Assembly (NCBI RefSeq): GCF_902726565.1 | Contig: NZ_CACVAF010000011.1 | Coordinates: forward strand, 62,001-126,000 | Direction of reading: 5' to 3' | DNA from: Yersinia vastinensis | GTDB taxonomy: Bacteria; Pseudomonadota; Gammaproteobacteria; Enterobacterales; Enterobacteriaceae | Length of the DNA: 64,000 bases | In this document: in pieces, positions 1 to 64,000 of the stretch | Numbering within the stretch: the first letter of the stretch is position 1 | How the letters are laid out: every line of letters starts with the position of its first letter | Translations under genes and position numbers: made by a program | Notes under the pieces: model-generated | Databases searched by the model: none | What the model was told of the DNA's origin: nothing | What the model saw: the letters and a program-made list of their open reading frames with translations, nothing else

Positions 1-23
1 ATCCTATACGAAGCTCGAGCTGA

Positions 24-281
<258 letters not shown>

Positions 282-289
282 GGAACTGA

Positions 290-460
<171 letters not shown>

Positions 461-482
461 TTTTAATTTTGGTGGATTAAGA

Positions 483-507
483 AAACCCGGCCTCGGCCGG
501 GTTTTTT
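483..507 (+). terminator. Rho-independent terminator of rpmBG
   Basis: An AAACCCGGC/GCCGGGTTT inverted repeat with a four-base loop is followed directly by a run of T residues. It stands 22 bases after the rpmG stop codon and ends the ribosomal-protein operon before mutM. Confidence 0.93.
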
Positions 508-546
508 ATTATATAAAGTTCAGTGAAATACGGTTAGGGAGGTTAC

Positions 547-1356
547 ATGCCTGAATTACCAGAAGTTGAAACCAGCCGACGCGGGATTGAACCTTACCTT
601 GTCGGCCAAACCATTCTGTATGCCGTGGTGAGGAATGCTCGTTTACGCTGGCCGGTATCGGATGAAATTCTCGCGCTCAGTGACCAACCTGTATTAAGTG
701 TTCAACGCCGAGCAAAATATTTGCTGATCGAACTGAAAACGGGTTGGATTATCGTCCATCTGGGGATGTCAGGCAGCCTGCGCGTTCTATCTGAAGAGAC
801 TGAGCCAGAAAAACACGATCATGTTGATTTGGTTATCGGTAATGGAAAAATACTGCGCTATACCGACCCGCGTCGCTTTGGGGCCTGGTTATGGGCGAAA
901 GACCTTGCAACCAGTAACGTATTAGCACACTTGGGGCCAGAGCCTTTGAGTGATGAATTTACAACTGAATATCTGCTTGAAAAATCACGGAATAAACGTA
1001 CCGTGATTAAACAGTGGCTGATGGACAACAAAGTGGTGGTGGGGGTTGGTAATATTTACGCCAGTGAATCTTTGTTTGCCGCAGGTATTTTACCTGATCG
1101 CGCTGCCGGTTCATTAACCGAGTCCGAAATCGCATTGTTGGTTGCCACGATAAAAGCAGTGTTATTGCATTCTATTGAGCAAGGTGGCACAACGTTGCGT
1201 GACTTTTTACAGTCAGATGGCAAGCCGGGCTATTTTGCTCAAGAATTACAGGTATATGGAAGGGCGGGAGAACTTTGCCGCCGTTGTGGGAATGTAATTG
1301 AAATTGCAAAACACGGGCAGCGCAGTACGTTCTTTTGCCGCTACTGCCAGCATTAA
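547..1356 (+). CDS. mutM: Formamidopyrimidine-DNA glycosylase (Fpg/MutM)
   Basis: The 269-residue protein is a bifunctional DNA glycosylase and AP lyase that removes 8-oxoguanine and other oxidised purines in base-excision repair. The mature N-terminus PELPEVET supplies the catalytic Pro (residue 2) and Glu (residue 3). The helix-two-turn-helix region includes [10 protein letters not shown], and the C-terminus carries a four-cysteine zinc finger (CRRCG...CRYC). Length and motifs fit the family. The gene lies after the rpmBG terminator and converges on coaD with only six bases between the stop codons, the same order as in E. coli. Confidence 0.97.
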
Positions 1357-1362
1357 CGCTAT

Positions 1363-2624
<1,262 letters not shown>

Positions 2625-3902
2625 TTAGTGGCTCCGTTGCGGCAGATAAGGCTCCAGCAAGTGCAATAACCGTTGTAGTGCACCTTGATTTTCATGCAAG
2701 ACATCAACTGCATGACGGCCATAATAGAGGCGACAATCCTCATCTGTCAGCAGCATGGTAATTTCTTTTACCAACGAGGAGGTATCGGTGACGGTAATCA
2801 GCCCTTCTGCTTGTTCTAGCTTTGCACAGATATCTTTAAAGTTGAACCTATGTGGCCCCATCAGCACTGGAATAGCGTGGGCCGCAGCCTCTAACGGGTT
2901 ATGACCACCACGTTCAACCAGACTCCCGCCAACAAAAGCTAAATCAGCAATGCCATACAGTAGCATCAGCTCGCCCATGGTATCGCCAATCACGACTTGT
3001 GTATTGGTCGATGGGACTTCGCCTTTGCTGCGCAATGTGTAACTCAGACCGGCTTTTTGCGTTAATTCAACCGCTTTTGGGAAACGTTCTGGATGACGGG
3101 GCACCAATATCAGCAATAATGTCGGGAAGTGCTGCAATAACTGACGATGGGCCTCCAGCAAGATAGTTTCTTCGCCGTCATGCGTACTGGTGGCAATCCA
3201 AACTGGGCGATGTGGTGCCCACTGGCGGCGCAATGTTATGGCTCTGGCGGCTAATTCAGGTGTGACGGAAATATCAAATTTTAAGCTACCCGTGACGGTC
3301 AGTTGCGAACGCTTAAGACCCAACTCGATAAAACGATCGCCATCTTCTTGATTTTGCGCGGCAATCAGTGTGATTCGTTGCAGTATGTTGCGTATAAAAC
3401 TACCGATCTTTTTATAACCCGCGGCAGACCGGGCAGAAAGACGTGCGTTAGCAATCACCAAGGGTATTTTGCGGCGATGCAGTGCATTGATCAGGTTCGG
3501 CCATAATTCAGTTTCCATGATAATGACCAGTTTGGGATTGACCTGATCAAGAAAACGATTCACCGAACCGGGAAGGTCATAAGGAAGATAAACGTGGTGA
3601 ACATCTTTACCAAAAGCCGACTGGACGCGCTCAGAGCCGGTGGGGGTCATGGTGGTCACGGTAATAGGCAATGATGGATAACGATGGCGCAGCGCCCTAA
3701 CTAATGGGATAGCAGCCAGTGTTTCACCGACTGAAACGGAATGCAGCATAATGCCGCCGGCAACAACTTTACCAGCACAAAAACCATAGCGTTCCCCCCA
3801 GCGCTTGCGATAAGCAGGGGCTTTACGGCTACGTAACAGCAACCGCAGCCAAATCAGAGGTTGAATAAGGTAGAGTAATACCTGATATAAACGCAGCAAC
3901 AT
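2625..3902 (-). CDS. waaA: 3-deoxy-D-manno-octulosonic acid (Kdo) transferase
   Basis: WaaA transfers Kdo from CMP-Kdo to lipid IVA at the inner face of the inner membrane and so starts core assembly. The start used here (MLLRLYQVLLYLIQP) gives 425 residues, the E. coli length. An in-frame extension reaches 3944 but adds 14 residues without family support. An N-terminal membrane anchor is followed by RKAPAYRKRWGERYG, and a C-terminal GT30 segment includes FVGGSLVERGGHNPLE. It heads the waaA-waaE-coaD unit. The 486 bases upstream hold a possible Fur box. Confidence 0.96.
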   Translation of the reverse strand: MLLRLYQVLLYLIQPLIWLRLLLRSRKAPAYRKRWGERYGFCAGKVVAGGIMLHSVSVGETLAAIPLVRALRHRYPSLPITVTTMTPTGSERVQSAFGKDVHHVYLPYDLPGSVNRFLDQVNPKLVIIMETELWPNLINALHRRKIPLVIANARLSARSAAGYKKIGSFIRNILQRITLIAAQNQEDGDRFIELGLKRSQLTVTGSLKFDISVTPELAARAITLRRQWAPHRPVWIATSTHDGEETILLEAHRQLLQHFPTLLLILVPRHPERFPKAVELTQKAGLSYTLRSKGEVPSTNTQVVIGDTMGELMLLYGIADLAFVGGSLVERGGHNPLEAAAHAIPVLMGPHRFNFKDICAKLEQAEGLITVTDTSSLVKEITMLLTDEDCRLYYGRHAVDVLHENQGALQRLLHLLEPYLPQRSH

Positions 3903-4068
3903 TCTATCAATTTCATTTATATGGATTATTAAGAATAATACCATATTTGAGCAAGAAAGGCTCTTTTCGACTGGAGCCGCCTGATAACCTGAGCAGAGTC
4001 AGGTCATTCATAAAAAAGAATATAAATTTTCAACAAATGGTAAGTCGTAAAATTGATTTTTTATGTTT

Positions 4069-4087
4069 AAAAATGAGAATCATTGTC
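4069..4087. promoter_or_regulatory. Possible Fur box
   Basis: The 19 bases AAAAATGAGAATCATTGTC match the classical Fur consensus (GATAATGATAATCATTATC) at 15 positions. The site is about 170 bases upstream of waaA, the nearest gene transcribed away from it. Which gene, if any, it controls cannot be read from the sequence. Confidence 0.45.
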
Positions 4088-4189
4088 ATTATTGCTTGGT
4101 GGGTGTCATGGTGTAGCCGTAGATTCCACCCGCTTATTTAATTGTGATATTTTTATCTGATAATTTTTGTATCCTCAGTGGTTTATCAC

Positions 4190-4230
4190 TGACTCAATAG
4201 CGTCTATTTTATCGAAATAGTATTGAGTCA
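4190..4230. repeat. Long hairpin-forming inverted repeat
   Basis: TGACTCAATA pairs with TATTGAGTCA, and inside it CTATTT pairs with AAATAG around a five-base loop, giving an almost continuous 41-base hairpin. No T-run follows on either side, so it is not a standard terminator. Confidence 0.6.
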
Positions 4231-4342
4231 TTAATTGGGTATGTAAAAGAACCGCATGCAGTTATTAACCCGATGTGAATTAACGAACATGCTTAATAAC
4301 TTAAATAATCAATTAATGGCGCTTAACAATCAGAATACTGAG

Positions 4343-4378
4343 AACAATTGACTCCGATAATTAACAGAGCCAATTGTT
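4343..4378. repeat. Inverted repeat just downstream of waaC
   Basis: AACAATTG-A-CTC pairs with GAG-C-CAATTGTT, giving 11 base pairs around one mismatch, ten bases after the waaC stop codon. No T-run follows on the minus strand, so it may be an mRNA 3'-end structure of the hldD-waaF-waaC operon rather than a classical terminator. Confidence 0.45.
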
Positions 4379-4388
4379 ATTACACAAT

Positions 4389-5354
4389 TTAGAAAATCAG
4401 TGTTTCCAATCGTGCCATGATGGTTTCAGCCGAAATGGTATCCATGCTTTTTTGCTCAGAAATAACCGCAATCTGGTTTTTTCCATAACCGCCAATCAAG
4501 CCAGGATCAGTTGGGCCGAACAGCGTTATGTTGGGGCGGTCCAGTGCGGCGGTCAAATGACTTAAGCCGGTATCCACGGAGACGACAGCTTTTGCTCCCG
4601 CCAGAACCTCAGCGACTTGCTGAAGACTGAGTTTAGGTAATACCTCAACATGAGGAAAATCCGCGGCTAACCGCAAAGCGCGCTGATATTCATGTTCCGC
4701 GCCCCAAGGCAGCTTTATTTTTAAGCCTGTCGGCGCGACCAGCTCAATCAATTTGAGCCAATGGCTTTCAGGCCAATGTTTGCTGTCGCGGGTTGTTGCA
4801 TGCAGGAAAACCAAATACTGACCTGCATCGGTTGGTAATTGGCTTAAAAAACGCGGCGCGATGGCGTAGTCGCCGTAACTCTCTGGTTTGTCGTAGCCGA
4901 GGCTTTTGGCAAATAGTTGGCGTATGCGCTCGACGGCATGCAGTTTGGTATCAATTTCATGGCGGGAGTTATAAAACCAACTAGCAAACGGTTCGCGCGC
5001 GCTTTTGCAATCTGGGCCATGTTTAATTCCTTTGGCGATACGAGTAATCAGTGCGGCACTTTTAATTAGCCCCTGAGCATCGATCACCACATCGTAGCTG
5101 CGCTGCTGTACAACACGCTTAAAATCGCAGCGCTCTTGCCGAGTATCACTACCAAACCAGTTTTTACGCCAACGACGAATTGCCACCGGGATGACTTTAT
5201 CCACCGCAGGGTGCCAACTGGGGATCTGGCTGAATCCCTCTTCTACTACCCAATCAAAACGAATGCCGGGAATAGTATTCATTGCATCCGTCAGTGCAGG
5301 CAACGTATGTAAAACGTCACCCATTGAAGAGGTTTTAACGATCAATACATGCAT
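4389..5354 (-). CDS. waaC: Lipopolysaccharide heptosyltransferase I
   Basis: This 321-residue family GT9 enzyme adds the first L-glycero-D-manno-heptose to Kdo2-lipid A at the cytoplasmic face of the inner membrane. The N-terminus MHVLIVKTSSMGDVLHTLPA is the heptosyltransferase signature. The sugar-nucleotide region carries VSVDTGLSHLTAALDRP and LFGPTDP. Its start overlaps the waaF stop codon by one base (TAATG), placing it last in the hldD-waaF-waaC operon. Confidence 0.96.
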   Translation of the reverse strand: MHVLIVKTSSMGDVLHTLPALTDAMNTIPGIRFDWVVEEGFSQIPSWHPAVDKVIPVAIRRWRKNWFGSDTRQERCDFKRVVQQRSYDVVIDAQGLIKSAALITRIAKGIKHGPDCKSAREPFASWFYNSRHEIDTKLHAVERIRQLFAKSLGYDKPESYGDYAIAPRFLSQLPTDAGQYLVFLHATTRDSKHWPESHWLKLIELVAPTGLKIKLPWGAEHEYQRALRLAADFPHVEVLPKLSLQQVAEVLAGAKAVVSVDTGLSHLTAALDRPNITLFGPTDPGLIGGYGKNQIAVISEQKSMDTISAETIMARLETLIF

Positions 5355-6418
5355 TAATCAGCCTCACTGACAGCGCTTTTGCATGCAGATAGTTGCGCCT
5401 CGAGCGCCGCCATCACTTGCTCTGGCTGGATATCAATCAAGCTCTGATGATAACCCTGAGCGCTATCACCTTTACGCACTTTATGGTAACCGGTAATCAG
5501 GCGGATCACGGTGGCTTTATCAGACAGTGGCGGGGTGAAGTCCGGGCTGCTTGGGCCATACAAGGCCACTAATGGCTTGTCTAATGCCGCCGCAACATGC
5601 ATTAAACCGGAGTCATTACTGACCACTGCGTTACAGGCAGCAATCATTACCACAGCTTGGTCTAACGAGGTTTGGCCCGCTAAATTGAGGCAGTATTCGC
5701 GCGTGCTTTCGCCCAGAGCCTGACGGATTTCCTCACCGGCTTCATTATCTTTGGCAGACCCCAATAAGATAACGCGATAGCCAGCATCAATCAGTTTCTG
5801 GGCAAGTTGTGCATAGTGATAATGTGGCCAGCGTTTTGCGGGGCCAAACTCAGCACCTGGGCAGAATCCAATAATAGGCCGGCTATCGGTGAGATTGAAT
5901 GAAGCGGTAACCTCTGCAATCTCTTCATCTCGAACCTCTAATTTAGGCCAGAGCAAAGGTTGCGGTAAATCGTCGGCTGAATGAATACGTTCTTTATCAT
6001 AGGCCAGTGCAACATAGCGCTGAACCATCATCGGGAAGGCGTGTTTATCCAAAATGCGCATATCATTGAGCAAGAAGTAACGCATCTCGCCCCGCCAGCC
6101 AATCCGCTGCTTAATCCCAGAGAAATAAGGGATCAGGGCAGATTTAAACGAGTTTGGTAGCACATAAGCGCGGTCATAGCCTGTCTCACGCAATGCCAGA
6201 CCCAAGCGGCGACGCTCATCAAACGCAAAAACCCCATGACCTAATGGCATAGGGACTGCGTGACGCACTTCTGGCATTCTGGCCAAAAGTGGACGGCACC
6301 ACGCGGGTGCCATCACATCAATATCTGCTGCCGGATATTCGGCCTTCAGGGTACGGTAAAGACTTTGCGACATCATCATATCGCCAACCCAAGAAGGGCC
6401 GATGACCAGTATTTTCAT
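5354..6418 (-). CDS. waaF: Lipopolysaccharide heptosyltransferase II
   Basis: WaaF adds the second inner-core heptose. The start used (MKILVIGPSWVGDMMMSQSL) gives 354 residues, close to the usual 348. A TTG four codons upstream is in frame but stands too close to the AAGGA element to be favoured. Family GT9 features include FCPGAEFGPAKRWP (donor binding), VSNDSGLMHVAAAL and ALYGPSSPDFTPP. It sits between hldD, which makes the donor sugar's final epimer, and waaC, with which it overlaps. Confidence 0.96.
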   Translation of the reverse strand: MKILVIGPSWVGDMMMSQSLYRTLKAEYPAADIDVMAPAWCRPLLARMPEVRHAVPMPLGHGVFAFDERRRLGLALRETGYDRAYVLPNSFKSALIPYFSGIKQRIGWRGEMRYFLLNDMRILDKHAFPMMVQRYVALAYDKERIHSADDLPQPLLWPKLEVRDEEIAEVTASFNLTDSRPIIGFCPGAEFGPAKRWPHYHYAQLAQKLIDAGYRVILLGSAKDNEAGEEIRQALGESTREYCLNLAGQTSLDQAVVMIAACNAVVSNDSGLMHVAAALDKPLVALYGPSSPDFTPPLSDKATVIRLITGYHKVRKGDSAQGYHQSLIDIQPEQVMAALEAQLSACKSAVSEAD

Positions 6419-6448
6419 ACCGTTTATCAATTCCTTGCAGCAAGTGAT

Positions 6449-7381
6449 TTAGACTGAGCGATTGAGCCAGGTCAGATATTCTTTGACGCCTTCAGCGACG
6501 GTTTTGAAGGGTTTGTCATAACCGGCAGCACGCAAATTGGTTAAGTCTGCTTGCGTGTATGCTTGATAACGACCTTTCAGTTTCTCTGGGAATTCAATGT
6601 ATTCCACTGGTCCGCTTTGGTGGAAATCCACTACCGCATCAGCAACAGCCTGGAAAGATTCAGCGCGACCAGTGCCGCAGTTGAAAATGCCAGAGACACC
6701 GTTTTTCCAGAACCACAGATTAACGTCAGCCACATCACCCACATAGATGAAATCGCGTTTGAAATTTTCGCTGCCGGAGAACAGCTTAGGATTTTCACCT
6801 GCATTGATCTGATTATTCAGGTGGAAAGCAACGCTTGCCATGCTGCCTTTGTGGCCTTCACGTGGGCCATAAACATTGAAATAACGGAACCCACAAATCT
6901 GTGAGTCAGCTTGCGGCAGAATCTCACGCACATACTGATCAAACAAGAATTTGGAATAGCCATAAACGTTAAGTGGCTGTTCGTACTGACGGTCTTCGAT
7001 GAAGTTATCAGTACGTCCACCGTAGGTTGCCGCCGATGAGGCATACAAGAACGGAATGCCGCGATCCAGGCAGAAGTGCAGGATATCTTTAGAGTACTGA
7101 TAGTTATTATCCATCATGTACTTACCATCCCACTCGGTGGTGGAAGAACAGGCACCTTCATGGAAAATGGCGTCGATATCACCCATATCATCACCGGCAA
7201 CAATACTGGCAACGAAATCTTCTTTATCCATGTAATCAGCAATATCCAAGTCAACCAGATTGACGAATTTGGTACCGTCTTTCAGGTTGTCTACCACCAG
7301 AATATCTTTATAGCCGATATTATTCAGTGCCTTAACGATGTTGCTGCCAATGAAACCGGCGCCGCCAGTGACGATAATCAT
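6449..7381 (-). CDS. hldD: ADP-L-glycero-D-manno-heptose 6-epimerase
   Basis: HldD (RfaD) epimerises ADP-D-glycero-D-manno-heptose to the L-glycero form used by WaaC and WaaF. The start [14 protein letters not shown] gives 310 residues, identical in length to E. coli. An in-frame extension to 7426 adds 15 residues before the Rossmann motif and was rejected. The extended short-chain dehydrogenase features are present: the GGAGFIG NADP-binding loop, CSSTTEWDG, and the YGYSK Tyr-x3-Lys pair. It is first in the hldD-waaF-waaC operon. Confidence 0.97.
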
Positions 7382-7623
7382 CAGGTTCACCCTTGCTAAT
7401 CTTCTTGGTCGGGCACAATGCCCCACACTAATTTGTCGTTATCATAACATTTCATAGGATAGCGCACAGCCGAAAGGGGCTAATCTGTCAGTTTCTATGC
7501 GGGTTTAGGAATGTTCACCGTGATATGTGCTGCATTTTTTATAATATAAGCCAAGGTTTCTCGTCAGTTCATCCGTCAAGCAGTAAAATATACGGTGAAA
7601 TTGCCCATCCTGGAGATAACTGC

Positions 7624-8835
7624 ATGTCCCTGCCTTTTGTTAGAAACCCTTTTTATCAGCAATTAGAACAACAACTCGAAACGACCCGTGCTGAAGGGCT
7701 GTATAAAAACGAACGGATCATTACCTCTGCTCAACAAGCAGATATTGCTGTGGCTGATGGCCGCCATGTAATCAATTTTTGCGCCAATAACTATTTAGGT
7801 CTGGCAAACCATCCACGGCTGATCGAGGCCGCGAAAAAAGGCATGGATACCCATGGTTTTGGTATGGCCTCGGTGCGTTTTATCTGTGGAACTCAAGATA
7901 CTCATAAAGAACTGGAGCAAAAGCTGGCCAGTTTTCTGGGCATGGAAGATGCCATTCTCTATTCCTCCTGCTTTGATGCCAACGGTGGCCTATTTGAAAC
8001 CCTGCTGGGGCCAGAAGATGCCATTATTTCTGATGCGCTGAATCATGCTTCTATTATTGATGGCGTGCGGTTATGTAAAGCGAAGCGTTACCGCTATGCC
8101 AACAATGATATGAGCGAGCTGAAGGCCCAGCTTGAGCAAGCCAAATCAGACGGTGCGCGCCATATCATGATAGCCACCGACGGTGTGTTCTCCATGGATG
8201 GGGTGATTGCCAACTTGAAAGGGGTCTGTGACTTGGCTGACGAGTATCAAGCATTGGTGATGGTTGATGACTCCCATGCGGTAGGTTTTGTCGGTGCCAA
8301 TGGTCGCGGGACTCATGAATACTGCGAAGTGATGGATCGCGTCGATATTATTACTGGCACCTTAGGTAAGGCATTGGGCGGAGCATCAGGGGGTTATACT
8401 GCGGGGCGTAAAGAAGTGGTTGAGTGGCTACGTCAGCGTTCACGCCCTTATTTGTTCTCAAACTCATTAGCTCCAGCAATTGTTGCTGCTTCAATTGAAG
8501 TGTTATCACTCTTGGAAGAGGGCGCAGAACTGCGCGATCGTTTATGGGCTAATGCTCGTTTATTCCGCGAGAAAATGAGTGCCGCGGGTTTCACTCTGGC
8601 CGGTGCTGATCACGCTATTATCCCGGTGATGCTGGGCGATGCGGCATTAGCGCAAGAGTTTGCCAATGCGTTGCTGAAAGAGGGGATTTACGTCACCGGT
8701 TTCTTCTATCCGGTAGTGCCAAAAGGGCAAGCGCGCATCCGTACCCAAATGTCAGCAGATCACACACCAGAGCAAGTCGAGCAGGCTGTTGAAGCCTTCG
8801 TGCGTATTGGTAAACAGCTTAACGTTATTGCGTAA
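7624..8835 (+). CDS. kbl: 2-amino-3-ketobutyrate coenzyme A ligase (glycine C-acetyltransferase)
   Basis: Kbl cleaves 2-amino-3-ketobutyrate with CoA to glycine and acetyl-CoA, the second step of threonine breakdown. The ATG at 7624 follows a TGGAGAT Shine-Dalgarno element and gives 403 residues. An open frame from 7525 was rejected as too long at the N-terminus. Features of this PLP-dependent oxoamine synthase include [19 protein letters not shown] and the PLP lysine in [15 protein letters not shown]. The stop codon lies ten bases before tdh, so the two form the kbl-tdh operon. Confidence 0.97.
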
Positions 8836-8845
8836 GGAATGGTTC

Positions 8846-9886
8846 ATGAAAGTTTCGTCTATGAAAGCGCTGTCCAAACTGAAAGCAGAAGAAGGTATTT
8901 GGATGACCGAGGTGCCACAGCCAGAGCTGGGTCACAACGACATCATGATCAAAATTCGCAAAACGGCCATTTGCGGCACTGATGTACATATTTATAACTG
9001 GGATGAATGGTCGCAAAAAACTATCCCTGTCCCGATGGTTGTTGGCCACGAATATGTGGGCGAAATTGTGGCGATTGGTCAGGAAGTTAAAGGTTTTAAT
9101 ATTGGTGACCGGGTGTCTGGCGAAGGCCATATTACGTGTGGGCATTGCCGTAACTGCCGTGGTGGCCGTACCCATCTTTGCCGCAATACCGTGGGTGTCG
9201 GTGTGAATCGTCCGGGTTCTTTTGCCGAATATCTGGTGATCCCAGCCTTTAATGCATTCAAAATACCCGACAATATCTCTGATGAACTCGCCGCTATCTT
9301 TGACCCCTTCGGCAATGCCGTACATACCGCGCTGTCCTTTGATTTAGTCGGGGAAGATGTGCTGGTGTCTGGCGCGGGTCCGATTGGTATTATGGCCGCG
9401 GCAGTGTGTAAGCATGTGGGCGCCCGTCATGTTGTTATCACTGATGTAAATGAATATCGTCTGGATCTGGCGCGTAAAATGGGCGTGACGCGAGCCGTCA
9501 ATGTTAGTAAAGAAAATCTGAATGATGTGATGGCCGAACTGGGTATGACCGAAGGGTTTGATGTAGGACTAGAGATGTCCGGCGCACCTCCTGCATTCCG
9601 CACATTACTGAACTCAATGAATCACGGTGGGCGCATTGCGATGCTGGGAATACCGCCGTCTGACATGTCCATCGATTGGAATCAGGTCATTTTCAAGGGG
9701 CTGTTCATCAAGGGGATTTATGGCCGCGAGATGTTTGAAACCTGGTACAAAATGGCGGCTCTGATTCAATCTGGTTTGGATTTAACCCCGATTATTACTC
9801 ACCGTTTCTCTATTGATGAATTCCAGCAAGGGTTTGATGCTATGCGCTCCGGCAAGTCTGGGAAAGTGGTATTGAGTTGGGATTGA
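8846..9886 (+). CDS. tdh: L-threonine 3-dehydrogenase
   Basis: Tdh oxidises L-threonine with NAD+ to 2-amino-3-ketobutyrate, the substrate of Kbl. The zinc-dependent medium-chain dehydrogenase features are clear: the catalytic zinc region [13 protein letters not shown] and GHE, the structural zinc cysteines [15 protein letters not shown], and the cofactor loop SGAGPIG. The ATG at 8846 has an AAGGA element seven bases upstream and gives 346 residues. The start at 8861 ([12 protein letters not shown]) would give the textbook 341 residues but has no visible Shine-Dalgarno sequence. Confidence 0.96.
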
Positions 9887-9919
9887 TTTAATTTAAAAAT
9901 ATCAGATAGTTAAATAAAT

Positions 9920-9950
9920 CGGGGCAGTCAGTGATGGCTGCCCCGTTGTT
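9920..9950. terminator. Terminator between convergent tdh and yibQ
   Basis: CGGGGCAG pairs with CTGCCCCG, followed by TTGTT. It lies between the stop codons of tdh (plus) and yibQ (minus) and can serve the kbl-tdh operon. Confidence 0.75.
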
Positions 9951-9952
9951 AT

Positions 9953-10963
9953 CTATTGGGTTGTGGATTTATCTGCGGGTGGCGCTACTGTTTCATTTTC
10001 AGGCGCGATCGGCATTGGCGGGAAGTATTGCTGCCAATGTCGCTGTACAAATACCACGGCTGGATTTTGCATTAGGCTTTCACCTAACAGCGTAAACATC
10101 TTATCGGCATAGAGTTTCTCTGGTACGTAGCTGGCTTTCGCGTTGCATTGCTTGATAACCTTCAAGCGGCCATTTTTCGTCGGATCACGCGGTTTTGTTT
10201 TGTCCGGAGAGACGTTGCCCCCGCCGCTATAATTGTGCACAGGTTCATTTAGCAGTGCACTAGGCCTAACCAAAACGATGTCAGAAGGTAGCTGAGGCAG
10301 CATTTGTTGCAGCACCTTAATCGTGGAAGGATGTGGATGCCCGATAGCTATTGCGGAGCCGTTACGGCGCGCGAGATCGACTGCCCGATTAAATTGTTGT
10401 CGAATGGCCGCTTCGTTTTGCGAGTCATCCAAAAAGACTTTTCGCTTGATCACTTTGACGCCAGTTCCCTCTGCCGCCCTACTGGCCTGACTATTGCCGA
10501 TAGTCACGCTGTCGAGGAAATAGAGCTGGTAATGCTCCAGCGTCTGCATCACTTTCTGCATCCCTGAAAAACTTGACGTCATCGCGCTACCCATATGGTT
10601 ATTCATGCCGCTGGCGTAGGGAACGTTATTCACCGCTTGGCGAATGATGCGCTGAATTTCTTCGCTGCTCATGGAGGGCTGCAAAGTGTCGCGCTCTAAT
10701 GGCTGCTTACTCAGTGGTGCCATAGGCAGGTGAATCAGAATTTCTCGCCCTTGATTGTGGGCTTTGACTGCCATCTCTTTGGCGTATGGAGCATTAGGTA
10801 GGATCGCCACTGAAATTGGCAGTGGCATCTGTAATATCTTGTTTTCGTTCTGGGGACGATAACCAAAGTCATCAATAACAATGGAAAGTTTGCCCGCTTG
10901 TGCGGCATTGGCGATGAGCAGGGTGCTTACGATGATAAATCGGCGTGTGTTGAAATAGCGCAA
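9953..10963 (-). CDS. yibQ: Divergent polysaccharide deacetylase family protein
   Basis: This 336-residue protein has a signal peptide (a hydrophobic stretch ending NAAQAG at about residue 24) and the divergent polysaccharide-deacetylase fold of the YibQ family. Motifs include LSIVIDDFGYR (conserved Asp pair), LIHLPMAP, SGMNNHMGSAMT and IAIGHPHPST. It is expected in the periplasm; no substrate is established from sequence. A proline-rich tail follows the catalytic region. It lies 23 bases after envC in the gpmM-envC-yibQ order also seen in E. coli. Confidence 0.92.
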   Translation of the reverse strand: MRYFNTRRFIIVSTLLIANAAQAGKLSIVIDDFGYRPQNENKILQMPLPISVAILPNAPYAKEMAVKAHNQGREILIHLPMAPLSKQPLERDTLQPSMSSEEIQRIIRQAVNNVPYASGMNNHMGSAMTSSFSGMQKVMQTLEHYQLYFLDSVTIGNSQASRAAEGTGVKVIKRKVFLDDSQNEAAIRQQFNRAVDLARRNGSAIAIGHPHPSTIKVLQQMLPQLPSDIVLVRPSALLNEPVHNYSGGGNVSPDKTKPRDPTKNGRLKVIKQCNAKASYVPEKLYADKMFTLLGESLMQNPAVVFVQRHWQQYFPPMPIAPENETVAPPADKSTTQ

Positions 10964-10986
10964 TACATGTTCCCTAACGTTGTTCC

Positions 10987-12357
10987 CTATCTTCCTAACC
11001 AGGGTTGTGGGTTAACAGCTTGTCCTTGGCGGCGGATTTCAAAATAGAGTGAAGGTTCACCTTGGCCGCCACTGGTCCCAACGAGCGCAATCGGCTGGCC
11101 CGCTTTCACTTGCGCACCAACATTGACTAACGCACTCTGGTTGTAGCCATATAAACTCATATCCCCTTTGCCGTGCTCAACAACCACAACCAAACCATAG
11201 CCCTGTAGCCAGTCAGCCAGAAGCACCCGACCATCGGCGATGGCTTTGACTTCACTGCCTTCCGGTGCGGAAATCACCATCCCTTTCCAGCGTAGTTCAC
11301 CTTGCAGTGCTTCACCGAAACGATGGGTCACATTACCGCGAACTGGCCAGACGGCCTGAGCACTTGGCCGCCCTAAACCACCGGTTCTGGCCATTAATGA
11401 GCGCTCACTCTCACTTGGCTTATAGCTGGAACCGGTTTTCTTAGCTTGCTGTTCTTTCGCTTTCACTTGCTCGCGTACCCGAGCCGCTTCTTTCGCTTCC
11501 CGTTCAGCTCGGGCTTTGGCTTCCCGCTCTGCTTTGGCGATTTGATCACGCAGACGTGATTCGTTCAGTTTTAACTCGGCCAGACCCTGCTGATTTTTTT
11601 CCAGTGAGGCTTCTAGCGAAGTGAGGGTTTTCTTGCGCGCAGTACGTGCTTGTTCCAGCTTCTCTTGCTGCGTTTTCTGCTCATCCAATAACGCTTTTTG
11701 CTGATTTTTCTTTTGTTCTAGTGTCTTTTTCTCAGCCGACAGATCAGTACGAGTTTGTTCCAGTTCTGTAATCGATTTTTGGCGAGCTTCATTGAGATAA
11801 CTGAAATAGGCCAAAATACGCTCACTGCGCTGGCTCTCTTCACCACTTAAAATAAGCTGCAAACTGCTGTGCTGGCCTTGTTTAAAGGCGGCATCCAATT
11901 GTTTTGACAGAATATCTTGTTGCTGAGATTGTTTGCTTTGTAGCTTGGCGATTGAGGCGGTGAGGCTGGAAATCTCTTTGTCTAGCTCAGTCAGTGTACC
12001 TTGAGTTTCACGCAGGCTGCGGCTGGCTTGAGCAATGGTATTTTCCTGCTGTTTCAACTGATCGAGTAGCGAACTGCGTTGCTGTTTTTGCTGCTGAACA
12101 CTTTTTTCTTTCTCAGCGATATCTTGCTGAATAGTCTTCAACTGGGTTTTGTTATCTGCCGTTTTTACAGTTTGAGGGGCATCAGCTGCGTGGCCAATCA
12201 GTGGCAACAGCAATACGCCAGCGCAAAAAACGCCGGCGTACAGTGCTGACCACGGACGACGTACCACTTCACTCGGCAACAGGGAGATGCTCTCTTTGTT
12301 GCCGGTGATGGTATCTTCCGTAACCATTGATATCGCAAATGATGCCCTTTCCTTCAT
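10987..12357 (-). CDS. envC: Murein hydrolase activator EnvC
   Basis: EnvC is a periplasmic divisome protein that activates the amidases AmiA and AmiB for septal peptidoglycan splitting. A membrane or signal segment (YAGVFCAGVLLLPLIGHAADA, about residues 40-60) is followed by long coiled coils (residues about 70-310) and a C-terminal LytM domain ending NPQPWLGR. That domain is of the non-catalytic type, consistent with an activator. The 456-residue frame is longer than the E. coli protein (419) because of its N-terminus. ATG at 12327 is an alternative start, and no strong Shine-Dalgarno sequence decides between them. Confidence 0.94.
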   Translation of the reverse strand: MKERASFAISMVTEDTITGNKESISLLPSEVVRRPWSALYAGVFCAGVLLLPLIGHAADAPQTVKTADNKTQLKTIQQDIAEKEKSVQQQKQQRSSLLDQLKQQENTIAQASRSLRETQGTLTELDKEISSLTASIAKLQSKQSQQQDILSKQLDAAFKQGQHSSLQLILSGEESQRSERILAYFSYLNEARQKSITELEQTRTDLSAEKKTLEQKKNQQKALLDEQKTQQEKLEQARTARKKTLTSLEASLEKNQQGLAELKLNESRLRDQIAKAEREAKARAEREAKEAARVREQVKAKEQQAKKTGSSYKPSESERSLMARTGGLGRPSAQAVWPVRGNVTHRFGEALQGELRWKGMVISAPEGSEVKAIADGRVLLADWLQGYGLVVVVEHGKGDMSLYGYNQSALVNVGAQVKAGQPIALVGTSGGQGEPSLYFEIRRQGQAVNPQPWLGR

Positions 12358-12366
12358 AACGAAGGA

Positions 12367-13914
12367 TTATTCCACGATGAACAGCGGCTTACCAGTCATC
12401 TCTTGCGGGATTTCCATTTCCATCAGTGACAGCATGGTTGGTGCGATATCTGAAAGTTTGCCACCTTCAACCGTTTTAACCTCTTTATTACCGACATAAA
12501 TCAAGGGTACAGGCAGGCTAGTGTGGGCGGTGTGTGCCTGACCCGTCGCCGGGTCGCGCATCTGCTCAGCGTTGCCGTGGTCGGCAGTTATCAGCAATTG
12601 ACCATCAACGGCTTTCACCGCAGCAACAACTTGCTCAATGCAATTATCCAGCGTTTCTACTGCTTTTACTGCCGCATCATAATCACCGGTATGACCGACC
12701 ATATCGCCATTTGGATAGTTACAAATGATCACATCATATTTGCCGCTGGCAATTGCACCGATGAGTTTTTCCGTCAGTTCTGCGGAGCTCATTTCAGGTT
12801 GCAGGTCATAAGTGGCCACTTTCGGTGAGTTAACCAAAATACGATCTTCACCTTTAAATGGTTCTTCAACGCCGCCGTTATAGAAGAAAGTGACGTGAGC
12901 ATATTTTTCAGTTTCAGAAATACGAAGCTGAGTTTTGTCATGCTTCATCAACCATTCACCGAAAGTATTTTCCAGAGATGCCGGTGGATAAGCACAAGCG
13001 ACTTTAATATCCGCAGCATATTCAGTCAGCATCACGAAATCGCCGAAGTTCACCACTTTATCGCGTTTGAAACCGTCAAAATCGGCATTAACAAAGGTGC
13101 GGGTGATTTGACGAGCACGGTCAGCACGGAAGTTCATGAAGATTAATGCATCGCCATCATTCATGGCCGCATCGGCTTCACCTGCGGCTTTAATCACCGT
13201 TGGTCGAACAAACTCGTCATTTTCATCACGCGCATAGGCCGCTTGTAGACCGGCAACAGCACTGTCTGCGGTGAACTCGCCTTTGGCCTGAGTCAGCAAA
13301 TCATAAGCCAGTTGTACACGATCCCAGCGGTTATCGCGGTCCATGGCGTAGTAGCGGCCAATAATAGAGGCAATGCGGCCTTTACCTAGCTCTGCAAATT
13401 TCTCAGTGAATCGTTTCAGTGATGACTCAGCACTGCGTGGTGGAGTGTCGCGTCCATCGAGGAAGGCATGCAGATAAATAGCTGTCGCACCGCGTTTGGC
13501 CGCCAGTTCAACCATCGCCAGAATGTGGTCTTCGTGGCTGTGAACACCGCCGGCAGACAGCAGGCCCATGATATGTACCGCTTTGCCAGCTTTGACCGCT
13601 TTATCAACAGCGGCAGTCAGTGTTGGATTTGTGAAAAAGTCACCGTCTTGGATTTCTTTGTCGAGGCGAGTCAAATCCTGATAAACAATACGACCAGCAC
13701 CGAGATTGACGTGACCCACTTCGGAGTTGCCCATCTGCCCATCAGGCAAGCCGACATCCAAACCGGAAGCCGCAATTAATGTGTGGGGTTGTTGTTGCCA
13801 TAAACGGTCCATAACCGGTGTTTTGGCATTTAAAATGGCGTTATCTTGCTGTTCTTCACGGTGGCCGTAGCCGTCCAGGATAGTGAGAACCAGTGGTTTT
13901 TTCGTGCTCGACAT
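12367..13914 (-). CDS. gpmM: 2,3-bisphosphoglycerate-independent phosphoglycerate mutase
   Basis: This 515-residue manganese enzyme interconverts 3- and 2-phosphoglycerate in glycolysis. It belongs to the alkaline-phosphatase superfamily. Asp14 (LTILDGYG) and the phosphorylated Ser64 ([10 protein letters not shown]) are visible, with [11 protein letters not shown] and the C-terminal metal ligands in [12 protein letters not shown] and [10 protein letters not shown]. It is the first gene of gpmM-envC-yibQ and is divergent from yibN. Nine bases separate it from the longest envC frame. Confidence 0.97.
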
Positions 13915-14156
13915 TGCATAACCTTTTTATTATGTAGAAAGGCGGTAATTTACTACAAAACCGGTTAAAAATAGCCCAAAGAGATCAACATTGGTGTGGG
14001 GTTTTGGGTAAATATCATCAAAGCGGAGATAAAACTTCCCGAGATTGCTCGCAGTTTCTGCAATAGCACTTGCATATTGGCTGTATTTGCCGCAACGCGC
14101 AGGTATACTCTGTCCCCTTGAATATTATCCCCTAACTAACGGGAGTTTTTACCCCC

Positions 14157-14591
14157 ATGTTGCAAGAAATTATGCAATTCATTAGCCAGCATCCGGTTTT
14201 GAGTCTGGCCTGGGTAGCGTTGTTCGTTGCCGTTATTTTCACCAGTTTTAAAACTACGCTGTCAAAAGTGAAAGAGATTACTCGCGGTGAAGCGACGCGT
14301 CTGATTAACAAAGAAGATGCGGTTGTGGTTGATATCCGCACGCGTGATGATTACCGCAAGGGCCATATCGCCAGTTCTATTAATTTACTGCCAAGTGATA
14401 TTAAAAACGGCAGTCTGGGCGAGTTGGAAAAGCACAAAGCACAGCCTATCATTGTAGTTTGTGCCACCGGGACAACCTCCCGCGCTTCTGCCGAGTTGCT
14501 GAATAAAGCCGGTTTTGAGCGAGTGTTTACCTTGAAAGAAGGTATCTCTGGCTGGAGTGGCGAGAACCTGCCACTGGCACGCGGTAAGTAA
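14157..14591 (+). CDS. yibN: Rhodanese-like protein with membrane anchor
   Basis: This 144-residue protein has an N-terminal transmembrane segment (about residues 14-30, [18 protein letters not shown]) and one rhodanese domain with the active-site loop [11 protein letters not shown], where the cysteine is about residue 102. It probably handles sulfane sulfur at the inner membrane, but the substrate is unknown. It opens the yibN-grxC-secB-gpsA cluster and diverges from gpmM, as in E. coli. Confidence 0.93.
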
Positions 14592-14644
14592 TTGTTATAA
14601 AGATTAGTCATATCAATAGATTATAAATTTAACTGAGGTTCACC

Positions 14645-14893
14645 ATGGCGAAAATTGAGATTTATACCAAAGCAACCTGCCCTTACTGCCATCGTGCTAA
14701 AGCACTGCTGAACAGCAAAGGAGCGGCTTTTCATGAAATCGCTATTGATAATGACCCGGCCAAACGTGAAGAGATGATTGCTCGCAGCGGGCGGACGACG
14801 GTGCCTCAGGTATTTATTGATGGGCAGCATATCGGTGGCTGTGATGATTTACACGCCCTGGATGCGCGCGGTGGGCTTGATCCACTGCTTTAA
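14645..14893 (+). CDS. grxC: Glutaredoxin 3
   Basis: This 82-residue thioredoxin-fold protein carries the CPYC redox site (ATCPYCHRAK), the cis-proline TVPQVFIDG and the glutathione-binding GGCDDL segment, all standard for GrxC. It reduces disulfides and glutathione-mixed disulfides in the cytoplasm. It sits between yibN and secB; a GAGG Shine-Dalgarno element precedes the ATG. Confidence 0.96.
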   Translation: MAKIEIYTKATCPYCHRAKALLNSKGAAFHEIAIDNDPAKREEMIARSGRTTVPQVFIDGQHIGGCDDLHALDARGGLDPLL

Positions 14894-14983
14894 CTCGCCA
14901 GTGGGCCTCATTATATTAATGGAAAGAGCCCACGGCGGCTGTGCTGTTTAATAAGGACGTCTAACTTTAGGGTATCTATACAC

Positions 14984-15454
14984 ATGTCAGAACAAAACAA
15001 CACCGAGATGGCTTTCCAGATCCAACGTATCTACACCAAAGATATCTCTTTCGAAGCACCTAATGCTCCGCAGGTTTTCCAGCAAGATTGGCAGCCAGAA
15101 GTTAAACTTGATCTTGATACTGCTTCCAGTCAGCTGGCTGAAGATGTGTATGAAGTGGTACTGCGTGTGACGGTAACGGCCTCTTTGGGCGAAGAAACTG
15201 CATTCCTGTGTGAAGTACAGCAGGGTGGTATCTTCTCCGTTGCCGGTATCGAAGGCACCCAACTGGCGCATTGCTTAGGTGCATATTGCCCGAACATTCT
15301 GTTCCCGTATGCGCGTGAATGTATCACCAGTCTGGTTTCTCGCGGTACTTTCCCACAGCTGAATCTGGCACCGGTTAACTTTGATGCCCTGTTCATGAAC
15401 TATCTGCAACAGCAGGCTGAAGGCGAAGGTGCTGAACAACGTCAGGATGCCTGA
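14984..15454 (+). CDS. secB: Protein-export chaperone SecB
   Basis: SecB is a tetrameric cytoplasmic chaperone that holds preproteins unfolded and delivers them to SecA. The 156-residue acidic sequence aligns end to end with E. coli Sec[22 protein letters not shown] at the start, then the [16 protein letters not shown] helix region and a [14 protein letters not shown] tail. Its stop codon overlaps the gpsA start (TGATG), so the two genes are coupled. Confidence 0.97.
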
Positions 15455-16473
15455 TGAACACCACCCATGCTTCAATGACTGTCATCGGTGCCGGATCTTA
15501 CGGCACCGCATTAGCCATTACGCTGGCGCGTAATGGCCATCAAGTCGTGTTATGGGGCCATGACCCTAAACACATTCAGGTTCTACAACAAGACCGCTGT
15601 AACCAAGCCTTCCTGCCCGATGTTCCTTTCCCAGAGACTTTGCTACTGGAAACTGACCTCGCACGCGCGTTGGCAGCCAGCCGTGACGTACTGGTCGTCG
15701 TCCCCAGCCATGTTTTCGGCGCGGTATTGAATCAGCTCAAACCTCATTTACGCCCCGATGCACGCATTGTTTGGGCGACCAAGGGGCTTGAGGCTGAAAC
15801 GGGCCGTTTGCTGGCAGATGTGGCGCGAGAAGCGCTGGGAGAAACTATCCCACTGGCTGTTATTTCAGGCCCAACTTTTGCCAAAGAACTGGCTGCGGGT
15901 CTCCCTACTGCGATTGCGCTAGCATCAACGGATGCGCAATTTAGTGAAGATCTACAACAGTTATTGCACTGTGGTAAAAGTTTCCGGGTTTACAGTAATC
16001 CCGATTTTATCGGGGTGCAGCTTGGTGGCGCGGTTAAAAACGTTATTGCGATTGGTGCCGGGATGTCCGATGGTATTGGCTTTGGTGCCAATGCTCGCAC
16101 AGCCTTGATAACTCGTGGCTTGGCTGAAATGTCTCGTTTAGGTGCGGCATTAGGTGCTGATCCCTCCACCTTTATGGGCATGGCGGGGTTAGGTGATTTG
16201 GTGCTAACCTGCACGGATAATCAATCCCGTAACCGCCGTTTTGGCATCATGTTGGGTCAGGGATTGGGCGTGCAAGAAGCGCAGGACAACATTGGTCAGG
16301 TGGTTGAAGGTTACCGCAATACCAAGGAAGTTCTGGCATTAGCGCAGCGTTATGGCGTTGAGATGCCAATAACTGAACAAATTTATCAAGTGCTGTATTG
16401 CCACAAAAATGCTCGCGAAGCGGCGCTGACCTTGTTAGGTCGAACCAAAAAAGATGAAAAAAGCGGCATTTGA
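15454..16473 (+). CDS. gpsA: Glycerol-3-phosphate dehydrogenase [NAD(P)+]
   Basis: GpsA reduces dihydroxyacetone phosphate to sn-glycerol 3-phosphate for phospholipid synthesis. The N-terminal Rossmann motif [13 protein letters not shown] and the catalytic-domain segments [19 protein letters not shown] (catalytic Lys) and [10 protein letters not shown] are all present. The 339-residue length is normal. It overlaps secB by one base, and cysE follows after 133 bases, as in other enterobacteria. Confidence 0.97.
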
Positions 16474-16606
16474 TAGGTTGAGTGGGTTGGCTGCAATAAA
16501 ATAATAATGATATATCCACACCATTGGGGTTACTGGCTCAATGTAAAGGGTATGGGGTTGCTTTGGCCGTTCCCCGAAGCGACTTGTTTATGGGCAGGAG
16601 TAGGCA

Positions 16607-17428
16607 ATGTCGTCAGAAGAGTTAGAGCTGGTCTGGAGTAGCATTAAATCAGAAGCTAGAGCACTGGCAGAGTGTGAGCCAATGCTGGCGAGCTTTTTTC
16701 ACGCGACATTATTGAAGCATGAGAATTTAGGCAGTGCATTGAGCTATATTCTGGCGAATAAGTTGGCTAATCCTATCATGCCGGCTATTGCTATCCGTGA
16801 GGTCGTTGAAGACGCCTACCGTGCGGATGCGCAGATGATAGTCTCTGCTGCGCGTGATATTTTGGCGGTGCGGTTGCGTGACCCTGCTGTTGATAAGTAT
16901 TCCACGCCATTACTTTATCTTAAGGGTTTTCACGCCTTACAGGCTTATCGTATTGGCCATTGGTTGTGGGCGCAAGATCGCAAAGCACTGGCGATTTACC
17001 TGCAAAATCAAGTCTCTGTCGCTTTTGGTGTGGATATTCACCCAGCGGCGACCATCGGTTGCGGCATCATGCTAGACCATGCCACTGGTATCGTGATCGG
17101 TGAAACCGCAGTGGTTGAAAATGATGTTTCCATTCTGCAATCCGTCACTTTGGGCGGGACCGGTAAAACCAGTGGTGATCGCCATCCGAAGATCCGTGAA
17201 GGTGTGATGATAGGTGCGGGCGCAAAAATTCTGGGAAATATTGAAGTTGGGCGTGGTGCCAAAATCGGTGCCGGCTCAGTCGTGTTGCAAGCTGTTCCTG
17301 CCCACACTACCGCCGCCGGTGTACCCGCGCGAATTGTTGGCAAGCCAGAGAGTGACAAACCGTCACTGGATATGGACCAGCATTTTAATGGGATGAGTCA
17401 TGGGTTTGAGTACGGTGACGGCATCTGA
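16607..17428 (+). CDS. cysE: Serine O-acetyltransferase
   Basis: CysE acetylates L-serine with acetyl-CoA to O-acetylserine, the committed step of cysteine synthesis. An N-terminal helical domain (residues 1-140) is followed by a left-handed beta-helix of hexapeptide repeats with the active-site region DIHPAATIGCGIMLDHATG. The 273-residue length equals E. coli CysE, and the flexible C-terminal tail ends in Ile (GDGI), the type that docks into cysteine synthase. An ERIC-like repeat begins directly after the stop codon. Confidence 0.97.
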   Translation: MSSEELELVWSSIKSEARALAECEPMLASFFHATLLKHENLGSALSYILANKLANPIMPAIAIREVVEDAYRADAQMIVSAARDILAVRLRDPAVDKYSTPLLYLKGFHALQAYRIGHWLWAQDRKALAIYLQNQVSVAFGVDIHPAATIGCGIMLDHATGIVIGETAVVENDVSILQSVTLGGTGKTSGDRHPKIREGVMIGAGAKILGNIEVGRGAKIGAGSVVLQAVPAHTTAAGVPARIVGKPESDKPSLDMDQHFNGMSHGFEYGDGI

Positions 17429-17557
17429 CCCCTTTCGTCCTTGACGCTACAGGGTTGCTGGTCGGCTGCATTTGCTCACCCGAATCACTTACTCGTGTAA
17501 GTTCACCAAGGCTGATTCATCTGCCGCTTACCTGCAACTCCAATGGCTTTGGGGATA
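17429..17557. repeat. ERIC-like intergenic repeat, copy 1
   Basis: This is the fullest member of the dispersed family. Its core CTCACCCGAATCACTTACTC followed by TGTAAGTTCACC resembles the two arms of ERIC elements, and the right end reads CTGCAACTCCAATGGCTTTG. It fills nearly all of the gap between cysE and trmL. Confidence 0.7.
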
Positions 17558-17604
17558 TGTCGTTATAGGTGGCAGCGAAGTATGTTGCCGCTGCCCTATA
17601 TTCG

Positions 17605-18108
17605 CTATTCTTTCAGTAATGCACCCGGATAACCCAATTGCCGCCAAGCTTCATACACCACAACCGATACTGCATTTGACAGATTCATACTGCGGCTTTC
17701 GGCTAGCATCGGAATTCTGATTTTTTGTTGAGCCGGTAAGGCATCCAGTACATAGGGTGGCAAGCCACGGGTTTCTGGGCCAAACAGCAGATAGTCATTA
17801 ACCTGATAACTGACAGCGCTGTGAGCGGGTGTGCCTTTGGTTGTCAGTGCAAATAAACGGGCCGATTGTGGGCCAGTAGATTGCGCGCCATCAAGGTTTT
17901 CACTGTCAAGAAAAGCCTGATAGTCATGATGATGCTTAATGTTAGCAAACTCATGGTAATCAAGACCCGCGCGGCGTAAGCGTTTGTCATCCCAGGTGAA
18001 ACCCAAAGGTTTAATCAGATGGAGCTGGCAGCCAGTATTCGCACACAACCGGATAATATTACCGGTATTGGGCGGGATTTCGGGTTCAAATAGAACGATA
18101 TTAAGCAT
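17605..18108 (-). CDS. trmL: tRNA (cytidine/uridine-2'-O-)-methyltransferase TrmL
   Basis: TrmL (YibK) is a SPOUT-family methyltransferase that 2'-O-methylates the wobble base of tRNA-Leu isoacceptors. The 167-residue sequence starts [20 protein letters not shown], and the SAM-binding knot is formed by [11 protein letters not shown] and [21 protein letters not shown]. Length and motifs are standard. It converges on cysE across an ERIC-like repeat and is divergent from ada. Confidence 0.95.
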
Positions 18109-18271
18109 ATGTCCCCCAATAATAAGGGGCGCAGGATATCAGAAAGCCTCTATCAGTGCAGCGGTTGCCGGTTGAGTCGTAAAACAAAAATTTAAAAGCA
18201 AGGAGCGGAGAGCACGAAGTCTGGTGATTTTATATGCTGATTCCACTGTCAGTATCAATGGGGTACTCATC

Positions 18272-19345
18272 ATGACATCAGTTAACGGGTTGATAGATAC
18301 AGCGCAAGATTCGCGTTGGCTTGCGATAAAAAATCGCGATAAAGCGGCGGATGGCCAATTTGTTTACGCGGTGAAAACGACCGGTGTGTATTGCCGGCCC
18401 TCTTGCCCATCCCGTCGGGCCAAAGCAGAACACATTGAATTTTTTGCTGATAATCATGCCGCCGAGCTTGCAGGCTTTCGCCCTTGTAAACGGTGCCAGC
18501 CCACAGAGCTATCCAAAGAGCAGCAGCAGGCAGAAAAAATCAGTCAGGCGTGCCGTTTAATCGAACAGGCTGAAACACCCCTTAAGCTTGATGAGTTGGC
18601 GGCAAAACTGAATCTCAGTCCTTTCCATTTTCATCGGCTATTTAAAGCCTTTACCGGGCTCACTCCTAAAGCGTATGCCACTGCAACTCGAAGTGCGCGT
18701 ATCCGCACGCAATTGGCGGGACAAGGTTCAGTGACGGATGCCATTTTTGACGCCGGTTATAACTCTAGTGGTCGATTTTATGAACAATCTAATCAATTAC
18801 TGGGCATGACGCCGACACGCTATCGTAAGGGCGGGCGTGATGCCACGTTACGCTTTGCCGTGGGAGAAAGTTCTCTCGGCGCGATTTTGGCGGCAAAAAG
18901 TGACCTGGGCATTTGTGCCATTTTATTGGGCGATGATCCGCTGCTGTTGGTGCAGCAATTACAGGATAAGTTTCCGCAGGCCGAGTTAATCGGGGGGGAT
19001 GCCGAATTTGAGCAATGGTTTGCTCAGGTGGTCGGCTTGGTTGAAGCACCCCAGCTTGGGCTTGATTTGCCATTAGACATTCGTGGTACCGCTTTCCAGC
19101 AGCGAGTATGGCAGGCATTGCGTGAAATCCCAGTGGGAAAAACGGCCAGTTATGCCGATATTGCCGCGAAGGTTGGTTCACCCAAAGCGGTGCGTGCTGT
19201 TGCTGGTGCTTGCGCGGCCAATATATTGGCTGTGGCAATTCCGTGTCATCGGGTTATTCGCCAGGATGGGGCGCTGTCAGGATATCGTTGGGGGGTCGAG
19301 CGCAAGAAGCGGTTGTTGGAAAAGGAAGGGCGGGGGTCTGAATAA
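18272..19345 (+). CDS. ada: Bifunctional transcriptional activator / O6-alkylguanine-DNA methyltransferase Ada
   Basis: Ada repairs methylphosphotriesters and O6-methylguanine and activates the adaptive response. The N-terminal zinc domain has Cys41, Cys45, Cys72 and Cys75; Cys41 is the phosphotriester acceptor by analogy. An AraC-type DNA-binding domain follows (about residues 85-185, SPFHFHRLFKAFTGLTPKAY). The C-terminal methyltransferase has the acceptor Cys325 in PCHRV. The start MTSVNGLIDTAQ (357 residues) has GGGG eight bases upstream; a longer frame from 18224 lacks family support. Confidence 0.95.
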   Translation: MTSVNGLIDTAQDSRWLAIKNRDKAADGQFVYAVKTTGVYCRPSCPSRRAKAEHIEFFADNHAAELAGFRPCKRCQPTELSKEQQQAEKISQACRLIEQAETPLKLDELAAKLNLSPFHFHRLFKAFTGLTPKAYATATRSARIRTQLAGQGSVTDAIFDAGYNSSGRFYEQSNQLLGMTPTRYRKGGRDATLRFAVGESSLGAILAAKSDLGICAILLGDDPLLLVQQLQDKFPQAELIGGDAEFEQWFAQVVGLVEAPQLGLDLPLDIRGTAFQQRVWQALREIPVGKTASYADIAAKVGSPKAVRAVAGACAANILAVAIPCHRVIRQDGALSGYRWGVERKKRLLEKEGRGSE

Positions 19346-19355
19346 GCATTAAAAG

Positions 19356-19394
19356 CCCGCAGCTACCCGATCAAACTTATCAGGTAGTTGCGGG
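19356..19394. terminator. Terminator between convergent ada and cpxA
   Basis: CCCGCAGCTACC-CGAT pairs with ATCAGGTAGTTGCGGG with one bulge and one wobble pair. On the minus strand the stem is followed by CTTTTAATG, so it most likely ends cpxRA. Confidence 0.75.
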
Positions 19395-19413
19395 ATTGAT
19401 GCTGGTTTACGGT

Positions 19414-20790
19414 TTATGACTTGAGTGGGTGTAGTGGTAGCCAGAGAATCAAGCGCAGACCGCCCAGCGGGCTATCTTCGGCTCGCACCCATCCGCGGTG
19501 CTGATTGACGGCTGTTTCGACAATCGCCAGCCCCAAGCCTGTCCCGCCAGATTCACGATCACGGGCTTCATCCGTGCGGTAGAAGGGGCGGAATATCTGC
19601 TCGCGGTCTTCTGGGCTGACACCTGGGCCATCATCGTCGACAGTGATAGTAATACCCTGATTATCAGAGCTGAATGCCACGGCAATGTGATGATGAGAAT
19701 AACGCAGTGCATTACGCACGATATTCTCCAGCGCACTGTCAAGGGCCGCTGGATTACCAAAGAGAGTCCATGGCCCCGGCGGTGCTGTCACCTCCAGCGT
19801 TTTGCCCATTTGGTCAGCTTCGAATTGCGCGTTTTCCAGTACATCAGACCATAAAGCATTCGCCTTAATAGGCTCACGATGTAACTCATTTTTATGCTGA
19901 CTGCGAGATAGCACCAGCAAGTCATTGATCATGCTATCTAGCCGCTGTGCTTCCATTTCGATACGCTCCAGCTCCTTCCCCTCTCCGTGGCGGCGGCGCA
20001 TTAACGCAGTAGCCAGTTGCAGGCGAGTCAGCGGGGTACGTAACTCATGAGAAATATCAGAAATCAGCCGCTGCTGGGCGACAACCATTCTATCGAGAGC
20101 CCCAATCATTTGGTTGAAACTGGCCCCGGTGGCCAGAAACTCTTGTGGCCCGGACTCCAATTCAGGGTGCGGTTTCAGATTACCTCTTGCGACGTCATCA
20201 GCCGCATTTTTCAATTTACGTGCCGGTTTTGCCAGACTCCACGCCAACCATAACAGCAAAGGAGCACTGATCAACATCGTGGCTATCAATAGCAGCAGTG
20301 GCCGGTCAAACATCAAGTTAATAAAATCTGACTGCGGGCTATTGGCTGGGCGTATGAGGTAGAGCTGATAATTATCTTCTCCATCACGGATGGAGAAAGG
20401 GCCGACGAGCTCGACGCGGCCATACTTTTTCTTCTTCGGTTGATCAGCATTATCTGACTGGCCGATAAAGTTACGCACAATTTGCATTTCGTGGCGTTGC
20501 GCGCCGATCACTCGACCTTCGGTGGTGACAAGGACTAAATGCTGACCCGGTGGTGCCCATTTTTCAATAGCGCGGTAAAGCCGACGCCACCACATAAGGT
20601 CATTCGCCGGGTCACTTGCCAGCTCGGCTTCAATATGTTGCTCCAGCATCGTTCCTTGGCGCTGTTCACTGTCGAGCAAGGTAGTCAGTTGACGCGAGTC
20701 GAGCTTTGGCACCATGAGCACCAGCATTAACACCAGTGCTAAGGTAAACCAGAAAATAGCAAAAATTCGCGTCGTTAAACTGTTAATCAT
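19414..20790 (-). CDS. cpxA: Envelope-stress sensor histidine kinase CpxA
   Basis: CpxA senses envelope protein stress and phosphorylates CpxR. The 458-residue protein has a first membrane segment (residues about 7-28), a periplasmic sensor domain, a second membrane segment (PLLLLIATMLISAPLLLWLAW, about 164-184), a HAMP linker, the phospho-accepting His box SHELRTPLTRLQ and the ATP-binding boxes VDDDGPGV and GTGLGLAIV. The ATG overlaps the cpxR stop codon by four bases. Confidence 0.97.
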   Translation of the reverse strand: MINSLTTRIFAIFWFTLALVLMLVLMVPKLDSRQLTTLLDSEQRQGTMLEQHIEAELASDPANDLMWWRRLYRAIEKWAPPGQHLVLVTTEGRVIGAQRHEMQIVRNFIGQSDNADQPKKKKYGRVELVGPFSIRDGEDNYQLYLIRPANSPQSDFINLMFDRPLLLLIATMLISAPLLLWLAWSLAKPARKLKNAADDVARGNLKPHPELESGPQEFLATGASFNQMIGALDRMVVAQQRLISDISHELRTPLTRLQLATALMRRRHGEGKELERIEMEAQRLDSMINDLLVLSRSQHKNELHREPIKANALWSDVLENAQFEADQMGKTLEVTAPPGPWTLFGNPAALDSALENIVRNALRYSHHHIAVAFSSDNQGITITVDDDGPGVSPEDREQIFRPFYRTDEARDRESGGTGLGLAIVETAVNQHRGWVRAEDSPLGGLRLILWLPLHPLKS

Positions 20791-21485
20791 GTTTCAGAAA
20801 CCATCAGATACCCGCGACCACGCAGGGTTTTAAACCAAGGTAGCCCGTCTTTACGGTCTGGTAATTTACGGCGCAAATTGGATATGTGCATATCAATGGC
20901 ACGGTCAAAAGGCGTCAATCGTTTCCCCAGCACTTCTTGGCTGAGATGCTCCCGTGAAACCACTTGGCCGAGATGTTGAGCCAGTAAGTAGAGCAAGGTA
21001 AATTCAGTGCCGGTCAATTCCAGTGATTGGCCTTCAAAGCTGGCTTCCTGACGGCCCGGATTCAATTGCAAACAATCCACCTCCAGTATTGGCGCGCCCT
21101 GATCAACATTTTGTTGCTGTTCACTCCAGTTAGAGCGGCGCAAAATAGCGCGGATACGTGCGACAAGTTCACGGTCATTAAAGGGTTTGGCCAGATAATC
21201 GTCTGCACCCAATTCCAAACCCAGTACGCGATCCAATTCGCTGCCACGGGCAGTCAACATGATCACGGGGGTCTGGTGGTGTTGACGCAGCTCTTTCAAT
21301 GTCTCGATACCGTTTTTGCGCGGCATCATAATATCAAGTAATAACAAATCGATAGAACTGTCCAGCAGGTTTAATGCCTGTTCGCCATCGTGGGCAACAA
21401 CAATATTAAAACCTTCCATTTCCAGTAATTCTTTCAACAGCGACGTCAGTTCACGATCATCATCAACTAATAGGATTTTATGCAT
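20787..21485 (-). CDS. cpxR: Response regulator CpxR
   Basis: CpxR is an OmpR-family regulator that, when phosphorylated by CpxA, induces envelope quality-control genes. The start MHKILLVDDDRELT gives 232 residues; a longer frame to 21560 runs across the promoter and was rejected. Asp51 (LLLLDIMMPRKNG) is the phosphorylation site, Lys in LAKPF completes the receiver domain, and a C-terminal winged helix (LTGTEFTLLYLLAQ...RGRGYLM) binds DNA. A CpxR box lies 55 bases upstream, consistent with autoregulation. Confidence 0.97.
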   Translation of the reverse strand: MHKILLVDDDRELTSLLKELLEMEGFNIVVAHDGEQALNLLDSSIDLLLLDIMMPRKNGIETLKELRQHHQTPVIMLTARGSELDRVLGLELGADDYLAKPFNDRELVARIRAILRRSNWSEQQQNVDQGAPILEVDCLQLNPGRQEASFEGQSLELTGTEFTLLYLLAQHLGQVVSREHLSQEVLGKRLTPFDRAIDMHISNLRRKLPDRKDGLPWFKTLRGRGYLMVSET

Positions 21486-21539
21486 GATTGTTTCTCCTCT
21501 TGACGCAAAATACGTTATCAATTGCCGGTATTCCATGAC

Positions 21540-21554
21540 TTTACTTAGCTTTAC
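21540..21554 (-). promoter_or_regulatory. CpxR binding box between cpxR and cpxP
   Basis: Read on the minus strand, the site is GTAAAGCTAAGTAAA, an exact match to the CpxR consensus GTAAA-N5-GTAAA. It lies in the divergent cpxR/cpxP promoter region. A further GTAAA-like half-site follows near 21570. Confidence 0.85.
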
Positions 21555-21672
21555 ATGCACTGACTCCAGTTTTACATCCTACTGACGCTAGTTTGCAGCC
21601 GGGCCGCTAGACTGCTTCTCATTGAAACGCAAAGCACTAAATTGCAGAGCAGATAGAAACCAGGAGTTAATA

Positions 21673-22170
21673 ATGCGCAAAGTAACTAAAGTATCAACGT
21701 TAATCATGGCGTCAATGTTAGTTCTCGGCTCTCATGCCGCCTTCGCCGCTGATAAGCCCGTAGCCACTGATGGCTGGTGCCACGGTGACGGTATGATGAT
21801 GAATAAGAAAGACGGTCGCGGTCACCATAACATGTTTGATGGGGTCAACCTGACCGAACAGCAACGTCAGCAAATGCGCGACTTAATGCGCCAATCTCGT
21901 CAAGGTCAGCCTCGCATGGATATCGCTGACCGGGAAGCCATGCACAAGCTGGTTACCGCTGATAAATTCGACGAAGCTGCGGTAAGAGCCCAAGCTGAGA
22001 AAATGTCCAAAAACCAAATTGATCGTCAGGTCGAAATGGCGAAAGTCCGCCACCAAATGTTTAACTTGCTCACACCAGAGCAAAAAGCTGCCTTGAACCA
22101 AAAGTATCAGCAGCGCATTGAGAAAATGCAGCAGGCACCGGCAGCACAACCCTCTTCTGCCCAGAAGTAA
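21673..22170 (+). CDS. cpxP: Periplasmic stress adaptor CpxP
   Basis: CpxP is a periplasmic chaperone-like protein that damps CpxA signalling and helps present misfolded proteins to DegP. The start MRKVTKVSTLIMASMLVLGS gives 165 residues with a signal peptide cleaved after AFA (about residue 26). Both LTxxQ motifs of the family are visible (LTEQQRQQM and LTPEQKAAL). Transcription is divergent from cpxRA with a perfect CpxR box between. The 3' end carries the CpxQ small RNA. Confidence 0.96.
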   Translation: MRKVTKVSTLIMASMLVLGSHAAFAADKPVATDGWCHGDGMMMNKKDGRGHHNMFDGVNLTEQQRQQMRDLMRQSRQGQPRMDIADREAMHKLVTADKFDEAAVRAQAEKMSKNQIDRQVEMAKVRHQMFNLLTPEQKAALNQKYQQRIEKMQQAPAAQPSSAQK

Positions 22171-22210
22171 GTAGTACCCTGTAATACCCAGTAGTACCAA
22201 GTAATACCCT
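22171..22210 (+). repeat. Four tandem 10-base repeats after cpxP
   Basis: GTAGTACCCT, GTAATACCCA, GTAGTACCAA and GTAATACCCT follow one another without a gap, directly between the cpxP stop codon and the conserved start of CpxQ. The block falls where RNase E cuts the E. coli transcript. Confidence 0.9.
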
Positions 22211-22211
22211 G

Positions 22212-22271
22212 TTTTCCTTGCCATAGACACCATCCCTGTCTTTCCCCGCCATGATGGCGGGGCTTTTTTTT
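22212..22271 (+). ncRNA. cpxQ: CpxQ small RNA (cpxP 3' UTR)
   Basis: The segment starting TTTTCCTTGCCATAGACACC matches the conserved 5' part of E. coli CpxQ, including its seed regions. It ends in a GC-rich hairpin (CCCCGCCATGATGGCGGGG) followed by eight T residues, which also serves as the cpxP terminator. In E. coli CpxQ is released from cpxP mRNA by RNase E, binds Hfq and represses envelope-protein mRNAs. The 5' end given here is set by similarity, not by mapping. Confidence 0.88.
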
Positions 22272-22320
22272 GTTCATTTCCGTTATACTGATCATCCTTA
22301 AATATCATTTGGGATGAGTT

Positions 22321-23223
22321 ATGGATCCGCAATATGCGCGACTGGTTAAAGCCGCTGCGCTGAGTGCCACTGTGTTGGCATCAACCTTACTGATTATTAA
22401 AATTTTTGCCTGGTGGCATACCGGTTCAGTGAGCTTGTTGGCAGCATTAGTCGACTCGCTGGTGGATCTGGGGGCCTCGCTGACAAACCTTTTTGTCGTG
22501 CGTTACTCTTTGCAGCCTGCCGATGAAGAACATACTTTTGGTCATGGAAAGGCGGAGTCTCTGGCTGCATTAGCGCAAAGTATGTTTATCTCCGGCTCGG
22601 CACTTTTCCTGTTCCTGACAGGGTTCCAGCATTTAGCTTCACCTGAGCCGTTGCAAGATCCTAGTATAGGTATCTGGGTAACGTTAGTTGCATTATTCAG
22701 TACACTGATATTAGTCACATTTCAGCGTTGGGTCGTACGAAAAACTCACAGTCAGGCCATTCGTGCCGATATGTTGCACTATCAATCCGACGTCATGATG
22801 AATGGTGCTATCCTTATTGCATTGGCATTGAGTTGGTATGGCTTCCACCGTGCGGATGCATTGTTCGCATTGGGTATCGGTGTTTATATTCTTTATAGCG
22901 CATTGCGTATGGGATATGAGGCGGTACAAGCTTTGCTGGATAGGGCATTGCCTGATAATGAGCGGCAGGAAATTATTGATATCGTTATGTCATGGCCGGG
23001 GGTGATTGGTGCCCATGACTTACGCACTCGTCAGTCGGGGCCAACTCGCTTTATTCAGCTTCATCTTGAAATGGAAGACATGCTGCCATTGATGGACGCG
23101 CATAGATTAGCAGAGCAGGTTGAGCGAGCATTGTTGCATCGCTTCCCCGGTGCTGATGTGCTTATTCATCAAGATCCCAGCTCTGTGGTGCCAAAAGAGC
23201 GTCATGCGCATTGGGAGTTATAA
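22321..23223 (+). CDS. fieF: Cation-efflux pump FieF
   Basis: FieF (YiiP) is a cation-diffusion-facilitator antiporter that exports zinc and ferrous iron for protons. The 300-residue protein has six membrane helices. Intramembrane metal ligands are visible in [17 protein letters not shown] and in [13 protein letters not shown] (DxxxD and HxxxD patterns), and HTFGHGKAE lies on the connecting loop. A cytoplasmic domain (about 210-290) carries further His and Asp ligands. It lies between cpxP and pfkA, as in E. coli. Confidence 0.96.
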
Positions 23224-23333
23224 TTTCTTCATCGGTTATTGCTACATTAACTATTGCTGCCTTAGCAGCAGGTAAATTGTGGTTACATAATGGTTATGTC
23301 GTGAAGAAAATACCGCCAAATGGCATGACTTGA
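23211..23333 (+). CDS. Possible small membrane protein overlapping the fieF 3' end
   Basis: A 40-residue frame starting with TTG at 23211 overlaps the last codons of fieF. It encodes a hydrophobic segment ([21 protein letters not shown]) followed by a basic tail ([11 protein letters not shown]). The composition is that of a single-pass small membrane protein. No good Shine-Dalgarno sequence precedes the TTG, and an ATT start after GGGAG is the alternative. I do not recognise the sequence, and it may be chance. Confidence 0.22.
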
Positions 23334-23355
23334 ATCAATTCAGCTTGGTGTTTTT

Positions 23356-23363
23356 GCTATAAT
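23356..23363 (+). promoter_or_regulatory. Probable extended -10 promoter element of pfkA
   Basis: TGCTATAAT contains a perfect -10 hexamer preceded by the TG of an extended -10 element, about 110 bases before pfkA. No good -35 hexamer stands at the normal distance, which fits an extended -10 promoter. Confidence 0.5.
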
Positions 23364-23472
23364 ATTCGATATTAAGCTCATGAAGCTGATTTTCTGTACT
23401 GTTCGCCTGTGCAAGACATAATCGGCAAATAAAGAATTTTAAAAAATCGCATCTACAAGTTCAGAGGTAGTC

Positions 23473-24456
23473 ATGGTCAAGAAAATCGGTGTACTCACAA
23501 GCGGCGGTGACGCGCCAGGTATGAACGCAGCCATTCGTGGAGTTGTTCGTGCAGCTTTGTCAGCAGGATTAGAAGTTTACGGTATTGAAGATGGCTATCT
23601 TGGCTTGTTTGAGAATCGTATGAAAAAGCTGGACCGCTATAGCGTGTCCGATATGATTAACCGCGGCGGCACCTTCTTGGGTTCTGCGCGTTTCCCTGAA
23701 TTCCGTGACCCAGAAAAACGTAAAGTTGCACTACAGAATATGAAGGACCGTGGTATTGATGGCCTAGTGGTTATCGGTGGTGACGGTTCTTATGCTGGTG
23801 CAGACTTGCTGACCAAAGAAGGCGGTATTCACTGCGTCGGCCTGCCGGGCACTATTGATAACGATGTGGCTGGTACTGACTACACGATCGGTTTCTTCAC
23901 TGCATTAGGGACTGTGGTTGAAGCTATTGACCGTTTACGTGATACCTCTTCTTCACATCAGCGTATTTCCATTGTTGAAGTGATGGGTCGGTATTGCGGT
24001 GATTTGACTCTGGCGGCGGCCATTGCTGGGGGCTGTGAATTTATCGCCATCCCTGAAGTTGAATTTAAACGTGATGATTTAGTTGAAGAAATCAAAGCCG
24101 GTATCGCTAAAGGTAAGAAGCACGCTATCGTTGCCATCACTGAAAAACTGGACGATATCGATGAACTGGCTAAGTACATCGAGAAAGAAACGGGTCGTGA
24201 AACCCGCGGTACCGTATTGGGCCATATCCAGCGCGGTGGTGCTCCAGTCGCTTATGACCGTATTTTGGCTTCCCGTATGGGGGCTTATGCTGTGGACCTG
24301 CTTTTGCAGGATCATGACTATAAACAAGGCGGTTTCTGTGTCGGCGTACAAAACGAGAAAATGGTGCATGAATTAATCTCCGTTTGTATCGCGCCAGAGA
24401 ATAAGAAAAGTAAATTTAAAGAAGATTGGTACGACACGGCGAAAAAACTGTTCTAA
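23473..24456 (+). CDS. pfkA: ATP-dependent 6-phosphofructokinase
   Basis: PfkA phosphorylates fructose 6-phosphate in the committed step of glycolysis. Its features are the ATP loop [20 protein letters not shown], the catalytic [12 protein letters not shown] segment and [10 protein letters not shown]. At 327 residues it is slightly longer than E. coli PfkA (320) because of the C-terminus. GAGGTAG gives the Shine-Dalgarno element, and a terminator follows. Confidence 0.97.
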
Positions 24457-24477
24457 AACAGTTGATAGCCTGAAAAG

Positions 24478-24503
24478 AAAGCCTCCGTTCGCGGGGGCTT
24501 TTT
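24478..24503 (+). terminator. Rho-independent terminator of pfkA
   Basis: AAAGCCTCCG pairs with CGGGGGCTTT across a short TT loop with a G-T pair, and the stem runs into TTTTT. Confidence 0.85.
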
Positions 24504-24668
24504 GCATTTAATTAGCGGTATATTTCGTATTGATATAATCAGAACTTTTTTATTCTTTAGTTGAAAGAAAAGTTTCTGGCACGCTCTGTATCAAGCCAAC
24601 CAATTGGGTTGATTAGCATTTAGGTTAATAACATTGAGTTAATAACAACAAATCTGGGGAGCGGGTCA

Positions 24669-25658
24669 ATGCGTAAATGGGGTGTAGGTTTGTCATTACT
24701 GCTGCTGGCATCGGGTGCCATGGCAAAAGATATTCAATTGCTGAACGTATCATATGATCCGACACGCGAGTTTTATCAGGAATATAACCAGGCATTCAGT
24801 AAACACTGGCAAGAACAAACCGGCGATAAGGTGACAGTGCGCCAATCACATGGCGGTTCTGGTAAGCAAGCGACCTCGGTTATTAATGGCATTGAAGCTG
24901 ACGTTGTGACTCTGGCTCTGGCTTATGACGTCGATGCTATTGCTGAACGTGGTCGTATTGATAAAAATTGGATTAAGCGCCTACCGGATAACTCTGCGCC
25001 TTATACCTCCACGATTGTATTTCTGGTACGTAAAGGGAATCCAAAGCAAATTCATGATTGGTCAGATTTAGTGAAACCGGGGACTTCGGTTATCACGCCA
25101 AATCCAAAAACCTCTGGTGGCGCACGCTGGAATTATCTGGCGGCGTGGGGTTACGCGTTAGAGCACAACAATAACGATCAGGCTAAGGCGCAAGAGTTTG
25201 TCAAAACGCTGTATAAGAATGTCGAAGTGTTGGACTCAGGTGCTCGCGGTGCGACGAATACCTTTGTTGAACGCGGCATCGGAGATGTATTGATTGCTTG
25301 GGAAAATGAAGCGTTGTTGGCTGTTAATGAAGTGGGTAAAGACCAATTCGATATCGTGACGCCAAGTGTCTCTATTCTGGCTGAACCAACGGTATCTGTG
25401 GTGGATAAAGTCGTCGATAAGCGCGGAACTCGTGATGTGGCTGATGCTTATTTGAAGTACCTGTATTCACCAGAAGGCCAAACTATCGCTGCGAAGAATT
25501 ACTACCGCCCGCGTGATCCGGCGGTTGCCGCCAAATTCGCCAGTGAATTCCCGCAACTCAAATTGTTTACCATTGACGAAGTCTTTGGTGGCTGGACTAA
25601 AGCACAGCAGGTACATTTTGCTACTGGTGGCGTTTTTGATGAGATCAGTAAACGTTAA
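24669..25658 (+). CDS. sbp: Sulfate-binding periplasmic protein
   Basis: Sbp delivers sulfate to the CysTWA ABC importer. The 329-residue precursor has a signal peptide ([12 protein letters not shown], cleaved after residue 19) and family motifs [24 protein letters not shown] and [14 protein letters not shown], which form the sulfate pocket. A GGGGAG element precedes the ATG. It stands alone between the pfkA terminator and its own terminator, as in E. coli, where cdh would follow. Confidence 0.96.
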
Positions 25659-25680
25659 CATGAAGTCTTAATTGACTCAG

Positions 25681-25710
25681 CGCCCGTAGGTTAATTCTTA
25701 CGGGCGTTTT
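25681..25710 (+). terminator. Rho-independent terminator of sbp
   Basis: CGCCCGTAGG pairs with CTTACGGGCG (one wobble pair) and is followed by TTTT. Confidence 0.85.
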
Positions 25711-25869
25711 ACTTGGTAAATTATATCTCTTTGTTGATGATCCCCATTTCCTCATTATTTTCATTATTTCTCTCATTCTTACAGATAAGAACTCCTCGAT
25801 TCGGCATATGGAACTAAATGCGCTATTTATCTCAACTGATTGAGCTGACAACTTTATAGGGAGAGGAAT

Positions 25870-26718
25870 ATGCAAATTACTAATAACCATAGTAGCTTGA
25901 ATCCAATACTGGAAAGTGACGAGAAACAACCTTTATTAAGCGAATATATACAGACGGAGTACGAAATAGGTGCGTCATTTAGTTCTGCATATGGGATATT
26001 AGAACCGGAGCATGTGAGTAATATTGAGACCTATCATTCGTCTGCCGCAATAGAAAATGAAAAGGACCCCTACGGGGTAAAACTAAGTCAATTCGCAGGT
26101 AATGTAAAAACATGCGTAGGTAATGTAAATAAATACGTAGAGTGCGAGGAGATGAATAGTAAAAATAGTTATGTAGAGCGTTATTTATTAGAAAACATCA
26201 ATCGTAATGGTAAAGCCCCTTTATTATTAAGGCCTTTGGCGGCTTTACTTGCCTTATTTGGGATTCATGGTTTTGGACAACAGAATTGCATATCTTGTGC
26301 CACCGCCGTTATTGATTCATTAGAAAAAGATATCCCATTGACTGCTCTACCTAATTTGCGGGGGGCCTCTGTTGCAGACAATATGAACATCCGCTTCCAT
26401 CAAGGGATATTCACGGAAGAATTGATCGTTCAATTAAGTTATTATCAAAAAAGTGATGAACTCAATGCTCTTCTCGCCATTAACCGTCCAGCAATAATGC
26501 GTATGCTACCGGGTGCGACACAAGGGCATGCTTGTAATCTCATTAAATTTAAAGATAGCGATGTTATTCATTTTCTTGATACTCAAAAGAGAACACATTT
26601 TAGCTGTAACTTGAAGGAGATTGAGAAAAAGGGGGCAGAGATAAAGAAATTCCTCGGTTCAGTCGGGGCTGAGGGGATTGATGTATGGAAAGAGAGACCA
26701 GAAGAAATATATATATAA
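25870..26718 (+). CDS. Papain-fold (Tox-PL-like) toxin or effector candidate
   Basis: I do not recognise this 282-residue protein as a named gene. Its C-terminal half resembles the papain-fold toxin/glutamine-deamidase family (Tox-PL): Cys140 in QQNCISCATAVIDSLE, followed by LTALPNLRG; His220 in GATQGHACNLIKF; Asp237 in IHFLDTQ. This is the Cys-His-Asp order and spacing of that family. The N-terminal 110 residues are polar and rich in Ser and Asn, with no signal peptide. The Shine-Dalgarno sequence GGGAGAGG is strong. The gene is AT-rich, ends in a hairpin, sits where E. coli has cdh, and has no adjacent immunity-like gene. Host-directed effector or orphan toxin are both possible. Confidence 0.72.
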   Translation: MQITNNHSSLNPILESDEKQPLLSEYIQTEYEIGASFSSAYGILEPEHVSNIETYHSSAAIENEKDPYGVKLSQFAGNVKTCVGNVNKYVECEEMNSKNSYVERYLLENINRNGKAPLLLRPLAALLALFGIHGFGQQNCISCATAVIDSLEKDIPLTALPNLRGASVADNMNIRFHQGIFTEELIVQLSYYQKSDELNALLAINRPAIMRMLPGATQGHACNLIKFKDSDVIHFLDTQKRTHFSCNLKEIEKKGAEIKKFLGSVGAEGIDVWKERPEEIYI

Positions 26719-26742
26719 AGCCGGAGCTATGACCCCGGCTTT
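26717..26742. terminator. Bidirectional terminator between the Tox-PL-like gene and tpiA
   Basis: AAAGCCGG pairs with CCGGCTTT across a short loop between convergent genes. On the minus strand the stem is followed by a T- and A-rich stretch, so it is a plausible terminator for tpiA as well. Confidence 0.7.
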
Positions 26743-26764
26743 ATCAGCAACTTAAAAGCAAAGA

Positions 26765-27562
<798 letters not shown>

Positions 27563-27660
27563 TCAATAATAATGACTGCCCGACAGGCAGTTTACCTGTC
27601 CAACAGTATAGAGATGATTAGCGGTAATGGCTTTGCTTTTCGTCATTAATTGCAGCGAGA

Positions 27661-28266
27661 TTATGCTTCAGATAGTGACAGCTTAATCGGTTCAACAGCG
27701 AAGGTTAGCCCTTTTTCGCCGTTATCTGCTACAACATAGCGAATTGCACCGACAGGATGGGCGTAGAAAGGCAAGCCTTTACCTTGTGTCAGCAGCTGCT
27801 GCACGTTGTCGAGGCTTTGTTCGACAGTGAGTGTCGGCTCAAATTGGCGCATCAGCGCCGCCATATAGTTCACTGCAACACGCCGAGCTGCTTTTTCTTC
27901 ATTTCCTTTAATGGGCAAATAGGTAATTTGGAGAGTCTTAATCTTACCTGTCCCTTTTTCCAATGCGGTTGAAGCATAAAGATTTTCATTAATCTTGCTG
28001 GCCGCACGCGTCAGTGGCGGAGCATCACCCTTCACGGTGATGGCGTGGAACTCACTGATGGGGAGTGTCGGGTTAGCACGATTATAGCGCTCACGAAATT
28101 TCACCAGTGTTAAATCAAAGGTGGGGGCGCCCGAAAGCAGATAAGGGGCTGTTGGCTGCGTTTCTACTGCTGGCTTATCATCGCCATCGGTAGGGTCGGC
28201 ATGAGCGCGGCTGACCGTTGCTATCAGCAGCAGTATTGTCAGCATTGCGGTTATTTCATTTCTCAT
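27661..28266 (-). CDS. yiiQ: DUF1454 family periplasmic protein YiiQ
   Basis: This 201-residue protein of unknown function has an N-terminal signal peptide (MLTILLLIATVSRAHA) and matches the YiiQ family in position and pattern (FHAITVKGDAPPLTRAASKINENLY; YMAALMRQFEPTLT). It is likely periplasmic. It lies upstream of tpiA and is divergent from yiiR, as in E. coli. ATG at 28245 is an alternative start that places the signal peptide closer to the N-terminus; no Shine-Dalgarno sequence decides. Confidence 0.85.
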   Translation of the reverse strand: MRNEITAMLTILLLIATVSRAHADPTDGDDKPAVETQPTAPYLLSGAPTFDLTLVKFRERYNRANPTLPISEFHAITVKGDAPPLTRAASKINENLYASTALEKGTGKIKTLQITYLPIKGNEEKAARRVAVNYMAALMRQFEPTLTVEQSLDNVQQLLTQGKGLPFYAHPVGAIRYVVADNGEKGLTFAVEPIKLSLSEA

Positions 28267-28411
28267 GACTTACGCCGTGGTTCGAAGTGTATAGGGGATT
28301 AAAGCGGTAATGGGCAGTGAATGTCAAAATTCACTGCAAAGATTATAGGTTAGTTGGGGTGTTAGGTTACACTTTGGCAAAATTATATCAGGTAAATGGA
28401 TAGAGTCATCG

Positions 28412-28846
28412 ATGACAATACAGCAATGGTGTTTCTCGTTTAGAGGCCGTATAGGGCGACGAGATTTTTGGATCTGGATTGGCTTGTGGCTGTTGGCGAT
28501 GCTGGTGATTTTTACTCTGGCAGGGAAAGATTGGATACCGATTCAGACTGCCGCTTTCGCTATTGTTTTTCTGTTGTGGCCGACGGCAGCGGTGGTGGTT
28601 AAGCGGCTTCATGACCGCAATAAAGCGGGTTGGTGGGCATTGTTGGTTGTACTGGCCTGGATACTGATGGCGGGTAATTGGCAGATGTTGGCCCCAATTT
28701 GGCAGTGGGGCGTTGGGCGATTTATTCCCACACTTATTATTGTCATGATGTTTATCGACTGCGGCGCATTTCTTGGTACGCAAGGGGATAACCGTTTTGG
28801 CCCGGAAGCGGTGCCAGTGAAGTTTCTCGCAGATAAAGCACAGTAG
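28412..28846 (+). CDS. yiiR: DUF805 family inner-membrane protein YiiR
   Basis: This 144-residue membrane protein starts MTIQQWCFSFRGRIGRRDFW, the conserved FxGRxxRxxFW motif of DUF805, and has three to four predicted membrane helices with VVKRLHDRNKAGWW in the middle. Its function is unknown. It is divergent from yiiQ and converges on fpr. E. coli yiiS and yiiT, which follow in that species, are absent here. Confidence 0.85.
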   Translation: MTIQQWCFSFRGRIGRRDFWIWIGLWLLAMLVIFTLAGKDWIPIQTAAFAIVFLLWPTAAVVVKRLHDRNKAGWWALLVVLAWILMAGNWQMLAPIWQWGVGRFIPTLIIVMMFIDCGAFLGTQGDNRFGPEAVPVKFLADKAQ

Positions 28847-28866
28847 AGAATGTGGGTAAAGCAAAA

Positions 28867-28882
28867 GGGCGCAATCGCGCCC
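28867..28882. terminator. Terminator between convergent yiiR and fpr
   Basis: GGGCGC-AATC-GCGCCC forms a compact hairpin. On the minus strand it is followed by TTTTGC, suggesting it mainly ends fpr transcription. Confidence 0.75.
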
Positions 28883-28911
28883 CTAGATATTTAGATTATC
28901 AATATTACTTC

Positions 28912-29658
28912 TTACCAATACTGCTCACTGGTCATATGCCCCGGTTTACGGCGTAAATGTTTACGCATCCCCCGCTGATCCTTCAGCAATTGCTGAGTAT
29001 CACGCACCATTTGCGGGTTACCACACAGCATTACATGGCTATCTTCAGCATCAATCTTCAAGCCAACTGCGGCTTCCAGAGATCCATTTTCAATCAACGC
29101 GGGGACTCTACCGGTTAATGAACCGGGGGATTCTTCACGGCTCACTACTGTCTGAATACGTAATTTGCCGTTATAACGTTGCTCAAGTTGTTGCATCAGC
29201 GGCAAATAACTGAGGTCACGGGCAAAGCGGGCAGCATGAACCAACACGATATTTTTGAAGCGCTCTAAATCGCGCCCCTCTTGTAAGATAGACAGATAAG
29301 GCCCAATCGCGGTACCGGTTGCCAGCATCCATAAAGTATCGCAATCTGGGATTTCTTCCAGCACAAAGAAGCCAGCGGCTTGCTTGGTCACCATCACTTC
29401 GCTACCCACCGCCAGTTGGTCCAGCCGTGGGCTGAGTTTCCCCTCTGGTACCGTCACCAGATAAAACTCCAGATTATCGTCGCTCGGGGCGTTGACGTAG
29501 GAGTAGGCCCGTTGCACCCGCTCGCCATTAATATCTAATGCCAGCTTGGCAAATTGACCGGCGGTAAAGGGATCGACGGGCGCATTGACCCGAATACTAA
29601 ACAAAGCGTCTGTCCAGTGTTCGACGTGAGTAATCTTACCACTAACCCATTCAGCCAT
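28912..29658 (-). CDS. fpr: Ferredoxin/flavodoxin-NADP+ reductase
   Basis: Fpr is an FAD enzyme that passes electrons between NADPH and flavodoxin or ferredoxin. The 248-residue sequence carries the FAD-binding RAYSYVNAPSD motif, VPEGKLSPRLD, and the NADP region MLATGTAIGPYLSIL, and ends VEQYW-like with an aromatic residue (SEQYW), as in bacterial Fpr. In E. coli it belongs to the SoxRS regulon; no soxbox was identified here. Confidence 0.96.
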   Translation of the reverse strand: MAEWVSGKITHVEHWTDALFSIRVNAPVDPFTAGQFAKLALDINGERVQRAYSYVNAPSDDNLEFYLVTVPEGKLSPRLDQLAVGSEVMVTKQAAGFFVLEEIPDCDTLWMLATGTAIGPYLSILQEGRDLERFKNIVLVHAARFARDLSYLPLMQQLEQRYNGKLRIQTVVSREESPGSLTGRVPALIENGSLEAAVGLKIDAEDSHVMLCGNPQMVRDTQQLLKDQRGMRKHLRRKPGHMTSEQYW

Positions 29659-29960
29659 ATTTATGGTCCCTGTTATTCAATGATGCTCAAAGCGCAGGCG
29701 CTATTTTAGGGGATCTCGTTGAAAAGTATTATCGATTAAATGTTATCCCGTCGATCCTTGGCTTCACTCACTAATCTGGACACTTTAGTTTACGTCGCTG
29801 GTGTTTTTATCTGCCAGTTACCCATTTGGCAATATGTCATGCTGGCTCGCTAAAAAATCTGAATTTGTTAGCTTATGCGCCAATAGTGAGGTGTGCCCCA
29901 AAATACGGTTTTTTAGCTGTCTGTTGTGGCACGATGTCCGGCTAACGATTAGTTAAGATA
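29659..29960. other. Divergent promoter region between fpr and emrD
   Basis: This stretch of about 300 bases must hold the promoters of fpr and emrD. I see no gene, repeat or operator in it that I can name with confidence. Confidence 0.5.
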
Positions 29961-31145
29961 ATGAGAAAAATAGAGAATTTCCACCTGCTGGTGATGTTGA
30001 TTCTGTTGGTCGCTGTCGGTCAAATGGCACAAACCATTTATGTACCGGTTATTGCGGATATTGCCCGTGATTTATCGGTTCGTACTGGTGTGGTACAGCG
30101 CGTCATGGCGGCTTATTTGTTGACCTACGGCTTCTCGCAATTGATTTATGGCCCACTCTCCGACCGCGTTGGGCGTCGGCCCGTTATTTTGGCGGGCATG
30201 ATGATATTTATGCTCGGTGCATTGGGGGCTTGGCTGGCTGGTAGCTTGACGATGTTGGTGGCCGCCAGTGCTTTGCAGGGGATGGGGACTGGGGTTGCGG
30301 GCGTGATGGCGCGAACCATGCCTCGGGATTTATATGCAGGTACGGCACTGCGCTACGCTAATAGCATGTTAAATATGGGTATTTTGGTTAGTCCACTGAT
30401 AGCTCCAGTCATTGGTGGAGTGCTGGCGAGCCTGTTTGGCTGGCGTGCTTGCTATGCTTTCTTGCTCTTTTTGTGTGGTGGGGTGGCCTTTTGCATGTTC
30501 CGTTGGTTGCCGGAAACCCGCCCACTGCAAACCGAAAAACGGCGTATGTTAGCGAGTTTCCGCTTGCTGTTATCTGATCGTTCTTTTAGCGGCTATTTGG
30601 TGATGCTCATTGGAGCGTTGGCAGGGATTGCTGTCTTTGAGGCCAGTGCTGGTGTGCTGATGGGCGGGGTATTGGGGTTGAGTGGGGTAACCGTCAGTAT
30701 TCTATTTATCTTGCCGATTCCTGCCGCATTTTTTGGTGCTTGGTATGCGGGCCGTGATGGTAAAACTTTCCATAGTTTGATGTGGCACTCGGTTATTAGC
30801 TGCCTGTTGGCAGGGTTGATGATGTGGATACCCGGCTGGTTTGGCGTGATGAACATTTGGACGTTGGTGATACCGGCGGCGCTGTTTTTCTTTGGCGCTG
30901 GGATGCTGTTTCCATTGGCCACCACCGGTGCGATGGAACCTTTTCCTTATTTAGCGGGCGCTGCTGGGGCTTTAGTGGGCGGGTTGCAGAATGTTGGGTC
31001 AGGTTTAGCCACTTGGCTGTCCGCCATGCTGCCACAAACCGGGCAGTTCAGTCTGGGGTTGCTAATGTTTGCAATGGCGGTACTGATTTTGCTGTGCTGG
31101 TGGCCATTATCCCATCGGATGCAACCACAAGAACACCGCGTTTAA
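29961..31145 (+). CDS. emrD: Multidrug efflux MFS transporter EmrD
   Basis: This 394-residue drug:proton antiporter has 12 predicted membrane helices. The major-facilitator motif between helices 2 and 3 (YGPLSDRVGRRPVIL) and the DHA1 motif C-like GILVSPLIAPVIGG are visible, and the sequence follows E. coli EmrD from its start (NFHLLVMLILLVAVGQMAQTI). In E. coli emrD lies elsewhere; here it is placed between fpr and glpX. It converges on glpX across a terminator. Confidence 0.93.
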   Translation: MRKIENFHLLVMLILLVAVGQMAQTIYVPVIADIARDLSVRTGVVQRVMAAYLLTYGFSQLIYGPLSDRVGRRPVILAGMMIFMLGALGAWLAGSLTMLVAASALQGMGTGVAGVMARTMPRDLYAGTALRYANSMLNMGILVSPLIAPVIGGVLASLFGWRACYAFLLFLCGGVAFCMFRWLPETRPLQTEKRRMLASFRLLLSDRSFSGYLVMLIGALAGIAVFEASAGVLMGGVLGLSGVTVSILFILPIPAAFFGAWYAGRDGKTFHSLMWHSVISCLLAGLMMWIPGWFGVMNIWTLVIPAALFFFGAGMLFPLATTGAMEPFPYLAGAAGALVGGLQNVGSGLATWLSAMLPQTGQFSLGLLMFAMAVLILLCWWPLSHRMQPQEHRV

Positions 31146-31166
31146 TCAATAGAATACACGAAGACT

Positions 31167-31202
31167 AAAAACGGGCATCGCTTGAATGTGATGCCTGTTT
31201 TT
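31167..31202. terminator. Terminator between convergent emrD and glpX
   Basis: AAAAACGGGCATCGC pairs with GTGATGCCTGTTTTT with wobble pairs, flanked by A and T runs on the two sides, so it can work in both directions. Confidence 0.85.
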
Positions 31203-31232
31203 AATTAATGCCCGCAATATCGGTGAACCGAA

Positions 31233-32243
31233 TTATAGTAAGAATTCATGTAGCGCGGGATCTTTGCGATCCAGAAAATGGGTCGAGCGAATACGGCGGA
31301 TAGTGCGGGATTTACCACGAATTAGCAGTGTCTCGGTGGTCGCCATGTTCCCTTTGCGGTAAATACCTTCTAGCAAATCACCTTTGGTAATCCCGGTAGC
31401 AGAGAAAATCACATTGTCATTGCGGGCCATATCACCTAGCAACAACACTTTACCTGCCTCAATACCCATGGATTTACAGCGTGCTAATTCTTGTTCACCG
31501 ATACGGCGGTTGTCTTCGTTATCACCCTTAACTTGATGGCGCGGCAGTAAACGGCCTTGCATGTCGCCGTCGAGTGCCCGGATCACTGCCGCTGAAATGA
31601 CCCCTTCAGGCGCGCCGCCGATGCAATACATCACATCCACTTCACTTTCTGGCATGCAGGTCAAAATAGAGGCTGCAACATCACCGTCTGGAATGGCGAA
31701 CACTTTCACACCGAGTTGCTGCATTTCGGCGATAATCCCATCATGGCGCGGTTTAGCCAGCGTGATAACGGTTAAATCGGTCAAGGGTTTATTGAGCTTG
31801 ATGGCGATGTTGCGCAGATTGAGTTTCAACGGCAGGTTAAGGTCGATAGCGCCTTTTGCACCGGGGCCAACTACCAACTTTTCCATATACATATCCGGCG
31901 CATGCAAGAATGTGCCTTTATCTCCCACTGCCAACACAGCCAGTGCATTAGCCTGACCCATCGCCGTCATGCGAGTACCTTCAATGGGGTCAACAGCGAT
32001 ATCCACGGCATCACCTTGGCCGGAGCCGACGCGCTCGCCGATAAACAGCATCGGTGCCTCATCGATTTCACCTTCACCAATAACAATTTGCCCATCAATA
32101 TTGACCTGATTGAGCATAATACGCATGGCCCGTACAGCAGCGCCGTCGGCAGCATTTTTATCGCCCCGACCCAGCCACTTATAGCCCGCCAGTGCGGCAG
32201 CTTCAGTGACACGGGAAAACTCGATGGCTAATTCACGTTTCAT
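31233..32243 (-). CDS. glpX: Fructose-1,6-bisphosphatase, class II
   Basis: GlpX hydrolyses fructose 1,6-bisphosphate in gluconeogenesis. The start MKRELAIEFSRVTEAAALAG gives 336 residues, the E. coli length; a frame extending to 32369 runs through the upstream terminator and was rejected. Metal and substrate motifs include GEGEIDEAPM, DPIEGT and IGGAPEGVISAAV. It is last in glpF-glpK-glpX order, but a hairpin with a T-run stands between glpK and glpX. Confidence 0.97.
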   Translation of the reverse strand: MKRELAIEFSRVTEAAALAGYKWLGRGDKNAADGAAVRAMRIMLNQVNIDGQIVIGEGEIDEAPMLFIGERVGSGQGDAVDIAVDPIEGTRMTAMGQANALAVLAVGDKGTFLHAPDMYMEKLVVGPGAKGAIDLNLPLKLNLRNIAIKLNKPLTDLTVITLAKPRHDGIIAEMQQLGVKVFAIPDGDVAASILTCMPESEVDVMYCIGGAPEGVISAAVIRALDGDMQGRLLPRHQVKGDNEDNRRIGEQELARCKSMGIEAGKVLLLGDMARNDNVIFSATGITKGDLLEGIYRKGNMATTETLLIRGKSRTIRRIRSTHFLDRKDPALHEFLL

Positions 32244-32328
32244 GGTTCGACCTGTTGATTGCGATATGGGAGAACGGATATAGGGCGAGAATTCTATCAC
32301 ATTGAAGAATAAGCCGAGGTAGGCATGA

Positions 32329-32364
32329 ATAAAAAACGCGCCACCGGGGGAGTGATGGCGCGTT
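32329..32364 (-). terminator. Rho-independent terminator between glpK and glpX
   Basis: On the minus strand AACGCGCCA pairs with TGGCGCGTT and is followed by TTTTTT. It should reduce, though perhaps not abolish, transcription from glpFK into glpX. Confidence 0.85.
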
Positions 32365-32403
32365 AGCAATAGAAGAGACGTTCAGTATAAAACAGGCGAA
32401 TCG

Positions 32404-33927
32404 TTACTCGTCGTGCTCTTCCCATGCCTGAGCGCGTGCTACAGCTTTCTTCCAGCCTTTGTAGCGGAAGTCACGCTCAGTAGTTTCGATCCCAGGGCGG
32501 AATTCGCGGTCAATAGTCGCTTTGCTCCGCACTTCGTCTAAGTCATTCCAGAAACCTGTTGCCAGACCTGCCAGGAATGCGGCACCCAACGCGGTACTTT
32601 CACGCACAACAGGACGTTCAACACGGGTGCCCAGAATATCGGCTTGGAACTGCATCAAGAAGTTGTTGGCTACTGCACCACCATCAACACGCAGTGATTT
32701 CAGACGTTCGCCAGAATCGGCTTGCATCGCATCCAGCACATCGCGAGTTTGGTAAGCAATTGATTCCAGTGTTGCGCGGATAATATGGTTGCTGTTCACA
32801 CCACGGGTCAGGCCAAAAATAGCGCCACGGGCATACGGGTCCCAATAAGGTGCACCTAGGCCGGTGAAGGCAGGCACCACATAGACCCCATTGCTGTCTT
32901 TAACTTTCGTAGCAAAATATTCAGAATCGAATGAGTCACTAATCAATTTCAGCTCATCACGCAGCCATTGGATAGAGGCGCCACCAATAAACACAGCACC
33001 TTCCAGCGCATAGTTCACTTCGCCTCGAGGGCCACAAGCGATAGTGGTTAATAGACCATTTTTGGATTCAACCACTTCAGTACCGGTGTTCATCAGCAAG
33101 AAGCAGCCTGTACCGTAAGTATTTTTCGCCATACCCGGTTGTACACATAACTGGCCGAACAGTGCAGCTTGTTGGTCGCCAGCAATACCTGCGATTGGAA
33201 TACGAGTGCCGCCTTTACCACCAATGTTGGTTTGGCCGTAAATTTCAGATGATGGGCGAACTTCAGGCAGCATGGCACGTGGAATATTCAGCGCTTTCAA
33301 CATGCGCTCATCCCACTCTTTGGTACGGATATTAAACATCATGGTGCGTGATGCGTTGGTGTAATCCGTCACGTGTACGCGGCCCTGCGTCATGTTCCAC
33401 ACTAGCCAAGTGTCTACAGTACCAAACAGTAACTCGCCACGTTCAGCACGATCACGTGCGCCTTCTACGTTATCGAGGATCCATTTGACCTTGGTGCCAG
33501 AGAAGTAAGGGTCGACCACTAAACCGGTGTTATGGCGGATATACTCTTCCAGCCCTTCTTTTTTGAGTTTCTCACAAATTTCGGCAGTACGACGGCATTG
33601 CCAAACAATCGCGTTGTACACCGGTTTACCGGTCGCTTTATCCCAAACAATGGTGGTTTCACGCTGGTTAGTAATGCCGATACCGGCGATTTCATCAGAA
33701 CTGATACCGGCTTTAGCCAGTACTTCGACCAGTGTTGAGCTTTGAGTTGCCCAGATTTCCATTGGGTCATGCTCAACCCAGCCCGCTTTCGGGTAAATTT
33801 GGGTGAATTCGCGCTGAGAAACACTCACGATATTAGCATCGTGGTCCAGTACCACAGCTCTGGAACTGGTCGTTCCCTGATCAAGCGCGACAATGTATTT
33901 CTTTTGAGTAGTGTTTTCAGTTGTCAT
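32404..33927 (-). CDS. glpK: Glycerol kinase
   Basis: GlpK phosphorylates glycerol that enters through GlpF. The start [20 protein letters not shown] gives 507 residues (E. coli 502); a frame reaching 33972 was rejected because it runs into the repeat upstream. FGGY-kinase signatures are present: [31 protein letters not shown] and the C-terminal [14 protein letters not shown]. The EIIA-Glc contact region is not resolvable by eye. It lies downstream of glpF. Confidence 0.97.
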
Positions 33928-33953
33928 AGTTAGCCTACTTTTAAGTTGCCGTT

Positions 33954-34014
33954 TATACCCGTTATCTTTCATGGCGTTGGTACGTTGGCTGTGCCATGAA
34001 ATCTACCGGGTATA
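33954..34014. repeat. ERIC-like repeat remnant between glpF and glpK, copy 2
   Basis: A 61-base palindromic remnant begins TATACCCG and ends CGGGTATA, with TCTTTCATGGC opposite GCCATGAAA inside it. The ends match those of the other family members here. It lies within the glpFK transcript. Confidence 0.6.
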
Positions 34015-34030
34015 TTAGATTATCTATTAA

Positions 34031-34879
34031 TTACGCTTTGCGTTCTGTGGTCGTCACCGTGGTTTCTTCATCATCAATGGCACACACATCGCAAGGTAAG
34101 TGGCGGCCAATCAGAGCACGATAGCCAAAAGCACCGACCAAAGCGCCGACGATAGGCCCTAAGATAGGGACTAGGAAGTAAGGAATGTCACGCCCGCCAG
34201 TGAAGGCGACTTCACCCCAGCCGGCAAAATAAGCAAATAGTTTTGGACCAAAATCACGTGCTGGGTTTAATGCGAAGCCTGTCAGCGGCCCCATTGAACC
34301 ACCGATAACAGCAATCAGAATACCAATGAGTAACGGTGCCAGTGGGCCGCGAGGAATACCATTACCATCGTCAGTCAGTGCCAAAATCAGGCACATCAAA
34401 ATAGCAGTAATGACGGTTTCAACCAGGAAAGCCTGGAAAACAGAAATGTGCGGATTTGGATAAGTAGAGAAGATACCGGCCAAGTTCAGGCTTTCAACAC
34501 TGCCACGAGCTATCTGATGGGTTTGTTCAAAATCGACAAACAGGTTGTAGTAGAGACCATACACTAATGCCGCTGCACAAAATGCCCCTGCAATTTGCGC
34601 CACAATGTAGGGAATGACTTTACGGCGATCGAAGCAGGCAAATAACCACAATGCAATGGTTACCGCCGGGTTAAGATGAGCGCCAGAAATTGCTGCTGTT
34701 AGGTAGATGGCCATGGCAACACCCAGGCCCCAAATGATACTGATTTCCCACTGCCCAAAACTGGCGCCTGCCAATTTCATTGCAGCAACACAGCCCACAC
34801 CAAAAAAGATGAGTAGAGCAGTACCGAGAAACTCCGCGATACATTGGCCCTTCAAGGTCGAACTAGCGGTTTGGCTCAT
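34031..34879 (-). CDS. glpF: Glycerol uptake facilitator (aquaglyceroporin)
   Basis: GlpF is an inner-membrane channel for glycerol. The 282-residue protein has six membrane helices and both signature half-helices, SGAHLNPAVTIAL and GFALNPARDFGPKLF, with the Asp after the second NPAR box that marks glycerol facilitators rather than water channels. It is first in glpF-glpK. Possible GlpR sites lie upstream. Confidence 0.97.
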   Translation of the reverse strand: MSQTASSTLKGQCIAEFLGTALLIFFGVGCVAAMKLAGASFGQWEISIIWGLGVAMAIYLTAAISGAHLNPAVTIALWLFACFDRRKVIPYIVAQIAGAFCAAALVYGLYYNLFVDFEQTHQIARGSVESLNLAGIFSTYPNPHISVFQAFLVETVITAILMCLILALTDDGNGIPRGPLAPLLIGILIAVIGGSMGPLTGFALNPARDFGPKLFAYFAGWGEVAFTGGRDIPYFLVPILGPIVGALVGAFGYRALIGRHLPCDVCAIDDEETTVTTTERKA

Positions 34880-35450
34880 AGTAGATGTCCTAGAGACAGA
34901 GATTTATAGGGTATTTCTTATTTTTGCCCTTCAGACAACGAAGGGAGTGATGTAAATTTATCGTTAACGAGCACAAACGAGAAATAGCGAAATCAAAATG
35001 TGTGTGGTGTGTCATAAAAATGAGCGATTTCGCGTTATTCACGGACGTTAAGGTACTTTGAAAGTGTGATCAGACCAGTACTTTTGTTTTCAGTTGTTAA
35101 GGGCATGTATAACTTTACAGGATTGGTCATAAGGGTTTTTCAGTTTTTGCTGATGGTTCCTGAAACGAAATTGCTACAGAGTGTGGTTTGTACGGGTATG
35201 GCGCTAGACAGGGGGGGGCTGGCTACATACAATCGTTTCACAGGGTCATCGTTTTTATCAAGCGGCGTTGCTTTGATGAGGAACGCGTTAAACCAGCGCT
35301 TGTTACACGAGTTCGATAGCCATATAGCGCGATAAGTATTCACAGCAGTTTCATCTGCTAGTTGTTGTTTTAGTTAGAGCAGCAACTCAAGCTAAAAATG
35401 ATGACTGCGACCAAGAGATGTACGCCTTGCTACCATAAGGGGACCGAAGA
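34880..35450. other. Intergenic region between glpF and zapB
   Basis: This is a 571-base gap between divergent genes. It holds a palindromic GlpR-like site (34957-34976) on the glpF side, an eight-G run (35211-35218) and the zapB promoter. A frame of 89 codons at 35066-35335 lacks a Shine-Dalgarno sequence and known motifs, and I do not count it as a gene. Confidence 0.5.
34957..34976. promoter_or_regulatory. Possible GlpR operator of glpFK
   Basis: TTTATCGTTAACGAGCACAA contains the palindromic core TCGTTAACGA, similar to the GlpR operator pattern (TCGWWAWCGA). It lies about 80 bases before glpF. A second weaker AACGAG-like element follows directly. Confidence 0.4.
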
Positions 35451-35690
35451 ATGTCATTTGAAGTATTTGAGAAATTGGAAGTTAAAGTTCAGCAGGCGAT
35501 TGATACCATCACTTTGTTACAGATGGAAATTGAAGAGCTGAAAGAGAAGAATAACACCCTGTCCCAAGAAGTTCAGGAAGCGGCTGGTGGCCGTGAAGCG
35601 CTAGTGCGCGAAAATGAGCAACTGAAACAAGAACAGCATGTTTGGCAGGATCGTCTGCGGGCTTTGCTGGGAAAGATGGAAGAAGTTTGA
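35451..35690 (+). CDS. zapB: Cell division protein ZapB
   Basis: ZapB is a small cytoplasmic coiled-coil protein that stabilises the Z-ring through ZapA and links it to MatP. The 79-residue acidic sequence is one continuous heptad coiled coil ([20 protein letters not shown], then [14 protein letters not shown]). Length and sequence match the family. AAGGGGA precedes the ATG, and the hairpin after the gene is shared with convergent rraA. Confidence 0.95.
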
Positions 35691-35738
35691 TTTTGGCGGT
35701 TAACGTGTAAACAATAACCGGCGTCAAATGAGAAGGGT

Positions 35739-35764
35739 AAAGGGCGATATCGACATCGCCCTTT
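35739..35764. terminator. Terminator between convergent zapB and rraA
   Basis: AAAGGGCGAT pairs perfectly with ATCGCCCTTT across a six-base loop, with TTTC on the plus side. It can act in both directions. Confidence 0.85.
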
Positions 35765-35784
35765 CTTATGAAATCAGTGGTATA

Positions 35785-37331
<1,547 letters not shown>

Positions 37332-37340
37332 TTTATTATT

Positions 37341-37418
37341 TACCTTCCATTATTGAAGCCGCAGGGGTTAGCTAAGTTCATTGGCCGCCTACCTGCAACG
37401 CCACTAACGTCGGGTATT
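37341..37418. repeat. ERIC-like repeat remnant upstream of menA, copy 3
   Basis: A 78-base shortened copy: TACCTTCCAT at one end and GCCTACCTGCAACGCCACTA-type sequence at the other, with the ERIC-like centre deleted. The menA Shine-Dalgarno sequence lies in its left end. Confidence 0.6.
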
Positions 37419-37473
37419 AGGAGTCTGGTCCGCCTATTATTGGCGAGTTAAAAAAATCATTCGATAAAAATAA

Positions 37474-37498
37474 GAGTGGGAGGCGATGCCTCCCACTC
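37474..37498 (-). terminator. Rho-independent terminator of hslVU
   Basis: GAGTGGGAGGC pairs with GCCTCCCACTC around a three-base loop. On the minus strand it is followed by TTATTTTT. Confidence 0.9.
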
Positions 37499-37547
37499 AA
37501 TATTATTTTGGCGAACCATTTTATCCAGCATAGGCTTATAAAGCGAA

Positions 37548-38879
37548 TTATAGGATAAAACGACTCAGATCTTCATCTGCTACCAGCTCATCCAGATGCT
37601 TACCGACATATTCCGCATCAATAGTAATGGACTGGCCATTGCTTTCACTAGCGTCATAAGAGATATCCTCCATCAGACGTTCCAGCACGGTATGCAAACG
37701 GCGAGCACCAATATTCTCGGTACGCTCGTTAACCTGCCAGGCTGCTTCAGCGATTTTGCGGATACCTTCGCGGGAGAACTCAACAGTCACTCCTTCGGTC
37801 GCCATCAGTGCTTTGTACTGTTCGGTCAGCGATGCACTCGGTTCAGTCAGAATGCGCTCGAAATCATCTGTAGTCAGTGCTTGCAATTCTACACGGATTG
37901 GCAAGCGACCTTGCAATTCCGGAATCAGGTCAGACGGGCTTGAGACCTGGAATGCACCGGAGGCAATAAACAGAATATGATCTGTTTTCACCATACCGTG
38001 TTTAGTCGATACGGTGCAGCCTTCTACCAGTGGCAGCAAGTCACGCTGTACCCCTTCGCGAGACACATCCGGGCCTGAAGTCTGGCCGCGTTTACAGATT
38101 TTATCGATTTCATCGATGAATACGATCCCGTGTTGCTCAACCGCATCAATCGCTTGCTGTTTTAGCTCTTCAGGATTAACCAGCTTCGCGCCTTCTTCCT
38201 CAATCAGCAGTTTGAATGCATCTTTGATTTTGATTTTACGCGGCTTTTGTTTCTGACCAGCAATGTTCTGGAACATGGATTGTAACTGATTAGTCATCTC
38301 TTCCATGCCCGGAGGTGCCATAATTTCAACTCCAACCGGAGCGGCTGCCAAATCGATTTCAATCTCTTTGTCATCCAGTTGACCTTCGCGCAGTTTTTTG
38401 CGGAAAGCCTGACGAGTCGCAGATGGCTCTTGGGTTTCATCCGGTTGGCCCCAGTTATTTTTGGCCGGCGGAATGAGCACATCCAGAATGCGCTCTTCGG
38501 CTAATTCCTCAGCCCGATAGCGCATTTTTTCAATTGATTGATGGCGAACCATTTTCACGGCTGCATCGGTCAGATCGCGGATAATCGAATCCACCTCTTT
38601 ACCCACATAGCCCACTTCGGTGAATTTAGTCGCTTCAACTTTGATGAACGGTGCATTAGCCAGTTTTGCCAGACGGCGGGCAATTTCGGTTTTACCCACA
38701 CCGGTTGGGCCGATCATCAGAATGTTTTTTGGAGTAACTTCATGGCGCAACTCTTCATTAAGTTGCATCCGACGCCAGCGGTTACGCAGGGCAATGGCCA
38801 CTGCACGTTTAGCTTTATCCTGGCCGATAATGTAGCTATCAAGTTCGCTGACGATTTCGCGTGGGGTCATTTCAGACAT
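37548..38879 (-). CDS. hslU: ATP-dependent protease ATPase subunit HslU
   Basis: HslU is the AAA+ unfoldase of the HslUV (ClpYQ) protease. The 443-residue protein has the Walker A motif [17 protein letters not shown], pore loop GYVGKEVDS, Walker [10 protein letters not shown] and the C-terminal sensor-2 and docking tail ending DLSRFIL, which inserts into HslV. It follows hslV by 36 bases in a two-gene operon ended by the hairpin at 37474-37498. Confidence 0.98.
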
Positions 38880-38915
38880 GTCACTCTATCCTTACGCTTT
38901 GTATGTTAATAACGT

Positions 38916-39440
38916 TTAGTACGTTAATTCTTCGATGGTTTGGAAGCGGTTGGTATAGATACAAATATCCCCCGCAATGCTCAGAGATTTCTCAACGATA
39001 TCTCGAGCACCCAATTCGGTGTTTTCCAGCAGAGCGCGTGCCGCTGACTGGGCATAAGGCCCACCAGAACCGATAGCAATCAAATCATCTTCAGGCTGAA
39101 CTACATCGCCATTGCCTGTGATGATCAGTGACGCGGTTTCATCAGCGACGGCTAGCAGTGCTTCAAGCTTGCGTAGCATACGGTCGGTTCGCCAATCTTT
39201 GGCTAACTCGACAGCTGCTTTCGTCAGGTGGCCTTGATGCATCTCTAGTTTGCGCTCGAACAGCTCAAACAGCGTAAAGGCATCAGCCGTACCGCCAGCA
39301 AAACCGGCAATCACTTTATTGTTATAAAGGCGACGTACTTTTTTGGCGTTACCTTTCATTACGGTATTACCCAGAGTGACCTGGCCATCGCCACCGATAA
39401 CGACATGACCATCACGGCGTACACTTACAATTGTTGTCAC
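38916..39440 (-). CDS. hslV: ATP-dependent protease peptidase subunit HslV
   Basis: HslV is the proteasome-like peptidase of HslUV. It starts with GTG at 39440, preceded by GAGGG seven bases upstream, which gives Thr2 as the N-terminal nucleophile after Met removal ([13 protein letters not shown]) and 174 residues. A longer ATG frame from 39476 would bury the catalytic threonine and was rejected. Motifs GGDGQVTLG and [16 protein letters not shown] are present. It is likely heat-shock induced as in E. coli. Confidence 0.96.
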
Positions 39441-39540
39441 GAGCGGACCCTCGTTGCAGACTGAATGAGTCCCCATACTGCCTTTCAGAAAAACAGTATG
39501 GGGTATATTGAGATTATAAATGGGGGAGGATTACTGCTTT

Positions 39541-40401
39541 TCAACCCCCAACAGCGAGGGGAATGCATCCTGATTGACCTGCGCTTTTCAAACGCTGCAA
39601 GGCATTATCTGCGGCAGCCTTGGTGCTGTATGGGCCGAGCACCACACGATTCCAACCACCACCGGCGGTTATACGGCTTTCAATACCTTCAAATGCTAAT
39701 TGAGCACGAATAGATTCGGCCTGATCGGCGGCTTTGAATGAACCACATTGCACCATCCAGCGCTGTGCTTTCTCTTTCTCTTTCTCTTTCTCTTTTTCCG
39801 GCTTCGGTGGTGTTGCGGCCTGTGTAACCGGTGCCGTTGGCTGTTGTGCTCGCGGCGGCTGTACCGGTACTTGCTGCTGTACTGGCGCAGTCGTTTGACG
39901 CGGCGGTGTTAACGGTTGCTGCTGCACATTGGTTGCCGGTGGTGTGATGGTCACCGAAGAGCGGGGCACTTGTACGCCTTGGTTATAAGGCACCTCTGAC
40001 AGCTGTGTTGGTTGCTGACGCATGTCCGCCTGCATTTGCTCAAGCAATTGGCGCTGCTCATTGGTCAGTTGTGTCTTGGAATTCACTTCACCACCGGCAG
40101 AGGGTTCTGTTGGTGTAGGGACGCCAATCTGGCGATTTTCCAGCTCTTTAATATAGCGCCAGCGCTCTTCCGGTTTCGGCGGTAGCCCATTGCCCGCACG
40201 AGGGTCATGGCTAGGCAGTAGCGGAAGATCACCCGGCTTGTTGTGGGTAATGAAATAAAGTCCACCAACAAATACTACTAATAGCGCGACAGCCAGTGCC
40301 ATCACGGTTTTAGATACTGCTGGAGCACTGCGTTTTTTTCGGCTGGTGCTTTTGCGCCGCGCTCCTGAGCGCCCTCGGCTTACATAATCTCTTTGTGCCA
40401 C
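39541..40401 (-). CDS. ftsN: Cell division protein FtsN
   Basis: FtsN is a late divisome protein that triggers septal peptidoglycan synthesis. The 286-residue protein has a cytoplasmic Arg/Lys-rich tail, one membrane helix (about residues 33-53), a Gln/Pro-rich periplasmic linker and a C-terminal SPOR domain (about 210-286, WMVQCGSFKAADQAES) that binds denuded glycan. The linker ends in a Lys-Glu repeat coded by a hexanucleotide microsatellite. It is between hslV and cytR, as in E. coli. Confidence 0.95.
   Translation of the reverse strand: MAQRDYVSRGRSGARRKSTSRKKRSAPAVSKTVMALAVALLVVFVGGLYFITHNKPGDLPLLPSHDPRAGNGLPPKPEERWRYIKELENRQIGVPTPTEPSAGGEVNSKTQLTNEQRQLLEQMQADMRQQPTQLSEVPYNQGVQVPRSSVTITPPATNVQQQPLTPPRQTTAPVQQQVPVQPPRAQQPTAPVTQAATPPKPEKEKEKEKEKAQRWMVQCGSFKAADQAESIRAQLAFEGIESRITAGGGWNRVVLGPYSTKAAADNALQRLKSAGQSGCIPLAVGG
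39769..39792. repeat. Hexanucleotide microsatellite inside ftsN
   Basis: Four perfect TTTCTC units and a near-perfect fifth code for the Lys-Glu run of the FtsN linker on the minus strand. Unit length is a multiple of three, so copy-number change would keep the frame. Confidence 0.85.
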
Positions 40402-40466
40402 TGTCGTTTCGCTGCGTCGTGATGATGGAATAAGTCCGTCATGTTACTGAACCCCTGAATATTTGC

Positions 40467-41495
40467 CTAGCGTTTAGGCGCAGCAGTACTTTCCCTGATG
40501 ATTAATTCGGTGTCTAACAAGCGGGAGCCACTTTGTACTGAATGCCCTTGTAACTGCTCAAGTAATAGTAACATGGCTTGCTGACCAATTTGATAGCGTG
40601 GTTGCGCTACGGTGGTCAAGGGAGGATCACAATACTGTGACAGCTTCAGGTCGTCAAAGCCAACCACTGAGATATCCTGCGGGACGTGCAACCCCATTTT
40701 CTTGGCTTGCCACATTGCCCCTATCGCCATTACATCATTGTGACAAAATATTGCAGTAGGTGGTTGTGGTAGCGCCATGAGTGTGGCAAAAGCCTCAGCA
40801 CCAGCCTCGTAACTAAAGTCACCCCGCAGAATATAGTCGCTGTCGACCGCAATACCGTTACGGCGTAGAGCCTGAATATAGCCCTGTAGCCGATACTGAC
40901 ACAGCGGAAAACTCTCAGGCCCAGCCACACAGGCAATACGTTTGTGACCTAACTCGTGCAGATAGTTTACGGCTTCATAGGCTGCGGTCAGGTTATCGAT
41001 ATGCACCGTTGGTAGTTCCAGTTCTGGTGTAAATTCGTTTGCCATGACCATGGGCGGCAAATTGCGTTGCTCTTCTTTGCTGGCATCAAACGGCAGATTG
41101 GAGCCTAGCAACAACATGCCATCAATTTGTTTGGTGATGATTAAATTAACAAAGGTGCGCTCTTGCTGTGTCTGTTGCGCGCAATCGCCAATTAATATCA
41201 GATATCCTTGCTGGGCGGCAGCATGCTCAATGCCTTGAATGATATCAGCAAAAAATGGGTCACTGATATCGGGGACAATCACCAGAATAGTGCGTGACTC
41301 ATTGCGTTTAATATTGCGAGATAAAGCATGAGGAGAGTAACCCACAGCCAGTACGGCTTGTTCCACTTTTTGCCGGGTCACGGTAGAAACCTTCTCGGGG
41401 TTCATTAGTGCACGCGATACCGTCGCAGTTGAAACACCTGCCATTTCGGCAACGTCTTTCATGGTGGCCATCGTGAATTCTTTCTTCTGTTCCAA
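40467..41495 (-). CDS. cytR: LacI-family regulator CytR
   Basis: CytR represses nucleoside uptake and catabolism genes together with CRP and responds to cytidine. The 342-residue protein has the LacI helix-turn-helix MKDVAEMAGVSTATVSRALM near residues 12-31 and a periplasmic-binding-type effector domain (NESRTILVIVPDISDPFF). The N-terminal extension before the helix-turn-helix is typical of CytR. It is between ftsN and priA. Confidence 0.94.
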   Translation of the reverse strand: MEQKKEFTMATMKDVAEMAGVSTATVSRALMNPEKVSTVTRQKVEQAVLAVGYSPHALSRNIKRNESRTILVIVPDISDPFFADIIQGIEHAAAQQGYLILIGDCAQQTQQERTFVNLIITKQIDGMLLLGSNLPFDASKEEQRNLPPMVMANEFTPELELPTVHIDNLTAAYEAVNYLHELGHKRIACVAGPESFPLCQYRLQGYIQALRRNGIAVDSDYILRGDFSYEAGAEAFATLMALPQPPTAIFCHNDVMAIGAMWQAKKMGLHVPQDISVVGFDDLKLSQYCDPPLTTVAQPRYQIGQQAMLLLLEQLQGHSVQSGSRLLDTELIIRESTAAPKR

Positions 41496-41834
41496 CGCCT
41501 TTCTCCTTGCTCTGGCTCCGAGCCAGCACGAATGCTTGAGATATCCTGTGGCCCGTGGCTCAGAATATTAACGGGTTGTCACACGTAAACCGGTATGCCC
41601 GGTTAGCGCGCTCATATCCTTTCATGGCAGTGTGGTTTCGGTTAAATACTGACTTTCCGTCATTCTATACAGATAGTGAGGGCAATTTGTTACCTAATTT
41701 GCATTAAAAGTGTGACATAAGTAGGTTTTTTCGAACTGGCTCGCACAAAGCAGGGTAAACGATTGCTTAGAGTGGCAAATCAAACAATAAATTACGTAAA
41801 TAACCAGCGTTACAACTTCGAGTAAGCAGGTGAT
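41496..41834. other. Upstream region of cytR
   Basis: These 339 bases separate cytR from the priA stop codon and hold the cytR promoter. An AAAGTGTGACATAA segment near 41706-41719 looks like a CRP half-site. I see no gene here. Confidence 0.4.
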
Positions 41835-44099
<2,265 letters not shown>

Positions 44100-44286
44100 T
44101 CAGAATGTGCGGATTCGATTGCGCGGTTTGGTCAAATTCTGTATGATTCGCCGCCTTTGATAGAATTCGATATCAAATCCTGTTAACAAGCGTTGTTTAT
44201 TTTATCGACGATTGTTATTTATCAATCGTGTGGTGTCTGGCGGAACAGGGCTGGATAGCGACACGGCCTAAATATAGAGGTTTTCC

Positions 44287-44502
44287 ATGAAACAAGGTAT
44301 CCACCCTAAATACGAAGAAGTTACTGCTTCTTGCTCTTGCGGTAACGTTATCAAGATCAACTCAACTGTTGGTCATGACCTGAATCTGGACGTGTGCGGC
44401 GAATGCCACCCGTTCTACACTGGCAAGCAGCGTGATGTTGCTACCGGTGGCCGTGTTGACCGCTTCAACAAGCGTTTCAGCGTGCCGGGTGCTAAGAAGT
44501 AA
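44287..44502 (+). CDS. rpmE: 50S ribosomal protein L31, zinc-binding form
   Basis: L31 bridges the two ribosomal subunits. The 71-residue sequence has Cys16, Cys18, Cys37 and Cys40, the zinc-binding set, which marks the form normally used when zinc is plentiful. AGAGG precedes the ATG. A strong terminator follows. Confidence 0.97.
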
Positions 44503-44520
44503 TTATTGCCCGTCAGACGA

Positions 44521-44546
44521 AAAAGGCGCCTTGGGCGCCTTTTTTC
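44521..44546 (+). terminator. Rho-independent terminator of rpmE
   Basis: AAAAGGCGCC pairs with GGCGCCTTTT around a short loop and runs into TTTTTT. Confidence 0.93.
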
Positions 44547-44550
44547 ATTT

Positions 44551-44589
44551 CAGCAGCCCGGTTCATTTGACTTATGAACCGGGCTGCTG
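44551..44589. repeat. Perfect 15-bp inverted repeat after metJ
   Basis: CAGCAGCCCGGTTCA pairs without mismatch with TGAACCGGGCTGCTG across a nine-base loop. It lies between the rpmE terminator and the metJ stop codon and has no T-run on either side. It may end metJ transcripts or protect their 3' ends. Confidence 0.85.
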
Positions 44590-44596
44590 CCGGAAA

Positions 44597-44914
44597 TCAA
44601 TATTCCCAGGTATCGGGATCAACACCCAACTCACGCATTAAAATCTTCGCGGCTTCCGGGATTTCATCACTGCGCTCTTTACGCAGGTCTTCATCATTCG
44701 GCAGCGGTTGTCCGGTAAATGCATGCAAAAAAGCCTCGCATAACAATTCACTGTTAGTCGCGTGGCGCAGGTTGTTCACCTGACGGCGGGTCCGCTCATC
44801 GGTGAGGATTTTTAATACCTTCAGCGGAATGGATACCGTAATTTTTTTGACCTGCTCGCTTTTCTTACCGTGTTCAGCGTAAGGGCTGACATACTCGCCG
44901 TTCCACTCAGCCAT
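44597..44914 (-). CDS. metJ: Methionine repressor MetJ
   Basis: MetJ is a ribbon-helix-helix repressor that uses S-adenosylmethionine as co-repressor. The start [20 protein letters not shown] gives 105 residues, the family length; a longer frame from 44989 was rejected. The beta-ribbon [15 protein letters not shown] that enters the DNA groove is intact. It is divergent from metB across a region with MetJ boxes, so it probably represses itself. Confidence 0.97.
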
Positions 44915-45065
44915 GGGACACCTTAAATTTGTCGGAAAATACAAAATTCTGAAAACCGGCCAATTATGCCCGATCTTCGCTGTTCTCACTAAATAAATGT
45001 CGATTTTACTAGACTAAGGTCACTGAAATAACCCTTTTTGCTATTTATTGATAGCTATTACCTTC

Positions 45066-45190
45066 TATACCTATCATCTTTCAAGCTGCTGGGGGCTGAC
45101 TGCCATCATTCACTCAAGTCATTGAGTTAGCTAAACTCCTTGAGTTTATTCTGTTGTTGCTGACCTGCAACTTGAAAACTATTGGGTATA
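45066..45190. repeat. ERIC-like intergenic repeat, copy 4
   Basis: A 125-base element runs from TATACC to GGGTATA with the segment TGCCATCATTCACTCAAGTC inside. It matches the reverse complement of the argC-argB copy (55552-55657) closely. It lies between metJ and metB upstream of the MetJ boxes. Confidence 0.75.
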
Positions 45191-45313
45191 AGCCATTTTT
45201 TGCGATTAAAACAAGATCCCCACCGAAATCTGACTGACATCATTAAGATATCTAAAACCTACATAATTTTAGCGGTTATTATTCCATTGCTCAATCTATA
45301 CGCAAAGAAGTTT

Positions 45314-45353
45314 AGATGTCCAGATGTATTGACGTCCGTAATTTGTGCGTCTA
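45314..45353. promoter_or_regulatory. MetJ operator (met boxes) of metB
   Basis: Adjacent 8-base units AGATGTCC, AGATGTAT, TGACGTCC, a weak GTAATTTG and TGCGTCTA resemble the met box AGACGTCT. Tandem boxes in exact 8-base steps are how MetJ dimers bind. The array ends 43 bases before metB. Confidence 0.8.
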
Positions 45354-45396
45354 CTCTGGCATAACATTTTCTCGATCCCGGCTGGTGGAAATCCTT

Positions 45397-46557
45397 ATGA
45401 CGCGTAAACAAGCAACAATAGCAGTCCGTAGCGGGTTGAACGATGACGAGCAATATGGCTGCGTCGTCCCCCCGATTCACCTCTCCAGTACCTATAATTT
45501 TATCGACTTTAATCAGCCTCGCGCCCATGACTATTCACGTCGTGGTAATCCAACACGCGATGTAGTACAGCGGGCATTGGCTGAACTGGAAGGGGGCGCG
45601 GGTGCTGTTATGACCAGCAGCGGGATGTCAGCGATTCATTTGGTTTGCACCACATTTCTCAAACCGGGCGATCTATTGGTGGCGCCACATGACTGCTACG
45701 GCGGGAGTTACCGTTTATTTAATAGCTTAAGTCAGCGCGGCGCATATCGAGTGTTGTTTGTTGATCAAGGTAATAAAGAGGCATTGAGTCAAGCCTTGGC
45801 TGAGAAGCCTAAGCTGGTGTTGATTGAAACCCCAAGCAACCCCTTGTTACGTGTCGTTGATATCGCAGCAATTTGTGAAGCGGCACATGCGGTTGGTGCG
45901 TTAACGGTTTGCGATAATACTTTCCTCAGCCCGGCATTGCAGCAACCTCTCTCTTTAGGCGCGGATTTGGTCGTGCATTCCTGCACTAAGTATCTCAATG
46001 GGCATTCAGATGTGATTGCGGGGGCGGTGATTGCCAAAGATCCTGAACTGGCGGTTGAGCTGGCATGGTGGGCGAATAATATCGGCGTAACGGGGGCTGC
46101 ATTTGATAGTTACTTGTTATTACGTGGTTTACGTACCTTGTCACCGCGTATGGCTCAACAGCAACGTAACGCAGATGACATTGTTCGCTATTTACAGCAG
46201 CAGCCTTTAGTGAAAAAGCTGTATCATCCTTCTCTGCCACAACATCCCGGCCACGAAATTGCTTGCCGTCAGCAGTCAGGTTTTGGTGCGATGCTCAGTT
46301 TTGAGCTTGATGGTGATGAACAGGTACTGCGTCGTTTCCTCTCTGCCCTTGAACTTTTTACCTTGGCAGAATCGTTAGGTGGCGTCGAAAGCCTGATTTC
46401 CCATGCCGCAACCATGACTCATGCGGGTATGGCGCCAGAAGCGCGCACTGCCGCAGGTATTACCGACAGCTTATTGCGTATTTCCGTGGGTATTGAAGAT
46501 AGCGAAGATTTGATTGCCGATTTGGAAAATGCCTTCCAGTTGGCGGGAACGAGGTAA
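45397..46557 (+). CDS. metB: Cystathionine gamma-synthase
   Basis: MetB makes cystathionine from O-succinylhomoserine and cysteine. The start MTRKQATIAVRSGLNDDEQY gives 386 residues, as in E. coli; an upstream frame to 45316 covers the MetJ operator and was rejected. PLP-enzyme features include YSRRGNPTRD, GGSYRLF, and the PLP lysine in HSCTKYLNGHSDVI. metL follows after two bases. Confidence 0.97.
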   Translation: MTRKQATIAVRSGLNDDEQYGCVVPPIHLSSTYNFIDFNQPRAHDYSRRGNPTRDVVQRALAELEGGAGAVMTSSGMSAIHLVCTTFLKPGDLLVAPHDCYGGSYRLFNSLSQRGAYRVLFVDQGNKEALSQALAEKPKLVLIETPSNPLLRVVDIAAICEAAHAVGALTVCDNTFLSPALQQPLSLGADLVVHSCTKYLNGHSDVIAGAVIAKDPELAVELAWWANNIGVTGAAFDSYLLLRGLRTLSPRMAQQQRNADDIVRYLQQQPLVKKLYHPSLPQHPGHEIACRQQSGFGAMLSFELDGDEQVLRRFLSALELFTLAESLGGVESLISHAATMTHAGMAPEARTAAGITDSLLRISVGIEDSEDLIADLENAFQLAGTR

Positions 46558-46559
46558 GC

Positions 46560-48995
46560 ATGAATGCAACAGCGGTAGCAGCGGCGGTGACGGGTCGTCA
46601 ACTGCATAAATTTGGTGGTAGTAGCCTTGCAGATGTGAAGTGTTACTTGCGAGTGGCCAATATTATGGCCAACTACAGTCATCCCGGCGATCTCATGGTG
46701 GTGTCTGCGGCAGGTAGTACAACTAACCAGCTGATAAGTTGGTTGAAACTGAGTCAAAGTGATCGTCTTTCTGCTCATCAGGTACAGCAGAATTTACGCC
46801 GTTATCAACACGATCTGATTAGTGGCTTATTGCCACCAGAAATAGCCGAGCGGCTGATCAGCGAGTTTATCCATGATTTGGAGCGCCTGGCCGGCCTGCT
46901 GGATAACAAAGTTGATGATGCAATTTATGCTGAAGTGGTCGGGCACGGTGAGATTTGGTCGGCCCGCTTAATGGCTGCAGTACTGAATAAGTTGGATATG
47001 GATGCTACTTGGCTTGATGCCCGTAGCTTCCTGCGTGCGGAACGTGCGGCACAGCCACAAATTGATGAAGGTCGTTCTTATCCGTTGTTGCAACAATTGA
47101 TGGCGCAACATCCGCATCAGCGCTTGGTAGTGACCGGTTTTATCTCGCGTAATAATGCCGGTGAAACCGTGTTGTTGGGGCGTAATGGCAGTGACTACTC
47201 TGCGACCCAAGTTGGGGCGTTGGCAGGTGTTGAGCGCGTTACCATCTGGAGTGATGTTGCCGGGGTATACAGCGCTGACCCGCGCAAAGTGAAAGATGCC
47301 TGCTTGCTGCCTTTACTGCGTTTGGATGAAGCCAGTGAACTGGCTCGTCTGGCAGCACCTGTACTACATACCCGCACGTTGCAGCCAGTTTCAGGCAGCG
47401 ATATCGATTTGCAACTGCGCTGTAGCTATCAGCCGGAGCAAGGTTCAACTCGTATTGAGCGCGTACTGGCTTCGGGATCTGGTGCCAAGATTGTTACCAG
47501 CCATGATGATGTTTGCCTGATCGAACTACAGATTGCCAGTCATCACGATTTTTCGCTGGCACAGAAAGAAATTGATTTGCTCCTGAAACGTGCGCAAATC
47601 AAACCGTTAGCGACAGGTATCCATCCTGATCGCAATCTATTGCAACTTTGCTATACCTCCGAAGTGGTCAACAGCGCACTCAGGGTGCTGGAAGATGCCA
47701 CCCTGCCGGGGAAATTATCGCTGCGTGAAGGGCTGGCACTGGTGGCATTAGTCGGTGCGGGAGTGAGCAAAAACCCATTGCACAGCCATCGTTTTTACCA
47801 GCAACTTAAAGATCAGCCGGTTGAGTTTATCTGGCAGGCCGAAGACGGAATCAGCATGGTTGCTGTTTTGCGTCTTGGGCCAACTGAACACTTGATTCAG
47901 GGTTTACACCAGTCGTTGTTCCGTGCGGAGAAGCGTATTGGTCTGATGCTGTTCGGTAAAGGCAATATCGGTGCGCGCTGGTTGGAGTTGTTTGCCCGTG
48001 AGCAAAAAAACATTTCAGCCCGCAGTGGTTTTGAGTTCGTGTTGGCTGGTGTTGTCGACAGCCGCCGTAGCCTGTTGAGTTATGACGGGTTGGATGCGAG
48101 CCGGACACTGGCATTTTATGATGATGAAGCCAAAGAACAGGACGAAGAATCACTATTTTTGTGGATGCGGGCGCATCCGTTTGATGACTTGGTGGTGCTG
48201 GACGTGACGGCGAGTGAGTCACTCGCCGAGCAGTATCTGGATTTTGCCAGCTATGGTTTCCACGTGATCAGTGCCAATAAATTAGCCGGAGCTTCGAGCA
48301 GCAATAACTACCGCCAAATCCGCGACGCTTTTGCGAAAACAGGTCGTCATTGGCTGTATAACGCGACTGTCGGTGCGGGGTTACCCGTGAACCACACCGT
48401 GCGTGATCTGCGTGATAGTGGCGACAGCATTTTGGCGATCAGCGGTATTTTCTCCGGTACGCTGTCTTGGTTATTCCTGCAATTTGACGGCACTGTGCCC
48501 TTTACTGATCTGGTGGATCAAGCTTGGCAACAAGGGTTGACCGAGCCTGACCCTCGGGTGGATCTTTCAGGCCAGGATGTCATGCGCAAACTGGTGATTT
48601 TAGCCCGTGAAGCTGGTTACGACATCGAACCAAATCAGGTGCGAGTGGAGTCATTGGTGCCCGCAGGGGCGGATGTTGGGTCCGTGGATCAATTCTTTGA
48701 AAATGGTGAAGCATTGAATCAGCAAATGATTCAACGCTTAGAGGCAGCAAATGAAATGGGGCTGGTATTGCGTTACGTTGCGCGTTTTGATGCCAATGGT
48801 AAGGCGCGCGTGGGCGTTGAAGCGGTACGTACTGACCATCCACTGGCGTCCTTGCTGCCGTGCGATAACGTGTTTGCCATTGAGAGCCGTTGGTATCGCG
48901 ATAACCCGTTAGTGATTCGTGGCCCGGGGGCGGGACGTGATGTTACCGCAGGAGCCATTCAGTCAGATTTAAATCGCTTGTCTCAACTGCTATAA
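46560..48995 (+). CDS. metL: Bifunctional aspartokinase II / homoserine dehydrogenase II
   Basis: MetL catalyses the first and third steps from aspartate to homoserine for methionine synthesis. The 811-residue fusion has an N-terminal aspartokinase (KFGGSSLADVKCY; LLGRNGSDYSAT), a central regulatory part, and a C-terminal homoserine dehydrogenase with LFGKGNIGARWLE and NKLAGASS. Length equals E. coli MetL (810). It is cotranscribed with metB and thus under MetJ control. Confidence 0.97.
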   Translation: MNATAVAAAVTGRQLHKFGGSSLADVKCYLRVANIMANYSHPGDLMVVSAAGSTTNQLISWLKLSQSDRLSAHQVQQNLRRYQHDLISGLLPPEIAERLISEFIHDLERLAGLLDNKVDDAIYAEVVGHGEIWSARLMAAVLNKLDMDATWLDARSFLRAERAAQPQIDEGRSYPLLQQLMAQHPHQRLVVTGFISRNNAGETVLLGRNGSDYSATQVGALAGVERVTIWSDVAGVYSADPRKVKDACLLPLLRLDEASELARLAAPVLHTRTLQPVSGSDIDLQLRCSYQPEQGSTRIERVLASGSGAKIVTSHDDVCLIELQIASHHDFSLAQKEIDLLLKRAQIKPLATGIHPDRNLLQLCYTSEVVNSALRVLEDATLPGKLSLREGLALVALVGAGVSKNPLHSHRFYQQLKDQPVEFIWQAEDGISMVAVLRLGPTEHLIQGLHQSLFRAEKRIGLMLFGKGNIGARWLELFAREQKNISARSGFEFVLAGVVDSRRSLLSYDGLDASRTLAFYDDEAKEQDEESLFLWMRAHPFDDLVVLDVTASESLAEQYLDFASYGFHVISANKLAGASSSNNYRQIRDAFAKTGRHWLYNATVGAGLPVNHTVRDLRDSGDSILAISGIFSGTLSWLFLQFDGTVPFTDLVDQAWQQGLTEPDPRVDLSGQDVMRKLVILAREAGYDIEPNQVRVESLVPAGADVGSVDQFFENGEALNQQMIQRLEAANEMGLVLRYVARFDANGKARVGVEAVRTDHPLASLLPCDNVFAIESRWYRDNPLVIRGPGAGRDVTAGAIQSDLNRLSQLL

Positions 48996-49007
48996 ACCTG
49001 CATTAAA

Positions 49008-49040
49008 TTGCCTCCTCTACTTTTTGCGTCGGGGAGGCAA
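49008..49040 (+). terminator. Possible terminator after metBL
   Basis: TTGCCTCC pairs with GGGAGGCAA across a loop shortly after the metL stop codon. The T-run after it is weak, so efficiency is uncertain. Confidence 0.5.
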
Positions 49041-49153
49041 AATATCACGTGATCCCCTACATGAATTTTCTGCGTGTTGCGTGTGAAGATTAATCATCGG
49101 CCTAAACTTATTTAAAAGTTGACTCTTTCGCCAACTTCGGTCATTTTCTATTT

Positions 49154-49185
49154 AGACGTCTAAACGTATAGACGCTCATAAATGG
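49154..49185. promoter_or_regulatory. MetJ operator (met boxes) of metF
   Basis: AGACGTCT is a perfect met box, followed in 8-base steps by AAACGTAT, AGACGCTC and a weak ATAAATGG. The array ends 59 bases before metF. Confidence 0.85.
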
Positions 49186-49238
49186 ACAGTGACAGATAAC
49201 ATAAGTCGTCAAAGCGACAATCATAGGCAATGGAGTAA

Positions 49239-50129
<891 letters not shown>

Positions 50130-50138
50130 ATTTTTAAA

Positions 50139-50160
50139 GGGGGAGTCTCCTCCCCCTGCC
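50139..50160 (-). terminator. Terminator between convergent metF and ppc
   Basis: GGGGGAG pairs with CTCCCCC around a four-base loop. On the minus strand the stem is followed by TTTAAAAAT, so it mainly serves ppc. Confidence 0.8.
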
Positions 50161-50165
50161 TCTCT

Positions 50166-52802
50166 CTAACCTGTATTGCGCATTCCCGCGGCCACACCGG
50201 CTATCGTCACCATCAATGCCTGCTCAACACGGGCATCTGGGTGTTCTTGCTGGCGCGAACGATGCAACAACTCGGCTTGCAAGACGTTTAGTGGGTCGGT
50301 ATATACGTTACGTAACGCGATAGACTCCGCAATCCACGGTAAATCAGCCATTAAGTGGTCATCGTTGGCAATGGCCAGCACCACTTTAATGTCAGCTTCC
50401 AATTGGTCGCGTAATTGCTGACCTAACGGCCATAGCGATTTATCCACCAGACGCTGATCGTAATATTCAGCCAGCCACAAATCGGCTTTAGCGAATACCA
50501 TCTCCAGCATGCCAATGCGCGTTGAGAAGAACGGCCAGTCACGGCACATCGTCGCCAATACTTCTTTCTTACCGGCATCAATTGCTTTTTGCAACCCGGC
50601 ACCGGCGCCCAACCAAGCTGGGAGCATCAAGCGGTTTTGTGTCCAGGCAAAAATCCATGGTATGGCACGCAGGCTCTCGACACCACCGTTCGGACGGCGT
50701 TTAGCCGGGCGTGAACCCAGAGGTAATTTACCTAATTCCAGTTCTGGCGTTGCTGCACGGAAGTAAGGGACAAACTGTGGATTTTCACGCACGTAACCGC
50801 GATACATATCGCAAGATGCATCCGACAGCAGATCCATCACCTCAACCCATTCTTTCTTCGGTTCCGGTGGGGGCAATAAATTGGCTTCCAGAATCGCACC
50901 GGCGTACAGCGCCAAGCTGCTGATAGTGACTTCTGGCAGACCAAACTTAAAGCGGATCATCTCGCCTTGTTCTGTGACGCGTAACCCCCCTTTCAGACTA
51001 CCCGGAGGCTGAGAGAGTAGGGCTGCGTGAGCAGGAGCACCACCGCGGCCAATAGAACCACCACGGCCATGGAACAGTGTCAAAGAAATGCCTGCTTTCT
51101 CACAGGTTTTGATTAATGCATCTTGCGCCCGATATTGCGCCCAAGAGGCAGCCATCACACCAGCATCTTTTGCTGAGTCAGAATAGCCAATCATCACCAT
51201 TTGCTTGCCTTGAATCAGGCCACGATACCAGTCGATATTCAACAACTGGGTCATCACATCGTCGGCGTTATTCAGGTCATCCAGAGTTTCAAACAGTGGC
51301 GCGACCGGCAGCGTGAATGGGCAACCTGCTTCTTTCAGCAGCAAATGTACCGCCAGCACGTCCGATGGCACTTTTGCCATGGAGATGACGTAAGCGGCGA
51401 TAGAGCCTTGTGGCGCTTCGGCAATCACTCGGCAGGTTTCCAGCACTTCCTGCGTATCGGCGCTTGGCTCCCACTTCAGTGGAACCAATGGGCGCTTGGA
51501 GTTCAGTTCGCGAATCAGGAAGGCTTGTTTATCTGCTTCAGACCAGCTTTCATAGTCACCGAGGCCCAAATAGCGGGTCAGTTCAGCAATGGCATCGGTG
51601 TGACGAGTACTTTCCTGACGCACATCGATACGCACCAATGGCACGCCAAAGCAGCGCACGCGGCGTAAGGTGTCCAGCAATTGGCCGTTGGCGATAATTT
51701 CCATGCCACAGGCTTTCAGGGACTGATAGCACGCGTAGAGCGGATCCCATAATTGATCATTACTAACCAGTAAATCCGTTGGTGGCAATACGCGCTCGCC
51801 TTTCAAACGGCTTTCTAAATAGGCTTGAGTATTGGTCAACTGCGTGCGTACACGCTTCATCAACTCACGATAAGGCTCAACAACTTCTTCACCGCCAGCC
51901 AGCTCGTGCAGTTCTGGCGTACATTCCGACATGGAAAGTTCAGAGACCAACACCTGAATATCACGCAGGAATAAATCGGTCGCTTTCCAACGGCTCAGTA
52001 GCAGCACATGACGAGTAATTTCGGCAGTGACGTTCGGGTTACCGTCGCGGTCGCCACCCATCCATGAGGTGAAACGAATGGGTACCGCCTCGACAGGTAA
52101 GCGGTAATCAAGGGAGTCCTGCAACTGCTCGTTAAATTCACGCAGGAATGCAGGCACACCTTCCCATAGGCTGTTTTCAACCACAGCAAAGCCCCATTTG
52201 GCTTCATCAACTGGGGAAGGGCGAATTTTACGAATTTCGTCAGTATGCCAAGATTGTGCAACTAACTGGCGCAAACGACGCATGATCTTGTTGCGTTCGT
52301 AGTCGGCCAAATCATTGTGATCCAACTGACTCAGGCAGGAATTTACTTCAACCAGTTTATGAATCAGAGTGCGGCGAGTGATTTCCGTTGGATGAGCGGT
52401 CAGTACCAGCTCAATGGATAACTCATCAACTGCGCTGCGCATGTCCTTCTCGCTCAAATTTTTCTCTTTTAAGCGGGTAAACAGTTGGGCCAGGGCTTCC
52501 GGATTACTTGCGGCTTCGCCGTGTGGCGAAATACTGTGGTATTGCTCTGCCGTATTCGTCAGATTGAGGAATTGGCTAAAAGCACGGGCCACTGGCAGCA
52601 GTTCGTCGTTGGACAGATTTTGCAGCGTCGTCAGCAGTTCCTGACGGCTTGCTTCATTACCAGCACGCGAAGATTTAGATAATTTACGGATGGTTTCTAC
52701 TCGATCAAGGATGTGCTCGCCTAAGGCTTCCTTGATGGTGTCCCCGAGTAGTTTGCCGAGCATACTGACGTTACTTCGCATTGCGGAATATTGTTCGTTC
52801 AT
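50166..52802 (-). CDS. ppc: Phosphoenolpyruvate carboxylase
   Basis: Ppc carboxylates phosphoenolpyruvate to oxaloacetate and refills the citric-acid cycle. The start [20 protein letters not shown] gives 878 residues (E. coli 883) with AGGGAT just upstream; a ten-residue extension was rejected. The catalytic [33 protein letters not shown] and [12 protein letters not shown] segments are intact, and the C-terminal AGMRNTG tail that contributes to the aspartate inhibitor site is present. It lies between metF and argE. Confidence 0.98.
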
Positions 52803-52817
52803 ATGATCCCTAAGCCC

Positions 52818-52898
52818 ATACCCCTTGGACATGAAGCCACAGGGATGTTAGCTGCGCTCGCGTGCTGCCTTTCCTGCACTCCAATGACGTTGGGTATA
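52818..52898. repeat. ERIC-like repeat remnant upstream of ppc, copy 5
   Basis: An 81-base shortened copy runs from ATACCCC to GGGTATA, with the right-hand CCTGCACTCCAATGACGTTG typical of the family and the centre deleted. It starts 16 bases upstream of the ppc ATG and so falls in its 5' leader. The rest of the gap to argE shows nothing I can name. Confidence 0.65.
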
Positions 52899-53103
52899 AA
52901 TTATTATGGTTTCTTTTTGTAAATTACTTTCATCCAAAAGGCTGAGATGGATATTTCCACTCGCCGCGTTCAATTTCATACCCCAATTGACACTATTTTT
53001 AGCAAAAAAACATCAATTTTAGGGATATTGTTGAAATTTAATTACCACGGCCAGATTATCAGTCTGGCTTATCGGTAACTTTGATCCCTCTACCCCATTA
53101 GGG

Positions 53104-54258
53104 TTATTTTTGTTGACAAAAATGATCAACGAGCTGACCAATCAGTTCACGGGTCGGCTCGATAAAGGCCATATCGATAAATTCATCCGGCTGATGAGCT
53201 TGATTGATAGACCCTGGCCCCAAGACTAACGTTGGGCATACTTTTTGAATAAACGGTGCTTCGGTACAGTAGTTAACCACCGCCGTGCGCTCGCCCAGTA
53301 ATTTCTCGATAACCCCCACCATATGGTGATCGGTTGGACATTCATAGCCCGGAATTGGCGGGTGCAACTCATCAATACTCAAGCGGCCTGGCCAGCGCTC
53401 ACTGACCGGTGCCAGCGCTTCAGTCATTAATTCATCTAAATCACTTAATGTCAGGCCCGGCAATGGGCGGATATCCATATGTAATTCACAACAAGCACAG
53501 ATACGATTCGCCGCATCACCGCCATTGATATGACCAAAATTCATCGTTGGGTAAGGAATGGCAAATGCTGGATTGTGGTAACGCTCTTGCAGTGTAGTAC
53601 GCAGTTTCATCAACTGAGTGATAGATTCATGCATCAAATCAATGGCATTCACACCGCGAGCGGGATCACTGGAATGGCCGGACTGACCAGTGATACGGAT
53701 GGCATTGGAAATATGCCCTTTGTGCGCCCGCACGGGTTGCAGTGATGTTGGCTCACCAATAATGGCAAAATCGGGGCGCAATTGAGTGGAAGCTGCGAAG
53801 TAGCGTGCGCCCGCCATGGTGGTTTCTTCATCAGCGGTGGCCAGAATATACAGTGGCTTGCTCAATTTACTGGCATCAATATCGCGCACGGCATCCAGAA
53901 TAAAAGCAAAGAATCCTTTCATGTCAGCGGTTCCCAAACCATACAACTTATTGTCATGCTCGGTCAGGGTAAATGGATCGCGTGTCCAACGGCCTTCATC
54001 ATAAGGTACGGTATCGGTATGGCCTGCCAGCAATAACCCCCCGTTCCCCTCGCCAATAGAGGCAAGTAGATTAAATTTGTGGCGGGTATCTGGCACTGGC
54101 TGGATCTCGACACGAAAACCCAAATCGGCAAACCATCCGGCCAACAAGTTGATTAGCGCCTCATTACTTTGATCAAGGGCGCTATCGGTTGCGCTGATCG
54201 ATGGCGTCGCGATTAACGCCCGATACAGCTCAATAAATGGAGGTAATTTCATCTTCAC
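53104..54258 (-). CDS. argE: Acetylornithine deacetylase
   Basis: ArgE hydrolyses N-acetylornithine to ornithine in arginine synthesis. The 384-residue M20-family metalloenzyme has metal ligands in [24 protein letters not shown] and [12 protein letters not shown], plus the dimerisation-domain segment [17 protein letters not shown]. It is divergent from argCBH with an ARG-box region between, the usual argECBH arrangement. Confidence 0.97.
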
Positions 54259-54283
54259 TGTTGACAGCCTTTGGTTAGGATAG

Positions 54284-54322
54284 TATCAATATTCATGCAG
54301 TAATTATGAATAAAAATACATT
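54284..54322. promoter_or_regulatory. ARG box region between argE and argC
   Basis: TATGAATAAAAATACATT (54305-54322) matches the ArgR consensus WNTGAATWWWWATTCANW with one core mismatch. A weaker box lies just before it, read on the minus strand (about 54284-54301). Paired boxes here are the known control site of the divergent argECBH genes. Confidence 0.65.
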
Positions 54323-54488
54323 AAGCTTGAGCGTAAGGGAACCTATAATCACCCTTAAATTTACGAAAATGTCAATGCTCAATCACGTGGGGGAACAGTA
54401 AAACCTTGCTGAGAACCCGGATAACGGTTTTGAGTATTTATGTCGTTAAACGCATAAATACAATTAAGTCAGAAGGTAAACTAAACCC

Positions 54489-55493
54489 ATGTTGAATACG
54501 CTGATTGTTGGTGCCAGTGGCTATGCCGGAGCGGAGCTTACGGCTTACCTGAATCGTCACCCACATATGAACATAACCGGTTTAACGGTTTCAGCGCAAA
54601 GTGCAGATGCAGGAAAATTACTTTCTGATCTGCATCCGCAACTAAAAGGCATTATTGATCTTCCACTGCAACCCTTGGTGGATGTGGCTCAGGCGGCAGA
54701 AGGTGTGGATGTTGTCTTCCTCGCCACCGCCCATGAAGTTAGCCATGATTTAGTACCACAATTTCTGGCGGCGGGTTGTGTGGTGTTTGATCTCTCTGGC
54801 GCATTCCGCGTTCAGGATGCGGCGTTTTACAGCCAATATTATGGTTTTGAGCATAAGCATACCGATTGGCTAGATAAAGCGGTCTATGGGTTAGCTGAAT
54901 GGCGTGCCGAAGATATTAAGCAAGCGCAATTGATTGCCGTGCCGGGCTGCTACCCAACAGCATCGCAGCTTGCACTTAAGCCATTGGTCGATGGCGGTTT
55001 GCTCAATGATGCACAATGGCCGGTAATTAATGCGGTTAGTGGTGTGAGCGGTGCGGGGCGCAAAGCCAGTATTGGCAACAGCTTTTGTGAAGTCAGTTTG
55101 CAACCGTATGGTTTATTTAATCATCGTCATCAGCCAGAAATTGTTGCTCACCTTGGCACACCGGTGATTTTTACACCGCATTTGGGGAATTTTGCCCGGG
55201 GTATTTTGGCGACAATTACCTGCCGTTTAAAAGCAGGGGTCACCGCGCAGGATATTGAGGAGGCCTACCACCATGCCTATCAGGACAAACCACTGGTGCG
55301 GTTATATCAGCAAGGCGTACCGGCTCTAAAAGCTGTCGTGGGTTTGCCTTTCTGTGATATTGGTTTCTCTGTACAGGGCGAACATTTAATTATTGTCGCA
55401 ACAGAAGATAACTTGCTGAAAGGGGCGGCGGCGCAGGCTGTCCAATGCATGAATATACGTTTTGGTTTTGCACAAACCCAGTCGCTGCTGTAG
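54489..55493 (+). CDS. argC: N-acetyl-gamma-glutamyl-phosphate reductase
   Basis: ArgC reduces N-acetylglutamyl phosphate to the semialdehyde. The 334-residue protein has the NADP loop [12 protein letters not shown], the catalytic Cys in [10 protein letters not shown], and the HRHQPEI and [10 protein letters not shown] segments. It is first in argCBH. An ERIC-like repeat separates it from argB. Confidence 0.97.
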
Positions 55494-55551
55494 GCGACCA
55501 GAGGGTAAAGCACCGAGCCTGAACCAGAAAATACAGAAATATAATCTAATT

Positions 55552-55657
55552 ATACCCAATAGATTTCGAGTTGCAGTTAGGCGACAACAGAATGAACTCA
55601 ATGAGTTGAGTGAATGATGGCAGCCAACAACTCCACATCTTGAAAGATGGCGGGTAC
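55552..55657. repeat. ERIC-like repeat between argC and argB, copy 6
   Basis: A 106-base element runs from TATACCCAATAG to TGGCGGGTAC and resembles the reverse complement of the metJ-metB copy along its length. It ends 16 bases before the argB ATG, inside the operon. Confidence 0.75.
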
Positions 55658-55673
55658 ATCGAGGCGAAACATA

Positions 55674-56447
55674 ATGAACCCATTAGTCATTAAATTAGGT
55701 GGCGTGTTGCTGGACAGCGAAGAAGCGCTGGAACGCCTGTTTACTGCATTGGTGACCTATCGTGAGAAACATGAGCGCCCGCTTGTGATTATGCACGGTG
55801 GTGGCTGTCTGGTTGATGATTTGATGAAAAAACTCGCTCTGCCGGTGGTGAAGAAAAACGGCTTGCGTGTTACCCCAGCCGATCAGATTGATATCATTAC
55901 CGGTGCATTGGCCGGTACGGCCAACAAAACGTTGCTGGCATGGGCAGTAAAACACCAAATCAGCGCAGTTGGTTTGTGTCTGGGCGATGGCAATACTGTC
56001 GAAGTTACCCCATTGGATGCTGAATTGGGACATGTGGGGAAAGCATTATCGGGTTCACCAGTATTGGTGCAAACCTTGCTGGCTGCGGATTACATGCCAA
56101 TCATCAGTTCTATCGGTATTACCAACGATGGTAAATTGATGAATGTGAATGCGGATCAGGCGGCGACGGCATTGGCTGCCACGTTAGGCGCGGACTTGAT
56201 TTTATTATCCGATGTGAGTGGCATTCTGGATGGCAAGGGCCAGCGGATCGCCGAGATGACCGCACAAAAAGCAGAGCAATTAATTGCCCAAGGCATCATT
56301 ACTGACGGTATGGTGGTGAAAGTGAATGCCGCGCTGGATGCCGCTCGCTCGTTGGGTCGTCCTGTGGATATCGCCAGTTGGCGTCATGCAGATCAACTAC
56401 CAGCACTGTTTAATGGCGTGCCGATTGGCACTCGTATTCTGGCTTAA
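55674..56447 (+). CDS. argB: Acetylglutamate kinase
   Basis: ArgB phosphorylates N-acetylglutamate. The start [20 protein letters not shown] gives 257 residues (E. coli 258), with GAGGCGAAA upstream; a nine-residue extension from 55647 was rejected because it comes from the repeat. The amino-acid-kinase features [15 protein letters not shown] and [11 protein letters not shown] are present, and [11 protein letters not shown] lies near the active site. The stop codon touches the next repeat. Confidence 0.96.
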
Positions 56448-56539
56448 TACCCTTCATATTTGATATTGCAGTCGTGTTCACGGTGATTCGAGATGTACTC
56501 GTTTGCTGGCTTGCTGCAACGTCAACAACTTTGGGTATA
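56447..56539. repeat. ERIC-like repeat between argB and argH, copy 7
   Basis: A 93-base shortened copy runs from ATACCCTTCATATTTG to GGGTATA. Its left end abuts the argB stop codon. A short related fragment (CATCATCCTTTAAGATGCTG) follows near 56574-56593 before argH. Confidence 0.65.
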
Positions 56540-56623
56540 TTATGATTTTCTATGTCAAAACAATTTCAATACTCATCATCCTTTAAGATGCTGGGCATAT
56601 TCAAAATTTAGGGAAGTAAGATT

Positions 56624-57997
56624 ATGGCACTATGGGGCGGGCGGTTCAGTCAGGCAGCAGATCAGCGTTTTAAGCAATTTAATGATTCCCTGCGGTTTGA
56701 TTACCGATTGGCTGAACAGGATATTATCGGTTCTGTTGCCTGGTCGAAAGCACTGGTCACCGTGGACGTTTTGACAGCCAGTGAACAGCAACAACTTGAG
56801 CAGGCTCTCTCTGTGCTGCTAGAGGAAGTGCAGGCTGATCCGCAAGCCATCTTGGCCAGTGACGCAGAAGATATCCACAGTTGGGTTGAAACCAAGCTGA
56901 TTGATAAAGTCGGTGATTTAGGCAAAAAATTGCATACCGGGCGCAGCCGTAATGACCAAGTAGCGACTGACCTCAAACTCTGGTGTAAATTCCAGATAAC
57001 CGAATTGAAAACAGCGGTACGGCAGCTACAACAGGCTCTGGTTATCACCGCACAAGCCAACCAAGATGCCGTTATGCCGGGTTATACCCACTTACAACGT
57101 GCACAACCGGTGACATTTGCCCACTGGTGCTTGGCTTACGCAGAAATGCTTTCACGTGATGAAAGCCGCCTGCAAGATACCCTGAAACGCTTGGATGTTA
57201 GCCCGTTAGGCAGCGGTGCATTGGCGGGGACGGCTTATGCCATTGATCGCGAACAATTAGCTGGTTGGTTAGGCTTTGCTTGCGCAACACGTAACAGTCT
57301 GGACAGTGTTTCTGACCGTGACCATGTGCTGGAATTGTTGTCCGATGCCAGCATCGGGATGGTGCATTTGTCACGTTTTGCCGAAGACCTGATCTTCTTC
57401 AACAGTGGTGAAGCGGCTTTTGTCGATTTATCTGATCGCGTGACGTCTGGCTCTTCCCTGATGCCGCAAAAGAAAAATCCGGATGCATTGGAATTAATTC
57501 GTGGGAAGTGTGGCCGGGTTCAAGGCGCATTGACCGGGATGATGATGACGCTGAAAGGCTTGCCATTGGCATATAACAAAGACATGCAAGAAGATAAAGA
57601 GGGGTTATTTGATGCCCTCGATACTTGGCTGGATTGTCTGCATATGGCGGCGCTGGTGCTCGATGGTATTCAAGTCAAACGCCCACGCTGTAAAGAAGCG
57701 GCCGAGCAAGGTTATGCGAATGCCACTGAATTGGCCGATTATCTGGTTGCCAAAGGTGTGCCTTTCCGTGAAGCTCACCATATTGTGGGTGAAGCTGTTG
57801 TTGAGGCCATCCGTCAGGGTAAAGCGCTAGAGGCTTTATCGCTAAGTGATTTGCAGAAATTCAGTGCAGTCATTGGTGATGATGTGTACCCGATTCTGGC
57901 ATTGCAATCTTGTTTGGATAAACGCGTTGCTAAAGGTGGTGTGTCACCGCAGCAAGTGGCATCAGCTATTACGGAAGCTAAAAAGCGTTTATTTTAA
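56624..57997 (+). CDS. argH: Argininosuccinate lyase
   Basis: ArgH splits argininosuccinate into arginine and fumarate, the last step of the pathway. The 457-residue protein has the fumarase-superfamily signature [16 protein letters not shown] (catalytic Ser) and [27 protein letters not shown]. Length equals E. coli ArgH. AAGTAAG stands before the ATG. In E. coli oxyR follows; here the has cluster does. Confidence 0.97.
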
Positions 57998-58020
57998 TTC
58001 GCAGCATATTTATATTGACG

Positions 58021-58045
58021 ACGGGCCACATTAACGTGGCCCGTT
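58021..58045 (+). terminator. Rho-independent terminator of argCBH
   Basis: ACGGGCCAC pairs with GTGGCCCGT across a short ATTAAC loop and is followed by TTTT. Confidence 0.9.
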
Positions 58046-58557
58046 TTGCGTTATAGGTACTCCACGATATTCCTCTCGTGACATATTTTATGGAGAGGTT
58101 TTAATTCGTCTAACGACAACCACTATTTATTTTACGATTTATCCTCTCTATAAAATCAACAGTCTCAACAACATGCTGTTTTATTCTTAATATAGCGTTG
58201 AGTTTATAACCAAAAATGATTATGATAATTATTATCAAATAATGGCGCTATGTTAGAAGTTCTACTAGCATTAGGAAATTAACAAAATTCAGTTTGGCTG
58301 AAATAACGATGTACATTATTGAAGCCTATTACCTTGCCCACTAATAAAGCCATGTTCTTTATTTTCTAATTTAACGTCCCATTTATTTGATGCAGTAAAT
58401 TATTCAGCTCAAAGAAAATAACACAATATCAGCCACCGAATACTTTCTATTATTTGGCGACAATCCTATTGTCAAAATATGGGTATAACGCCATTAAATA
58501 ATGGCTAATTATTATTTTATATATTATTTCTATATTAATAAGGATGAAATATCATAA
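58046..58557. other. AT-rich leader and promoter region of hasR
   Basis: This 512-base gap holds the Fur-controlled hasR promoter (58198-58236) and then a long AT-rich leader of about 325 bases. The leader includes small inverted repeats such as GACAAT/ATTGTC and GCCATTA/TAATGGC near 58460-58508, and a ten-codon open frame near 58250. No known riboswitch was recognised. Confidence 0.55.
58198..58236 (+). promoter_or_regulatory. hasR promoter overlapped by a Fur box
   Basis: TTGAGT (58198-58203) and TATGAT (58221-58226) are separated by exactly 17 bases, a good sigma-70 promoter. The Fur box GATTATGATAATTATTATC (58218-58236) matches the 19-base consensus at 17 positions and covers the -10 element, so iron-loaded Fur would block initiation. 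Confidence 0.8.
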
Positions 58558-61092
58558 ATGGATAATATCGTTAGAGGTGAAAATACCGCAATAAAGCCTA
58601 TAAATAAAATGGCATTAAGTCTATTTTTAGCCCTTACTGCACAGGGGTATTCCGAGAGGGCCAATGCAGAATCATCTGGTGAGAGTGATATCGTACTGGA
58701 TGAACTGAAAGTAGAGGGAGCGAGCCACGCCCATGAGGGTGACTGGATCTATGATGAACCCCGCTCAGTGAGTGAGATTTCCCGCGAACAACTGGATAAC
58801 CGGCCAGCCCGCCATGTGGCCGATATTTTGGAACAAACACCGGGGGTTTACTCCAGTGTTAGCCAGAACGACCCAGCACTTTCGATTAATATCCGGGGCA
58901 TGCAAGATTATGGCCGCGTCAATATGAATATTGATGGCATGCGGCAGAACTTTATGAAAAGTGGTCATGGTCAGCGCCATGGGGTCATGTATATTGATCC
59001 GGAAATATTAGATACCGTGGTGATTGAAAAGGGGGCTTCCAGCGGAATAGGTGGCGCGGGGGTTATTGGGGGTATTGCAACCTTTAATACAATTAATGCC
59101 AATGAGTTTCTTGAGCCAGGAAAAGACATTGGCGGCAAGATTCGTGCTACCACCGGCGATAATGGCACCCAGTTTATTGGTAGTGCCGCACTGGCATGGG
59201 GCAATGAAGATGGCGATATATTAATAGCTGCCAGTGAACGTAATCTAAAAGACTATTGGCCGGGGAATAAAGGCTATATTGGTGAAATACGCATGGGGAA
59301 AAAAGAGAGTAAGTTTGACAATGATATTAAAAATAACAAAATAGCTTTCACTCACTATAAAATGCATTCACGGTTAGCCAAAGTCGGGTGGAATTTATCC
59401 GCTGATCAGCGGATAGGATTAAGCTATTTACAAACACATGTACATAGTCCCAACGCCGGCATGTTTACCCTTTTATATGATAAACACACACCACACATTT
59501 TCACGTATGGTTGGTTAAGTAACAGTACCAGTGATGTGATAAACCGTAATATCGGGTTGGATTATAGTCTAAAGCCGGAACATATTGCCTGGCTGGATGC
59601 AACCGCTAAAATTTATTATGTGGATACCAATGACCATACTGATACCCATAATGCCAATGCCGTTTACCGCAAACAATATTGGACCCAAACCCGTCTAACC
59701 ACCCACGGTTTACAATTACAAAATACTAGCTTGTTAACTTATGCTGATCACCACCAATTGCGTATTAAATATGGTCTTGATTGGTTTAGTGACCGTTCCA
59801 GAGGGCGAACAACTAATGACTATTTAGATATTATAACTCCAGTGGATAAAAGGGTGAATGGACTGACGCCATCGGGCCAGCGTGCCGTTAGCAGCACCTT
59901 TGCTCAACTTAATTACGATTATAGTGATTGGTTGCGATTAGAAGGAGGTCTGCGGCATGACCAATTTCGTATTCAAGGTAATACTTGGATGCCAACGAAT
60001 GGGTTTCGTCACCTCTATACACAAGATAACCCTTGTGACGCAAGAGTGCATGAGCAGTCCGAGGATGAAAATACTCGCTGTTCATCTAATGCACTCTTAA
60101 TGATGACATGGGATGTCAATCGCCGTGAGCAGCAACTCTCTCCCACGGCAGCTATTGGCATTAAGCCAGGTGTACAGTGGCTGGAATTTTTTGCTAATTA
60201 CGGTAAATCCTGGCGACCGCCGGCAATGACTGAAATGCTGGCTATCGGTAGTCCCCATGGTCATGGTTGGGTTCTACCGAATCCTTTTCTGGCGGCAGAG
60301 AATGCCAAAATTTGGGAAGCAGGTTTTAATATTCAGCATACCGGCCTATTTATTAATGAAGATCGTCTGGTTGCTAAATTAGCTTACTTTGATACCCGAG
60401 TAGCAGATTATATCAATCTTGAGCTATCTAAACAAAAACCAAAGTTTGGTGGTGAATCTTTTACTAATGCGACCTATATTAATAATTTACTAGCTACATA
60501 TTTTCGTGGTCTAGAGTATCAATTAAGTTATGATTCCGGTTTGTTTTATACCACAATAAATTATACCAGAATGATTGGTATCAATAGTGTTTGCTCAAAG
60601 CATGCTTGGTTAGGCGAAGTACAAAAATCTGTTAGGACAGGTTATTGGCGCTCTCCTAGATATCCTTACACATACACTATTAGGTATCCCATTGATGATA
60701 ATGATTCGAATAATAAGATAGAATGCCGCAGAGCAAATAATTTATTCGGTTCTTCAGCATATTTACCGGGTGATAGAGGGAGTTTAGTTTTAGGTGGCAG
60801 AATATTTGATCAAAAACTGGATTTCGGTACTATTATCCGTTATAACAAAGGATATCAAGATAGGTCAGTGACGAATAGATATGGTTACGCTAATACTGCT
60901 TATGTAGCAGACTGGCCAAAATATATTTTATTTGATATCTATGCCAGCTATAAGGTGACTAATAATTTAATCTTGAGGAGTTCAATAGAAAATATAACTA
61001 ATCGTGCTTATATTGTTAATTATGGTGATTCGCTTTCGCTTACCCCTAATCGTGGTCGTACTGTTCAGGGCAGCATTGAATATAGGTTTTAG
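58558..61092 (+). CDS. hasR: TonB-dependent haemophore/haem receptor HasR
   Basis: HasR is an outer-membrane channel that takes haem from the haemophore HasA or from haem proteins using TonB energy. The 844-residue precursor has an N-terminal signal (cleavage likely after ANA, residue 37), a TonB-box-like IVLDELKVEG (45-54), a plug (about 60-190) and a 22-strand barrel ending YRF. His137 and His141 in SGHGQRHG and the WRPP...PHGHG...NPF region (552-577, His567/569) fit the haem-ligand sites of the family. The plug begins right after the TonB box, so the N-terminal signalling domain of Serratia HasR is missing. Confidence 0.93.
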   Translation: MDNIVRGENTAIKPINKMALSLFLALTAQGYSERANAESSGESDIVLDELKVEGASHAHEGDWIYDEPRSVSEISREQLDNRPARHVADILEQTPGVYSSVSQNDPALSINIRGMQDYGRVNMNIDGMRQNFMKSGHGQRHGVMYIDPEILDTVVIEKGASSGIGGAGVIGGIATFNTINANEFLEPGKDIGGKIRATTGDNGTQFIGSAALAWGNEDGDILIAASERNLKDYWPGNKGYIGEIRMGKKESKFDNDIKNNKIAFTHYKMHSRLAKVGWNLSADQRIGLSYLQTHVHSPNAGMFTLLYDKHTPHIFTYGWLSNSTSDVINRNIGLDYSLKPEHIAWLDATAKIYYVDTNDHTDTHNANAVYRKQYWTQTRLTTHGLQLQNTSLLTYADHHQLRIKYGLDWFSDRSRGRTTNDYLDIITPVDKRVNGLTPSGQRAVSSTFAQLNYDYSDWLRLEGGLRHDQFRIQGNTWMPTNGFRHLYTQDNPCDARVHEQSEDENTRCSSNALLMMTWDVNRREQQLSPTAAIGIKPGVQWLEFFANYGKSWRPPAMTEMLAIGSPHGHGWVLPNPFLAAENAKIWEAGFNIQHTGLFINEDRLVAKLAYFDTRVADYINLELSKQKPKFGGESFTNATYINNLLATYFRGLEYQLSYDSGLFYTTINYTRMIGINSVCSKHAWLGEVQKSVRTGYWRSPRYPYTYTIRYPIDDNDSNNKIECRRANNLFGSSAYLPGDRGSLVLGGRIFDQKLDFGTIIRYNKGYQDRSVTNRYGYANTAYVADWPKYILFDIYASYKVTNNLILRSSIENITNRAYIVNYGDSLSLTPNRGRTVQGSIEYRF

Positions 61093-61165
61093 ATATATGC
61101 TGACATATCAATCAAGATAATGATAAAGAATTCAGGTGAAATTATTATTTTACCTGTGGTCACTG

Positions 61166-61182
61166 TGACTCATGATGAGTCA
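61166..61182. repeat. Palindrome before hasA1
   Basis: TGACTCATGATGAGTCA is a perfect palindrome around a central G. A near-identical copy stands before the second hasA gene at 61945-61962. Confidence 0.8.
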
Positions 61183-61213
61183 TCGAGTAATTTTTAATTA
61201 AAAGGATATTATT

Positions 61214-61819
61214 ATGACGATAGAGATAAAGTATCAAGTCCAATTCGCCAATGACACCCTCTCTAATGTTACTCAACAATGGGCAACAAAAAATGGAGAT
61301 ATAACCACATCACCAGCCAAAAAATATGGTTTTTTGGCTGGCGGTGACAGTTTTAGTGGTATTCAATATGCCGTACCCAGCTCACATAACGCTGATACTG
61401 CGATGATTGTAGAAGGTGATCTCAAATACTCCTTTATGCCTCAACATACTTTCTTCGGCAAGATGGACACTTTGGCACTAGGTGAGGTATTAGAGAATAA
61501 CACCAATGGCGAGGGTAAACAGCTTGCAGAATTACACATTAAATTCAGTGGATTAGATATTTCTGGTGAGTTTGACCCCCTAAAGACTAAGGAAGAGAAT
61601 CACCAAGGTGAGATGCATAAAGGCACCTACGGTTTTATGCGTGGCGATGCGACACCATTCTTGGATATCTTGAAAAGCAAAGGTATTGATGTGGATACAC
61701 CGCTGAAGGATATGGCTATTGCCAGCCAGTTTGATAATAGTGGTGAAATGGTATCTGATGCACCGGTCATTGATGTTATTGGTACATATGATGGCGCTGA
61801 AATATTAATGGCTGCTTAA
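61214..61819 (+). CDS. hasA: Haemophore HasA, first copy
   Basis: HasA is secreted by a type I exporter, captures haem and hands it to HasR. This 201-residue protein is close to the Yersinia pestis haemophore as I remember it. Tyr72 in GDLKYSFMPQHTFFG aligns with haem-ligand Tyr75, and His78 aligns with its hydrogen-bond partner His83. Residue 32 is Thr, where Serratia has His32 and Y. pestis Gln. There is no N-terminal signal peptide; the hydrophobic C-terminus (AEILMAA) is the exporter signal. AAAAGGA precedes the ATG. It follows hasR by about 120 bases and may be cotranscribed. Confidence 0.94.
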   Translation: MTIEIKYQVQFANDTLSNVTQQWATKNGDITTSPAKKYGFLAGGDSFSGIQYAVPSSHNADTAMIVEGDLKYSFMPQHTFFGKMDTLALGEVLENNTNGEGKQLAELHIKFSGLDISGEFDPLKTKEENHQGEMHKGTYGFMRGDATPFLDILKSKGIDVDTPLKDMAIASQFDNSGEMVSDAPVIDVIGTYDGAEILMAA

Positions 61820-61868
61820 GACCTCAATTAATCAATATCATTGTAGTTATATAATAAATGAAATTACG

Positions 61869-61912
61869 CCACCGCCATTCATTCTAATATCTGGCATATT
61901 GATTGGCGGTGG
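61869..61912 (+). repeat. Hairpin after hasA1 (same stem as after hasA3)
   Basis: CCACCGCCA pairs with TGGCGGTGG across a long loop. The following sequence is AT-rich but lacks a T-run. The identical stem occurs after the third hasA gene, so it may be a partial terminator or 3'-end protector. Confidence 0.75.
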
Positions 61913-61944
61913 TATTAGTAAATTCTTTATCTTACTATTCAGTA

Positions 61945-61962
61945 TGACTCAATGATGAGTCA
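61945..61962. repeat. Palindrome before the second hasA gene
   Basis: TGACTCAATGATGAGTCA repeats the palindrome found before hasA1 with one extra base in the centre. Confidence 0.8.
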
Positions 61963-61985
61963 TCGTTAATTAAAAGGAGATTATT

Positions 61986-62666
61986 ATGACTGTGAAAATA
62001 AAATATCAAGCACAAATTGAAAATGAAACTATTTCTTCCTACGCTCACCAATGGGCGGAAAAGTATGGAGATATAGTTGCAGTCATTAACGAAACTAAAA
62101 ATTATGAATATGCGGGTAGTTATTACTCATCTCATGGAACAGTTATTAATCCTACTGCTGAGGATTATAATAACCAAAGTGCGGGCTTTAGAAGTCTCTC
62201 AGAGAGTGATTCTGCGGTAATTTTCCAAGGAAATCTATTTGGTGCAGGAAAACCGATAGTCGTTAACAGAGGACATATTGAAAGTATAGAGTTTGGTGAA
62301 TCATTAAAACCTGATATCGATAATTCAGGTGCACCGCATTACCTGGATAATCCGCAGATGAAACTGAGTGGTTTAGATATTAAAGGTGATTTTTATAACT
62401 CAATGTGTTCAATGTCACGGACGCTGCACGCAGAACCAGGAAATCCCTATCAGGGAGGCACAAATCAAGGAATGTACAATCTATTGAGAGGTAACGCAGA
62501 ACCTATGCTGGAAGTTTTGAAAGCTCAAGGTATTGATGTGAATAAACCACTCAAAGATATGGCTATCGCCAGTCAGTTTGAAGTTACTAGTAGCGTGCTG
62601 GTTAACACGCCAGTCATTGAAGCCGTCGGCTCAAGTGATGGCAGCGAAATACTGATAGCAGTTTAA
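61986..62666 (+). CDS. HasA-like protein, second copy, without haem-ligand residues
   Basis: This 226-residue protein is a HasA paralogue: Tyr7, Trp23 and Gly28 align without gaps with HasA1, and the C-terminal half (LRGNAEPMLEVLKAQGIDV, PLKDMAIASQFE) is nearly the same. The ligand segment is changed: where HasA1 has GDLKYSF...H, this protein reads GNLFGAGKPIVV, so Tyr75 becomes Gly86 and His83 becomes Val92. Residue 32 is Ala. The exporter tail EILIAV remains. It also has an insertion around residues 110-160 with one Cys (141). It is probably secreted but may not bind haem in the known way. The leader AATTAAAAGGAGATTATT repeats that of hasA1. Confidence 0.85.
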   Translation: MTVKIKYQAQIENETISSYAHQWAEKYGDIVAVINETKNYEYAGSYYSSHGTVINPTAEDYNNQSAGFRSLSESDSAVIFQGNLFGAGKPIVVNRGHIESIEFGESLKPDIDNSGAPHYLDNPQMKLSGLDIKGDFYNSMCSMSRTLHAEPGNPYQGGTNQGMYNLLRGNAEPMLEVLKAQGIDVNKPLKDMAIASQFEVTSSVLVNTPVIEAVGSSDGSEILIAV

Positions 62667-62767
62667 TATCACACTATAAAAATAACCATATAAAATGAAT
62701 GAAAAAAATCTATTTTTATCCTGTGAGCTAATGATACCCAATAGCGATTAATTAAAAGGATATTATT

Positions 62768-63457
62768 ATGGCGGTAGAAATATGGTATCAGGCGAAAATT
62801 GAGAATGAAACGCTTTCTTCCTATACACGGAAATGGGCGGCAGATTTTGGTAATATGATGTCAAGTCACACAATTGATGATGATTACATGTTTCAAACGG
62901 GAACGTACTCTTCTAATTCTGGTAACTTATATGCATTCGGTCGAGTTAATCAACCACAAAATAATGTTGCCTTATCGGCGGGATATAGAGCGGTAATTCA
63001 AGATATTAATGGCGATATATTCGATCAACAAGTCGTCACTGGCATTAGTGGTAGTTTGGAATTTGGTGAGAGCATAATACCTATCGCTGATGTTGAGTTA
63101 TTAGATGAGTGCCAGAATGGAGATGAGGTTTATTTTCAGATTGATGATGTACAACTGGATATTAGTGGATTAGACAGTGCTGGTGATACCGAAAGTTCGT
63201 TAAATATGTTGCTTCATTTATCCCGTCATCGCGATTGTCCCGATGGGCAAAGTCTTGGCGTGTACGGTTTACTCAGGGGAGATGCTGAACCTATACTGGC
63301 AAAATTCAAAGCTCAGGGTATTGATGTTGATACACCACTTAAAGATATGGCTATTGCTAATCAGTTTTATACCGCCAATGATGATGTTATGGTCGAATCG
63401 GCAGTTATTGAAACCGTGGGGGTGATTGAAGGAAACGAAGTATTGTCAGTAGCTTAA
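62768..63457 (+). CDS. HasA-like protein, third copy, without haem-ligand residues
   Basis: This 229-residue protein is the third HasA paralogue, closer to the second than the first (QAKIENETLSSYTRKWA; LRGDAEPILAKFKAQGIDV). The segment that should hold the haem tyrosine and histidine (about residues 76-100) contains no Tyr or His. Residue 32 is Ser, with His34 nearby. Two cysteines (115 and 157) could form a disulfide, unusual for a type I exporter substrate. The tail NEVLSVA fits the exporter signal. The leader AATTAAAAGGATATTATT again matches hasA1. Confidence 0.85.
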   Translation: MAVEIWYQAKIENETLSSYTRKWAADFGNMMSSHTIDDDYMFQTGTYSSNSGNLYAFGRVNQPQNNVALSAGYRAVIQDINGDIFDQQVVTGISGSLEFGESIIPIADVELLDECQNGDEVYFQIDDVQLDISGLDSAGDTESSLNMLLHLSRHRDCPDGQSLGVYGLLRGDAEPILAKFKAQGIDVDTPLKDMAIANQFYTANDDVMVESAVIETVGVIEGNEVLSVA

Positions 63458-63498
63458 TAAAGGCTGCTAAAAAATGATTTTTGGCTAGCCAGATAATA

Positions 63499-63545
63499 CC
63501 ACCGCCATAATGAGTTGATAACTTAAATAGTTATATTGGCGGTGG
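63499..63545 (+). repeat. Hairpin between the third hasA gene and hasD
   Basis: The CCACCGCCA/TGGCGGTGG stem found after hasA1 occurs again here with a different loop. In this position it could lower hasD expression relative to the haemophore genes. Confidence 0.75.
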
Positions 63546-63624
63546 ATAAAAGGTGTATTGCTTTGAGAAATAAAATAATACGAACTCAAGTCATAATGCT
63601 ACTTTCAGTATGGAAATGGATGCC

Positions 63625-64000
63625 ATGAAATCATATGAAAACTCAGATCCTGCGTCGGCCGCGATAACCGTTCTTTCAGTTATCGCTGGACACAAAAAAA
63701 ACCTTTGGGGGATTGGACTATTTACTGCGGTAATTAACATTTTGATGTTAGCACCTGCCATTTATATGCTGCAAGTTTATGATCGTGTTCTTGCTTCAGC
63801 TAATACCATGACATTATTGATGCTCACTATTCTGGTACTGGGAATCTTTATATTTATTGGTTTGCTTGAATGGATCCGTAGTGCTGTTGTCATTCGTTTA
63901 GGCACTCGTATTGATATGCAACTTAATCAACAGGTGTTTAATGCTGCATTTGCCTCTCAACTCATGGGGAATAAAACTCCAGCAGCTCAAGCATTAAATG
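63625..64000 (+). CDS. hasD: Type I secretion ABC transporter HasD (5' part only)
   Basis: HasD is the inner-membrane permease-ATPase that exports HasA with HasE and an outer-membrane channel. Only the first 125 codons lie in the window. They hold two membrane helices and the motif MLAPAIYMLQVYDRVLAS, characteristic of type I exporters of the PrtD/HasD group. The ATG at 63625 has GGAA nine bases upstream; ATG codons at 63610 and 63616 are in frame but poorly placed. The ATPase half must follow past the window end. Confidence 0.88.
   Translation, partial: MKSYENSDPASAAITVLSVIAGHKKNLWGIGLFTAVINILMLAPAIYMLQVYDRVLASANTMTLLMLTILVLGIFIFIGLLEWIRSAVVIRLGTRIDMQLNQQVFNAAFASQLMGNKTPAAQALN

What the first reader, a model, noticed from the sequence alone, without database searches (positions are those of the whole stretch)
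61214..63457. Three tandem HasA-type haemophores of which two have lost the haem-binding residues
The known haemophore binds haem through Tyr75 supported by His83, with His32 (Serratia) or no second ligand (Y. pestis, Gln32). HasA1 here keeps the Tyr-His pair. In the second copy an ungapped 26-residue alignment puts Gly and Val at those places. In the third copy there is no Tyr or His in that segment at all. Both changed copies keep the N-terminal Tyr7/Trp23/Gly28 frame, a nearly unchanged C-terminal half and an exporter-type tail. They look like intact, selected genes rather than decaying ones. They may bind another ligand, bind haem differently, dock HasR as decoys or co-receptors, or act on host haem proteins.
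Basis: partly seen in the sequence, partly recalled or inferred. Interest (0 to 1): 0.85.

Follow-up and report, generated by a model that had tools for sequence, protein, structure and literature searches.

The report
Haem-scavenger gene array with rebuilt copies
Beside one normal gene for a secreted haem-scavenging protein, this Yersinia carries two intact sister genes whose haem-gripping part has been rebuilt, and related species carry similar sisters, so they probably do a different, still unknown job.

Summary
The window carries a has operon with a Fur-like box: hasR, hasA1, hasA2, hasA3, then hasD, hasE and hasB beyond the window end. HasA1 keeps the Tyr-His pair (Tyr72/His78 here); HasA2 has Gly/Val there and HasA3 neither. 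In 25 of 25 genomes of the genus the operon holds 1-5 intact hasA genes (67 in all). Every first copy has the Tyr (24 of 25 also the His). Of 42 later copies, 4 have the Tyr and 1 has both. HasA2 and HasA3 belong to a group of 32 later copies (support 100/98) with no Tyr at that place, no canonical His/Met in the next helix, and a segment 6-9 residues longer before that helix. Later copies show purifying selection like the canonical copy (mean dN/dS 0.16-0.35 against 0.24), and no remnants were found, so they are not decaying. Most likely they are co-exported HasA-fold proteins that no longer bind haem in the HasA way and serve as accessory binding proteins. Ligand and function are inferred, not shown: no structure model was obtained, and no binding data turned up in the literature listings and passages seen.

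The parts
58218..58236 (.). Fur-like box upstream of hasR
   Evidence: 17 of 19 letters of a recalled consensus; the only place in the window within 3 mismatches; 0.02 expected by chance
58558..61092 (+). hasR, TonB-dependent receptor, 844 aa
   Evidence: TIGR01785 over cut-off; solved HasR 3csl at E 3.6e-275, equivalents of His189 and His603 kept as residues 137 and 567
61166..61182 (+). palindrome in the leader of hasA1
   Evidence: read; repeated before hasA2; does not fold better than shuffles
61214..61819 (+). hasA1, canonical HasA (type I); Tyr72 codon 61427-61429, His78 codon 61445-61447
   Evidence: PF06438 188.9 bits; residues
61868..61913 (+). GC-rich hairpin after hasA1
   Evidence: fold of 61840-61925, z -4.5, 0 of 200 shuffles as good
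61945..61962 (+). palindrome in the leader of hasA2
61986..62666 (+). hasA2, diverged copy (type II), Gly/Val at the ligand places; conserved Cys141 codon 62406-62408
   Evidence: PF06438 91 bits
62768..63457 (+). hasA3, diverged copy (type III); His150-xxx-His154-xx-Cys157 at 63215-63238
   Evidence: PF06438 53.6 bits
63499..63545 (+). GC-rich hairpin after hasA3
   Evidence: fold of 63460-63560, which holds a second hairpin too, z -5.0, 0 of 200 shuffles as good
63610..64000 (+). start of hasD (ABC exporter), continuing in L033 with hasE and hasB

Best explanation
A has operon in which hasA was duplicated and the later copies became a subfamily of co-secreted HasA-fold proteins that no longer bind haem in the HasA way. 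Shown by sequence: loss of the Tyr-His pair and of the canonical His/Met in the next helix; a segment 6-9 residues longer before that helix; kept frame (Tyr7, Trp23, the Gly of the LEFG strand) and tail; presence in many species; purifying selection. Inferred: low-iron expression with the operon, export by HasDE through the shared tail, and a role as accessory binding proteins whose rebuilt loops recognise something else. The most plausible target is a haem-carrying protein or other haem-linked partner, so that they would serve HasA1/HasR somewhat as the haemopexin-binding HxuA or the non-haem-binding NEAT domains serve their systems.
For: Types II-VI, 32 rows: no Tyr at the ligand place; canonical His135 and Met142 of HasA1 kept in 0 of 32 each, against 24 and 25 of 25 in type I and 6 of 6 in the outgroup. 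Segment of 23-26 residues against 17. One group at 100/98. Mean dN/dS 0.258 (II) and 0.236 (III) against 0.236 (I). All inside one operon with receptor and exporter in 25 of 25 genomes. Precedents: HxuA acts on haemopexin without binding haem (passages of PMC3832793); some NEAT domains lack the Tyr, do not bind haem and one contacts haemoglobin (passages of PMC4143258).
Against: No partner, secretion or expression was shown. Conserved Cys141 (11 of 11 type II rows) and His150/His154 (7 of 7) with Cys157 (6 of 7 type III rows) could be new haem or metal ligands. HasA of Serratia is reported to take haem from haemoproteins passively, without a protein complex (passage of PMC3832793), so carrier binding would be a new trait. 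The aromatic-pocket count is low in the outgroup too (2.33 of 6), so its low value in later copies is weak evidence. One later copy (G002_2) keeps Tyr and His.
Confidence: 0.42

Rival explanations
1. The later copies still bind haem or a metal through type-specific ligands: Cys141 in type II, His150/His154/Cys157 in type III, both in the rebuilt segment before the helix that holds the canonical His/Met. They would be haemophores, or metal binders, with altered ligation.
For: Cys141 in 11 of 11, His150 and His154 in 7 of 7, Cys157 in 6 of 7. A passage of PMC4143258 reports that another residue can take over as ligand when the Tyr of a NEAT domain is lost.
Against: No residue is shared by all types as a substitute; type V has few conserved candidates. 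No structure places these residues near a pocket.
Confidence: 0.25
2. They dock HasR without haem, as competitors, co-receptors or shields of the receptor, for example against agents that use HasR as an entry point.
For: Same operon as hasR; the Gly of the LEFG strand is kept in 67 of 67 copies.
Against: The loop next to the HasA residue that bonds HasR (Asn62, passage of PMC6981324) has changed sequence and often length. In three related genomes hasR and hasA1 share one history (dS 0.03-0.14) while the later copies share another with hasD (0.45-1.27), so later copies can be inherited apart from hasR.
Confidence: 0.14
3. They bind an unrelated small ligand or a surface, using the Has exporter only for delivery.
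For: Both haem loops differ in sequence and length among types.
Against: They stay within the haem operon, always after a canonical copy, in 19 of 19 multi-copy genomes.
Confidence: 0.14
4. They are decaying duplicates.
For: Copy number varies from 1 to 5; median dN of later copies is 2.2 times that of hasA1 in 33 comparisons.
Against: 67 full-length ORFs, 0 of 4493 tblastn hits outside them, mean dN/dS at most 0.35 in any type.
Confidence: 0.03

Closest known systems
HasA haemophore (PF06438; solved chains such as 4jer, 3ell, 1dk0)
   Same: Family match over cut-off, same operon, shared frame residues and tail
   Different: HasA2 and HasA3 lack the Tyr-His pair and the canonical His/Met of the next helix and have a longer segment before it
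HxuA of Haemophilus influenzae
   Same: By analogy only: a haem-uptake protein reported not to bind haem but to act on haemopexin (passage of PMC3832793)
   Different: Another secretion route (HxuB, same passage); homology was not tested
Non-haem-binding NEAT domains (IsdB NEAT1, IsdH NEAT1/2, IsdX2 NEAT2)
   Same: By analogy only: relatives of haem binders that lost the ligand and support haem acquisition (passages of PMC4143258)
   Different: Domains of Gram-positive proteins rather than separate genes behind a type 1 exporter; homology was not tested

Membership tests
HasA family PF06438 (HasA2, HasA3) | Profile match over the curated cut-off | tested here: met
   91 and 53.6 bits against 26.3
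HasA family PF06438 (HasA2, HasA3) | Gene lies between hasR and hasD/hasE | tested here: met
HasA haemophore (HasA2, HasA3) | Axial ligand Tyr75 | tested here: not met
   Gly in HasA2, no Tyr in HasA3 at the aligned place; HasA3 Tyr73 lies in another register
HasA haemophore (HasA2, HasA3) | Partner His83 next to the Tyr | tested here: not met
   Val in HasA2, Gln in HasA3; no His in either alignment
HasA haemophore (HasA2, HasA3) | Binds haem and delivers it to HasR | not testable with these tools
   needs purified protein
HasA haemophore (HasA2, HasA3) | Exported by HasDE through the C-terminal signal | tested here: inconclusive
   tail conserved among types; export itself not tested
HasA haemophore (HasA1) | Family match with Tyr-His pair | tested here: met
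Accessory haem-carrier binder (HxuA-like working) | Binds a haem-carrying protein without binding haem | not testable with these tools
   analogy only

The most novel reading that the evidence does not exclude
Yersinia has turned the haemophore fold into a repertoire of secreted binding proteins. Frame and export tail are held, in a few cases homogenised by gene conversion, while both haem loops and a longer segment are rebuilt in at least five conserved types. Each species carries its own set behind one true haemophore, aimed at different haem carriers or other partners.
Probability: 0.33. Interest if true: 0.8.

Novelty: new variant of a known kind. Interest (0 to 1): 0.62.

Why it matters
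HasA is a textbook haemophore defined by its Tyr-His grip on haem. A genus that keeps one such gene and, in 19 of 25 genomes, one to four selected relatives, 41 of 42 of them without the pair, raises the question of what this fold does when it does not hold haem. The question is directly testable because a canonical sister, the receptor and the exporter lie in the same operon. It also warns against naming every PF06438 protein haem-binding.

Tried and rejected
Decay was tested and disfavoured. Genus-wide homogenisation of the tail was tested and is weak: within-genome pairs exceed between-genome pairs by 0.038 identity in the last part (run on an alignment in which a slip in my script had cut the start of the window's HasA3; corrected), with three clear cases among 80 within-genome pairs. 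The first alignment missed that the second copy of G002 keeps Tyr and His; the count was corrected from 0 to 1 of 42. The dN/dS table and the tree had the same slip and are replaced. The leader palindromes do not fold beyond shuffles. NCBIfam gave no family for HasA1-3. PHROGs gave nothing for HasA3 and only E 0.049 for HasA2. A plasmid search with HasA2 alone found no match. Ten literature searches showed no paper on tandem or ligand-less HasA copies among the rows listed; several lists were cut (20 of 170, 20 of 938), and most subscription journals are not held. A Yersinia enterocolitica genome paper that I vaguely recall as mentioning several hasA genes is not held, so earlier mention cannot be excluded.

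Full report
What is there. The window holds argH (named by eye from its translation), then hasR (58558-61092), hasA1 (61214-61819), hasA2 (61986-62666), hasA3 (62768-63457) and the start of hasD. The contig continues with open frames for hasD, hasE and hasB (Pfam ABC exporter, HlyD and TonB_C). HasR matches solved HasR at E 3.6e-275 and keeps the equivalents of His189 and His603. A Fur-like box lies at 58218-58236, the only such place in the window within three mismatches (consensus recalled). All three HasA proteins pass the PF06438 cut-off.

The ligand residues. HasA1 has Tyr72 and His78 where solved HasA and an outgroup HasA have their Tyr and His. HasA2 has Gly and Val. HasA3 has neither at the aligned columns, though Tyr73 lies shortly upstream in another register. 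The loss is wider than two residues. In the group that holds HasA2 and HasA3, the canonical His and Met of the next helix (His135 and Met142 of HasA1; outgroup numbers 133 and 140) are kept in 0 of 32 rows each, against 24 and 25 of 25 in type I and 6 of 6 in the outgroup. The mean number of aromatic residues at six places, chosen after the aromatic network reported for Y. pestis HasA (passages of PMC9627568; mapping mine, one place aligns badly), is 0 to 1.5 per type against 4.72 in type I. It is also only 2.33 in the outgroup, which has the Tyr-His pair, so this count alone proves little.

The genus. PF06438 was sought in the 25 genomes held of the genus and found in 25. The arrays were fetched and hold 67 intact hasA frames between hasR and hasD: one copy in 6 genomes, two in 7, three in 5, four in 3 and five in 4. 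Every first copy has the Tyr (25 of 25), 24 with the His and one with Tyr in its place. Of 42 later copies 4 have the Tyr (three of type VIII, one of type VII) and one of these has both residues. Five of the 32 rows of types II-VI have a His at the partner place without the Tyr.

Types. A maximum-likelihood tree of the 67 gives nine groups, each one side of a branch, though type I only at 50/32. HasA2 is type II (11 rows), HasA3 type III (7 rows). Types II to VI, 32 rows, form one group at 100/98 and have 23-26 residues where canonical copies have 17. With six outgroup HasA, all six with Tyr and His, type I is no longer one group and the later copies arise from within it; their union has weak support (82/73), and the tree needs at least 3 changes of the Tyr state. 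The types were drawn from an earlier tree of the same rows, so their clustering is a check, not an independent test. Position 141 is Cys in 11 of 11 type II rows; 150 and 154 are His in 7 of 7 and 157 is Cys in 6 of 7 type III rows.

Selection. Pairwise dN/dS within types (Nei-Gojobori, pairs with dS under 1.5) averages 0.236 for type I (136 pairs), 0.258 for II (32), 0.236 for III (10), 0.156 for IV (6), 0.266 for V (21), 0.208 for VI (3), 0.232 for VII (6), 0.349 for VIII (4) and 0.249 for IX (1); the highest single value, 0.78, is a type I pair with dS 0.03. Pairs within a type are not independent. In 33 comparisons of the same species pairs, later copies have a median dN 2.2 times that of hasA1. 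Part of this reflects recombination: among G008, G012 and G018, hasR and hasA1 have dS 0.03-0.14 while later copies and hasD have 0.45-1.27. tblastn with all 67 proteins found no HasA-like remnant outside the 67 genes in the 25 arrays (0 of 4493 hits).

Anatomy. Each window gene has its own leader with a shared ribosome-site block, and hasA1 and hasA2 share a palindrome. The gap after the first copy is 147-255 nt in the 19 multi-copy genomes; the 23 gaps between later copies are 16-181 nt. Strong GC hairpins follow hasA1 and hasA3 in the window (z -4.5 and -5.0). Folding energies in other species suggest the same plan, with an extra low-energy gap after the second copy in G020 and G024, but these were not set against shuffles. 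In three of 80 within-genome pairs the tail is at least 85% identical while the head is about 50%, which points to gene conversion of the export tail.

Outside the genus. In a draw of 394 genomes of the order 8 have a match, three of this genus and one below the cut-off. In 119 of the family 6 have one, two of this genus and four with a single copy. In 369 of the class only the window's own has one. G025 has two matches, at far-apart places, one in an 843-residue frame. Tandem arrays were seen only in this genus within these samples.

How it most likely works. Shown: intact, selected, operon-linked HasA-fold genes without the canonical haem grip. Inferred: expression under iron limitation, export by HasDE, binding of another partner through the rebuilt loops. 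I favour accessory binding proteins with haem carriers as the likeliest partners, because the genes stay in the haem operon and because there are precedents (HxuA in PMC3832793; NEAT domains in PMC4143258). Against it, Serratia HasA is reported to take haem passively without complex formation, and a passage of PMC3852070 reports no role of Has in Y. pestis virulence models, so a medical role should not be assumed. Altered haem or metal ligation in types II and III is the main rival.

Novelty. The listings of ten searches and passages of twelve papers gave no description of ligand-less tandem HasA copies; no paper was read whole. One genome paper that might mention several hasA genes is not held. 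As the genes match PF06438, this is a new variant of a known kind rather than a new kind. On checking, the odds of the favoured reading were set at 0.42 and of the boldest at 0.33, because the outgroup scores low on the pocket count.

Noticed in passing
L044 742-4060 (G011): hasR of one genome is split into frames of 617 and 201 aa by a stretch of about 0.86 kb that holds two small frames, which look by eye like those of an insertion sequence of the IS1 kind, while its hasA copies stay intact.
   Followed up: partly
L041, L045, L051 (G008, G012, G018): hasR and hasA1 have far lower dS than the later copies and hasD, as if a recombination break lay just after hasA1.
   Followed up: partly
L064 (G025:C1:1595401-1595808): A HasA-family match inside an 843-residue frame rich in repeats, in a genome of another family of the order.
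   Followed up: no
window 61868-61913 and 63499-63545: Two hairpins with the same CCACCGCCA arms follow hasA1 and hasA3; similar arms appear after first or last copies in several other species.
   Followed up: partly
L049 (G016), copies 2-5: One genome has its own expansion (types VIII and IX) with varied letters at the ligand places (Tyr/Tyr, Ser/Lys, Ser/gap, Cys/Cys) and gaps of only 27-35 nt between these copies.
   Followed up: no
L053 4-copy array (G020), first copy: The only first copy of 25 without the partner His; it has Tyr there instead.
   Followed up: no
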